In this document: piece by piece, positions 1 through 64,000 of the stretch | Position numbering within the stretch: the first letter of the stretch is position 1 | Layout of the letters: each line of letters begins with the position of its first letter | Assembly: GCF_021134715.1 (NCBI RefSeq) | Contig: NC_060028.1 | Coordinates: 2,006,501-2,070,500 of the forward strand | Reading direction: 5' to 3' | DNA from: Daphnia pulex | Lineage: Eukaryota > Arthropoda > Branchiopoda > Diplostraca > Daphniidae | Length of the DNA: 64,000 nucleotides | The notes under the pieces: generated by a model | Databases searched by the model: none | What the model was told of the DNA's origin: nothing | The model's input: only the letters and a program-made list of their open reading frames with translations | Position numbers and translations under genes: made by a program

Positions 1-197
1 ACGTGTTTACGAATAATCAGGGTAGTAGCGACACACATTTTCCCATCTAGTATACCGGTAGCAGAGCCTTGAATATTTAGTTTTCAAACCCACGTGCGAT
101 GTATATAGCGTCAAAGCAGGTATATAGCACTTGTAGTTCTTTGTTGTTCTTTAAGGTCGCCCTTTTGTTATTATTCTGAACGACCCTTCGGAGCAAG

Positions 198-204
198 TAT
201 AAAT
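198..204 (+). promoter_or_regulatory. TATA box of the serine protease gene
   Basis: TATAAAT lies about 107 bp upstream of the protease ATG at 311. An ACAGTT resembling an arthropod initiator starts at 231, about 33 bp downstream, so transcription probably starts near 231-233. This is inferred from spacing and sequence only. Confidence 0.5.
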
Positions 205-310
205 GACGGAGGGTCTTACTCAAATTCAAAACAGTTTCACTTCTACAATCGCTCCTGGCAATACGTCCGCTTTTCACTCCTGCCAATAATAACTCTAACG
301 TATTTTAAAT

Positions 311-1460
311 ATGCCGCCGTTCGTCCTGCTCCTGTCGGTTCTTCTTCTACAACTTCAGTGTATCTCCGCATTCATTAACAGTAAATAATTTCCTCTAAAG
401 CTTATTAATGTGACATAAGTGCATGACTTGATAACGAATGTCTTGTGTATTATTTTTATTTAAAGTGGCCGATGTTGATTGCGGCATTGCCGGAAAAAGC
501 CGCACAGCGAAGATTGTCAACGGCGAAGAAACTATCGAAGGAGAATTTCCGTGGTATTACACGAAATGATCAAATAAATTGTAAATTGTGATTCTGACTG
601 CGTATTTGTCCAATCAGGATGGTCTCCTTAGTGGGACTACGTGGCGAGCACCTCTGCGGAGGGGTGTTAATTCACAAGAAATGGGTGTTGACAGCTGCCC
701 ATTGCATCAGGAAAGAAGTTACCCAATTTCAAGTCAGCGTCGCTTGGAATCGTGGCGCCGATGCCAATAGTTTGTCGGACAAAGCGCAAATGTACCGAAT
801 CAATCGAATCGTCAACCATCCTTCTTACGATCCGTCCAAGAGCAAAGTAGCAGATGACATCGCTTTGATCAATTTAGCACAAGAAGCCGCCTGGAATGAT
901 TTAGTAAAGCCGATTTGTTTGCCGGATCCGGACAAGAATACTTACACTGGCGCAATGGCCACCGTCGCTGGATGGGGACATGACAAAAGCGGTTAGTATT
1001 TAATTCTAATTTATTTTATTAATTGTGAATTTTACTTGAATGAGTTGATCCATTTTTTTATTTTCAGGTGGTCGTCACGCAACCAAATTGAGGAAAGTAG
1101 ACGTTCCCGTTTTGGCCAATGAAAAGTGCAAGCAGTGGCTGGAAGAAGGCAAAAAGACGTTGGCCATTTCAGAAACGTCCATGTGCGCTGGCTACGAAGA
1201 AGGCGGCAAAGACTCTTGCAATGTAACATTGATTTGATCGATGTTTATAATACCATTTAATATTTTTCAAATCGAATATGTAGGGAGATAGCGGTGGACC
1301 ACTGATGGTTCAAAACAAGAGCCATCACGTGGCAATAGGCGTGGTCAGTGGAGGCATAGGTTGTGCCCTTCCTCGTCTCCCTGGTATTTACACGCGCGTT
1401 AATAATTACCTGGAATGGATTTCCAAAATTGTTCTGGCGCCGTCACCCGATGCCATCTGA
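311..1460 (+). CDS. Secreted trypsin-like serine protease (S1 family)
   Basis: Five exons join in frame: 311-380, 466-553, 618-991, 1068-1222 and 1284-1460. They encode 287 residues, and all introns are GT-AG of about 60-85 bp. The first ~19 residues ([16 protein letters not shown]) form a signal peptide. A short pro-region with one Cys precedes the activation site [14 protein letters not shown], which has the Ile N-terminus expected after zymogen cleavage. The catalytic triad is visible as LTAAHC (His), DDIALI (Asp) and GDSGGP (Ser). The residue six before the active Ser is Asp (DSCNGDSGGP), which predicts trypsin specificity for Lys/Arg. There is no clip domain. The role (digestion or haemolymph proteolysis) cannot be told. 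A poly(A) signal AATAAA is at 1524-1529. Family assignment is firm and the orthologue is not. Confidence 0.93.
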
Positions 1461-2822
1461 AAGACTGATCTCAATCGCAACTCATTTAGAAAGGTTCTTT
1501 GTGTAAGGCTAATGTATTCGAGTAATAAACATATTGTATTTTTTGTATAGTGTATTTATCTACCAGTAGCTACCAGTCTTTGAATACGTGTATAATTATT
1601 GTCAGACAAGTAAGTTATTAGAAATACCAAGTCGAACGTGATGGGGTCAATCAAGAACGGCAAACATTATCCATGTGATAATTAATAACATGTAAAAGCC
1701 AAAAAATTAAAAAAAATAGCATGACGTCATAATGCATAGTTAAACCTCTTAGTTAGCACTTTACTATAGCTAACAATCAATATTCAGATGGCGGTATCTA
1801 ACAAGTGGATATTTAAATTTACTATGTTGAATGATTATTATAATCATATTTTAAAAATATGGTTTTTAATAATTGTATATCTAACGCCAAATAATCTTAA
1901 TCCGTCAGCTACTTTACGAGAGAAACAGCAAGGCGGTTCTTCTTATAATGGATCACCAAGAAAACCAGCAGACTTGTCACCTTTTTTATTGGGGCTGATT
2001 GGGGTAACAAAAATGGGGTTAAATAAGTGTACCAACACGATGAAGTTTCTACTCACAATTAATTCGTCATGACCCCCTTTTGCTTAAATTTTATAATTAA
2101 GTTAATTTCCCTTTTATTTGAAAGATTGCTGATCTATTCAGACCTCCAGCAGTCCAAATTTCGCCGTTTCCTGTGGAAAATTCTTCGATCGCCTTGAAAT
2201 GAAAATGGGAGTTCAGCTTTACTACCTGACAAAAGTCGCCGAAAGTGTAACACAGTATTGCTCAATACCATACAGGTACGATCTTGATTTTTGACAGTCA
2301 CTGAAAACTATAGCAACTAAGAGACCGTTGCGAATTTTAGGACTTCTGGTTCACTTAATAGTTTGTTTCCAAAAGAAAAAGGTAAAATCAAGATAGTGTA
2401 TAGCTTCCGGGGTCGAAGTAGAACAGGTTTTGCTTGTTGCCTAGGCTGTTTTTCCTTGAACGCGGGTTTTTCATTACAATAAACAACTACTAGCCAAGAG
2501 TTCTCTTAAAAAGAACATGACAATGTCACCCATGTTGTTAAATTCACTTTCACTTTGCGTCCAAGGCATGAAAAAAAAAGGAACTAGATACCACGCCTAT
2601 AAAGTCCTTGAAATGCTGTGCATTTTAAAAAATTTGCATTGTATCTACTGATCGGTAACCATTGGCAAATAATTTATGCTTTTTCGCAATCAAAATAAAA
2701 ATTCAGTAGTGTGGGCTTTCTAAAAAATTTTTATTATTGTCACACTTCAAAATAGGATAGGAATGGAATTATGCACGAATGATAACAATCATTTACAGTA
2801 AGTAGTATGGCCATAGCTTATG
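1461..2822. other. Intergenic, no gene seen
   Basis: After the protease poly(A) signal this AT-rich stretch shows no exon with coding character. An open frame at 1788-2072 encodes 94 residues without recognisable features. TTTATT at 2730-2735 is AATAAA on the minus strand, about 90 bp past the stop of the cuticle gene, and is its likely poly(A) signal. Confidence 0.6.
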
Positions 2823-3593
2823 TTACACAGCGCGCGCAGTCTTGACCTCGTTGAAAAGCTTCATGAATTCCGCTCGAGCCATTTTCACCTCGGGTGTATC
2901 CGTCACAGACTGGGTATAATCGACACTTGGGGCTGATGTCGGAATTAAAAGAACATCACGGTCCTTAACAATTTGATAAGCTGCCAAGTGTTGGGCGCGA
3001 GCCGCAGCTACTTCGAGTGTCTCCGTTGGTGCCACATTGATGAACGACGGGGCCACAGGTAGATGGTCGGAGAAGGCACGGAAGCCTTGGTCATCAGCGA
3101 TGTAAGCGACGATAATCTTCTGCCCCTCGGGACTGATGAACGCCCAATTACCTACCTGATTTCCCCAAGCATCGCGGTAGTTGGTGGCAGCCTGACCGGG
3201 ATGAGCGTAACCGAAACTAGTCTGTCCCAATTCATCCTGCGCAATGTATTGAGTTGCGTAAGTCGCCGATTCGTCATCAATTGATGGGAAATTTTCAGGG
3301 TCCAGCATGCTGTCAGATGACGAGTCATTAGAGTCATCAAAGTGACCCGGATGACCGCCATTGTATCCGGCGGAGTGTCCCGTTACTATTACGGCGCTCC
3401 ATCCCGCATTCCACGGTGATATAAACTCAGAATTGGCGATTGAGATGTATGCCAGCAAGAGAAGAGTTGCAGCCTTAATAAGAAAAAAACAAAGGAACCA
3501 ATTTAAAATTTCGAATAAAAATTTAAAAGAGTTAATTCAAATTTCTTTCTAATTTTACGATCGTTTAGTTGGATCACTTACACAGAACTTCAT
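2823..3593 (-). CDS. Cuticle protein with chitin-binding (Rebers-Riddiford) domain
   Basis: Two exons on the minus strand: 3582-3593 (MKFC, donor GTAAGT) and 2823-3473, joined in phase 0, giving 220 residues. The tiny first exon is typical of arthropod cuticle genes. The joined N-terminus (MKFCAATLLLLAYISIANS) is a clear signal peptide that the second exon alone would lack. A Rebers-Riddiford-type core lies around residues 95-145: GNWAFISPEGQKI, then VAYIADDQGFRA, then HLPVAP. Asp stands at the usual Glu of the Y-x-A-D/E-E-x-G-Y/F motif. Such domains bind chitin in the extracellular cuticle. An acidic Asp/Ser-rich stretch (residues ~48-68) precedes the domain, and the C-terminal third is helical and charged. 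Which RR subclass it belongs to is uncertain. Confidence 0.88.
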
Positions 3594-3675
3594 GCTGATC
3601 CGCCAAGTTTTTGACCGCGTATTCCCACTTCCACTTCACAAGACAGGTTTGAAATTGAATTGTTCGCCGAAACGC

Positions 3676-3683
3676 TTTATATA
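3676..3683 (-). promoter_or_regulatory. TATA box of the cuticle protein gene
   Basis: Read on the minus strand this is TATATAAA, about 83 bp upstream of the cuticle ATG at 3593. A start near 3648 would give a 5' UTR of about 55 nt. This is inferred from position and sequence. Confidence 0.5.
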
Positions 3684-3693
3684 CTCGAATGCT

Positions 3694-5658
3694 ACCTTAA
3701 CCTTCGTACACTCCTACAGGCAGCTAGCTCACGAACGAACTATTCGTAAAACTTTTCCGTGACTCAGGTGTATGCAGCCTTCGAATTCTTTCCTAGGTGG
3801 GTGGAGTCTTGCTAATAGACGGGAGAACCCGAGTTGAAAGGAGTACGTTGATACACCGAGAAAGGTAATGTTACATGTTAATATTTAGCATTTGTTTCCA
3901 TGGCTGTAACCCTCGTTACATCAGGAATCCTGAGAAAAGGGTTGAGTCTGCTACTGCAAATTGATTATTTTAATAACACCCTCAGTAAAAGGTGTGATAT
4001 TAACCGCGAAGAAACGTCCTTAACCGCTCACTTTCACGATTTTTTGAATCCGCGGAATAACAGGAGAAGGGTCATAATTGAATGCGGAAGACTAGTTGCT
4101 TGATTGCGTCACCCAGCAAAAAGTGAAATTTCATCGAGTTAATTGTAGAACTTTTTCCCCCCTTTTTCTACGTTCAACATTACAGTAATTGCGCATAGAC
4201 ATTCAAGAAAATTAGATTTTGATTGCCTTAATTAATATTCTATTTTTACATGCAATAAAAACAAAATAATTTCTTTCTATGGTTAAAAAAACTGAAGGGT
4301 ATTTGGCATTTGTAGTATTTCTAATTGCAATAAAAAATCTAGTTTTTTTTTCTCTCAGTTTTATTATTATTGTTAGGAAATAGTAAATATGAGTCGATTG
4401 CTCTGCATTGGTGTCCTTCAAATCCCACCGCTTGCAGAAAAAAACTACACAATTTTCCTTCTCTCTTCAGATTATCTAACAATTTTTTGCTGATGTTATA
4501 CTATAATATATACTAGTGCATTTCCAGGAGGTAATTACAATTTTACTTATGGTCTTTTTTTAATCTCAGTCGTAAAAAGCGAACACATTCATGAATATAT
4601 AATCCGAAAAATTCTGTGTACCCTTCCAATGTCATATTTAAGCGCTATAAGCATTCGCGTGCACTTGCACCTTAACGTCAGATCTCACGGAAAGTAAATA
4701 GTCTAAACCCACTCTACATGTATTAGACAAGACAATAAAAAAAAACAGCCAGAAATGTACAGAAAAAAGGGTTTACCCTTGAATTCGGGTACAAAACCTG
4801 CTTGTATAATTGGATAGCTACTGTGAATGTCCTACTTTCAAGGGCGACCACTGCAACCAATAAGTTACAACAAATGAGCAAAGTCAATCGAAAGACAAGA
4901 ATGTTGGGTCAGCAGGTAACAATTAACAAAAATGGTTAATTAATTAATATGAACAATCAGCACGAATAGACATCAGCAGTTCGGAACCAATAGATGATGC
5001 CGTGAATTGATAAAGTTCAATCCACTCGTTAAGGTAATAAACCAAACATAACAACATTTTCCCATTTCTTCGTGAAATGGATGAATATTGTAAACATGAT
5101 ACCGTAATAAGTAATAAAAATTCAGATTTTTTTCATGTTATAAATAATAATGGACTGAGAAATTTCGTTCGCCCAAACTATTTTTATATTGTGACCCTGG
5201 CTCGTGTTAAATTATCGCGTCCACATGAACGAATTATCGCGTGAATTCTGTTTATTTCTTTTTTGTCAGAAATTTTGCGTTTTTTTTTTATTAAATGGAC
5301 GAATAAATAGTTAATCCGTCCTTGAGTCTGAGTGGCATTGATTAATTAAAAAATATATTTTTTTTATTATTATTTTTTGTTTAATTTGAAAGTTATTTTT
5401 TTATTCCATAAATCTAAGTTGGCAACGCCATTGATTTGAAAATTTTAAGGGGAAGTGGAAAAAGGCGAAAAGCTAAAAAGCTAAAAAGACTTGTGAAGTC
5501 GTCCGTTGCAGTTTAACTCATCATTTTAATTACATAATCCTTTTCCAGGTTTTATTGCTTGATTTACAAATCAAATGTTAAATTTCAAATGAGGTTTGTT
5601 ACTTTTTTTGGATATTCTAGATCTTTCTAAACCATATATTAAAACTTTTATCTGATTA
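3694..5658. other. Intergenic, no gene seen
   Basis: About 2 kb of AT-rich sequence between the divergent cuticle (-) and oxygenase-like (+) genes. I see poly-A/T runs and no coding exon, tRNA or repeat array. It may contain an untranslated or short first exon of the oxygenase-like gene near its right end. Confidence 0.5.
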
Positions 5659-5691
5659 GATCAGATTGGCCCATGTTTTGAAGTTCATGTG

Positions 5692-8534
5692 ATGGCATTC
5701 CAAGAACTACTGCTCAATGCAATTGGCTATTTGACTCAAGATTCAATGGCATCCAATTCATCTCTTCAGTTCACTTTTAGCCAAATGCTTGATTCAACAG
5801 ACAGCAGATTACCCAACATTATTAATGTCACAGAAGTCGGTGATGTTCATGTACCTGTGTCACTTCTGGTAAGGAAGATTTTCTATATTTTTAATTACAT
5901 TCTGTGCTAATTAATTGATCATGTGTGTCACTTGGTAACTCAGGATGCAGAGAGGTTGAAATTTTCGGCTGCTCCCACATCATTTGGATATGGATTGCAT
6001 AATTTTGTTCAACCACTTTTGCGAACATCTTGGAAAATTGATGCTGAGAAAATTCAGATTCTTTCACTGAAAAATCCATTCTACGAGACAATACAGTCTT
6101 TGATGGAAATCACTCTTAAACGGTCCAGAATCGATGTCGATACTATCGGTGCTGAGGCATGCTTCAAAGAAATGGTGATCTATCAGGCCGGAGGACATTA
6201 CGTTCGTCATCGTTATTTGATGCAAGATCCAGGTTGAAAAAAGAAATTTTTTAAAATATGTTTTCCATTAACTGTAGTTCTGATTTTATGTTAATAGGAC
6301 ATTTCGCGACGATAGTTCTCCAAGTTCCAGTTGAAGGAGGCCATGAAGGTGGCTTACTTACCATTCAGCATCATCAAAACACTCAAGTGTTCGACCACTC
6401 CTCAGACAGTCATCGAAACTTCTATATGTCTGTTGTACATGCCGACAGTGAGCTGGAAATGACGCCAGTTTCGAAAGGTTACAGAATTGAGCTCATATTT
6501 CACATTAAGTGGAATTCCCCTGCTGTTGTATTTTATCCACCTCTACCAGACATTTCGTCCTTCCTCGTTGCCTTGACAAAAATTAGGAAAGACTTTCAAT
6601 GCTGGGCTGAACAAAGGGATCAAGAAGGAGCTCCGAAAATGCTGGTGATAGGCCTCGAACACAGATATGACGCAAAATATCACTCCTTCGGCATGCTGAA
6701 GGGTCAGGATCGTTCTGTTGCTCATCTGATGCGTTCTCATGGCCTGCTGGAGGTTTATTTAGCACTGCTCACCCGAAAAGTGACCGGATCTACTCAACCC
6801 ACCGACTTCAAACTGGAAAGTAGTTCATCGGATGTCCGTTCGAGGCCAAGTAAGAAGATAAATCAGATTCAACGCATTGCCTACACAGTTAGTCATTGGA
6901 TGGGCGTGGACAACTTGGCTGCTCAGTTCCAAGGACTAGAAATCGAATCTCAGACTCAGTTCGTTGGCTCTGTTTTTAAAGCGGGTTCTAAGCCTGATCG
7001 AGAAGAAATAATAAATCATCCGGACAGCAACAGTTTAACCATCACCCGTTGGTACAATCAGTCCGTCTTTATTCTTTGGCCCAAAAGCAAGTCTTTTTAT
7101 TTCGATGTGCGCCATCGCTTTGATCACGTGCTGGAAAGGATGGAGCGTGAACCATTGACGGAGTCGTCGGTTATGTTGACGAAAGTCTTATCGCTGTCGT
7201 CAGAATGGATCAAAACGGGACCAAGAATCTTCCGGATGCTTAACCTCTGCCTTCGCTTCAAAGCCAGCCAAGAAGCCATTCAACTGATGGAAATAATGGT
7301 GAACGAGTCAATCGGAATTCCCAGTGACGACGATGCCCGCCTCATAGCTGAGCTTGAATCCCAGTTACTAGGATGGGCAAGCTGTGAAGAATTGATCAGC
7401 AAACTAATGGCCTGTAAACCAGCAGAGCAAATGGATCACTTTGCTGCTTTGTCCCAAGCCTTGCATGATCGCGGCAGTTTCACTGGTTTCGATGTGGTTT
7501 CCCAAAAAACCCTTGAATTGTTCTTCGCACACGTCAAGTTGTCTCCATTGCTCAACCGATTTACGCTGGCTGCGTGTGTCGACATGCTGATCCGCATTGA
7601 AGAAAATTCCGAATCATCAAATCTGGCAAAACTCAACGAATTTCTTTCCTACGCGGTCCAGTGGAAGATGTTGCAGCAATGTCATTTGATTATCGATATC
7701 GAACACATCAGTCGAAGAAGTCATGTCGGTGTCAACTGTCTATTGTACCTGAGTTTCCATGTTGTTCATAACTTCGATCCTAACGACGAATCGTTGGAAG
7801 ACTGCATAGTGGATCTCGTCAATTGCTTCGCTTGGCTGCCACCCCATGATCCGAATGCACTTCATCTTTTTGTAGAGCGATTGTGTCAACCGGCAGATCA
7901 TTCTAATAGTAACACTCACTTGCTGAAGAAGCTCGTTTCTTCGATTCAGTTCCTCAATTTACCCAGTGACCTGCTACAAGAGCTTCTAGACGCCAGGATA
8001 TCAGAATTGAAATCCCACCAACCTCCAAAATTCACATGGGAGCAAAAGGAAGCACAATTTCTAGGTGCTGAAGAGTTTCCGGAAGTGCTGGCCTTTTTGC
8101 AGTCTCCCGAAAAGGAAATGGTCGTCAAGTCTGCATTCACTCAAATTCAAGAAGCGCGAAATTTTGCCGATACATTTTTTGGAGTAATGGATAACTGTGT
8201 GAAGCTAGCTTACAGTGCTATAGCTAAACCATTAGGATCCGGAAAAACTACGCGTTGTCTGATCGTCAAATCTCGACATCTTTTTCTGGCTCAAAGCGCC
8301 AAATTTAAAGAAGATTGTAAAGAGCTTGATTATTTGCTTAAGCAGCGAGTTGTTTTGGGATTCCTTCCGCTGGATGTGTCGACGATTACGCAAGATAGCT
8401 TTTCAGAATTTGCTTCAACCTTGAAAAGGATTGAGGAGGAAGAAGCTCTCGAGTGTAGCATTGACAACGATAATCTTCCAGCGGCGAAAAAAGTGAAAGC
8501 AATCGGCAAAAGAGCTTCTAGTAGGAAGAAGTAA
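5692..8534 (+). CDS. Large 2-oxoglutarate/Fe(II) oxygenase-like protein, iron ligands apparently lost
   Basis: Exons 5692-5868, 5944-6232 and 6298-8534 join in frame and encode 900 residues. The ATG at 5692 is the first in the open frame. The frame stays open back to an acceptor-like TTAG at 5655-5658, so a further 5' exon is possible. Residues ~60-225 follow the prolyl-4-hydroxylase-type 2OG fold: a conserved lead-in (TSFGYG...RTSWKID), the first metal-site region GGHYVRHRYL, then ATIVLQVP...GGLL, then ELEMTPVSKGYR. In active members the metal site is H-x-D plus a distal His in 'HEV.PV..G.R'. Here it reads H148-R-Y150 and L208, while the 2OG-binding Arg218 is kept. The remaining ~675 residues are helical and unrecognised, ending in a basic segment (KKVKAIGKRASSRKK) that could be a nuclear localisation signal. 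A non-catalytic role is inferred. AATAAA is at 8860-8865. Confidence 0.8.
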
Positions 8535-9272
8535 ATTCAGTCCTTGGTCTTCCTGCGAAAACAAACATTTAATTCGTTTTTATTGTTGAAAAATCACAAT
8601 TTGTTTTTTCTTGTGTGACTAATATTCTTTTCTCTGTTTTGGGGTTTTTCGTTCAATGTGCCGATATCTAACCAAGTCTGAATTTGACGTTATATAGAAT
8701 ACATGATGAATGTTGAATACATTATTTCCTAATAATCAAAGAATGAAGGCCATTCCAAATTTCACCAGAATCAAACATCTCCGGTCAAAATTGATGTCAG
8801 CTCGAAAGTCGCTTACTTAGTTTGTTGTTTCCTCTGTTTGAGTTTCTTTAGTTTTTCAGAATAAAATTCAACCATAATTTTATATATAAGTAGGTCTGTA
8901 AATGTAGACTAAGACTAAACAACATAGTTTATTGTTACACACTTCTTCATTGAGAGATTATGTTCGGTCATCGTTCATTGTCATTCCCAGTTTTAACACG
9001 TTCCTGGATTACTCATATTAACCACGAGTTCAGTTACCGAACATCAGTTTCATGACCCACTTGTTGATGAATGCAACAGGTAAACATAACATGACTATTT
9101 GGGAAATGCGTTAAGATGGAAAAAGAAGTGGGAAAATGAATAAGGGAATAAGGGATAAGGGCTATGCAAAATTAATGAAAATATAGAAGAATAACTTAAT
9201 TACCAGATAAACAATTTGGGAAAAGCGTAATCATTGCGTGGGAAAGCGTGGTCAATTTCTAAAAATAGGAAA
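8535..9272. other. 3' flank of the oxygenase-like gene, no further gene
   Basis: Probable 3' UTR to about 8880 (AATAAA at 8860), then AT-rich sequence with no coding signal up to the tRNA. Reading the minus strand past the tRNA 3' end there is a T run near 9264, expected for an RNA polymerase III terminator. Confidence 0.5.
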
Positions 9273-9345
9273 CGCCCAACGGGGGGCTCGAACCCCCGAC
9301 CCTGAGATTAAGAGTCTCATGCTCTACCGACTGAGCTAGCCAGGC
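9273..9345 (-). tRNA. tRNA-Lys (anticodon CTT)
   Basis: The minus strand folds as a complete 73-nt tRNA. It begins GCCTGGCTAGCTCAGTCGG, which holds the A box, has the anticodon stem-loop GAGACTCTTAATCTC with CTT at the anticodon, and the T arm GGGGGTTCGAGCCCCC (B box). The acceptor stem closes with two G-U type pairs and a G discriminator base. A T-rich terminator follows on the same strand. No intron is present. The stem pairing supports a functional gene. Confidence 0.96.
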
Positions 9346-9657
9346 TTATCTCCACTGGCGTTAACATTAAATTAATCGAAAAATTGGGTAGACCGCCGAT
9401 TTCTTCCAATGATTGGTCTGATATTTATATTTTGTTGATGTTTCACTGGTAAGATGGTAAGAAGTAAGATTTGAATAAGTAATATTATAACATTACTCAT
9501 ATTTCCCTGTACATTTTGTTGGCTATTAATATTTCATAGGTTGATAGACTGTACATGTAAACTTTTACATATCGGTTGCAACGTAAATTAAATGTTACCC
9601 AGTAAATACAAAAATTTAATAAAAAGGTTTTCTGTTTAAAGTGTCGCTTGTTTTCGA

Positions 9658-9731
9658 GCCTCTGTGGCGCAATTGGCTAGCGCGTTCGGCTGTTAACCGG
9701 AAGGCTGGTGGTTCGAGCCCACCCAGGGGCG
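9658..9731 (+). tRNA. tRNA-Asn (anticodon GTT)
   Basis: A 74-nt cloverleaf on the plus strand. It starts GCCTCTGTGGCGCAATTGGC, has the anticodon loop TGTTAAC with anticodon GTT, the T arm GGTGGTTCGAGCCCACC, and the 3' acceptor strand CAGGGGC followed by discriminator G. A T run (9737-9741) follows immediately as the polymerase III terminator. It is divergent from the tRNA-Lys gene, with 312 bp between them. Confidence 0.97.
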
Positions 9732-10031
9732 CAAAATTTTTATTTTTATTCCTGTCCGGATTCCTGCAATTTTTTAAACAGACCCATTTATGGTTATCAG
9801 TTTAACATGCTATCGCTGCATCTGTTTATCAATTATCACCGATTTTTTCCTATCTGGCAGTTAGTCAAAGCATAATGGGGCCACAGAACTCGTCATTGAG
9901 CCGCTAAAGCCTAAAGGTTAATAGGTTTACATAGCAAATAGCTCATTGGCGTTTTTACAGTATACACATATGGTAAATGCGTATCCTGTTTTTAACCAAA
10001 TGTTTTAAACGACATATTAAAAACATTATCT

Positions 10032-10505
10032 ATGGCGAAGCATCACCCAGATTTAATATTTTGTCGGAGACAACCAGGAGTCGGTATATATTTGAACACG
10101 AAATTCTATACGTTTGTTGTTATTCATTATTAACGTCTACTTTTGAACATTTAGCTATTGGCCGGCTGGCTGAGAAGTGTGACGGAAAATGCGTCATCTG
10201 CGATTCGTTAGTAAGACCCTGTACTTTAGTACGAATCTGTGATGAATGTAACTATGGGTCCTACCAAGGACGGTGTGTGATCTGTGGAGGACCAGGTGTC
10301 AGCAATGCATATTATTGTAAAGAATGCACGATTCAGGAAAAAGATGTAAGTGTGTATTTTTTAAAATTATCATCAAAAGCCATTCACATTTGAACAATTT
10401 TTTTTTTCTTTTTAGAAAGATGGATGCCCAAAGACTGTTAATTTGGGGAGTGCTAAAACAGATTTGTTTTATGAACGAAAAAAGTATGGTTTTAAAAAGA
10501 GGTAA
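10032..10505 (+). CDS. PHF5A: PHF5A / Rds3, SF3b-complex subunit
   Basis: Three exons, 10032-10083, 10155-10345 and 10416-10505, join to exactly 110 residues, the length of the animal protein. The N-terminus [17 protein letters not shown], the CxxC pairs ([30 protein letters not shown]) and the C-terminus [14 protein letters not shown] are those of PHF5A. It is a small knot-like protein with three zinc sites that sits with SF3B1 in the U2 snRNP SF3b complex and contacts the branch-point adenosine. It works in the nucleus in pre-mRNA splicing. The family is among the most conserved in eukaryotes, and only a few substitutions are apparent here (for example KDKDG at the last junction). Poly(A) signal AATAAA is at 10626-10631. 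It ends 278 bp before the SelO homologue on the same strand. Confidence 0.98.
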
Positions 10506-10783
10506 CATAGCCTAGGGCTCATCGTCCAAAACAAAATGACATGAAACAAATGATAAGCGCCGTCGACCCGTCGTCTGAATTGACGTAAATGAGTGACAGT
10601 TTACAGTCGCAGAATATTTTTAAGGAATAAATAAAAAGACAAAGTAACGCGTCTACATTTGTTCAAGTGTATCAGTTATGTAACAAAGCTAGTTTTATAT
10701 GCAAGACCTTATAGTCATGAAATAGCAAAATCCGGATCCCAACTCCTATTGACATCTTTGTATTTTCGTTATCTTTATAGTAA

Positions 10784-12775
<1,992 letters not shown>

Positions 12776-12905
12776 GAAGATAAAACACAACAGAAATGAA
12801 TTGACACTCGACATGTTGTTTAAAGTGACTTGATTTTTTTAAATTTCGATCAGCGAATTGTAACATGCATACACGGGAAAAAAAGAAGAGAGATAAGCAA
12901 TACAA

Positions 12906-12911
12906 TTTATT
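12906..12911 (-). other. Poly(A) signal of the GPATCH2-like gene
   Basis: TTTATT on the plus strand reads AATAAA on the minus strand, 121-126 nt past the GPATCH2-like stop codon at 13032. It lies in the 256-bp gap between the two convergent genes, so the 3' UTRs of this gene and the SelO gene may overlap. Confidence 0.5.
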
Positions 12912-13031
12912 GACGGTTATTTGTCGGAGACTAATTCCACCGACCAGCGTTCAAACATGAAGAGCCTTCGGTAACCGATGTGCAAAAAGAATCGTGACAA
13001 TTTCCTTATTATCAGGTCGACACGTTCAAAT

Positions 13032-15539
13032 TTACATTAACATAGCCACCGAGGCCGTTTCGACGGAAGACGATTCCTCGGCAGTCACATCGTTAGATTT
13101 TGATCCATGTCCTAAACCTGTCAAAAGAAAAAGTTATAAGCCTCTCTTCTTTCAAAAGAAATCAAATTCAAGTGAGTTGATGTAATCTAAAGCGTACCTA
13201 AATACTTTGGTCGAACGACTGCTCCGACTGGAGATGTCCTTCCAGCTCCTTGAGGCCCCAAGCCACTGCCCGGGGTCCAGCCCATGCACTTTAAGATTTG
13301 ACTTCCGATGTTCTTCTCGTCGATGGGAGGGGCTTCATCTAATGTGCCTGCAGGTAAACGGATATTATTCTACCAAAGGAATTCACTTTAGGGAAATGGA
13401 ATCTCACTCTCGGACGTGACGGAAGCGGGCGGAGTCTTTCTTTGGCGTTTGTAGTCACTCCACAGCGAAGGCGAACGATCCATGTCGATCCGCACTGCCT
13501 GCATCGTGTTGCTATAAGGACAGAGAAACAAATTGAGTTTTTCTATTTAAATCGACGCGTCGTGGAACTTTTAAACTGACCTCGTCTTTTTGAGTACTGG
13601 ACATTTGAGACCTCTGGCTCCTTCGCTGAGCATTTGCAGCGAATAGAGCGAGGCCAAACGGCTCAATTGATCGCGCTCGCTCTTTTGCATGGGATGCAGA
13701 CGCAATTCGCTCTGGGCCGGATCCTGGAGAAATCGTGAAAGTTTCTCGTTGGCCGAAGTTAATATACTAAACGAGGGTCCGCGTTGAGCTCCCAAATGCC
13801 GTCGTCCAGCTCTGATCTCGCGTCCAGGCTAAAAAAAAAGGAAGAAAAAGGAAATGAAGTTACACGGATCCAGAAAGATTTCTTTTTTCTTTCCGGGTAA
13901 ATTGCGTTACAATTCGATCACGAAGCTTCTGCATGCGGAGTCGGTAAGCGTCTTTAGCTTCGTCGCTTAAATGCTGCCACGATCCTTTGAGGAGCTGCTG
14001 GAATTTTTTCTCCTCTCCGGCGGCGTCATCCTGGTCCGTGTCGTCGGCTTCCAGCTCTTCGACAGTACCGCCCACGGCCCCGGCCGCACGGAAACGGAAT
14101 TGACGCTGAGGACCATCTCTCTCCCACCACGGATTGCCAGGTACACCCCAGGTCGGTCCGTTTTCCTGGTACCAGTCGCTCTGCTCGTCGTCCGCTTCAC
14201 GTCCGTCGTCATAGGTATAAAAGCCGGGATCGCTCTCCGAGCCGCTGACACTGCTGCTGCTCACCTGCTCGCTACAATTTCGGAAGAAAATAATCGTGAA
14301 AATTCTGTTCTATTTCCAAGAGAATGGCCCAATTACAGTTGCTTCATGTCCAGATCCATCGAGTCGTTATTTAAATGACCGACGATAAGAGAGGCGTCGC
14401 TGCAGCAGGCAGCTGACAAATTGGATGCGGCGCCTGTTTCAGGCGACGAGTTGAGGCTGATTTTCTCCAACTCGCATTCGATACTCCTCTCCCGCACATT
14501 CCTCTTTCGTTTACCAATTACTATGTTTGGTATTCTTTTGGGTGGGGAAAGAAAGAAAAGAAAAATGGTAAGTATTAATCTTGAATAAAAGAAACGGAAT
14601 GGATGTTTTATGGATTAGGATTACTCTTGTATAATATAACATACTTTTGTACATTGACTGGCTTCTTCTTGACTTTTCTCTGTCTGGGTTTGGCAAATAT
14701 GGACGAGGAAGCAAAGGTTGAGAAAGAAAAGCTTTTCTGCTGTCCAGCCAAGCAGAGATTCTGTTGGCTGTTTGCTTCATCCAACTCCAATCCAGCTTGG
14801 ACCACAGGCTCAGGGTCAACAGCCATCCTCTTAAATCTCCGCTTCCTGCAATGAGACAACATAAAAGCACATGATAAGAGCTGGCAATCAAAAACCCACT
14901 GCTTTGGATTGCCTTCTTGTATGAGGCCTCATGGGGGAAGCTGTCTCGTTGAGAGAGTCAGATTCTGCAACACTCAGCGGCTGCCCTACAGTCTTGACTA
15001 CTATTGATCTGGAGGGACTAGCAGGGGTTCCAAACAAAGCATTCTGCAAGCACGGGATTGCAAATGGCAGCCCAGAAGGCAGAGCGGCAATGGTCATTTT
15101 GTCTTTGATGCTACCCTCATCCGTTTCAGTCTGAGAAAAGGATTAGAACGATTATTAGCAACAGGAAAAATACAGAATGACGGGCTCCTCAACAATTTGT
15201 CCTAATACCTGCTGCACGCTAGACTGCGCTTGTTCCTGGAAGTCTTCCATCTCTCCTTCGCTGTTGCTGCTGGAATGCTGCCCAGCTTTGTCTGCACAGC
15301 AACAACCGCCAATGAAGTCGAGCACACACAAGACCAGATTTCATAAAGCCACAGTCAAACTTACCTATGATGTTTCCCGTTGACTTGGTTCTGCGGCGGC
15401 AGAAACCTTTATTTTTAATTTGCTTCGACGCCGGGGTAGCGAAGTTTTGGTTAATTATAATATTGCTGACACACCTGGTCCGGCCAAGTAAAACAGAACT
15501 TTCGTCTAAAGCAGTAGCCAGATCGGACCAAGCTTCCAT
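13032..15539 (-). CDS. GPATCH2: G-patch domain protein of the GPATCH2 type
   Basis: Ten minus-strand exons: 15365-15539, 15209-15291, 14913-15130, 14645-14845, 14337-14534, 13866-14271, 13581-13828, 13408-13511, 13198-13347 and 13032-13117, about 622 residues. Hallmarks match vertebrate GPATCH2 in order: N-terminal WSDLATALDESS, the basic KRRFKRMAVD, the acidic block DDGREADDEQSDWYQE then PWWERDG, and a C-terminal G-patch (KNIGSQILKCMGWTPGSGLG then VRPKYLGLG) at about residues 552-595. G-patch proteins bind and stimulate DEAH helicases, and this class is nuclear and RNA-processing related. Exon 7 has an R3H-like segment (KSERDQLSRLASLYSLQMLS). The third intron is unusual: the best-matching protein needs a GC donor at 14912-14911, while a GT donor at 14899 needs the acceptor to move to AAG at 14842. 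All other junctions are GT-AG with consistent phase. Confidence 0.9.
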
Positions 15540-18500
15540 GTCAAAACACAGTAGCCCTATCGAAACCCACAGCCACCGTTTTTCCTTTTCTTTCCACGAA
15601 TTTTTATATTTTTCCGGTCTGCAAATCTACATGTACGACAATCACAGACCTAGCAAGAAGGCAGCTACACCATCTAGTATAAGGAAGAAAAAAACAAGAG
15701 TCTGTTGTGTAGACACAATAACACAAGAACACCGTCGGCGTTGCCTGTTTGAATTATATGCAGATCTGAAAATCAAATTATCCGGAATTCCGGATTTTAA
15801 AAAATTTAAACGGTTGGTTATCCAGATAAATCGTATTAGCAAAATAATAATAATAATAATTTTATAAATAAAAAAAATTTAAATCTATTTGATTACCGTT
15901 TATGGCGTTTAAATATTTGAATTACCGTAAATTTTTTTTAGCAAGCTGGATTTCGAACATGTGTGCTTGTGTGGGTGCCAGAATGCCAGCCTTGGTGAAA
16001 ATACATAATCAAATCTAGCTTAAATAAACTATAAGGGTATATCGATCGGGATGTCCATTATTCATTGACCTATCAAGGCGAATTTCAACTTGGCCAGGAT
16101 ATGAAGTAAACTACGTCATCTCAAGACCGAAATAATTGATGAAGGTTCCAATCAATTGTTCATCGCCATTTCAATAATTGAGCACCCTTTTTGCAATATC
16201 ATTTTAGGCAGGTCTACTTGAAAAGTTGTTGGCCTTGGGCAGGAATAAAAGCTATTACATAATTTGTTTCAATTTGTCCGTGTGCAATAATAATGTTCCA
16301 TATCAAACCTTTGGAAATGGACAAAAAAAAAGAAAACGGAATTCGCTCAGACTTTAATCTTGATGGGGTTAGGCAATCAGCCTCTTGTTATCTACCGCAC
16401 CGCGTATATATGCGTATGTTGATTAGATCCCAAAATGGGCTCTTCTAACTCCCGCCAGACCAAATAGTGATAAAGCAGAAGAGAAGAGAGACTCTCTATC
16501 TATCTCTCTGAACTGTGTGTACATATCCAACAATACCAATTAGCGCTTGAATCAATTTGTTCTGAAGGAGGGGGTTTCCCGTCGTCGTTTATAGTTCCAC
16601 TTGGCTATGGTCCAATTGCTGTGCGTCTAAACATCCCGAAAAAAAGAAAAAGTTTCCTAATAGAAAGAAAGAAAAAAACTATTTGTACACGAAGAACAAA
16701 TTGGATGTATAGGCCTATCTCTCTCTCACATCGCAGAGTGAGCTCTGAGCCTTCTGGGATGAGTGTTGGTGCGGAAGAGGAGAAAAAGTTTAGACATCAC
16801 CACCGCCACCACGCACGTTGCGCGGCTGCTGGACTGAGAAAAATGGGGAATGAAATTTCTATGTAGAAAGCGCATCAGCAGAGAGTCAATCAGCACATGT
16901 CTCTTTCGTGCCGCTCAATGTGTATATAAATGCGCGATGTTAGCCCAGCTATGCACATTTGCTATGAGCTGCTGTGCTGCCGGGCAGAAGATTTATTCTG
17001 TAGGCCTATTACTTGGCTAAAACTACAAAACGCCGGGATTTTCAATTGAAAGGTCTATGTGGAAAGCTGTGGGCTCAAAGATATCATATATATAGCTTTC
17101 TCCCTTTTCTATATATCCTCTTCTGCTGCTGGTGCACAGGGTTATATTAGTACATAGAGCAGTTTGCATCTATGCATACATATATATCCCGCCCGCGCTC
17201 AACCCCCACAGCGCCGTTTCTCCATAAGTAATAATAACTTCGTTGTATGTGAAGCAGCATCAAAGTAGACGGATGAGTTATAATATACGACGAATTGTAA
17301 TATTATCGATCTCCGCTGCCTTTTGATATCATATATATATGTATATAATACCGGAGAGAGTTGCGTCATCTACGTATACCTACTCGTTATTATATACTCT
17401 TCTGTTTTTTGGTCCCATCACGCATCACTCGCCATCCTCCATGACCGGAGAGAGATATTCCGCCCTATGTATAATGTGTAATAGCCGTCCATTTGAAATC
17501 TGACCGCGGCATCAGAAATGCGCGGAGGATGGCCAGCTGTTTAAAAATCCAGAGGTAATATAGCAGCTAGCCCACTGCTGCTCAACAAAGCGCATATAAA
17601 TGGCCATCAGCTCTATTAGATCCACAGTGGTCATGTTCCATGCATAATCAATGTCCAGGATAACAGTTAAGATATGAAACTGGGCCAGCAATTCAGGATT
17701 CAACTCTAATACATGCAAATGGACAAATATGTAGGTACGCAGCAGTGAGGAGCAATACAAGATTAGACGCCCGTCTATAATGCAAGTCAAACGCAAGTTG
17801 AGCAGCTCTAAACTAATACATTTCAAGTTATGCACGTCTATAGGCTATATATATACATAAGAATATTCTAAGCATAATGCGGAGAATATATACATGCTGT
17901 GTATTATAGCATAGCTTATATCTAGCTATATTAGTCTATGCAGAAACTGTGAATATATCTACGTATAGGCTATACATAGAGTCCCGCAGTATTGTCCTAC
18001 CGCGGACAATGCGACTATGTATAGCACGTATATATTGCCGTGAATGGGGGACGAGCATAATAAAGATTCTAGTAAAACTAGACGAGCGCCATATACATAA
18101 TATAGACGAGAAAGAGTATTTATACAAAAGATCGATATAGTTCAATGTGGTTGTCTATTATAAGTACAGCAGCAGTATATATACGTTCTATATCAAAGAG
18201 ACCAGAAGATCTTTGAAACTCTGCGATGTTTCATCAACTTTATATATATATACATGTAAAACGAGTCTTGTGTTGCCGTGTATGTATAAAGTAGATACAG
18301 ATACCAACTTGTACCACCAAAGTTTTCGACATGCATCAATATAGGATATAAAAATATATGTACGTATGTTTGATATTCAACCGTTGTTCATCAATCTAAA
18401 AGACGAGCGTCCAGGCCATGTATATAATTCAGGCAACCATCGTCATTTATCTAATAAAATCTAAAGGGAATAATTAAGTGCACAGAGTTTTTGCCGCTCA

Positions 18501-21500
18501 TTTACGCTTTACGCATTTAATTTGCGAAGTTCAAACTCAGCCGAGCATGGATGACTTATTCAACTTTTTTGGGTGATTCTGATATAACGAATGAGGGAGG
18601 TATTCATTAGCCTAAATATAATATTTACGTAACACAAGCAGTATTTCCTATAAATATATTTATCCTTCTTTTCTTTTCTGTTCAAAAGTTGCTGTGCAAC
18701 TGCTGACCCAACTATTTTATTTTTTATTTTATTAACAAGCGCGACGCATATATATATAATAGGCTGTATATTATATAATTGGACAGAATTTGAATGGAAG
18801 TTTAGTTTCATGCTGTTTCTTCCCTCATTTAATTCAGGAAGGCGCAGGAAGGTCTAAAAAAGTTGTTTCTTTGATCTCAATAAACAAAAGTTGAGGAAAT
18901 ACTTTAATTTGAATTGCCTGTCCAAAAGCTAGGTGTGTGGGTGGTGCTGTTGATTCTGCTGGGGCAACATGGAAGGCGGGGAAACAAACATTGGCCCAAG
19001 GACGGCATCCACCTACTTTTTCCGTTGAATCACTAGCTGTGAATAGGACACAGTGAGTTTATAACTTATTATACTTTAGAAAAGAAGACGCATGAAAAAC
19101 AGAAAGGGTATATCTATTATTTAACGTATACCCAAAGTACCCGTACTATAAAAGATGATTCCTCGGATGATTCTATGTAAACTCTCGTTGATTAATTTTT
19201 GAAATGAATTCAATCAAATAACTACCTACAAAATGGCGCCAAAAACTAAAATTTTGAATTTGGCTGAATTTGTGACTGGCGATGTGCTCTGTCATATAGT
19301 TCAAATATATAATCCAATAAATGCGGATAAAATATGACTAATAAATCAAGTTGTAGATCTCGGTCGTATATATATATTGCGCGCTTATCACCCGAATATA
19401 AACGATACGCCATATAGCGTAAACATTATTCATCAGTTCGCCATCGTAATTAATCTTGCACTTTCATTATCTTCAACTCGCAAAAGTTGCTGCTGCGTTG
19501 TATATATATAAATGATTCCATCTATTTCCGATAGCTGTGCGGCGCGCTGTGCGGGTCAGACAGTCCAATTGGAATCCACGAATAGTCTATACAGCAGCAG
19601 CGTTCAAATATAAATATCCCGCAAATTTATGTTACAAGCTGTATGCGGGGGCGCTATGCGTTTTATAGTATAAACACCTAATATAGTTCAATCGCTCTCG
19701 CGTCGCGCCAGTTAGTCTTCGTCTAAACACGTTTTATAGCCGCTACATATTATATATAGCGCTGGCGCGGGCAAATTTATTAGTTTCAACTAATCCTATA
19801 TACCAGCAGCAAACATCAGACGACAGGGCAATTACACGCAGCAGCTTTTAAATTTGCGATGCCTATAGATGAAAATGGCGGATTTGATTCGGCATATAAC
19901 ATCACTTATATTATATTACGGAAAAATAAAATAAAATAAATTTTCTTCAATACGTTTATACAGCCAATGAAATGAAAAGTCAAAGAGTGTGAAGGTGCTT
20001 GATGTTGTTGCTGCTGTGCTGGCTGTGCTGTAAGCGGATGTGTAGGCCTATGTAGGCTATATGCGGCAACGGTCTACGCCTACAAACGCGCATATTAGGC
20101 CTACAAGCCGCCAACGCGACGACCACATTTTTATTTAAACGAAAAAGGTTATATTATATTTCCCTCGTTTTATATATTTCTGTTGTATTTATTTATACTC
20201 ACCTCGCGCGCGGCCTATATGAAAAATAAATTCCTTTCCGCGCGGTTGTGATGCGCAAAACAATTTATTTATTTTTTATATAAGTATTTAGACTTTCACT
20301 GTCTATACATTCTATATAGGCCTAGTAGATAGACACACATAAATGGCGGTGGTTGCATTTTTATATTTACACAAAACGCACAGCACATATATATCAGCTG
20401 CTGTCTTTCCGCCCGCTTTTCCGGTTGATGGCATCCGCAGCAGGTGGACGCGCTATTTTATTTATAACTCTATTTAGAATTCTTTTTTTTTTGTTGCGCT
20501 CCTGCTGTGCTGGACAGTTATATTCTGTTTCCCATTTCCAGCAAATCGGATGATAGGCTATGGCCAGTCGTCTATTTCCACATACAAAGAAAAAATAAAG
20601 GTATATCAGAACTGTGCTGATGGGAGAGAGACGTACACATCCGTCAAACTGGAAGGATAATATATATATAAATGCTGGACAGGTTTATCTCGTATTTTTA
20701 TACACATTCGTATATCCTACATCAACTATAACCGCAAATTAATATATCAAATATAATATTTTAAATACTATATAGTTATAATTCATTGATGCCCATCAAC
20801 TGTTTTGAATCCAGTTTCCAATAGGATCTTCATTGCTGCTGTGTGTGGGTTTGCTGATGATATATATATAGGCTACACTCGACACCCACACATTTAATCT
20901 GGACGCGCTGCTGATGACGTCCAGCAGCAGCAGCGGGGACGACGCTGAATAATATATATATCAGCAGCAGATCTCTCAGGTGTCGCCGCCATTTTATTGC
21001 AATCTGTTGTTGCTTCATCCCAAACGAACAATAAGACACCCGATCGAGGAATTTTGTAATATTCATCTCGTGTTGCCCGAGTTGCCTATCCTATATCTAC
21101 GTTTATAATAGACATACACACACAGCAATATTGGAGCATTACATATTTAACTAATATTTACCCGTCGCCGGCTGCTGTTATAACATATAAGCTATATGCT
21201 GCTGGAGTACTTAGAGCGAATAATCTCTTATCCACAAGAGGCCTCTTCTTATCTCTCTATAATAGTCCCCTGGATGCATTAATATCACTCTCCTTCAAAT
21301 TGTTAAATGCATTATTCGAGATGTTGTGTGTTGGAGCAACAGCATCACGAGTGAGTGAATAATATCATCGCGGGCGCGGCCTGATACTATATAGCCTACC
21401 CCGCGTCACATAGACAACAGCATCAGAGTCACGTAGACAAGCACCTAGCTCCAAGTCACGTAGACCCTGGGAGCCAGCAACGCTGCAGCGTCGCTTTGAT

Positions 21501-23680
21501 TCGCTGATGCTGTTAAAACGTCTATAAAACAATAAAACAGTTTTGAAACACCTTCCATAAGGATTGAACGAAAAAGAAAAAAATTATAAAAGAAAAGAAA
21601 AGACACACGCGTGTTGTGCTGTTCCGATCGATTAAGTCGATGCATCAGTAAACGCGCGGAACCCAGGGACTTATAATGCTGCTGCATAAAAAAAATGGGG
21701 GGAAAAATAAAAAGAATCATCGTGAAAAGGTTCACATTTTTTAAAAGAAGAAATGATAAAAAGGAGAAGAAAGTTTCAAAAAATTCAAATAGAAACATAT
21801 GATATCAGCAGACGCGCTGTATCAGGATTTTGTTGCGTAGGCCTATACATCGGGACTATATAGAACAATGATGCGCGTTTATTATTATTCCTTCCGTGAC
21901 TGCCGCGTTTCTCGGGAATGGACAAAGGCGATGTTGTTTGTTTTCTTTTTTTTAAGCAACACGTGCGCTCATCGAGCATATATACATCAAGCATGTAAAG
22001 GAGAGCAATTCGTTTGGCATTATATTTAAAAAAATATCAAGCAGTAATATAATGTTATATAAATCATTATTTATATGGGAAAAAAAGTATATTATATTTA
22101 TTCTTCGGCCTTTAGCGGCACTTGTATTTTAAAATGTCTGCAAGACACTTATCAGCAGGCAAATATAATAATATATAGGGTCTAATATGATATCAGAAAA
22201 AACAACAATAATGAAAACAATATTCGCGAGCGACAATATATAAAAGCTCTGGCCAACTTTGGTTCAACTCCTGCTGCTGTGCGTTGTTGGCGTAGTTTTA
22301 TATCAAAGTGTAGGCTATATAGTTATATAGATAAAAAAAGACTTTGGGAAATGTTTCATTAATGAGGCGACACTATCTATCTATCCTCTATATCCTACAC
22401 AATAGTGTACAGCATATAACATGATTCCGAATGCTCTGTTTGCCACACTAACTTCATATCTTTTAAGATTGACATGGGTGGGTGAGCATGATGGGTGCGA
22501 TATATCCTAATATTGGAGCTCGTTAAACGAAGTTATCGCAATATATGTGCTGCTGCTTCTTCGATCTCAAGTTATCTTCCATTCTTTGAACACATTAATG
22601 CTGACGTTCGGCAAATATAATAGGACTATCTATAATAACTACATCGCACGGGGAGACCGGATATATTTTGTAATATTATTATAATTGGGATATAAGGTAA
22701 TATTATTATAAGAGCCACTATACCATCAATATCGAAACTTGATTTACCATTTTCGTTGACGCATATCGGCCTACATTATCGCATCAAAGGTTTTTCACCT
22801 TGTTAACAATATATATATTATTCCCAAGGTTTTATTTTCTTTCATGTATTATAGAAGTAAACTTATTTAGATGCGTCATTTTATTATTAAATATACTCTT
22901 TTATACTCCTACGTGATTTTTCAAAAATTACTGATTCCCATCGGTCTCTAATATGAAATGCTGACGAATAACCACAGAGATTGCAAAAAAAGTGTTGCAA
23001 GCACATACTATTATTATAGCCAGCAATCATCAAAAATGAAATGGACTAATGATGAGATACGAGGGCGAGTCGACTGAAGTCATATAAAGAAACATTTTAA
23101 AAAATGATGTGAAACCTCTCCGCGCGCGGTCTCTCCAGCATTGCCGCGTGTGCGGTATACATGATGTGAACTAGTTTTTACATTACGCTTATTATTATAA
23201 TATTCCAGTGGCTGTTTAAAAAATCTATTTTTCTGTATAATACACAAAAAATAGAAAAAGAGAGAAAAAGAAAAGTGTGAAAGGAAAAGACTCGTCGTTG
23301 CGACTTGCGACTATATGGAATCAGCGAAACGATATCGGCCAATAAACAGCACAGCAGCAGAGGTCAAAGGCTTTATATATATTATAGAGATGTAGGCTAC
23401 TATTGCAGCAGAGAAACGAGCGCGGGAGCGTGCTGAGTTGAGGGGTGCTGCTGCTCCTGGTCGTATATACAAACTGTATAGACACAAAGGGAAGAAGTGA
23501 TATGGTCAAAGAGAACGCAAGACTTTGGTTATACGGGAGAATATATATAAGAACAGGACGACACACACAATGGGTTCGTCCCACACACACACACACACGC
23601 ACGATATATAGGCTACATCAGCAGCAGCAGCAGCGCCCAGCATATAGGCTATAATACAAGCTATAATATAAAAGAGTCTA
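15540..23680. other. AT-rich gene-poor region with simple repeats
   Basis: The first ~400 bp is upstream DNA of the GPATCH2-like gene. From about 15.9 kb the composition changes: long TATATA runs, AATAAT runs, scattered GCTGCTG/CAGCAG, and at least six copies of TAGGCCTA (for example 16710, 17001, 20043, 20096, 20317, 21838). A (CA)n tract is at 23582-23598 and a (CAG)5 near 23620. Open frames here are short, low in complexity and lack splice support. I find no gene. Confidence 0.65.
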
Positions 23681-24153
23681 CACAGTGGCGGTATCCTACT
23701 TTCATGTAACTGCTACTCGGTACCCAGCCTACTAACAAAAAGATTGAAACTACTTCTAAATTCTTGTACCTTTTTTTTACTTGCCTTACTAATTCTATAA
23801 GACACCACTATCCGGTGAAAAGCTTACTTAAAATAAACTGAACCACTAACAATTCTTTTCTACTTTTATTACGCCCACCCTACTTAAAAATTGTTGACCC
23901 CTTAACAGACGGCATTCATTTCAGAAGTTTCTCCACACTTACCGTAAGGGAGTGGATCCTACTGAAATGGTTTGGCACCTTCGTAGCAGTAGCTACTTAC
24001 TAATTTCAAACCTACTAAAACATTTTAAACCCACTAAAATGTCGTGAACTTGCTTCTTGTTATTGTTTATTCAGGTTGTCAGCACGTATTCAAGAAAAGT
24101 TTTCTAAGTGCAAGTTTAAAACAAAAAACTGAACGACATAAACATAACAGCAC

Positions 24154-24841
24154 TTACATTCCGTCTACAAAACGGTTGTACGATTTCCAAAATTTTGCCA
24201 TAGCTTGTGGCTCTTGTTTCTTTGATCTCTTTCTAGTGGTAGCATTGGTGTCGGCAGTCAAGCAACAGCGATCGATAACATCCAGAACTCCATACATGGC
24301 GGGATATTGCATGTTGATGACATAATAAACCCCCAACAATAACAGCTTGACTTGAACATGTTGGATTGAGATTCTTTGAGCGTACCTGAAATTAGAGAAA
24401 TATAGCAGGTTAATTGAAAGACTCAATACGAGTAAATTAAAGACTTACTTTGTCAGCATTGGTGTTCACTGTCTCAGCTTGACTTGAACATGTTGGATTG
24501 AGATTCTTTGAGCGTACCTGAAATTAGAGAAATATAGCAGGTTAATTGAAAGACTCAATACGAGTAAATTAAAGACTCACTTTGTCAGCATTGGTGTTCA
24601 CTGTCTCAGCTTGACTTGAACATGTTGGATTGAGATTCTCTGAGCGTACCTGAAATGAGAAAAATACAGCAGCTTAATTGAAAGACTCACTACGAGTAAA
24701 TTAAAAACTCACACAAAGGTTTTGCAGATATCCAACTCAAAGCCTTCTGCTTCCAAAGCTTGCCTAACTTCAGAAGCACTCCACTGAGTGATGTCCATCG
24801 CATAGATGAAGAGTTTGGAACTTTTATGTGACGGAAAATTT
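24154..24841 (-). pseudogene. SAM-like exon followed by tandemly repeated small exons
   Basis: On the minus strand an exon from 24841 to 24713 or 24715 encodes a SAM-like start (MDITQWSASEVRQALEAEGF then ELDICKTF). It is followed by three 69-nt exons with normal splice sites (24581-24649, 24449-24517, and 24385 onward), separated by 63-nt introns. The 69-nt unit is open only in the frame GTA-CGC, giving 23 residues (VRSKNLNPTCSS...). The third copy runs on into a different terminal exon. If the donor GTGAGT at 24712 is used instead, the frame TAC-GCT reaches a longer end (QYPAMYGVLDVIDR...) only when the first two copies are skipped. The SAM domain is cut off after about 20 residues, so this is probably a decaying gene. 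No function can be assigned. Confidence 0.5.
24343..24713 (-). repeat. 132-bp tandem repeat made of one exon plus one intron
   Basis: About 2.8 copies with period 132 bp: the shared motif CAGCTTGACTTGAACATG starts at 24343, 24475 and 24607. Copies 1 and 2 are almost identical. Copy 3 has a few substitutions and lies next to the SAM-like exon, whose own intron has the same sequence. Each unit holds one 69-nt exon and one 63-nt intron, so duplication kept both splice sites. Confidence 0.9.
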
Positions 24842-25500
24842 CTACGAGGAAAGCAAAAGCTAAATTTAAGTAACAAGCACAGAATCAGATAAGAATGCTT
24901 ACCGAATATCGACTTGACGGCTTCTTATTTCACATTAATAAAACACTATTTCACGGTTTCACCACGAGAGAAGTGCTCTCGTGAAGTGCTAGGAGAAATG
25001 AGCGTCTTTGACACACTAAACGTTGCCGATATGTTTGAAATGTGCAAATTTTCATGACGTTGCCATGTCATGAAAATGTGAAATAACAAAATAATAAATA
25101 AAATAAAAACTCCTATTTAAGTACAAATGAACTTAATTAAAAAAGTATAAAATCACCACATTAAAATTGCACTGAGTTATTGGAGGGGCACTTACAATGA
25201 ACTCAGTTCACACTAAGGCATGTTGCCTGAGTGTGTTTGGTACAAACAATATCACTGATGTTGGCAATAACTAGTTTATGATGATCGATTGAGACTGCAT
25301 GCCTTCAACATTAGCTGGATAGCTGGCAGCATCTTTACAGCAACTAAAGGTGTTCCATCTAACAGTGGTGATATGATCTCAGTGATCTATAAAATAAACA
25401 CAAATGAACAACTGAGTAGCTATCGTGTAAATAATTTTTATACCTTGGCTTGTGTTGTTGACTAGCCAAGTCAAATCCTACCCAATAGTTGTTGTAGCTG

Positions 25501-26459
25501 CTACAAAAATGGAATGAGATACCCCTCTTTGTAGATTTCTTTCAAAAGACATTTTCCCTGGGCATCTGTAGCCCATTCAAAGGAAGGATTCCCTTCGTTA
25601 AGTATTACAGCAATAGGCATGATGGCTGGGAATGAGTTTTTCCAGATAGATTCTAGTCGATAACGTGTCAGGTCTTCCTCACCTCCCAACTTGTTGAAAA
25701 TGGTATGAAATGCAGGTGATTGAGTTGTTTCATCACTGATAAGAGGTATGAGCTGCTCCTGTAAGATGGTAGAGTACAGAAGATGAACTTGTTAATTTCA
25801 CAAACAATTATTACTGATTTTAAATAAATTACCTTTACTTGCTGTAATTTCTTGTCGTGATGTTGATGAATGGCGTCAGAAACACACAGCAGTGCCTCAA
25901 ATGGCAAATAGAACTGTTGCCTGAGTCTCAATAATGCGGCTGCTTCCCATTCAACATCAGTTACACTTGTTGGATTCCAAATTGCAGCAGCATCTGCCAT
26001 GCATTCCAAACTTGCAGAATGACGGAGAAAATTTGAACTGTCATCACTGTCTTCCAAGTCCATGTTTGTTATCGCTTCTGTGTCTTCCAAATTACTTTGC
26101 TCTGCGTCACCAGTCTGAAGTTCTGGTTCAAGAACATTGGCTGAAATAAATTTTCAAATGTGGTACAATTAACATAGAAATTTTTAGGCTGCCATTTTAG
26201 TATAAACTAATGTATGATTACCGTTATCTAACACATGGTTTTGTAGATTTAAAACACTCCCGTGTTTTTTATGCCAGTGGACCTTGAATGAATTGTACAC
26301 TAAGTAAGTCTGGTTGCAATTCGGATACTTGCACTGCACTGAAAAATTGGACGAAAAATAGTGGAATACTCAGATGTGGTGGAAAAAATTTATTGGAGTT
26401 GTCAAATCGATTAACTGGGGACACATTTGACACTTGACTGCGGTACATTTAGCAGCCAT
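25501..26459 (-). pseudogene. C2H2 finger and helical-domain gene relic inside copy 1
   Basis: Three minus-strand exons join in phase: 26222-26338 (C2H2 finger CKYPNCNQTYLVYN then FKVHWHKKH), 25833-26140 (acidic linker, then WEAAALLRLRQQFYLPFEAL) and 25501-25758 (EQLIPLISDETTQS..., stop at 25501). An ATG at 26459 starts a Cys-rich stretch (MAAKCTAVKCQMC) that meets a stop before the finger exon, so the first junction is unclear. The helical part has a close relative at 29724-30240 in copy 2. Further exon-like pieces follow downstream (YNNYWVGFDLASQQHKP near 25450-25495, and IISPLLDGTPLVAVKMLPAI near 25325-25390), but their frames do not join, which suggests decay. The layout recalls finger/SAM multicopy genes of other animals, from memory only. 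Confidence 0.5.
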
Positions 26460-27214
26460 TTTAGTCTGAACAATAGATCACTAATTGATAGTATATGAGG
26501 TTGCGCTATAGCTCACTAATAAAACAAATCAGCTCGGAGCAAAGTCATGCCACTATTCTAACTAATACTACTTATTCCTTGTAACCTACTAAACCGCAAT
26601 GATGTGAAAACATACTTACAGTTTTGTATGTGACTAACCTACAACTGATTACTTTTTTCAGTCAAACTGCTAACCCCTTTTCCTACTGAACTTTCTGAAC
26701 TAGTGATCAAAGATACTGAATTTTTCACACTACTTATAACAAAAGTACTACATTTTTAGAAACTACTAGCTATAACCTACATTGCTTTTATTATTGATTA
26801 CTTTTTAAAATCAAACTACTAACCCTACCTGAACATACTGTATTTTTCAGACTACTAACTAAATCTTTATAAACTGCTGGACCGACCTACTGAACAGAAC
26901 TATGCCTACTAACAGTTTCGCTAAGAATAACGTAAAAAGTAGGCAAATGAATGGTTAGTAGAAAAATTGAACTTAAGCAAGTACAGTAAAATACTGAATT
27001 GCGTTTCAGTACCATACTGAAGGGTACTGAAACTGTTAGGGGTGTGTAGGTACTGGAAATCGGTAAAATAAGCAGTTTAACGCGGCTGTGTAAGAATAAA
27101 AGACAGCGATTTCTTTTCTTGTCTTTTTCTTTTGTATATTATGCTCGATAGCGTTCACCGCAGCAGCAGTATCTATACACACACACTATATACACTATAT
27201 ATGCTGTCTATATA

Positions 27215-28987
27215 CAGTCGTGGCTGAAAGTTTGTATACCTTGTGCTCCAAAACCCGCCTTTTTACTCTGTATTGGCGGATAGTTTTAGCCTATCGCAAA
27301 GAAAAGGGGGTGTTATTTGTTCAAATTTTTCTTTTATTACCCAAACCCCTCTACCCATTTTTACTTATCCCTTCCTGTTAGCATCCATTACTATTTTACC
27401 GCAATGCTGAAAATGGTTAAGCAACCTTTTTTAACTTAAATGGCAATCAGGTCACCATTCATCAGTCTAAACTGGGAAGTATCGACATGAATAATAACGG
27501 CATTCAGACCCCGCGCTTGAGTGAAGCTGAGAAAGGAATGATAATCGGATATCATTTAAGTGGCCACACCGTTCGCGAAATTTCTCAAATTCTTCGTCGG
27601 ACAAAAGCAACCGTTTACAAGTGGATTACTAGATTTAGAAATGAGGGAAATGCTGGCTTTAAAGTGAGGAATCGTAGTGGAAGACCACGTGAAACTGACG
27701 AAGCCTGTGACCAGAGGATTGTTGCGGCTGGTAACGGAGCCACATTTTTTTATTTTGTTTGTTCGCTCGATTTGAATTTTTCTTTTTATTAGCTATCATA
27801 AGTCCCTTTGACACGTCGGAAGAGATAAGAGAGACGGCGGAAGCATTTAATATCTCCAACCGTACCGTGAGAAGCCGCTTATTAGAGGCCGGCCTTCATG
27901 CGAGAACTCCAAGTGTCAAAAACTTTTTGAAGGAAACGCATCGAGCAAATCGCATAAAATTTGCAAGAGAACACATTCATTATAACTTGGATTTTTGGCG
28001 TAAAGTAATTTGGTCCGACGAAAAAACGTTCGTGTCTTCCGGCCGCCCCCCGCAATACGTCAGAAGGATGGATGGAACTCGGAATGATTCCGCGAATCTT
28101 GCGCGCAACCTCTGGTCAACCAGAAAATCGGTGAATGTATGGGGCTGTGTAACGTACGACGGCCCAGGAGTGCTGCATAGGATTGAAGGTAAACTGGAAA
28201 GTAGGCAATATCTTGAAATACTAAAAACAAAAATGCGGCCGTTCGCCGTCCAAAAGTTTCCGCTTCCAGCCGTAGCCGACGATGTTAATGAATTCCGCTT
28301 TTTCCAGCATGATGGGTAATAAGGAAAGGGTTAAAAAGGAACAAATAATGATAAAACTAATACAAAATAATTTTTTTTTTAGTTGTCCCAGTCACAAAGC
28401 AAGGATAGTTCAAGACTGGCTAAGAGGAGAGGCTCTAGAGGAGCATCGCATCAAGACTCTTTGGTGGCCGGCGTACAGCCCAGATTTAAATCCTATCGAA
28501 AACTTCTGGGGCTTTATGGTTCGCAATATGGGCCAGATGGAAGTCAACAATGCTGAAGACGTGTATGATTGGATTTTTCAATTTTGGGAAGTAATGGAAA
28601 ACAATCAAGCTTATTGGCAAAGTTTGATTGAATCAATGCCAACCAGATTAGCTAGAGTTCTTGAGTTAAATGGCGACATGACTGAATATTGAATAAATTC
28701 AATGACAAACGAATGCATAGGCTACCTTGAAATTTCTTTATTTTGTATGGGGAATTGTACGTAAAGAATGATTAAGGTTGCTTAACCATTTTCAGCATTG
28801 CGGTAAAATAGTAATGGATGCTAACAGGAAGGGATAAGTAAAAATGGGTAGAGGGGTTTGGGTAATAAAAGAAAAATTTGAACAAATAACACCCCCTTTT
28901 CTTTGCGATAGGCTAAAACTATCCGCCAATACAGAGTAAAAAGGCGGGTTTTGGAGCACAAGGTATACAAACTTTCAGCCACGACTG
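27215..28987 (+). mobile_element. Complete Tc1/mariner-superfamily transposon
   Basis: 1773 bp, flanked by the TA target duplication (27213-27214 and 28988-28989). Terminal inverted repeats of 214 bp (27215-27428 and 28774-28987) begin CAGTCGTGGCTGAAAGTTTG, a Tc1-like terminus, and I saw no mismatch between the arms. The interior encodes one transposase on the plus strand with no disabling mutation. Identical long arms and an intact gene point to recent insertion. Confidence 0.95.
27487..28692 (+). CDS. Tc1-like DDE transposase with two introns
   Basis: Exons 27487-27730, 27793-28315 and 28383-28692 join in frame to 358 residues. The 62- and 67-nt introns are GT-AG. The N-terminal half holds two helix-turn-helix segments (LSEAEKGMIIGYHLSGHTVR then ISNRTVRSRLLEAGL) with GRPRE between them, as in Tc1 proteins that bind the inverted repeats. 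The catalytic triad is VIWSDEKTF, then FFQHDG|CPSH, then SPDLNPIENFW. Between the second Asp and the Glu I count 39 residues, five more than the usual 34 of Tc1. The extra residues fall in the WLRGEALEEHRIK loop. The second intron lies one residue after the second catalytic Asp. The enzyme would cut and paste the element at TA sites in the nucleus. Confidence 0.93.
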
Positions 28988-28989
28988 TA

Positions 28990-29338
28990 TGTAGGTGGTG
29001 CTGCTGTATTTGTCGTCGCAATCTGCTGCTCCTGTGTTTGAATAGACAGCAACCGCGAAAGCATCGATGCGTTATGTGACGACTGCTATATAGCTGCGCT
29101 GCTGTGCCGTGCCGAAAGAATAAACAGCAGCAGCACACGGCGCTCTATTCTTTCTCGAACTGCTGCTGTGAGCCGAGAGCTGATGTTGGCAAACAATTTC
29201 TCTTTGCTGCTGGTTATATAGGCTAGATATACGTAGATAGATGTATATATTTCCCCTTTTTTTCATTCGTGTTTTTATTTTCCATTCGTTTATAGATGTA
29301 CAAAACATCGGGAGCAGCAGCTCTGATGCCACCGCGAG
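28990..29338. other. Short AT- and CTG-rich spacer between two transposons
   Basis: The sequence matches the surrounding AT/CTG-rich background (GTGCTGCTG, TATATAGG, CAGCAGCAG). No gene or terminal repeat is seen. Confidence 0.5.
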
Positions 29339-29512
29339 TGCACAGCAGCGGTAGAATACTTACCTTAACATACTTTAGTGGGCCAGGATTACTTACAAGA
29401 CGAAACTACTTACGAGCTTAACATACTTAAATAGTTTTTTCAAACTTACATTTTGTAAGTAACGAGTAAGCATGTAAGTATGTGCCTCCAACATACTTGA
29501 ATAAAAGAAAAG

Positions 29513-29579
29513 CCTTCTGTAGGAATCGAACACGGGTCTCTCGCATCACAGTCAGATGCTGATCCGCTGTGCCATTCTT
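29513..29579 (-). pseudogene. tRNA-like relic
   Basis: The minus strand shows an A-box-like TGGCACAGCGGAT, a perfectly paired 5-bp stem GCATC/GATGC, and a B box GTTCGATTCC at tRNA-like spacing, followed by TTTTCTTTT. The T stem and acceptor stem do not pair, so it is not a working tRNA. It may derive from a tRNA gene or a SINE head. Confidence 0.35.
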
Positions 29580-29723
29580 GATATGATTTAACTAATTAAA
29601 TAACCGTTATGAATCAACGGGGGGGTTTAGGACTTAGAGATTTTTATGTCCAAACATTATATTCAATTTTCTCTCCTAAAGCGGCGAGCATGTGCCCTTA
29701 TTCATTTTTTTCACAAAAATGAT

Positions 29724-30240
29724 TTACAGGAAAGCTGCTTTAAACTCGGTACTAATACCAGTTCCTTCAGTAGATATAAATAGGGCAGCAAATTTTTCCT
29801 ACAATTAATGAAAAAAAGGAGTTATATTCCTTAAACAAGTGGTTTACATGTATTCTAGAGTTCTACCTGAACGATGGCCATATTTCTTGAATAATGCTCA
29901 TGGATGGACTGAGAAACAAAGAGCAGGGCCTCGTAGGTCAGGAAATATCTTTGTCGCAACATAAGTAGCAAGCCAGCCTCCCATTCAAATTCACTAAACG
30001 CAGCACCATGAGTGAAAAGGAGGGATTCAATTTCACGATGAGCAGCAGGAACCAAATTTTGCTGGCCAAAATGTTGGGGTTGTTGTTCGTGATCAAAATC
30101 ATGCCTATCTTCAGCTGATGATTGTTCAAGACCAGCCCTGACGCCATCAGTTGTGTTACTACTAGCAATAACAACATCTTCAATGGACGTGGGATCACTA
30201 GCCTCGTCGACTAACAAGTTGAATCCAGTAGTCGATATAT
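29724..30240 (-). pseudogene. Remnant of the copy-1 gene family inside copy 2
   Basis: Two minus-strand exons, about 30240-29867 and 29798-29724, join in phase 0 with GT-AG sites. The first ends in WEAGLLLMLRQRYFLTYEAL followed by LFVSQSIHEHY, closely paralleling WEAAALLRLRQQFYLPFEAL then LCVSDAIHQHH in copy 1. The second (EKFAALFISTEGTG then ISTEFKAAFL) parallels EQLIPLISDETTQS then PAFHTIF and stops at 29724. The finger and SAM-like exons are absent. The 5' limit is not clear. It is evidently an internal-deletion derivative. Confidence 0.55.
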
Positions 30241-30604
30241 ATAGGCTAAGCTCAATCAAATTTCAAAAGTGAGCAAAAGTACAAGTACAAAGTACAAGTA
30301 TGTTATTAGCTGTTTAAGTATGTATACGACGAAAATAAGTATGAAAAATAGGTATAAGTATGTTCGTCCAATATACTTACAAATTTACAATACTTACAAA
30401 TAGTTGAACATACTTACAACTCCCTAAACTACTTGATATTTAAAACAGATAGTGCTTGCAAGTATGAAAATGAGTTGTAAGTACGTTAAAAAATATTTCA
30501 AGTAGGAAATTTTCCAAATTAAGTATGAAAAAAGCCCTACTTGACAAATTCAGTACTTTTAACCTACTAACATACTGGAAATTAAGTATGTTACCGCTGC
30601 TGTG

Positions 30605-31840
30605 TGATAGTCGTTTGTTTCTATTTATCCGGCGGCTGCTGTGCTGCTGGATGCGCGGCTATTATTTAGCCTATATATATATACTGTCAATAGTATAATG
30701 CAGTGCATCCAACGACGGTAGCCTAATTGGGGAAGACGGCTATATAGTGAATGGCGGATATATACCTAATACCTAGCCTATATATAAAAGAAAAGAATTA
30801 AGTATATATACAGTATGTAGCATTGTAGCTATACTATAAGGAAAATGTGATAGGCTACTGTTTAATAAGCTTATAAACAATCAACTTTTATTGCATTTCG
30901 AAAGAAACTGATCACGTAGGCCTATGTATACAGAATATTAGATATCTAGTAGGTATATTATAGTCCGCTGTACATGCTGTAGGCCTACATGCTGTACTTT
31001 TCTATGTATGCGGTTCCTGGAAATAAAAACAGCTGGCTTCTAGCTGTTGAGCATCACAGCAGACTGATGCGTCACGTTAAAGGAGGATTTGTTGCGCTGT
31101 ATATAATATGTACAGTATATATATTCTCCGTCTTGTATTTTATACATGCTATCCTTATATAGCCTACACATCTCAAGTAGGCTATTTGCGTTGGCCATAT
31201 TGTTGAGGCGGCTGCCGTGATGTTATACTCGCAACATCTATAGCGCGAGGAATTCTATATAGGCATATATATTCTATCAATTTATTTCTATATACAGCAG
31301 CAAAAATGAAAGCCGGTTAGTTGAGCATAGATATAATAGTCACTATAATATTGGAGCATGCTGGATATATAATTTAGGATATGCTTTCCTTTTCCACTTG
31401 TTGAGAAATGTTGCTCGTCGTTTTACCATCGTGCTGGATATTATATAATACATATTATATCGAGTATATATAGGTAGAAGTCGAAATGGCTCGACAGTAT
31501 CTTAGATTAGTTGAAGAATTGAAAAGGAGAAGAAGCTCAATTTATTAGATCGTCTTGAGATTTTTCATTAGGCCTATGTGCTGTGTAATAGTTTTCTTCG
31601 GAACAAGCAATTCTTCGGATATATACCTCTATAGTATTCATATAGCAGCTTCAAGATTTTCTTGAAAAGTTGAATATATGACGCGCTCTAATATGTTCAA
31701 GTTTCGGCATATTTTGACAGATGCCAGCAGAGGAATAATATTATTTAGATTATTCATTTGTGGAATCCCAGCACTCGTCTCCTTCTTCCCTGGAAATAAA
31801 GCAAAGATGCATAATAATATTAAAGATATATATAAAAGGG
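30605..31840. other. AT-rich spacer with TAGGCCTA palindromes
   Basis: TATATA-rich, with CTGCTG triplets and TAGGCCTA at 30917, 30980 and 31569. No coding exon is seen. The composition switches to GC-richer retrotransposon sequence at about 31.84 kb. Confidence 0.5.
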
Positions 31841-32246
31841 CATGGACTCGGTGACCGAGTATGGCCCAGTGTATTAGCGAGACGGAGTGATATCACAGTT
31901 AGGGAGTATACAGAGAGAGAAGGAAAAGAGGGCAGTAAAAGCTTGTCAAAAAAAATTTGGAAAACAGACCTGAGGCACAAAACTAAAGGGGAAAGCAACG
32001 GCCGCAAGCTACTGTTGTAAAACGGGCAGAAAGGGAAAGAGGACCAGCTTGGCCCCCCCTCTCCCTAGCCCGAACAGCCCCGGCGCCAGACGCCACCGTT
32101 TATAGATGTGGGCACCGGGTGTAGCCGAGACCTAGGTCGGATGCCGGCGCCACCCCGTTTGCTGGGGGAAAGCGCACAACTCGACACTATTTGCCGCCCA
32201 GCGCCTCCGTTTATAGGAGTGAGGCGGTAAAGTTGCGAGGAGCTAC

Positions 32247-32370
32247 GAATTAGGGAGGAGCACACAAACGCGGAACAACCAGAGCCTGTGGTTAAACGAA
32301 AGGAGCAAACGAATTAGGGAGGAGCACACAAACGCGGAAACAACCAGAGCCTGTGGTTAAACAAGACTGT
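32247..32370. repeat. 64-bp tandem duplication in the LINE 3' UTR
   Basis: The segment starting GAATTAGGGAGGAGCACACA at 32247 recurs at 32311, with one A inserted in the second copy (CGGAAACAACC against CGGAACAACC). It gives about 1.9 copies. The neighbourhood also has repeated CGTTTATAG motifs (near 32097 and 32208). Confidence 0.85.
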
Positions 32371-32502
32371 GGGGCTGAGAGATTCGCGAGATGGGCAGAT
32401 TTAAGAAACAGAGAGTTTTCGGCTAGAGGCTGGGCGCCGGCAGCCTAGATGAGCAGCACCGGTCTGCGAATCAGGAGCCAGCGCGGCAACTGCCGAGGGT
32501 GC

Positions 32503-35500
32503 CTAGACCCCAGCGAGAGACAGAGGCAAAGCGGAAGGAAGCCTTCCGAGCCCTGCGTTGGGCATGGGGGTATGTTCCTGGATGGTTCTGAAAACGGGGC
32601 TCGCGTTGCTGCACAGCCGCTTCGTCTTGGACAGGTAGCGGATGAAGGCGTTCCAGATGAGGCTAGACTGGGAGAGAGCCAGTAGTGGAGGGGGCCAAAC
32701 GACCTTGGAGGTCACGCACGCCGAGATCAGCTTTCCTCTGAGAGATGAGAACCTTGGGCAATCAAACAAAAAGTGAAAGGTGTTTTCATCTGGCCAACCA
32801 CAATCACAAGAGGTGGCTGTAGCGTATCCTAGGCGAAAAAGATGGTGATTGAGGCGACAGTGGCCTGTAATAAGTTGGTTGGCCAATACGTTTGACCTCA
32901 GCATGAGGAGGGAGCGGGCGGCAAATACGTCGGGAAAAAAGCTGCGAGTGGTAGACCCGGATTTCGCGGTCATCCACTCATTGTTCCACACAGCGAGAAG
33001 ATGATCTTTGACGGAATTTTTCCAGAACTTGGGGGAGAAGGTGGGGAGAACCATCAAACAAATAGACGTAAATTTCGCCCGGCTTACAGCAAGGAGGAAT
33101 CCGGCCGACGACGGATGGGCCGCAAGAAACAGATGGCAGAAAGGGCCTAGGGCTGAGAGAGAAACCAGAGCCGTAACTTCTTCTGGGTAGAGAGGAGTCG
33201 CAGGGAGAAGAATGGATGAGCTGGCAGACAGGAATAGGTTGCAGGATGAGTAGGAAGGTTGTGAGGCCTGTATGAATTTCAAGGCTTTTAGAAGTGAGAT
33301 ACAGCTAGCCTGGCGATGTGAGATTGAGCTTGGAAGGGACGCCTCATACACAGACTTGATTCCTAAGCTGTCAGTGGCCACGACGGCAAAACTGGGGTTG
33401 GAACTTGAGCAAAAGGTAGCGACAAAAAGTTGGAGAGTGCCGGGGACACTTGGAAGCAACGGTACCATTACAGAGGGGATGGTGGAGCTGCAAATTTTTA
33501 GATTCCATGGAGGATGACTTGCCGAGTGTGGCAAGCTAGAGAGTTCAGTTTTTGGAGAGACAGCCAGGGAGGGGAGATGTTTACAGATGATCTCTTTGGC
33601 AGAGCTTGCAAAAGGGGCGTTAGCAGGGACTGAGATAAAACGACACGCCGCAATTTCCAGTAGTCTGAGTTCAATAGGAAGGAGGTTGGAAAGAAGAACT
33701 AGGGATGAATAGGGGGCTGATCTGAATGTACCAGTAATCATACGACAGAGCGAAAGGTGAAAGGATCTGAGTTTTTTTACAACTGCTTTAGTTCTTATCG
33801 CAGAGATCCAGACCGAGGCGCCATAGGAGAAAATAGGCTCAACCACTGTGGAATATAAAAAACGCAGGCGATGGCCATCGGAGCCGAAGGTTTGGCGAAT
33901 ACAGCTATTGGCAGCAAACATGGCCCGCTTGGCCGACACGATTTTCCCTTGTAGATGTCTGTGCCATTTCAGGTTGGGGTCCAAAGTAAGACCAAGATAA
34001 GAGGCATCAAGTGAAGGGGCAATCTGAACCCCCTTTATGGATAAAACAAGTGGCTCGCTCGACCCGGGTGAACTCTTTCGGGCAAAAATCATGAACACCG
34101 TTTTGCCCGCATTTAGCTGGAGTTTCCTTGATTCCAGCCAAGCCCCCATGTGATCGCAGACGGTCTGCAAATTTTTGGTCGCCACGAGAGGGTCTTTGTG
34201 AGTCGTGGCGATCGCGAGGTCGTCAGCGAAACCGCCCATTTTGACTGGAAAATGAGGGAAGGAGAGTTTAAAAATATCGTCAATTAGGACGTTCCATAGG
34301 AAAGGAGATAGCACTCCTCCCTGAGGACAGCCAAGGCTCACGGGGTGCTCAGAGGACAAATCGCCAATGGAGAGAACCGCCGACCTGTTCTTAAGGAAAC
34401 TGGAGATTATGTTGACAAGATAGGTTGGGCAGCCACGGCTGGAAAGCGCTGCAATAATAGCTGGGTGCCAGGCCGAGTCGAACGCACTCTTGATGTCTAG
34501 GAAAGCAGCGGCTGCGACCTTTTTCTCTGAGAAAGCTGATTCAATGAAGGAAATAAAAGAGTGAGCTGCTGAGTCCGTAGATCTATTTTCTCTGAATCCA
34601 TGTTGGCAGTCGTTTAGCCAGTCGTGGGAGTTTGCGAACCAGAGCAGGCGCCCAAGCACGACTTTCTCGAAAATCTTCGCAAGATTAGACACCAGACTGA
34701 TAGGCCTGAAGCTGTTTAAGCTGGTATAGTCCATCTTGTTGGGTTTGCCAATTACCACTACCTTTGATCGCTTCCAGGTGGAAGGAAAGACGCGCAGCTG
34801 CAAGCAAGCGTTAAGAATCGCTGAAAGATAGAGCTTAATTTCCGGTAGACTGAGAATGAGTAACTCAGCAGAGATGCCATCAGATCCGGGGGCAGCTTTT
34901 GGGTTCAGAGATCGCAGAGCCGCCTCTAGCTCCCAGTCGGAGATGACAGGCGGGGGGTCATAGACGGGGAGTGAGAGTGAGCGGACGACGGAGGCCTCTA
35001 GTTCTAGGTGGTAAGAGTTAGAAGGAGGCTCAACTGGGAAAAAGTGACTGGCACAACCTTTCGCAATGGTTGCAGGGTCAGACGAAAGCTTGCCGTCGAC
35101 GAGCAGTTTTCTTGGGAGGGGAATAGACTTAGATTTGCCCATGAAAGGAGATAGGGCGCGGAACGTGTCGCTGGATGAGGCGGATAGCCTGAGTTTGGCC
35201 CATTCTGCACACTTTGCAGAGCGCAGGGCTTTCTGGTAGCTGGCTTTGCTCTGGCAATAGTTCAGTTTATTTTGGAGATGAGACTTTTGGGCAGACCAGG
35301 CTCTGTATAGAGAGCGAGTTTTTGAGCGGAGTGCACATAGTTCCCTGGACCACCAGGGCATGGATTTCGCTCTCGGCAGCACTGGCCGAAAAGTTTTAGC
35401 CGCCTGCGCGCACGAGTGCATAGAGGTGACTAGAACGTTAATGTGTTCCTCGACTTCTGATTCGGAAGTACACGTAAGAGAGCGAGGCCAGGTCGTCGAG

Positions 35501-36309
35501 ACAGCAAGCAATTTGGAACGGTACAGATTCAGATTCATGTTGGACAGAGAAGGTATAGGTCGGTTAGAATGAGCTTTAGGTTTGGGAGTGAAATCAGGCG
35601 AGTCGACCTCAAAGTAAATATACGGATGGTCCGAGAGAGATGGCATCGCCAGAAAAGCCCACCGAGAGATGAACAGGCGAGATCCGGTCAGGGTGAGGTC
35701 AACAAACGCTGTGCCTCCAGGGACAAATTCCAGCTCATCGCAAAGCCTATTAGCGATGTTTAGGCCAGAGGCAAAAATAAGAGTTTCCAGATCTTCACCC
35801 CGTCTGTCATTAACCGAGCTGTTCCAAACTCGGTTTTTAGCGTTGGAGTCCAGGCCGAAAACCGAGTAGGGCGAGGAAAGAGCATCAAAGATGGATTGAA
35901 CGGTGCTGGGGAAGTCGGAGATGGAGGGACGAAGGTAGATAGAAGCGAAACGCAGCGGGCCCGATTTTGAGTGAAGTTCAACACAGGATGCGAAATTCGA
36001 GAGATGCATTTCGTTTAGGTTGCCTGCAGCTGAAACGGAGTCCTTGATTAGGATAGCCGAGCCATACGCGTGGTCATTGGAGAGACGGTGGAATGCCGAG
36101 AAACCGGGTGGGATATTAGCAACGACTGGGGTCTCGGCTGAGTAGGCATATGGCTCTTGGATTAAGACTACATCGATATCAAGGTCCAGCACCGTCTGAG
36201 CCAGAGTGGCCGACGCTAACTTGGAATGATGGAGGTTAATCTGGATGCATCTAATACGGTTGGGGGGGAGAACGTTCTTGGGTAGAGACGAAGCAGAATC
36301 GTTACACAT
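32503..36309 (-). CDS. LINE ORF2: AP-endonuclease and reverse transcriptase, relic RNase H-like region
   Basis: 1268 residues without interruption. The N-terminal AP-like endonuclease (about residues 15-235) shows INLHHSK, LIQEPYAY and SDHPYI, and nicks target DNA. The reverse transcriptase (about 440-780) shows FRPISLVSNLAKIFEKV, FRENRSTDSA, FLDIKSAFDSAWH, GCPQGGVLSPFLWN, the catalytic GGFADDLA (about residue 694) and LGLTLDPNLKWHRHL. Residues ~955-1080 follow the RNase H pattern but without its acidic residues. A C-terminal Cys/His motif (CDCGWPDENTFHFLFDC, about 1166) is typical of I- and R1-related elements. The start ATG overlaps the ORF1 stop. Activity is target-primed reverse transcription in the nucleus. 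Clade is not settled. Confidence 0.93.
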   Translation of the reverse strand: MCNDSASSLPKNVLPPNRIRCIQINLHHSKLASATLAQTVLDLDIDVVLIQEPYAYSAETPVVANIPPGFSAFHRLSNDHAYGSAILIKDSVSAAGNLNEMHLSNFASCVELHSKSGPLRFASIYLRPSISDFPSTVQSIFDALSSPYSVFGLDSNAKNRVWNSSVNDRRGEDLETLIFASGLNIANRLCDELEFVPGGTAFVDLTLTGSRLFISRWAFLAMPSLSDHPYIYFEVDSPDFTPKPKAHSNRPIPSLSNMNLNLYRSKLLAVSTTWPRSLTCTSESEVEEHINVLVTSMHSCAQAAKTFRPVLPRAKSMPWWSRELCALRSKTRSLYRAWSAQKSHLQNKLNYCQSKASYQKALRSAKCAEWAKLRLSASSSDTFRALSPFMGKSKSIPLPRKLLVDGKLSSDPATIAKGCASHFFPVEPPSNSYHLELEASVVRSLSLPVYDPPPVISDWELEAALRSLNPKAAPGSDGISAELLILSLPEIKLYLSAILNACLQLRVFPSTWKRSKVVVIGKPNKMDYTSLNSFRPISLVSNLAKIFEKVVLGRLLWFANSHDWLNDCQHGFRENRSTDSAAHSFISFIESAFSEKKVAAAAFLDIKSAFDSAWHPAIIAALSSRGCPTYLVNIISSFLKNRSAVLSIGDLSSEHPVSLGCPQGGVLSPFLWNVLIDDIFKLSFPHFPVKMGGFADDLAIATTHKDPLVATKNLQTVCDHMGAWLESRKLQLNAGKTVFMIFARKSSPGSSEPLVLSIKGVQIAPSLDASYLGLTLDPNLKWHRHLQGKIVSAKRAMFAANSCIRQTFGSDGHRLRFLYSTVVEPIFSYGASVWISAIRTKAVVKKLRSFHLSLCRMITGTFRSAPYSSLVLLSNLLPIELRLLEIAACRFISVPANAPFASSAKEIICKHLPSLAVSPKTELSSLPHSASHPPWNLKICSSTIPSVMVPLLPSVPGTLQLFVATFCSSSNPSFAVVATDSLGIKSVYEASLPSSISHRQASCISLLKALKFIQASQPSYSSCNLFLSASSSILLPATPLYPEEVTALVSLSALGPFCHLFLAAHPSSAGFLLAVSRAKFTSICLMVLPTFSPKFWKNSVKDHLLAVWNNEWMTAKSGSTTRSFFPDVFAARSLLMLRSNVLANQLITGHCRLNHHLFRLGYATATSCDCGWPDENTFHFLFDCPRFSSLRGKLISACVTSKVVWPPPLLALSQSSLIWNAFIRYLSKTKRLCSNASPVFRTIQEHTPMPNAGLGRLPSALPLSLAGV

Positions 36310-37684
36310 GAGAGTCTAGGAAGGCTCTGTACCGTGCCACTGCTTTGATCTGCTCCTGACAAAGTTTGTCTCCAGAGCGGTGGGAGCCACCGCAGTTTAC
36401 ACATTTCAACGCGGAGGGGTTAACGCAATCCGAGGTTTGGTGATGCAAAGCACATCTACCGCAGGCGGGAGTGGCAGCCGGGCAGAATTTTTGCGTGTGG
36501 CCATACACCTGACACTTAAAGCAGCGTCTAACCTCTCGGTCAAGGTCTACAGGAACAATTCTGTGGTTCGTGCCAAGAATCGAAGCTTTCCCCCTGAGCA
36601 AAATGGTGTCTCTGGCTGCCCTGGAGCGAAGAAAGATCTTAACATGCCCTTCTGATGTGTGGGGTTTGGTATAAATGACTTTAACCGACTGGATCTGATC
36701 TCTCAGCAGTTGGTTGCGGTGTTCCAACTCTCTGTGCAAACTGACCGTATCAGAAACGTTGACAAAAAGGGCCACTACAGGAAAAAGAACGTTAAGTTTT
36801 GAAGCAGTATCAAAACGAGCCTGGAACTCAGGCTTCTTGTTGAGAATATCCGCGGCTTTGGCTACGGCAACCTCGTTGTCAAGAGTGACAAACAATTTGT
36901 TGTTCTTGTACCGCACGTGGGAGGGAATTAGACCACTGTTCTTGGTGTCCAATAAGTCCTCGACTGCTTGTACATTCAAGGGAGGTGCCGAATCGTCAGC
37001 ACACTTGGCCACCAAAACAGAGCCAGAAAGGTTGCCACGGGCAACAGATGCATAGGATGGGCCAAGAGCGGACGGACCAGAGGAGGATGGTCCATCAAAA
37101 CCCGGTAGGCGGGCTTGTTGGAGGCTCAAAACATGATCAGCAAAACAAACCTTGAGTTGGACAGCATTTTCCTCAAGGGTCTTGATTTGGTCATCCCGAT
37201 TTTCCAGATCATCACTAAGGCGCACGATTTTGGACTCAAGATCAGAAACATGGTCTTCGTCAAGTCGAGAAACCGTGAGTTCAAGTTCCCTAATCAAAAG
37301 AAGCTGGGTCTCTAGTAGATCTACAGAAGAACGCAGGCGAGAAATCAAGTCAGCCTTCTTAAGTGAGTTGATAGTGTCTACAGAAAGATCGGCAAGAAAG
37401 GCACGGACAGAATCGGCCTTGGCTTTCTTTACGTTGCTGGCATCAGAGACACCGGGGGAACGACTATCATTCTTCCTTTTCTTTCGATTTTTAGCTGGGT
37501 CCGTTGACATGTTGGCCGACTGTCTCCTTTGAGCATGACTAGCCTTCCTGCAATCCTCAGAGCAACAGCGATGACCATTGTGTACGATTTGGAACACTTT
37601 CTTGCAATGTTTACATTGCCTGTTACTGCCTGGGGGCTCGGAGGCCCCACTATCAGACTCGTCCATGGACTGAGTCTGGCTCAT
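36302..37684 (-). CDS. LINE ORF1: gag-like nucleic-acid-binding protein
   Basis: 460 residues. An N-terminal Cys/His cluster (CKHCKKVFQIVHNGHRCC) is followed by a Ser/Lys-rich segment, a coiled coil (about 95-175, with LELTVSRLDEDHVSDLESK and a DDLENRDDQIKTLEENA repeat), an RRM-like middle, and three C-terminal zinc knuckles: CFKCQVYGHTQKFC, CGRCALHHQTSDC and CVNCGGSHRSGDKLC. This is the usual ORF1 layout of I/Jockey/R1-type elements. The protein coats element RNA in cytoplasmic particles. Its stop overlaps the ORF2 start in ATGTGTAA (36309-36302). Confidence 0.92.
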   Translation of the reverse strand: MSQTQSMDESDSGASEPPGSNRQCKHCKKVFQIVHNGHRCCSEDCRKASHAQRRQSANMSTDPAKNRKKRKNDSRSPGVSDASNVKKAKADSVRAFLADLSVDTINSLKKADLISRLRSSVDLLETQLLLIRELELTVSRLDEDHVSDLESKIVRLSDDLENRDDQIKTLEENAVQLKVCFADHVLSLQQARLPGFDGPSSSGPSALGPSYASVARGNLSGSVLVAKCADDSAPPLNVQAVEDLLDTKNSGLIPSHVRYKNNKLFVTLDNEVAVAKAADILNKKPEFQARFDTASKLNVLFPVVALFVNVSDTVSLHRELEHRNQLLRDQIQSVKVIYTKPHTSEGHVKIFLRSRAARDTILLRGKASILGTNHRIVPVDLDREVRRCFKCQVYGHTQKFCPAATPACGRCALHHQTSDCVNPSALKCVNCGGSHRSGDKLCQEQIKAVARYRAFLDSHV

Positions 37685-38200
37685 CTGGGATTACGGAGGC
37701 TAAAATACGACTGTGGGACTGTGGTAGGCGACGAATAGATACAGGGCCAAAAGAAAAAGAAGGAAGAAGAAGAAGTGCAGGAGATCCTCTTCGACACTGG
37801 GAGGAGTTCAATGACGGACAAGGCGTCAGAAGAAGACTACGACTACCCTCGGTTCCTTCCCCCCCCTCACACAGAGCATGAGCAGAGTGACCAGCGCCCA
37901 AAACCCCCCAAGGTCTCCACCAAAAGGTTTCCGGCACTTCCACGGAAGCCCACGACACAAGGACGGATTGAGCACCGGTCGTGCTACTCGCTCAGGGAGG
38001 ACGAGAGAGATCACCGGGGATAAGCTCAAAGAGCTAAAACCCAAGGGGACCAAGCCTTTTTCGGTTGTGCTTATAACCAGTCCGGACGGGGTGGAATCAA
38101 TACCACACACTTCCTGCTTTAAAAAACTTGAAAAAGTACTCCGCAACTTACAATTAACAGGGTGAAATCACTGTTTTTATATTCCCTATGCTGATCCAAA

Positions 38201-41161
38201 GACAGAACAAGTGGGAGAGAGAGAACCTAAATTTATGGAAAAAGACAATAAATAAATACGAAAATAGACAATATGATACGATAATGGGATACGAGAGAGG
38301 CAGTAGAGAGGATCAAGATATATAGAAATAAGAGAGGCAAGAAAATTGAAAAAAAAAGGGAAGTCAGGCCACTGACAGCTCGGTTTGACAGATGATAGAG
38401 GGAGGGGAACTATGAGTGAAAATGGCAATGAGAAAGACGATATGAATTAAATATGATTTCTGGAAAAAAATGTGTTCTACAGAGCCCTGAAACACTCACA
38501 AATGAGTTAAATCAAAGACTTCTGAAGAAAACAAACCAAAAATAATTAAAAATATCCAATTTGGCGAGAGCACAGAGAAGCACAACACAGTAGGTGTAGC
38601 AGACGAAGCTGTATATATACCAAGAATTATATATATTTATCCATACTATATATAAATGTCATATATAGCTTTTACTGTAATACATGCTTATACAGCAGCA
38701 TCCTTCCAGCTGTTTCAGCTGACAAATAAATCTATATAGCTAAAGGCGAAAAAACAAAATAAGAAATTTCAGCTTTATATAGCCTATTATAATATAGCCT
38801 ACTCAAATAAGGAGATATATTTAGAATTGCCGGAATTTTTGTTAAGAATTAAAAAAAAAACTGCGAACAAAGCAGCTCTGTACATCTCTGTGGCAGACAG
38901 GAGATATATATATGGATGTGCTGCCATATAGGCTACATAAAATCAAATAGCGCAGCATATAATTCTCTCTCTCTATAATATTATAGGCTAGTTCCCATTT
39001 TGTGTATATGTATATATATAAAGTTGCTGCTGCCTTTACATTATGTATAGACATGAAAGCCGCTTGCTCAGCACAGCAGCCAAAGTCCCTTGCGATTGTT
39101 TGCGGCTGCTATGGATGGAAAAAAAAAGAAAAAAGAAACTGTGCGGTGAATGGGCCAGCAGCAGCAACGTTTAGGCTATATATCTGCGCTGCTCCGCGTG
39201 TGGTGATGTTTCAATATGTCGACAAGAAGAGCACCCTGCTGTGCTATGTGTGTGCTGACGCTGACGCATTATTATATAATATCTAGCAGCAGCACGGCCG
39301 CGCTTGGCTGACATCAGTTGCACACATTGCCGCATCTCTCTATATACGTGTGCGTTCATATGTATGTATGCTGGATAGCCTATACGCAATTTAGACGTAG
39401 CCTAAAGGCGGTGACAGATGAAAAGAAAAAATCAGACAAAGAAGGCGAAAAAGCTGCTGGAGACGAAGATAATATAAATACGGAATATATATATCTGCAA
39501 GAGACAGCAGCATATTCTGCGTGTGTTGTATGGCTATGCAGGGGGAAGAGTCTATACACATGTAATTGTCGTCTTTATTATTGGCGTGGCTCTTCTTCGG
39601 TCTTCGCGTTCGCTGTTGCTCGGTTTTGGACGAGCAACAGCAGCATACAAAGTCACTGTCTATTACTTCTGTTAGCTACTGTCGTTGACAGAGTTGTGTA
39701 TATATCGGTGTATATATAGAGCCAGCAGATATATCTGTGTTCGTCTGATGTATTCGCGGAATAAATCGACGCGATCTAAATCTACTTGAACAACAAAGAA
39801 GCAGCGAATTTGAATTGGTGTCCAAATATTTTATCCTTTAGGCGAAATAAAAATCTACATGTATATTACTTCGTTCATTAAATATTGTATTTTCGTGTTA
39901 TTTATATAAATCTATACAATGTCTGGGCGGGGTATAAAGGAGGAGATTTTGTATCTTTTTTGTCAACTCAACAGCAATCGGTCGAGGTATGTGTGGGGTG
40001 GGGGGGGGGTCTAGTGTAATGTTATTAGATGTTATATAAGAATCATGCACGGAGCCACAGAATACGGGAAGAAAGAATATATATAAATATATATATATAT
40101 TATTTTTTGTGTTTTTATTTCATATTAAAATGTTGGAAGGATTATGCGGGGGGTTGGGGGGGTGGGGGTCCACACTCACACAGAATTTGATCAAACACGA
40201 TGTATAAATGAACAATCAAAATGAGAGAGGTGATGATTATTTTATATATAAACGAATGGGCGTGACGAACGAATATCGCACGGGTATACACAGCATAGAC
40301 GGTGGGACGAGGAAAGAATTATTATGTATAGATATTAACGAAGATTTTATAAATTCGTGTTTTTCTTTGAATTTTGTAATTATACAATTATAATTATGAT
40401 ACATTGATAATTTGTTGGAAATTAAATTTTGTAGTCCTTTCGCCAATATTTTTTAATACCCTTATTATATTATCCAAAGAGTTTGACCACGACCCTTTGC
40501 ATAATATGACCCAAATGATTCGAATTCATTAAATTTGAATTATTGTCGAAATTTGTTTTTTAAGTTTAGAATTTTTACAAAGACAACAAAAATTGAAATA
40601 AATGAACCCCGACAGATTGAAAAAATGTCCAATTAACAACAATCATATAACATATTATATATATAGAACCGGTGGCGGAAGTATATGAGCAATGATGCAC
40701 GGTACTATATATATATGATAATATACACACGAATACAAATTCACAGCAATCGAATCATGTTTTATATAACATCATCGTCAGTGAAAAAAAAGAAAAAAAA
40801 AACATTTCTTTTTGTTATTGTGTTCAATTTTTCGTCTTCTAATTATTTTTTCCGAAAGAATAACAATGATTGAATTTATACAAATATATATATATATATC
40901 GTCGAGGATGATGTTATTGTAAATAGTATATGTATAATTATAATATACGTCTCTCCAAAAATGAGAATTATATATATATTTATAGATTTTTTATGGTTGA
41001 TTTGAGACAATTTGAAATATTTATTCACTATATTATTAGACGTCACGGTCAAAATGTATTCCCCCAATTTTTAAAAAAATAAAATTATTATTTAACCAAA
41101 TCAAATGAAAAACAAACAAACAACAACAAAAACACACATCACATCAGACATAACAAGAGAA
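38201..41161. other. Region downstream of the dopamine receptor gene, with possible 3' UTR
   Basis: Purine-rich sequence to about 38.6 kb, then AT/CTG-rich DNA. The right part (about 39.8-41.16 kb) is TATATA-rich and probably contains the 3' UTR of the minus-strand receptor gene. Several TTTATT (AATAAA on minus) occur and none stands out. G runs are at 40000-40009 and 40147-40169. No coding exon is seen. Confidence 0.45.
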
Positions 41162-41376
41162 TCAATCAGCGCAGACGAGGATGCGCTTGAAGGCCTTGCG
41201 GAACTCGAGATTGAAGATGGTGTAAATGACGGGATTGATGAACGAGTTGACGTAGCCCAGCCAAGTGGTGAGCTGGAAGGCCGTCCCGCCCGGCTGGCAG
41301 TCGCGCTCGAACTTGGTGCAAATGGCGTCCAAGATGTTGCACGTGAAGAAAGGGACCCAGCAAATCAGGAACACAC
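41162..41376 (-). CDS. Dop2R: Receptor exon: TM6 end, TM7 and C-terminus
   Basis: It begins mid-codon after acceptor AAATGAAG. It encodes [15 protein letters not shown] (TM6, CWxP), an extracellular loop with a Cys (ERDCQPGG), [18 protein letters not shown] (TM7, NPxxY) and helix 8 FRKAFKRIL, then stops at 41162. The tail is very short, as in D2 receptors. Confidence 0.96.
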
Positions 41377-44300
41377 CTTCATTTGGGGGTTGTTTTATTT
41401 TATAATAAGAGATAAAGAAAAAAATAAAACACACAATCAGACATATGGAAGAAAAAAGTATATAGTGACTCGTTACAAGTTACTTCATCCCCCCCCCCCT
41501 CCTGCCTCCGACCAAAAAGTTTAGATACAACGAAGACACTCGGGCAATCAGCAGAGCGCGCAGCAAGAGGTTCGTTCGTTTCAATCCCACGAATTAAAAA
41601 AAAAAAACATTTCCATGAAATTATATACCCAGCTGAGCCGCCTTGTATAGGATAGGGTACAGTATTATATACTTTATATACAGCCGACGTGTATATGTAT
41701 ACAGCACACACGATCGCTAATGAACCAACTTTTCACCCCGTCATCACCCGAGTTCACATCACAAGTTTGATGAACTCCCTTCGTCTATAAATGCTGCTGT
41801 TCTTTTCTATACGAGTTTGAAAGTCTAGGCTTTTCCCGCCATTCCTTCATTAGCACTTTTAAAAAACAAAAGACTGTATAGAAACACACGTGCAGACAGT
41901 CTCTTATGAATAGCTAATATGTCGGTCATATATCTATAAGCTTCCCACGTGCCATCCTCATCTTCTATTCCATCTAGCTCTACTTGCATATATTTGCATT
42001 TGGTAATAGATTTGTAATGTGAAATGGATTATATATTAGATTGGCTGCTGTTGGGGATGAATGATTTACCGAGGACGATGGCCAGCGTTTTAGTGGCTTT
42101 GCGCTCTTTTTTGGCCGATGATTTCTCGCGTTTCTTGCGGCTGGCCTTGTTGACTTTGTAGATGGTGAACCGGGAGCCGGCCGTCTGGTATTGCTTGCTC
42201 TCCTTGTCGGCCCCGTTGCCATTGCCACCGTTGCCGTTGTTGCCGCTCCCGCTGGGCGGCGTCCCGGCCGTCGAGTCCACCCCGCAGCTGCTGCCACCGC
42301 CGCCGCCACTTCGAGTTCCTTTGCCTTTATTACTCCCGCTCTGATTTAATATATTATAATATTACAAAATCAAACATTAGCGAAAAAAAAATTGGTAGAA
42401 AATAATCTGAGGGAATCAAATGAAACGTATATCATCAATTCGTCATGTTTTATTATATCAAATTAGTAGGCCTATATCACATTTTCCGCCGCTTTATCAA
42501 ACATTCGACATCTGATGCTATTGGACAAAGCAAATAAGGAGACAATTGACTATATCTATATTATTATGTGTAGCCAGAAGCAGCTACGTAATTCACAGAA
42601 GCGCTTATATTTAGATGATTAATATTATTAGGCTATATACATTACGTCTGCTAGTTCGTCAATAAACTCCATCATCAATTGTATATAGCTAATATACGTA
42701 TATATAGATGCTGCTCATTGTATTCAATAAATACGCCATGTAAGCTAATATTTGTAGGCCTATATAAGGAGCTAAATAGCCTCTTATTGACTTATCCGTG
42801 ATTTATTCATTGTTGCCTTAGATATACACGCCCGCGGTGGTTATAGAGAGTCCAACAACAACAGAGTGGACATGATCCGCAACAACGACTAATATAAAGG
42901 GAATAATATAAGTCGATCAACCGCGGTTTTTGATTCTATATATAGCCTTATATTAGCTGGTGTTATAAATATTATATAATACACATCCGCCATGATCAAA
43001 TATATGTCATTATATTATACAATGATGTGTGAACATCATGTATAAAGAATTTGATCTAGACATCTCTCCCGCAACGCCATATTACCTATATATATATAGC
43101 ACAATGAGTCCAGCCAAGCATAGAATACATATCTGACTGATGTGTTGATGTCTATATATATACGTGAGCTTTTGTTGTTTGGCGATGTAATATATTTAAT
43201 ATAACCTGAGTGACGGGCAATATATGATTTCTACGGCTTGACACACCAGCAGTTTGTCAATATAATAATAGAGCCTATAGCCAATTATGAAGCCCCCCGG
43301 GGGCGTCATTGTGATGTCGTCACACACAGAGAGAAATATAAGAATAAATGAGGATTGCCCCAATTGTACTATATCTGGAATTCATTTCTGCTGTGTGATG
43401 TGTGCGTATATACATAAGATATATAATAATAGACGCTAATAATAATAATAATAATAATATACCTTGATCTTATTGTGCTGGGCGTTGGAGATGGGCTGAT
43501 GCTGCTGGCTGGTTGGCAAGGAGAGGCAGGAGACGCCGTCGGTCATGAGAGAATGGCCGAGTGAGCCGGCGTCGACGCCAGCACCGGTCGACGCCGCTGG
43601 CTGTTGATTGTTGTAGTTGCTGCTGGACGCGTCGCCGTTGCTCAGGCCGCTCATGGTGGCCGCCGTCGCCGCAGCAACCGTCGTTGTTGTCGTCGTTAGC
43701 AGCAGCGTCTTGGACACCAACGACCCCGGCGCCGCCTTGTTATTCCTATATAGACCAGCACATTATTATTATCAAGACGTCGATTAAACATGTGAAAATC
43801 ATCACTCTATAATAAGATATTCCAATTACTAATAGTACACTATACAATTCATCAATTTGAGTTATTATTATTTATTATTATACCCGACGGCGTTGTGCTG
43901 GCTGGCCGCCTCTTTCTGCTTATTGGCGGCCAGCATGAACTCGGTGGAAATGTCCCTGGGCAGTCCGCTGTTGCTGCCGTCCTCTGCCCACTCGTCGCCA
44001 TTGTCGTCGTCGTCCTCGTCCTATTTTTTTTCCGTTTCGTTGTTACACAGAGAGGAGAAATAGAAAAGACAGCATCAGCAATTGATTAGATCAAAAGTAG
44101 TAGTATTAGTTCGGCCGTTTTCAATTGGACCCAATGATATATGAGGGATGAGCCCCTCCCACGTCGTCATTTAACTTTATAGGTAGACTGTATTGTTAAA
44201 GATAGGCCTATCTATATGTAGTATATAATCTGTTATATAATAGTAATAGCTGCAGCTTATTCGTTTATGTTATATTGGAAATTCCAGCATCAGCAAAATA

Positions 44301-47300
44301 ACAACGTCTGGAATAAATAATAGGTTATTGGCAAATTGGGCACATAATAGTATAGCTAAATCATTATAATAATATGATGTAGGTATAACAATGAAGGAAA
44401 ATGCAATCACAAATATATACTATATCGTTATTTATTCCCCTGTATATAAATGACGTCATTTATGCGCGGCTATAGGCTAATAATCGCACAAAGACGAAAA
44501 AACCCACCGCCCTATAAATCATCTTGAAAAACATCATTATGATGTCTTATAATAAATATTTCATTTTTATTTCTAGTTATATTACGTGATTGAGTGGGTG
44601 TGTATAGATTTACTTGACTTCCGCTGCCCTGATCGGTGCCTTTGTCGTCGTCAAAGAGACTCCGCCGGCGGCTCTGTTGTTTGCTGCCCATCGTCATGGA
44701 GGCGGCCCGGCCCAGCAGGGTCGTCTTGGCCAGCGTCACACCTGGCGGCGAGAGGAGCGAGCCGGCCAGGGCCGTCGTGGCTCCAGCACCACCAGCCGAC
44801 CCGCCGGCGTTGTTGTCCGTCGCGTTGCTGTTGCTGATGCCGGAGCCGGCCGGCGTCGTCACGTGGACTCTTTGCGTCTGCGGGACCGTCTGCTGTTGAC
44901 CGCCGGCAATGGGCGGCCCGCCCATGGCCGTCTCGGCCAGTCGTTTCGTATGCGGCGCCAAATTGTCCATCAGATGGGCGTGCTGCGGCTTCCGGTTGGC
45001 CGTCGCCCTCTTCGCCCGCTCTCTAATTCCCTGTAATACAAACGAATCAATCCAAAACAATTATTATTAATAATAATATACTGATGACGAAATAAATTAA
45101 ATGTGATATTATGTTTAAGATCATATTATATTCTATCCGAGACTATAATATAGATAGGTAGGAAATAATAACAAAGTAAGAATAAGATGTGAAGATCGGC
45201 CAGGAGGAAAAGCTCCTTAGACATCAAACAATACCAAGGCCTATATATAAATGTATATATATAGTTATAAATATATCCGCTGTTGCTGTCTTCGTTATTT
45301 GTTCTGTGTTGATGCTGCTGTCTTATATATATGTAATAGTTATTAGCTGGCCATTACTACATACTCGAGTGCTTGGATTGGGACATTCGACAGCAGCACA
45401 GCAGCACAGCAGTTGGCAAACAAACTAAAACACGCCGGTGAGGGGATCATCAGGATGTGCTGTGTGTGTGTAGAAAGACTCTCTCGCTTGTCTACATCAT
45501 CACATGAGACGCAAGAGGATTAACGGCCGCCCAACCAGCAACAGCAGCAGCAATATACAAACAACTTGAAACAAAAAAAAAAGGAACCGCTTATAATAGA
45601 TTACCTCTCTTGTATGTAGCTATGCTGTTATTATGTCGAAAACGCATTAATTTTTTTTCTGTTGTATTTATTTATTTTTCGGGGTCGGACGGGTCGTTTT
45701 ATTTCATGAATAATGCGCGGACAGACGCAATTATATACAGTCATCCGTGAAAGTTTCTTGAACAGGCAAATGGCTCTCTATGTTTTAAGTTTAATTTGAC
45801 GGACGGGATACTACGGTGCCTACCGTACCCCCGATATCTTACGCCCTTTTCTCTTTTTCTTTATATTCTTCTTTTCCTTTACCTACGAAAGAAAAAGAGA
45901 AAAAGGCGCAAAATACTGGGGGTACGGTAGACACCGTAGTATCCCGTCCGTCAAATTAAACTTAAAACATAGAGAGCCATTTGCCTGTTCAAGAAACTTT
46001 CACGGATGACTGTATTTGCGAACTATATTATATAGACTCTGTCTATTAATTGATGTATTTAAGCGATGTGAATAAAATTAACCTGTTGTTATGTATTATA
46101 ATTTACCGGTAGTACTATATATAGTTCTAAACGTATACTCCCGGTGTCAAGGAGACACGACGTACTACTAAAAAGCAGCACACACAGCAAATAAACTTTT
46201 GTAATTCATGCGTTTAGTATATAGGTATATATATAAAGGCATTGCATCTATATAGGCTACACGGTGTGTGTGCTGTATTGCTAAGTATTCTTTTTTTTTT
46301 TTAAATCTACGTATATATACATCAGAGAGAGCGCGGGGGCACGAGAAAGGCTTTTGGGGTCGTCCGTGGTATACTCTACCGCTCTTGACAACTTTTGAGT
46401 CACGAGGTACGCGTGCTGCAAGAGTATGTATACGAATTATAATAGCTATGGCCCTATGGGACCTCTGTGTATAACATCAACTGCTGCTCGTTGACGTCAA
46501 ACCCAAAGTATTTAACCTATTGGCTATTATATATAGGCTATAGGATATACACGCGTATGCTGGAGCCCTTTGCTGAATAGAAGAATTTAACATGTGTCTT
46601 CTTTTCTTTTATCTTCTTATATACTTCGTTTAAAGTTTTTATTTTCAGCCGCCAAAGAAAAAAGTCTCAGGTAAAATTTAAAAAATATAACTTTTTAAAA
46701 TTTTCTTGTTTCTTTTCAACGCGGTTTCCTCGCCATCACAGCATCTGATGAGATTTCTTTTGTTTTATTTGAAAAAACTCGTCGTCGTCTCGACCTATAT
46801 AGCATTTGTGGGCTCTTTTACACGACCTCGGCCAATGTAACATGTATACGCGATTGAATCCCAACGGGAGATGATCTTTCGTTCATGTGTCGGGACACGC
46901 ACAGCAGCAACACTCGAGTCCATAAAAAAAAACGAGTGGCCTCTGCACTATATAGCTACACCAGCAGCAACAATCCCCATAACATGCATTTGTACTCTTT
47001 AGCAATGTATGTATTATATACACAGCACAGTTTGATGCACTTTAGGTTTGACCAGTCCGTTTGGGAGATATATAGGACTGTTCGCCCTGGCCGAATTTCG
47101 GCTGCACGTTAGACTATATTACAGCCCGGCCATCAACGCCAGGTGACATAAAAAGGAGCCCATCAGCAGAGTCATTTAAGTGCTGTGTAGTTTCTCTATA
47201 TAGAACCTGTGCTGGACTGTGTGCTGGGCCTCGTCGGTGTTGCATGAAGAAATAGACAAATGTTCGTGTTTTTTTTTTTCAAAATAGGATAGACTCCATA

Positions 47301-50300
47301 TAGTTTATATAGCCCCTGTACTAAACAGCAGTGAATAAGGGTGACTCCCGCGTGTGTGTGTGTATATTTGAGACATGTCGGCTGCTGATATATATCAAGT
47401 CTATTATCCTCTGACTGCTGTTGGCCTTATAATCTAACGAGAGAGAGAGAAAGAAAAAGGGCCAAAGAAAATCCAGACGAGTTGTATATGTAGTCTAGGA
47501 TAGTTTTCTCTTGTATATTGCATTGCGTGAGTGGGTCGTGACGACCGTGATTGCCGGCTGTTTCGTTCAACCCACCCCCAAAAAAACTATAGCAAAGCAG
47601 TTGAGCATAGAGCAGGTATATTATAAACCTGGCTGTACTATATAAAATACGCTGCTGTATATGTGTTGGGTTGAGCCGTTTCTAATTTGTACACTTTGGG
47701 CGTTTCCATGGCGACGGTTTACACACATACGAACTTGTATTTTATCTAGTCGCTCTCTCTAGTTGGTCATCAGTCGCGGCAATTGACATTGGCGGGGCCA
47801 GACACTCACGTGCTGCCGTCATTAAGGGACGACGGAGGAGCATCAAATGATAGACGAAATAAAACTATCCGCGGTGTAGTATATATGTATAAACCTGTAC
47901 ATGTCATCTGTCATCATGTCAGCGCAGTCAATAAAGGATATATTATTTCCATGTTGTCTGGTTAACAAGACACTGTGTAACCCTTTTATATGTCCTGGTA
48001 TATCGTATAGTATAGCTGTATATACTGCGCAGCACAATGCAATTTAAATTAGTCATCCGCATCGTTGTGACGACACACGAAGCTCCCGGCCAATCACAAC
48101 AGCGTTCTATTATCAAAATCATGTGTATACTAAACCATCACAAGTTATATAAATAGTTCTGCGCGAGGTTCTGCGTGTAAAGTTATCCGCGGTATGTATA
48201 TATCCTACACGGTAATATCAGCAGACATGTAATATATAGAGAATAGGACAAACAAAAACAAGTATGTAGTGGCCTATCCTATATATGTATTATGATATAT
48301 GGTTATTCGAAATATATCATTTATCCGGCCGGTTTGGCGGTTATGTATATATATGATGGCATGTCAATTACTACTACTACAACTACCGTTCATTTCGCCG
48401 CCGGGTGAGAAGACTCTTCGACACTCAACGGGTCCGTTTTGGGCTGTTTTGCTGGGCAGTATTTTGCGGTAAATTATACAATACGTTATTCATTAGATCT
48501 AAGCCATAGCCCATAGGACTCGTGTCAATCTGATGCAGAAACAGCCCCGGGAAACGTTTGATTTATTAGACCGCAGCAAGGGGAGGATTTGTTTGCATGT
48601 TGTTCCTGTATAAATGCGCGCGTGATGGGACATTATTCATCATTAATAACGGATGATGCAGAGAGAAAACGACCGAGAGTTATTGATGCGGATTAGATTA
48701 TACTGGGGAGGGAGTAGGGGAGGTGTTGCTGGCAGAAGAAGAAGAAACAAAAAAAGCCTCTGGATGCTGGGAAAGTGATATGTAAAATCGACAGCCTCTG
48801 CTGGCTCTCCTGATGTAATTTATTTAGATCTATATCTTCCAGCCATCTTATTCTTTTCTCTTTTTGTATATATTTTATCCGCAGCAGGAGCTTTAAACCT
48901 TTGGTTTTGGAGTCACGCCGAAAAAGAAACAAAAAAACCAAGACACGTCACAGTTTCCCCTCCCCCCTTTAAAAAAATACGTGAAACTTTTTTTCCTTTT
49001 TTTTAAAGAAATTAAATCAAAGCCCTAGGCAATCTTCGTCGTCTCGAGGCGCCTTTTATTCGATTTCATTTCTGTTTTTTGTTTGAATTTCTTCAACTAT
49101 TTATTTGATATTGCGCAGCAGCATTCGTCATCACTCTTTTATTTCCCCCCCTCAGCATCAATGCCCCCGAGCCAAATACGCGCATCTCAGCGCACATATT
49201 TAGTTATATACTTAATTAAACATTCTTCTGCGTATTACTTTCTATACTGTGGGAAAGCCGAGAAGACAAAAGAAAAATATATATATATCCTGGACGGACT
49301 GCTGATGCTGGAAAGCACAGCAGCATATTTTATATATATTATTCCTTATCAACTCTAATTAAGAATAAGGAATGACGAGTTCGGCGAGTATTAGTAATAG
49401 CCCCAAAAGTTTGTACATCATATATACAATGCACCAATATCTATAAGCTGATGCTATGTGCTTGACTACGTCTATATACCTTTTTTCTCCTGCTGCGTTG
49501 CCAGCACTCGTTATAAATAATATACTATTATATAGACACAAAGTTGGATTGTAGATAGCAGCAGCAACAGACTCTCTCTCTCGTATTCTTTTATTAGATA
49601 TTTGGGATTCGGAAACTATTCGTTTGCCGCTGCTGCTGCTGCTGTCCCAATTAGCGTCGATGGCATTTGATTTTTTTTTCTGCTGGGGAAAAAAAAGGAA
49701 AAAAAAAACGGGCAGCTATATAGCAGCAGAACAACATAGTTTTATTCCCGGGTCCTCCTCCCTTTCCTTCCTATATAGCTTTATCTAAAACTTTTCGTCG
49801 CGCGCCCCGCGTTATAACGTGCGTTGCTCAACAGCAGTAAAGAGAGTTATAAATCAGTGCTGCTGCTGCTGTGCTACGCCGGTAACTTTTCTCTCGCAGA
49901 TAACTTGAGTTTCTTCTTCTTCAATTTCTCTCTTATTCTCGGCGCGATCTACACCGGCATTATATAGCTATAGTATAGTATATATATAATAGTTGTCTTA
50001 TATCTTTGCTTTTATATATTCGACTTCTACATCTATATAGCAGCTATATAACATCGATATACTTTTTCTATATGTCTCACGATTATATACACAGGTTGCC
50101 ATGGAAAACTGATAAACACATGCAGCAGCAGCAGAGGGAAAACAAGAGCGAAAAAAGCCAAGTTTTCTTTCTGCTCCTTGTTGTGTTGTCTATTTGTTTT
50201 TGGGGATATCTTTTCTATTATTCGCCTCGGCCCGGAATAATACCAGCAACTGCCATCAGCAGCAGATTACATTTATTTATTCAGCTATATATCGACTATA

Positions 50301-53300
50301 TCCTATATAACTACAACACATTTACACTTGAGAGACTGTTGCTCAGCAGAGGCCAGCATCAACAATACTACATCAGATATTATATATGCTGGTGCTGTGC
50401 TGTGTGTGTATAGACACACACACGTGTACACTGTACACTCTCCGCTTGCTTGTGCTGTGTGTGAACAATTTGATATGTTTCACATCGCGAATCACCAACG
50501 CGGAGAGATAAAAAAAAAGAGAGCCGATATCAAAAGTTGACAGATATATATATAAAGATATAAATCGTCTGTATATAATACCAGATCTGATGCTCGGCAT
50601 CCATCATGTGAACTGAATTGTGCAATGTGTAACACACGTGAGCTGATGTGCAGCAGCAGCAGTCCATTTCCCAATGCGCTATGGGTATACAATGGCGCTC
50701 ACCTTTTATATATTGTGCAGTTATTACAGTAGATAGATTTTAATAAGATCGATAGATTTATATCTTTGGAATTTTGAGATTTTCTTTGAAATTATTATCA
50801 AGCGGAATCTCAGTTCATTCGAGACTCTAAAGTATAATAGAAGCGGGGGATGGACTTATAGGTATAATAACATATACTCGGTGACCCCCTTCGAAAATAT
50901 ATTAAATAATATATAAGGCCTCGTCGCTATAGCAAAGTGGTTCATCAGATGAGCTGAACAAAAGGGCGCACACATCAGAGAGAGAGAGCTGATGCTGAAT
51001 ATAATAATATAAATGTATAAAAGGATTGATGATGGAAGAGAATTCTAGATGGAACCTATATTATTTATCTCTTGGCCGTCTCGCGTTCCCTCTCTATATA
51101 AATGCATTCGGATATTATGGATTGCCACAGTCAAAGCTCGTACCCTTTCCACCTACACACGTCTATCTATTAATCTATACAGGAGAATCAAGAATTAAAT
51201 ATAACTACGTTTAGATTTGTTCTATAATATGATTCCTTGTGCGGATGCTGAGCTCATCGCTCCCCGCAAAAGATTTTGGTCGATATTATTTGCGCGCCGC
51301 GGGCTATCTATAGATAATATGTGCATGGCCATCGAGTTCTATGTATACTATAGTAGACCGCACCAAAGGTGCTGTATATATACATAATCAGGTCTAGAGA
51401 ATGATACGACATCGAGGAGGACAAATGGTGGCATGTAAAATGTGATAAATAGATCCGGTATGCATAATGTATAGGCCTACATTATTACATCAGCAGCAGA
51501 GTCAGTCAAACCCGACACACCCGACAGCAGCATGTATACATTTTATATACGTTATACATTTTTTTCTTTATCATGGAGAGTCAAAAAGGACACATAGATA
51601 TATATAGAGAGGGTCTGCAGTCGTGTTCGAGTGCTGGTCTATATCTATATGTAACACTTATACATGTCAAGAGACAAAGTTCTACCATATCACAGACTGT
51701 CCGTCATATCTTTTCAATTTGCCTTTTTTTATCCAGCACCCGTCTTTTTGTATAATAATAATACATATATATTAGATAGCCCCGGGCGTCTATAATATAT
51801 ATGTATTAGAAATTGTGCTGATATCGGCGTGAATCCATTGGACATCAGCCCGTATACAAATATCAACCGCTCCTATATATTATATTATATATAGCAAATC
51901 TCTCTCTATCCATTTTTCTATTTATTCCTGGCTCAGTTGGCGCCTTTTTTTCAAAATATCAATTTATAGTTGTGTTACAGCACATCCTATTCCCTTGTTG
52001 TTGTATATCCACCGGATATATATAAGCTCACCAGTACCAATGTCGAGTTCCCCCCCCCCCACAACAAAAAAGCCTCTCGACATAACTTCTCTACCTAAGT
52101 ATAATAATCATAAAATTGGGCGCGTTGAGCGTCACTTTGTGATGTGCGGAACGTCTAAAAAAAGGTATAAACTTTCCAACACTGTGTGCCGATGGTCGCG
52201 CCTATATATACATCTCTCTCCGCTCGGAGCTGGAAAAAGGATCAATACGTCGCCGTGTGTGTGCGCTGGCCCGTCGTCGTTGGTCCTCGCTTTCTCATCA
52301 TCACGACGACAAAAGACATCGAGGCTCCGGCCAGCAGCACCAAAAAAATTCACCGTTTTTTCTCCCTTTTTTCCCACGTCCGCCGCCGCCGCGACGGCTG
52401 GCTGTCACGCAAAGATCGTGTCCCGCGGTCGCCCATCAGCACACGCCTCACAGCGCAAATCATTACATAGTACATACAATTACAAAAATTTCAAAAAGCC
52501 CGCCAAAACCATTTGATTTGAAAAATCTTCAAATATTATTAGAATTGTATGGTTGCTGCTGATGTATAATTACCTTGAAGATTTGGTAGTAGAGGAAGAT
52601 CATGATGATGCAGGGGATGTAGAAGGAGGAGAGCGACGAGTAGATGACGAAATCGGCGTTGTAGAAGCCGCAGTCGGTCGGGATGCGGCGCTCCGTGTTG
52701 TTCAAGCCGAGGACGATGGGCAGGCCGATGGCCACCGAGATGGCCCACACCAGTCCGATGGTCAGCCACACCCGCTTGTGGTTCTTGTGGCGGGCGTACT
52801 TGAGGGGCTGAGTCACGGCGATGTACCTTCATCAATCATTCATCATTGAGAATTAATGCCACAGAATAAGGTTAATATCGTGTTGATGCATTTTATATTA
52901 TAAATGTGCTGGAATTCGGCTGGAATTATCATCATCAATCGATGCTGCTCTTCTATACAGGACAATGTAGATTTCCTTGGGGCAACGTTATAATGGCCAT
53001 TTAGCGACGTCAAATTGTGTAGTAATACTTGGAGAGAGCTGACAAACGACGTGCGTATAAGGACGACATGTCCTCGCCATTGTGCTGTAGTACTACAAGA
53101 CGGAAATAGGAGGGGGATGTCAACTTGCATTACGCCCGCTCTGTTGATTTAACGAGTTGACAGTCTTCTCTCTCTCCCTCTATATAGCACACTGGTTATA
53201 TAACGAGTTTACTTGATGGGAGATCTCGAAATGTAATGGATAAATTTAAAAAAAAAAAAAAGAACCAACAGCAGCAATGTCTTTGTTAGATCAATTGCTG

Positions 53301-56300
53301 GTCGTCCGGGTCGACGAGTTGCATTGGACGATTCGTCATCGAGCGATGATGAAAAAGAAATTCCACAGGAGCTCAACAGCAGCAGCAGCAGCTGCACACA
53401 CACACAGCACACAAGAAAAAGGATCTAGTCGAATTGATGCCCCCGCGCTCGCGCCCGATTGATTGAGCACAGCAGCAGCAGACATCAATAGAGCGCCATT
53501 TGCCGATCGAATTGAGAAACTTTTCTTTCTTTTTTTTTCTTGTCTCTTCCTTTTGTCTGATTATTATTATCTATCCAATCGGATATTATATAGAGAGAGA
53601 GTATAGAAAAAAAAGAGGACAGCGCAGGAGAGAGAATATAAGAAAGAGAAAAAGATATAAGATATAGAACTGTGCGTAATAATAATATAAGAAGAGAGAA
53701 AAGATCTAGAAAAAGAACTTTTGACGCTCGGCAATTCCAGTCCGACGCTCTTTATTACATTCTTGGCGATATATGTCATGATATGTCGAGATATATCCTC
53801 TTATAGAGTGTCCGCATTCGTCATCAAATAGTAATTTTCTAATGTCTCTTGAATTAATATATTACTACTATTATTATACCATATTATGTTTGGGTCCACG
53901 CGCGACATGCTGTGTGATCCCAAATGTTATTGGATTCAAATAAACCAAATAGGTTTTCGTCAAATAAATTTCGTTTCATTTATTGTTGTATGTATGCATT
54001 TGACAGTCTTCAAGTCGAATTTGATAAATGTTGCATTATATAGACTTTTCCATGTATTTTTATTTTTTGTACCCAATTTAGTGATGGAAAGTCTCAAGAA
54101 GAAAGAAAGAAAAGAACTGCTGAGATTTGTCTGAATTGAAATCCTTTAGCCGGCGTTGTCGTGCTGATATTCTTATTCCACTCTTTTTGAATGATATTAT
54201 AAAAATCCCGCGTTTATATATATATATGTAATCCTTTCCCCAGCACCCCACATCGCTACATATGTATGTATTCCCTTTTTTTCCCCTCCAGTACAAATGC
54301 AGATTTCTTCTAGTCCCGACAGCGATGAATTTACGACGAATTTTAATAAACCATTATGTATATACAAAGTTCTTCCCTGGAAAAATAATCTGTGCAGATT
54401 TATATTTTCTTTTTCTTTCCTTTTTTCACCAGAAGATATAGTATAATACTATATATTATTACATCATATAACCGGGAAGAGAAGAACTATCTAAACTTTT
54501 CAAAACCATCATACATAGACAACACAAAAAAAGAAGACTTAGGCCTATATTGGTTAATTTTTAAACTCAATTCACATCAAGTGCTGTGCTGTGTGTCTGT
54601 GTGCATGTTTGTTTGGTTAAACATATACGTTTTCCCCATCATAAATCAAAATATAGCCGCGTTATAGTATAATATATTTTTTTTTTCAAAAACGATGATT
54701 GAACGACGCACATCACAACAGCAGAACACACATAACATGTGCAGTAGCCTGCTGCAGCCCTCCTGGGGAATCAGACATCATCAATATATAAAAGACCATC
54801 AGCAAAACGTCTAAATATAGTATGTATACATCTGTGGTAGCTAAATATATACAGATGTAATATAAGGGCCGCTTGTATAGCTGCTGCACGCTGGATAAAT
54901 CTCTTATAGTTCTCTCAAGTCTATACAGCAGCAGCACACAGACTCTATACTATATATGAAGGTTGTACACATCTATATATACTATTCTGCTGCTGGCTCT
55001 GAAGAGAAATGACTGTTGTGTGGAGGACCATCCAGCAGCAGCAGCAGGGCAGACTGTGACGGCGTCGTCGTTTTGGTTAGAAACATGAGGGCCTCCTACA
55101 CACGCTCCACTTGTCTCTGTCCCGCGCCATTTCGGCTTGCTGATCATTCGTCTATAAACACACAGAGCAGCAGCAGCGAACGACGACGATGTGTGTGTGT
55201 GTTATATTTGTGTGTGTGTCTAGTGTGTACAGTGAAAGATTGGATGTAGGCAGCGGAGCGTGTGCAACGGGATGGAATCACGTCCGTCAACTTGGGGCGC
55301 GCGCGTCTAGACACTTTACGCGCCCTCCGTTATATTCCCACCCACCCACCCCTGCTGTTGCTGTAGAGATGTACATATATATACGTTCATCGACTATATG
55401 TACATGATGTCGTCGTCACCCTGCGAGGTTTTCTATGACGACGATGATGGTGCTATGGCGCCGGGCAATTTATAAGGTGCTGCTACCGTCGATTTATACA
55501 CACATTTGTGCATTACAATATAATGCGTGTGTAATAGAGTATAACATAAATATAGGACAGTAGAAATGTTATATATTCTTGTATCGTATACACATTCGTG
55601 TGACTAATCACGCAGCGACGACCCGAGAGAGCTAGAGAGAGGCCAGCACCGAGTTGATTCAACCGCACAAGTGCAATTGGCGCTTGGGCAACAACACGGA
55701 ACAAACCTTCACCTAATATTACACATCACAGCAGAGCTCCCATAGGACTTTTTTTCTTTTTCTATTATGTCATTTGCGCTCTGCTCACAAGAAGATCATC
55801 AATGGGTAGGGGGAGGAAGGGGAGGTCCGGTGCTCTCGAGTGTTCATCAGCTGTTGTTATATAAAAGACGTGGGAGGCAGCAAAGGGGGACGACGACCAA
55901 GACGACGACCTCATTTTCTATTAGAGATCGAATCTATCCAGCAGCAGCACAAACGACCTGCAATTTTTGTTTTCTCTCTCTCTAGCCGTCTCTAGCTGCT
56001 TGTCCTACATCTTTAGTTTGTTTTGTGCTGGCCGAGACGGAGGCTCTATTGTCGCCGTCGTGATCCGAATCGCCGGAATCATTTGGCCGGGCTGCTGGCT
56101 GCTGGACAAAATAAAAATCTAAACAAACAGAACAAACGCTTTGGCCAGCAGCAGCAAGCAAGCAGCAGCCGAAAGAAAAGAAATATATAAGCGTTTTATA
56201 TTTATCTAAATAAAAGAAAAAGAGGAAAAGAATCGAAAAAGACGAGCGAGCGCGTGCACGAGCATCTCTGATTGGCTTCTAATCGTCGTCGAGACAAGGA

Positions 56301-57918
56301 TTTACTATGCTGCTCTTCCTTTATTTCTCTCCGCTTCTCCTATGTATACTCCTCCTCCCCTCCTGCTGTGTGCGTCTGCTGATGTGCTGTCGCGGTACTT
56401 GTTCCCCGAAGGCTTTGCTGCTGCTGTGCTGCTCGTCCCTGTGATTCTCTGCTCGTCCTTGTATTTCAGATTATCTCCTCTGCTCACGGGCGGGCGCTAT
56501 ATAGTTCTCCTTCTTTTTCCCATTCTAGTGGCACAGCCTCTTCTTCTTTCTTTCTTCTTTTTGGTCAACCAACAAAAAGGTGATTGCCTTTTGATTTAAT
56601 GTCGCACTCTTTTGTGGCTGTCGTGATCTATAGTCCTATGTAGCTAATATTGTAGCTATTTATCTATTTAACTCTTTGGGGTTGAATCTGTGTATCGGCG
56701 AGGATGACACGCGTGACCAGATGTTATATAACCCCTTGATGCCATTTGTGGTTATTTTATGTGACAATAGCCATAGGTTGTGTCTGTTATATTAAGTATT
56801 TGATTTCTATACGGCATTTTATGATATCGATGGCTGCTGTTGCGTGATGTGTGTTGCTATGGCTCTCTCTCCACAGGTTTCTTTTGCTGAGATGTACAGC
56901 ATGTATATAATTGATGTTCTGATTCCGTTTTCCTTTTACATTCTTTATGTAATACATTGACGTTTTTTGTGTTGTGTGTGTTGGAGAGAGCGAGGGACTT
57001 TATTCTTTTTCTCGCCATCGGCTTTTGTCGTCGTCGTTGTCGTTTCGTGAAAGAAAAAAGGAGAAATTTCTTTTTTGAACTTTGATCGGATTGGGGGGGG
57101 ATTTTCGAGTTCTCGATCAAACAACATAACACGACACAGAGGGAACCCCTGCAGGAGTCAATAAGTGCTCCTGCATAGAAATACAAGAAAAAGTCGAAAA
57201 AAGAATGATGAAAATAAAAGCAAAACAAAATAATATAGAGAACGGAGAGCTGGAACGGTAAAGGGCTTGAGAATGGAAGAAGAAGAAGAAGAAGAAAGAA
57301 AGAAAGGAAAATACAAGAAAGAGAATAAGAGAATCTAAAATCCCCCCCCGCGCGCGTTCGCCACTGTCAAAAAGGATCAAAGCTTCCAATTGAGCGTGTG
57401 TGTGTGTGTGTGTACCTACTACACACACACACTCGATAGAGAACACAGCACGGGGGTTGATGGGAGAGAGAAAGAAAGGAGCAGGTCCAGCATAACACAG
57501 CACTGGATCGATCGCCAGAAAACTTCCCACAGCAGCAGCAGCGTTGTATAACATTACAAAACTGTTTCCCTCTTGTACTATATAATATATGACAACACGT
57601 CAAGAAACTTCTCTATGATTAGATGATATCCACAAATCGAATATAATACGAAAATAGATCTACACAACAAATTGAAAACATGTAGGACATAATGACCTCG
57701 ATTGTACACACTCTCTCGTGTGTATACAACACTTTCACGGGGTGATGATGCAATATTGCATAAATCAAACTTGGTTGCTGCTTAAATGTATTTTAGATAG
57801 TTACATACCTGTCGATGCTGATGGCCACCAAGTTGAGAATGGACGACGTGCTGCAAGTGACGTCCATGGCGATGTAAAAGTCGCAGACGACGTCCGGCAG
57901 ATCCCACTTGCTGTTCAC
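41162..57918 (-). CDS. Dop2R: D2-like dopamine receptor (class A GPCR), 3' part of gene, 5' exons outside window
   Basis: Seven minus-strand exons join in frame over 16.8 kb (57809-57918, 52574-52826, 44614-45030, 43884-44020, 43463-43745, 42070-42340, 41162-41376) and encode 561 residues from just before TM3 to the stop. TM3 has the amine-binding Asp in [17 protein letters not shown] is split by the first intron. TM5 has the agonist-site serines in [14 protein letters not shown]6 has FLICWVPFF and TM7 has NSFINPVIY. The short tail ends RILVCAD with a possible palmitoylated Cys. These match insect D2-like receptors, Gi/o-coupled plasma-membrane receptors that lower cAMP. The third intracellular loop is about 355 residues, low in complexity (Gly, Ser, Asn, Thr runs), with an RRRSLFDD kinase-type site. 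Exons for the N-terminus, TM1 and TM2 were not found right of 57918. Confidence 0.95.
42070..42340 (-). CDS. Dop2R: Receptor exon: end of third intracellular loop and start of TM6
   Basis: Gly/Asn-rich sequence is followed by the strongly basic [15 protein letters not shown] and KTLAIVLG, which enters TM6. The basic KERKATKTL stretch is the G-protein-coupling end of loop 3 in D2-class receptors. Donor GTAAAT follows at 42069. Confidence 0.93.
43463..43745 (-). CDS. Dop2R: Receptor exon: low-complexity part of loop 3
   Basis: 94 residues plus one split Gly codon ([35 protein letters not shown]). Frame phases match both neighbours. Without them this exon could not be recognised as coding. An (AAT)n tract at 43437-43459 lies just beyond its donor. 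Confidence 0.85.
43884..44020 (-). CDS. Dop2R: Receptor exon: acidic part of loop 3
   Basis: 45 residues: an acidic start ([15 protein letters not shown]), then [20 protein letters not shown]. It ends in a split Gly codon. The intron to the next exon is only 138 bp. Splice phases agree on both sides. Confidence 0.85.
44614..45030 (-). CDS. Dop2R: Receptor exon: start of loop 3
   Basis: 139 residues beginning [14 protein letters not shown] directly after TM5, a basic start typical of D2-like loop 3. A Gly/Ala/Thr-rich stretch follows, then [17 protein letters not shown], a consensus site for basophilic kinases such as PKA. Both ends are in phase 0, so skipping this exon would keep the frame. 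Confidence 0.92.
45738..46012. mobile_element. Near-palindromic MITE with Tc1-like ends
   Basis: 275 bp, flanked by TA (45736-45737 and 46013-46014). Two arms of about 125 bp are inverted copies with few mismatches, starting CAGTCATCCGTGAAAGTTTC. They are joined by a T-rich core. There is no coding capacity. The end resembles that of the Tc1-like element at 27215 (CAGTCGTGGCTGAAAGTTTG). It sits in the 7.5-kb receptor intron. Confidence 0.93.
46015..52573. other. Large receptor intron, no other gene
   Basis: Most of the 7.5-kb intron between exons 52574-52826 and 44614-45030, beyond the MITE. It is AT- and CTG-rich with a (GCT)5 at 49629-49643 and TAGGCCTA at 51472. Open frames near 52.0-52.5 kb are low in complexity and I do not accept them. 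Confidence 0.6.
52574..52826 (-). CDS. Dop2R: Receptor exon: loop 2, TM4, extracellular loop 2 and TM5
   Basis: It completes the split DRY codon (AG|G) and continues [16 protein letters not shown] (loop 2), [19 protein letters not shown] (TM4), an extracellular loop with the disulphide Cys ([10 protein letters not shown]), and [18 protein letters not shown] (TM5). It ends QIFK at donor GTAATT. Confidence 0.96.
52827..57808. other. Receptor intron, 5.0 kb, no other gene
   Basis: AT- and CTG-rich intron with (CAG)n near 55030, TAGGCCTA at 54540, and a (GT)n/(AC)n inverted pair at 57394-57432. No exon-like segment is seen. Confidence 0.6.
57394..57432. repeat. (GT)n-(AC)n hairpin microsatellite
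   Basis: A GTGTGT run of about 20 bp, then ACCTACT, then ACACACACACAC. The two halves can pair as a hairpin. It lies in a receptor intron. Confidence 0.8.
57809..57918 (-). CDS. Dop2R: Receptor exon: extracellular loop 1 and TM3
   Basis: [14 protein letters not shown] (with the conserved disulphide Cys), then [20 protein letters not shown], then ID and a split R. It is the most 5' exon found. Its acceptor TTCCACAG implies further upstream exons. Donor GTATGT is at 57808. Confidence 0.96.
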
Positions 57919-60900
57919 CTGTGGAAATGTATACAAAGATTGAATCAAATGAAATCAAAAGCAACTTTTGTTTTATAAAATATAGTTTTATATAGGGGGG
58001 GGGGGAGCAGCAAATTGCATTTTCAGAAATTATATAATATTACAACAGTCGATAGGACTAATAATATATTATACATATATATATATAAAGACGGCGCTGC
58101 TGCCAAAAGAGGTCCTTATAATCAATGCGCCCGGGTCGAATATGCCCGACATATATAATTAGAAATTGAAATAGGAATCTAATTATGATTTTTTTTTTCT
58201 TTTTCTTTTTAATGCTGCTGGGCTTTATATTCCTTTCCTTCCTTCTTCAAAAGCGCCGGCCGAAGAATATGAGAGCGCGGCTCGCCCGGCGAGAGTCTCT
58301 TTTCAATGGGTTTTCCCAGCTGCGACGATATTATTGCGCCCCTAAGGCAGCAGCAGCAGCCATACATATAGTCTATATACTCTAGTATAGGATAGATTGA
58401 CCTGTCTGCTGCTAGAGCTCGTCGCCCCAGGCAGCAGAAGCAACCCAGCAGCAGCAGCAGCCTCTTCTTCTTGGTGTTAATTAGTGACGACGCGGTCGGT
58501 ACGCGGGAGCGCCATAGAGTGCGGACACGGGACACCCCAACACACACAGCCAGCAGCAGGAGAAGAGAGGGGAAGTAACACGAAACTTGCCCTCCTCATC
58601 CTTTCGCTCTTTATAAGGTACATTTATATAAAGGACGTTGGGAGCAGAGAGCCGACGAGGACCTATTAGCTCACAGGGGATCTCTTATATGTAGCTCACA
58701 AAACAGGGGTATAGAGAGAGTTGAGTAAAAAGGGTGTGGCAGAACGGCAGGACACATCACATCAATTGAATAAGGGACTTTCTATATATATTCTCTATTT
58801 AACTTGTATTATGATGTAAGACTTGTATAGCTGCTGCTGTGATTTCTGATGACTAAACAATAGCCTATAAATATATAATCATGCAGCCGGCAGCATCACT
58901 TATAATAATAACCTATTTACAGTGCGGTAGCATAAATGATCCCAGCATATGATGACGCCATCAGGAGTTGCGCGCTGATTCGATGCTCAGCAGACAGCAT
59001 TACGCAATAATATAACCACTAGATTCTCTCTATTATGATAGCTCCGAGCTCTATTATTGTTGTTAGATATATTTTGACCAGATCCTATAATATACAATAT
59101 ATAGGACGAAACCGACTGACCTTAACATAATAGACGATATTACATATTATTTTTACACATTTGATTATTAGGATAAATCGATATTAGCCTATATACAGCA
59201 TACATTACTACATATGCGCCGGAAGATATTGCTGACCGTGCCCTGGGTATATACCTAAATACAAACTAATATATATTCTAATAGTCCTTTTTTCTACACA
59301 CACATGTAATATGTTTAGTCCCACACATCTTTATATAGCTTATTGCTATGGACGTTTCTTTGTGCTGTCCTGAGCTGATTTTTCTTTTTCTTTATATGTG
59401 TGTACACAGTTACTATGACAACAGCCGGGTGCTGCTGACTTTCTCCCCATATATTTGCAGCACACACACATAATATACATAGGCTAATAGGTATACCCAG
59501 CACCTTGTCATGAAAATAATAATACTAATCAAAAGAAAGAGGTGAAATACAATCACAGCGTCACGTAGGCCAGCACAGCAGCAGCCAAAGCCAACGCCTA
59601 GCCCCATTTTTATAGATCTGGTCATCGCGTCGAGAGAGTCTCTGGTTTCGCATTTGCCCTTTGTGTGTGATTGTGTGCTGTGTTGGCCCAACCCGAGCAA
59701 TTGAACCCGCCTCCATATAATTAAGCTGGTTATTATTTTTTGTTATTACAATTACGGATCTTTAATATTATATGACGCAGCACATATTAGTGTGTATAGC
59801 TGAATTCGATCTCTTGCTGTATAAAATGATGATGGGCGAAAGAAATAACGCCGTGCCAAATGAGAGCAGGCCACACCCTTCTATATAGTTTCTCTTATGT
59901 AATAATAATAACTCGCAGCGCGAAACTTAAATCGTTTTTTTTTTCTATAGACAAATATAAGAAATAACCATTGTCATTGAGAGTTTAACGTCATCTGAAA
60001 AATTAAAAGACGTATATAATAAAGTAGAAACGTGAAAAGGGGGGCGGGGTGTGGTGATGATGGGAGAATTTCACGAATTTTATGAGCAGCAGCTGAAAAC
60101 TGTATATTATAGAAACGACGAAGGTCCTCGGCAACTGCTCTGTGTGCTGTGCGATGGTTCATCAACCCGTGAAATGAGCTTCCATCTTGGAAACGATTAT
60201 ATCCGCGCTTGGCATCAAGAGGGGCGAGAGCAGACGAGGATCAAAATCCCGTTATTATCTATATATAAGAAAACGCCTTTGAAATCAGATGTATGGCGTT
60301 CCAGGTTTTCAAAGAGATTTCACTGGAAAACCCCCCAAAAAATCGACTTGACTCATTATAGTCATTATATAATATATAAAGAAAACCTCGAGAGTGGGAC
60401 ACCAACGAAATCTAAAAGAATATATAGAAGAACTATATGCTAATAACAAACATCAGATATATTTATCGTTATTCGTCTATATATAATAAATTAGGTTGAG
60501 AGGTTCTCCTTTCTACCAATCAAGCACCGGCGATGATTGGCGAATAACCAAAACCAACCAACCAACGCGTATTATAGATATATAATATGAAGGTGAACGT
60601 CTGCTGCTGTGTTCTATAATAGTCTAATGGGTCGCGGGAATATAATCGTCAACCCGGATCGCAGCGCAGCAACGGACGCGGCGCAGAGATCCACTTGGCT
60701 CCGTTTATCAGATCAATAGGCCAGAAGCAAACGATCTCTCTTGTTCTTAGATTCTCTCATCCGATATATCTATCTATAATATATAGAGAGCTCTTTCTCT
60801 CTCTTCTTCTATTTCGCAGAAGAAGATAAAAAGCCAAGTCTTTCTTAATTAATGAATTGAGCTCAGCAGCTCTCTCTTCACTATATGGCCCATTTACCGG

Positions 60901-63900
60901 CAGCAGCTCCCTCTTCACCACTATATATGTACATAGAGACCGCAGCAGCAGTCGAATAATTAGAATATCACCAATCAAAAATCGATGATTTTTCCTACTC
61001 CTGCGCTGCGCCACATAGGCCTATAGGTTATTGGTTTAATTCATTCGCGGTTGTTATATATATATGAATCCCTATAATATTGAAGAGATCGATAAATGTA
61101 TACATAGCTATATTACATATATATAAATCAAAGATTTCCTTGTATTTCTTTATCGAATTATTGGCCATTATTAATTGTTTCGCTGCCAATCTCGATGGGC
61201 TGCTGCGTGTGTAGACGCGTGCTGTACACGTCGATCAAAAGGTTGCGGAATCACTATTAAACATTATAGATCGCTCCAATTTTTCTTTTTCCCCGATGGA
61301 CTGTGTAAACGGACGAACGCGCGTGCTGATGTCGTGATGGTCCAGCAGAATGCACGCGAACAAGGGAAAACATTGTGGGTTGATGTGATCAACTGCTGGA
61401 CGCGACGCGCAGTGCATTTCCCAAAGGATTGACAGCAGCAGCAGCCAACAGCAACAGCATAGCCAACAGAGCGGCAAAGAAATTCAATTACGAATAATCG
61501 AATGCTTCACAGATGACAACGTACTACTTCGGCAGCAGCAGCGCGTTGATTTCGCCAATTTCTCTTGTCTTTGATTACATCTCAAATAACTATTTACATT
61601 ACATCCAAAATCTATTATCTATATACTATAATGATTTGAATCGCTCAAATAATAGCTCATTTATAGCTACAATGTATAACATTTAAAAAAAATGCCATTG
61701 AATATTACACAGTTATCTAATTCTGATGGATGGCGAAAACAGTCTATAGACAGGGATAAGCCCAAAAGAATTAAACCACAATGCTATTGTATTACATTTT
61801 TAAATGCTGCTGTATACTCTATAAGCTAACGCAATAAAGCATATATTTCTGCGGAGAGAGCTTATATGTACGTATATTATTATATTAGACTACATATAGG
61901 TAGACTCCTGCTGCATGCGGCTGAGTGCAACGCGTGACCGACGACAGAGGGCAAAGGAAACTTTGTATATAGCTTATATAATACGACGCTGTTGCTGATG
62001 CTGCTGGCTGTGTATATGTAGGTTTGTGTTCGATGGGATTATTTACTCCAGTGTGCAAATAAAAGATAGTGTGGGTTGTGCTGCTGTGTCTGCTGCATGT
62101 CTGCTGTTCACATCTTTTCTCTCTCATCCCCAGTGTATGTATAGGAAAATGGACGAACAATAAAAAATATTAAACCGAAATTCTCTGTATAGCTACATTT
62201 TATATTAAATATAAATAAATATACTATGTATCGCCGTGGGCAATTCTATAGACGCTCGTCACACATGCATATGTATATAAAACGTAGATGTAGTGTCTCG
62301 TTTTCCTGTGTGCAGCAGACTCTTGGCGATTATTATTATATTATAAATGCACCTACACCGCATGATAATATATTTTCAGACAACTCTATATCATGTACAT
62401 ACATATATATATAATATCTATATTATCGTCAGCAGCAGCAGCAGCAGCAAGAAGCAAAAAGTCTCGCTCGGCCATCTCCGCAAACAGCCGAAAAGGAAAT
62501 GAGAATGTCAAAGCCTTTTCCCCCTTTTCCACATATTTTTATTTTTATATTTTATTTTATTCCAGACGATCACCCACACGGCCGCTCCGCGAGAAAACGA
62601 CAAAATATAACCGACGCCTTGATCTACTATATTTCTTGTATACGAATATAAAAGATTCTTTGCGAGCCTGTACAGCATAGCATCACCTATACAATATATG
62701 CGGCGCAATTCCTATATACAAAAATGTATCGATAAACATTACAGCTATATAAAACTATTTGTATTAATGTCTATTTTAAGTATTTAATATATTTGACCTG
62801 TGCTGATGGCTTTTGAAATGGCTTATTAACCAAGTCACCGTATTATATATACATTAACAGCAATAGCTATCTATACAATTTGATTGATTTACAATATCTA
62901 TCGCATCACAAATCAATATATTAGACGCACAAACAAGGCCACCATATGTTTGTTTATTTTTTCAGCACCAAGGTTTCTTTCTCAAATATTTGATTCAATA
63001 CATTTCGGATATATATTTATTAGAAAATGAAAAATCAAAATCAATCAAAAGTTTTTCACGGAATCAAAAAAATAAATTTTTGTTTTTTAAAGGACTGCTA
63101 CTGCTGTTTGTGAAGCCGGCCTATATGCATACAACAGTCGGCGGGAATATCGCGTGCTCAACACGCAAAGGAGACGCTATAGCCAGGGCGACCAGTATAG
63201 GAGCAGCAGACCTTATATAGTACTACTATATACATGCGTCGGCCGCAGCTGTTCCAATAACAAGAGAACATCAAATTGGCGTGTCCGTGTGATATATATT
63301 ATATTGTAGTTATACAGGAGGGCCGGCCAGCCAGCAGCAGCGGCAGCAAACCGAAAGCACAGTGCGTGTTTTCGTATGTCTCTGCTGTTTGCTGCTGTCC
63401 GCAGGACTTCCTTCTCCTCCTCCCCTCTCTATATTTATTATAAATATATAAATTCCCGATCGAAGGAAAAAGGGCCTTTTGCAGTCGACGCGCCGCCATG
63501 TTGCTGGAGGAATTCAAGAAAAGAAAAGAAAAAAAAACACCCTCGGGCGAGCGCGGGCGCGCCATTATATTCAACGCGCCGAATAAGAAAAAATCCAAAA
63601 AGATTTCTTTTCTTTTGGAAATGTATGTGGAGTCATCTCATCAGTTAATGGACAGACACGGACGACACACGTTTCGCTCATTGGTTCGAGTGCTGCTGCT
63701 GCATGAACGTGAAAATAATAAAAAAAAGGAAAAATAAATCTAAGTTCAAGGAAAGAGAGTGTGTAGGCGGGAATCGCCAGAATATATAACACGCACACGC
63801 GGAGAGAGAAAAGAGATCAGAGAGTCCAACAACGAAATCAAATAAAATCAAGTACTCTCTGGTCTGGTTGCTGGCCTTGCTACGTTTCTTTTTCCCCTTT

Positions 63901-64000
63901 TACGTTACTTTGCTTGGCCAGCCCATGCACAGTTGCACACACACACACAACATCGACGCGGACGAATGATTTGACGCTCGAGTGCCGGCCGTCCATCATA
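57919..64000. other. AT-rich DNA, probably intron of the receptor gene
   Basis: Six kb of TATATA/CTG-rich sequence with an 11-base G run (57995-58005), a (CAG)n at 62430-62449 and TAGGCCTA at 61016. Since the receptor needs exons 5' of TM3 and none are visible here, this is probably one intron running off the window. No exon is found. Confidence 0.5.

Follow-up and report, generated by a model that had tools for sequence, protein, structure and literature searches.

Non-autonomous, probably CACTA-related transposons with CACAG ends and a 2-bp target duplication in Daphnia pulex

Plant En/Spm transposons have CACTA ends, make 3-bp target duplications, carry subterminal short repeats, and use a tnp2-type enzyme together with a separate TNPA-like protein; their deletion derivatives are moved in trans. 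In animals, SmTRC1 represents the "Transposons Related to CACTA" (TRC), for which the available part of DeMarco et al. 2006 (PMC1636069) gives Transposase_21, a 2-bp duplication shown by empty sites, and internally truncated copies. EnSpm/CACTA, ESTA and Plavaka have been placed in a "CMCT" clade, characterized by a D, D, E triad whose second D and E enclose C(2)C and H(3-4)H, by 2-5 bp duplications and by ends that are mostly CA..TG, the shared terminus being CA..TG and not CACTA (PMC12730594, in the sections available). As for Daphnia, the accessible text of Schaack et al. 2010 (PMC2884549) names the D. pulex CACTA families CactaA1.1 to A10.1 and CACTANA1.1, and that of PMC8594854 lists CMC-EnSpm as active in Daphnia magna lines, with one loss and no gain.

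We analyzed two insertions, elements A and B, in a 64,000-nucleotide stretch of the D. pulex genome (NC_060028.1, positions 2,006,501 to 2,070,500; the window). They very probably belong to the CACTA/EnSpm (CMC) group, as non-autonomous cut-and-paste elements of the animal branch that makes 2-bp duplications. As in plant En/Spm, both contain subterminal short-repeat arrays and their relatives encode a tnp2-type enzyme; unlike plant En/Spm, their ends are CACAG, the duplication is 2 bp, and no TNPA-like protein was identified. The absence of literal CACTA from the termini, together with a 2- and not 3-bp duplication, was counted against the CMC assignment. Transposase_21 (in the relatives of A and B), the 2-bp duplication, the empty sites, the truncated copies and the animal host are shared with SmTRC1/TRC (PMC1636069). 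However, TRC ends start with CCC and form a 54-bp inverted repeat in Schistosoma, whereas those of A and B consist of CACAG plus about 8 more inverted-repeat bases followed by short subterminal repeats, the CCC core being absent; furthermore, the duplication accompanied 7/14 TRC copies in the available part of that report versus 35/37 here. The CMCT clade as outlined in PMC12730594 is matched by the C(2)C and H(3-4)H motifs of the relatives, the CA..TG ends and the short duplication, although the duplications given there are 3 bp for fungal EnSpm families and TA for ESTA, against 2 bp here, mostly TA, TG or CA.

The original prediction had called the family apparently undescribed. This does not apply to the kind of element, given that CACTA-related animal elements with a 2-bp duplication (PMC1636069) and D. 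pulex CACTA families (PMC2884549) are published, and it can hold at the family level only. A and B would represent a family, or several subfamilies, new within a long-known kind of transposon, the D. pulex CACTA families being known here by description only; A and B share the superfamily of CactaA1.1-A10.1 and CACTANA1.1, and may already have been named among these.

Ends, flanks and subterminal repeats of A and B

The two insertions are delimited by the following features (window coordinates).

23681..27090, unstranded: element A, 3410-bp non-autonomous, probably CACTA-type transposon, full insertion (ends, TA/TA duplication, genome copies)
29341..30604, unstranded: element B, 1264-bp non-autonomous relative, full insertion (ends, TG/TG duplication, genome copies)
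23681..23693, plus strand: left TIR core of A, CACAGTGGCGGTA (pattern scan)
27078..27090, minus strand: right TIR core of A, CACAGCCGCGTTA (pattern scan)
29341..29353, plus strand: left TIR core of B, CACAGCAGCGGTA (pattern scan)
30592..30604, minus strand: right TIR core of B, CACAGCAGCGGTA (pattern scan)
23679..23680, unstranded: left target duplication TA of A (flank comparison)
27091..27092, unstranded: right target duplication TA of A (flank comparison)
29339..29340, unstranded: left target duplication TG of B (flank comparison)
30605..30606, unstranded: right target duplication TG of B (flank comparison)
30205..30604, unstranded: right subterminal TACTT/AAGTA array of B (18 TACTT, shuffle mean 3.6, 0/200 shuffles reach the count)
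24343..24712, unstranded: 132-bp tandem repeat inside A, 2.8 copies

The 13-base end pattern, with up to 2 mismatches, matched the window 23 times, compared with a shuffle mean of 8.9 and a maximum of 18; the pattern alone is poor proof of elements in the window, and the genome copies are decisive. The TACTT-like sequence originally predicted after the ends held for both ends of B, where TACTT was enriched (0/200 shuffles); in A, TACTT was enriched only at the left end. Both ends of A were instead enriched in CTACT (0/200 shuffles reached the count), and ACTTA was not enriched in A in the shuffle comparison. Part of the right array of B (30478-30551) was 76% identical over 74 bp to the subterminal region of L069, a core-bearing locus described below (E 7e-9), at the equivalent gene end and similarly oriented with respect to the gene.

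Genome copies and the 2-bp target duplication

We examined 37 two-ended copies in the source genome, the window's own included: at least 22 of A type (21 besides element A itself; 797-3500 bp, n=22) and at least 15 of B type (1255-1288 bp, n=15), copy numbers from genome searches being lower bounds. Loci with one recognisable end each (L019-L022, L064, L065) or with no recognisable end (L044-L049, L066, L067) were left outside this count, and L002-L016 were repeats of other loci, differing only in the flanks taken. L042 and L043, with both ends present and of CACAGCAGCGGC type and with duplications TG and CG, were held separate as a third subfamily.

Ends, copies, duplication length, empty sites and target preference were observed directly. 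All 74 ends of the 37 copies start with CA, 73 of them with CACAG and one end of L040 with CATAG. An exact 2-bp flank duplication was found in 35 of the 37, and a duplication of 3 bp or more in none. When flanks were paired across different copies, agreement was 355/1332, and when flanks were shifted outward by 1-5 bases, it was 3, 1, 2, 0 and 4 of 37, respectively. The duplication was TA, TG or CA in 32/35 cases, versus 21% of window dinucleotides. In addition, for 7 of 14 tested copies the genome contained "empty" sites, uninterrupted and carrying the dinucleotide once, with a best identity of 96-100% for five. The predicted TIR family, with termini at 23681, 27090, 29341 and 30604, TA around A, TG around B and a 2-bp duplication, was confirmed as a multi-copy family by the genome copies and empty sites.

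Three observations were counted against the CMC assignment: L029 (CA/TG) and L060 (CA/TA), 2/37, lack a matching duplication; no empty site was found for 7/14 tested copies, 40 of 71 candidates having been scored; and L059, a nested B insertion, differs from intact copies by 4 additional bases next to its duplication.

Pairwise identity was 97.9-99.9% among B copies (n=15), 99.8-100% among A copies of 853 bp and 97.7-99.5% among those of about 798 bp. Because the copies are near-identical, they suggest recent movement in trans, and the family would therefore be suited to trans-mobilisation tests in mutation-accumulation lines. With its ends, duplication length and target preference drawn from 37 copies and empty sites for 7/14, it is a clean, well-replicated family, probably of animal CACTA type.

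Coding pieces of A and B and their core-bearing paralogs

The coding pieces inside the elements are listed below.

26256..26441, minus strand: zinc-finger-like N-terminal piece of A, with an in-frame stop (39% to the L069 finger region over 64 aa, E 2e-11)
25821..26036, minus strand: helical piece of A, VEWEAAALLRLRQQFYLPFEALL (query 1-72 at G000:C12:2032321-2032536; weaker relatives in L068, L069)
25483..25758, minus strand: third piece of A, ending IPFL*QLQQLL (38% to an L069 exon, E 4e-19; in-frame reading)
24709..24831, minus strand: possible SAM-domain start in A, MDITQWSASEVRQALEAEGF (SAM_3 E 0.13, not significant)
24157..24330, minus strand: C-terminal or second-gene piece of A (32% to L070:5747-6166, E 1e-10)
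29864..30001, minus strand: helical-piece remnant of B, paralogous to A (52% to L069, E 9e-12; 46% to A over 46 aa, E 3e-11)

A Pfam search of A's own pieces gave no family at a useful score, and the catalytic core is absent from both A and B. The gene pieces of A match the genome loci L068 (52%, E 2e-19) and L069 (39%, E 5e-14), where a core lies downstream of A-like exons on the same strand; in L070, the exon matching A and the first core motif share one frame (2914-3339). The third piece of A stops where the relatives' catalytic core starts, the same exon preceding the core in L068 and L069, and its end may be a deletion junction. SSYNNYWVGFDLA, after the stop in A, was considered as a downstream transposase piece and dropped, as tblastn gave no support and the frame reads IPFL*QLQQLL.

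The cores of L069 (E 7e-6, 25.9 bits), L071 (E 0.002, 17.7 bits) and L070 (E 0.03, 14.0 bits) matched PF02992 (Transposase_21), all below the Pfam curated cut-off of 28.6, and L072 weakly touched PF13960/DUF4218 (E 0.03). Among the five loci scanned for core motifs, D1 with NP was present in L069, L070 and L071, and D2 then CxxC, as well as HxxxH then E, in these three and L072; the stretch around E in L069 differs from that of the other loci, and L068 had none of the motifs. L071 has an open frame of 831 aa, and a reading frame located after its tnp2 core matched SAM_1 (E 7e-6). A matching CACAG-GCGG end was found at three core-bearing loci: L069 has a CACAGCGGCGGAAGAGTACTT end about 500 bp before the gene, and L070 and L072 have common CACAGCGGCGG ends after their genes, with differing flanks. 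A second end was looked for at these three loci and not found, and L071 showed no CACAG end within the 7 kb fetched. The sub-cut-off Pfam scores were counted against the CMC assignment, as were the lack of any Pfam match for the L068 core frame, the lack of any locus found with both CACAG ends plus an intact core, and the similarity between L070 and L072, which breaks off upstream at a point that is no CACAG end. When the L069 core was searched against sequences of solved structures, the sole match was at chance level (E 1.3), and the 831-aa frame of L071 had no relative among the viral contigs scanned.

Judged by sequence, what remains of the internal gene of A comes from a tnp2/Transposase_21 enzyme such as the CACTA/EnSpm (CMC) group encodes. 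A is probably a derivative that lost the core by deletion, because its reading ends where the relatives' core begins, its exons lead to the core in paralogs, and three core-bearing loci have a matching end; B is a shorter derivative. The original prediction was right that A and B carry paralogous minus-strand gene pieces and that B is the reduced relative. A's gene was however said to be near-complete and A autonomous-type; with its core missing, it is neither. Nor is the lack of a known transposase domain supported as a property of the family, since paralogs such as L069 have the Transposase_21 core, and the protein reads as an enzyme remnant instead of an unfamiliar transposase or a captured gene.

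Origin, movement and rival explanations

The parental element would have encoded a multi-exon transposase with an N-terminal zinc finger, a helical segment, a tnp2-type DDE core and then probably a SAM domain, of which A may retain the start. An internal deletion would have taken the core out of A, a larger reduction would have led to B, and still more shortening to the MITE-like copies of about 800-990 bp; a path is visible from core-bearing relatives through a core-less element to short derivatives. A and B were probably moved by a relative's enzyme: transposase from another copy, bound to the CACAG ends and neighbouring short repeats, would cut the element out and insert it at breaks staggered by 2 bp, which fall mostly on pyrimidine-purine steps (TA, TG, CA).

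A's own pieces without a useful Pfam family, and ends that are CACAG and not CACTA, would fit an unrelated superfamily in which the finger/helical/SAM-like protein is itself the transposase and a tnp2 core was never present. We regard this as extremely unlikely, since the same exons precede the core in L068 and L069 (Transposase_21 in the latter), A's reading stops at the point where that core starts, and core-bearing loci have the same end type. Capture of host-gene fragments by elements mobilised by a transposase unrelated to that gene is very unlikely. The gene family itself is of tnp2 transposases, with 38 matching genome stretches at E <= 0.01 (several from one locus), element ends adjoin the gene in L069, L070 and L072, and the subterminal sequence common to B and L069 keeps its orientation relative to the gene. 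On the other side, no ends were seen at the core-bearing L071, whose intact frame might be that of a domesticated gene, and the relative of A's 24157-24330 piece, L070:5747-6166, lies on the strand opposite the L070 transposase gene, outside the region common to L070 and L072.

Membership of another group with a 2-bp duplication, either ISL2EU/PHIS or Mirage within CMC, as opposed to the EnSpm/TRC branch, is quite unlikely. Mirage also makes a 2-bp duplication, and Kolobok makes TTAA, a duplication not seen among the 37 copies. In a comparison covering Pfam families only, neither A's pieces nor the paralogs matched an ISL2EU, Kolobok or KDZ domain or a PHIS-type transposase, the sole transposase-linked families touched being PF02992 and, weakly, PF13960. 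A 2-bp duplication is reported for PHIS as well in the sections available of PMC12730594, but Transposase_21, the CxxC and HxxxH motifs and the CA..TG ends fit CMC, although these do not separate Mirage from EnSpm. Within the CMC assignment that we prefer, there is an outside chance that CACAG elements whose transposase combines a finger, a tnp2 core and a SAM domain are an animal lineage of their own, distinct from EnSpm, TRC, Mirage and Chapaev. Such a lineage would follow a particular insertion rule, using flexible pyrimidine-purine steps with a 2-bp stagger, and would still be mobilised in the species.

ARAGORN detected no tRNA in A or B, and Rfam gave no match in 23600-30700. A stretch of B at about 29492-29591, tRNA-derived in appearance, matches 13 further short stretches of the genome at 79-88%.

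Ends, target duplications and empty sites

The window lies at C12:2006501-2070500 of the source genome (133 Mb, 13 contigs) and contains two CACAG-type TIR transposons, whose four termini were confirmed at the positions originally predicted:

23681-27090, element A, with gene pieces on the minus strand
29341-30604, element B

A and B were used as genome queries; matches were numerous, and the totals are lower bounds. Matches were taken with their flanks, both ends were placed by similarity, and the flank pairs were subsequently compared. There were at least 22 A-type and at least 15 B-type two-ended copies, A and B included. The predicted 2-bp target duplication was borne out, being exact in 35 of the 37 copies; duplications of 3 bp or more were found in 0/37, and the flanks of L029 and L060 (2/37 copies) were mismatched. 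As controls, flanks paired across different copies agreed in 355/1332 cases, and flank pairs displaced outward in 0-4/37. The 35 duplications were TG (12), TA (11), CA (9), AG, AA and TT (1 each), where TA, TG and CA jointly make up 21% of dinucleotides in the window. The third subfamily, loci L042 and L043, has CACAGCAGCGGC ends and duplications of TG and CG, respectively. Note that the neighbouring loci L018, L019 and L020 (C3:1831-1871 kb) each carry an A-type left end; since their left flanks are near-identical, they are probably one locally duplicated insertion, and L018 alone entered the copy count.

Empty sites were searched against the genome with joined flanks retaining a single dinucleotide, for 14 of the 39 copies (the 37 plus L042 and L043). 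Junction-spanning uninterrupted matches were obtained for 7 of the 14, so that the empty sites and duplication on which the original prediction was to be judged were both found. No empty site was seen for the other seven among the matches listed, which does not prove absence since 40 of 71 candidates were scored. In addition, L059 is a B copy nested in another B copy with a CA duplication, and has 4 extra bases at the right compared with intact copies.

Empty sites (copy, dinucleotide, match)
L054, AA, best 99%
L055, AG, 99-100%
L026, CA, 97%
L017, TG, 96%
L030, TG, 96%
L033, CA, 94%
L061, TG, 83%, with indel, weak

The internal gene and its missing core

The gene of A is present as three pieces, the first zinc-finger-like and the second helical, for which a Pfam search gave no useful match. 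A genome-wide search recovered the same exons, in divergent form, at loci L068 and L069, with a core downstream on the same strand. The L069 core matched PF02992 (Transposase_21) at E 7e-6; the L068 core is 55% identical to it (E 8e-30) and had no match in Pfam. Genome-wide, 38 stretches matched the L069 core at E <= 0.01, and one locus can account for several of them. At the paralog locus L070, an exon matching A and the first core motif share one frame. Five loci (L068-L072) were scanned for marks of this transposase group: L069, L070 and L071 showed the first D with NP, CxxC at the second D, and HxxxH then E; L072 showed the last two, and L068 had none of the motifs. PF02992 scores of these loci fall under Pfam's cut-off. 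The original prediction was right about the elements, and on stronger grounds than it claimed, but not in proposing an undescribed type of transposon whose protein is unfamiliar or was captured.

The in-frame translation of A's third piece closes with ...IPFL*QLQQLLGRI*; homology to its relatives stops past QLQQLL, near 25483 as judged by eye. The corresponding residues run into the core in L068 (VPFLPQLQQLF) and L069 (IPFLESVQQFL). The core is therefore absent from A, most simply through deletion. One other large copy, L017, has the gene, and its alignment with A spans the end-point. Of the gene, B retains just 46 aa, left over from the helical piece. A 132-bp unit is repeated 2.8 times (96% matches) at 24343-24712 in A, and L017 matches this stretch repeatedly.

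L071 carries, at 1832-5584, an 831-aa tnp2-type open frame (finger-like start plus core), then a separate SAM-domain frame (E 7e-6) and a further frame. No recognisable element ends were found in the 7 kb examined, and L071 is possibly a domesticated transposase. The PF02992 cut-off was passed by two other loci of the source genome, G000:C7:6379177 and G000:C8:6104333, whose 783-aa frames probably belong to another CACTA-type family.

Element ends at core-bearing loci

L069 has CACAGCGGCGGAAGAGTACTT with a TA flank ~500 bp before its gene, and its subterminal region resembles that of B (76% over 74 bp), the two lying on the same side of the gene. L070 and L072 are 92% alike across 3.35 kb; in both, the gene is followed by a CACAGCGGCGG end, beyond which their sequences differ. 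No locus was found that combines an intact core with both ends, so that we infer the autonomous element. As for subterminal repeats, CTACT occurs 10 and 8 times in A's ends (shuffle means 1.9 and 2.6) and TACTT 8 and 18 times in B's (1.7 and 3.6), each count reached in 0/200 shuffles. TACTT in A's right end (68/200 shuffles) and ACTTA in A's two ends (62 and 182 of 200) were not enriched.

Taken together, A and B most likely belong to the CACTA/CMC group as non-autonomous elements with a deleted core. A 2006 paper describes animal CACTA-related elements with Transposase_21, truncated copies and a 2-bp duplication demonstrated by empty sites (PMC1636069). A 2010 paper on Daphnia pulex names CACTANA1.1 and ten CACTA families that have coding capacity markers (PMC2884549); one of these names may already cover A or B. 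No description of CACAG-ended elements like A and B was recognised in literature titles and abstract openings, a weak result with subscription journals mostly uncovered.

Probable recent spread and neighbouring sequences

The 15 B copies are 97.9-99.9% identical, and 18 of the 22 A copies were compared within length groups. These values indicate that core-less copies spread in recent bursts and hence presumably moved in trans.

Identity among A copies (length, n, identity)
853 bp, 4, 99.8-100%
821 bp, 2, 99.1%
797-799 bp, 7, 97.7-99.5%
913-993 bp, 5, 90.9-98.9%

The stretch 29492-29591 of B turns up by itself at 13 further positions in the genome (79-88%); it looks tRNA-derived, and ARAGORN and Rfam made no call there. 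Between A and B, 27208-28994 is a separate element whose terminal inverted repeats, each 221 bp, match perfectly (100%) and whose apparently intron-split frames resemble a Tc1/mariner transposase (motifs WSDEKTF, WWPAYSPDLNPIENFW).
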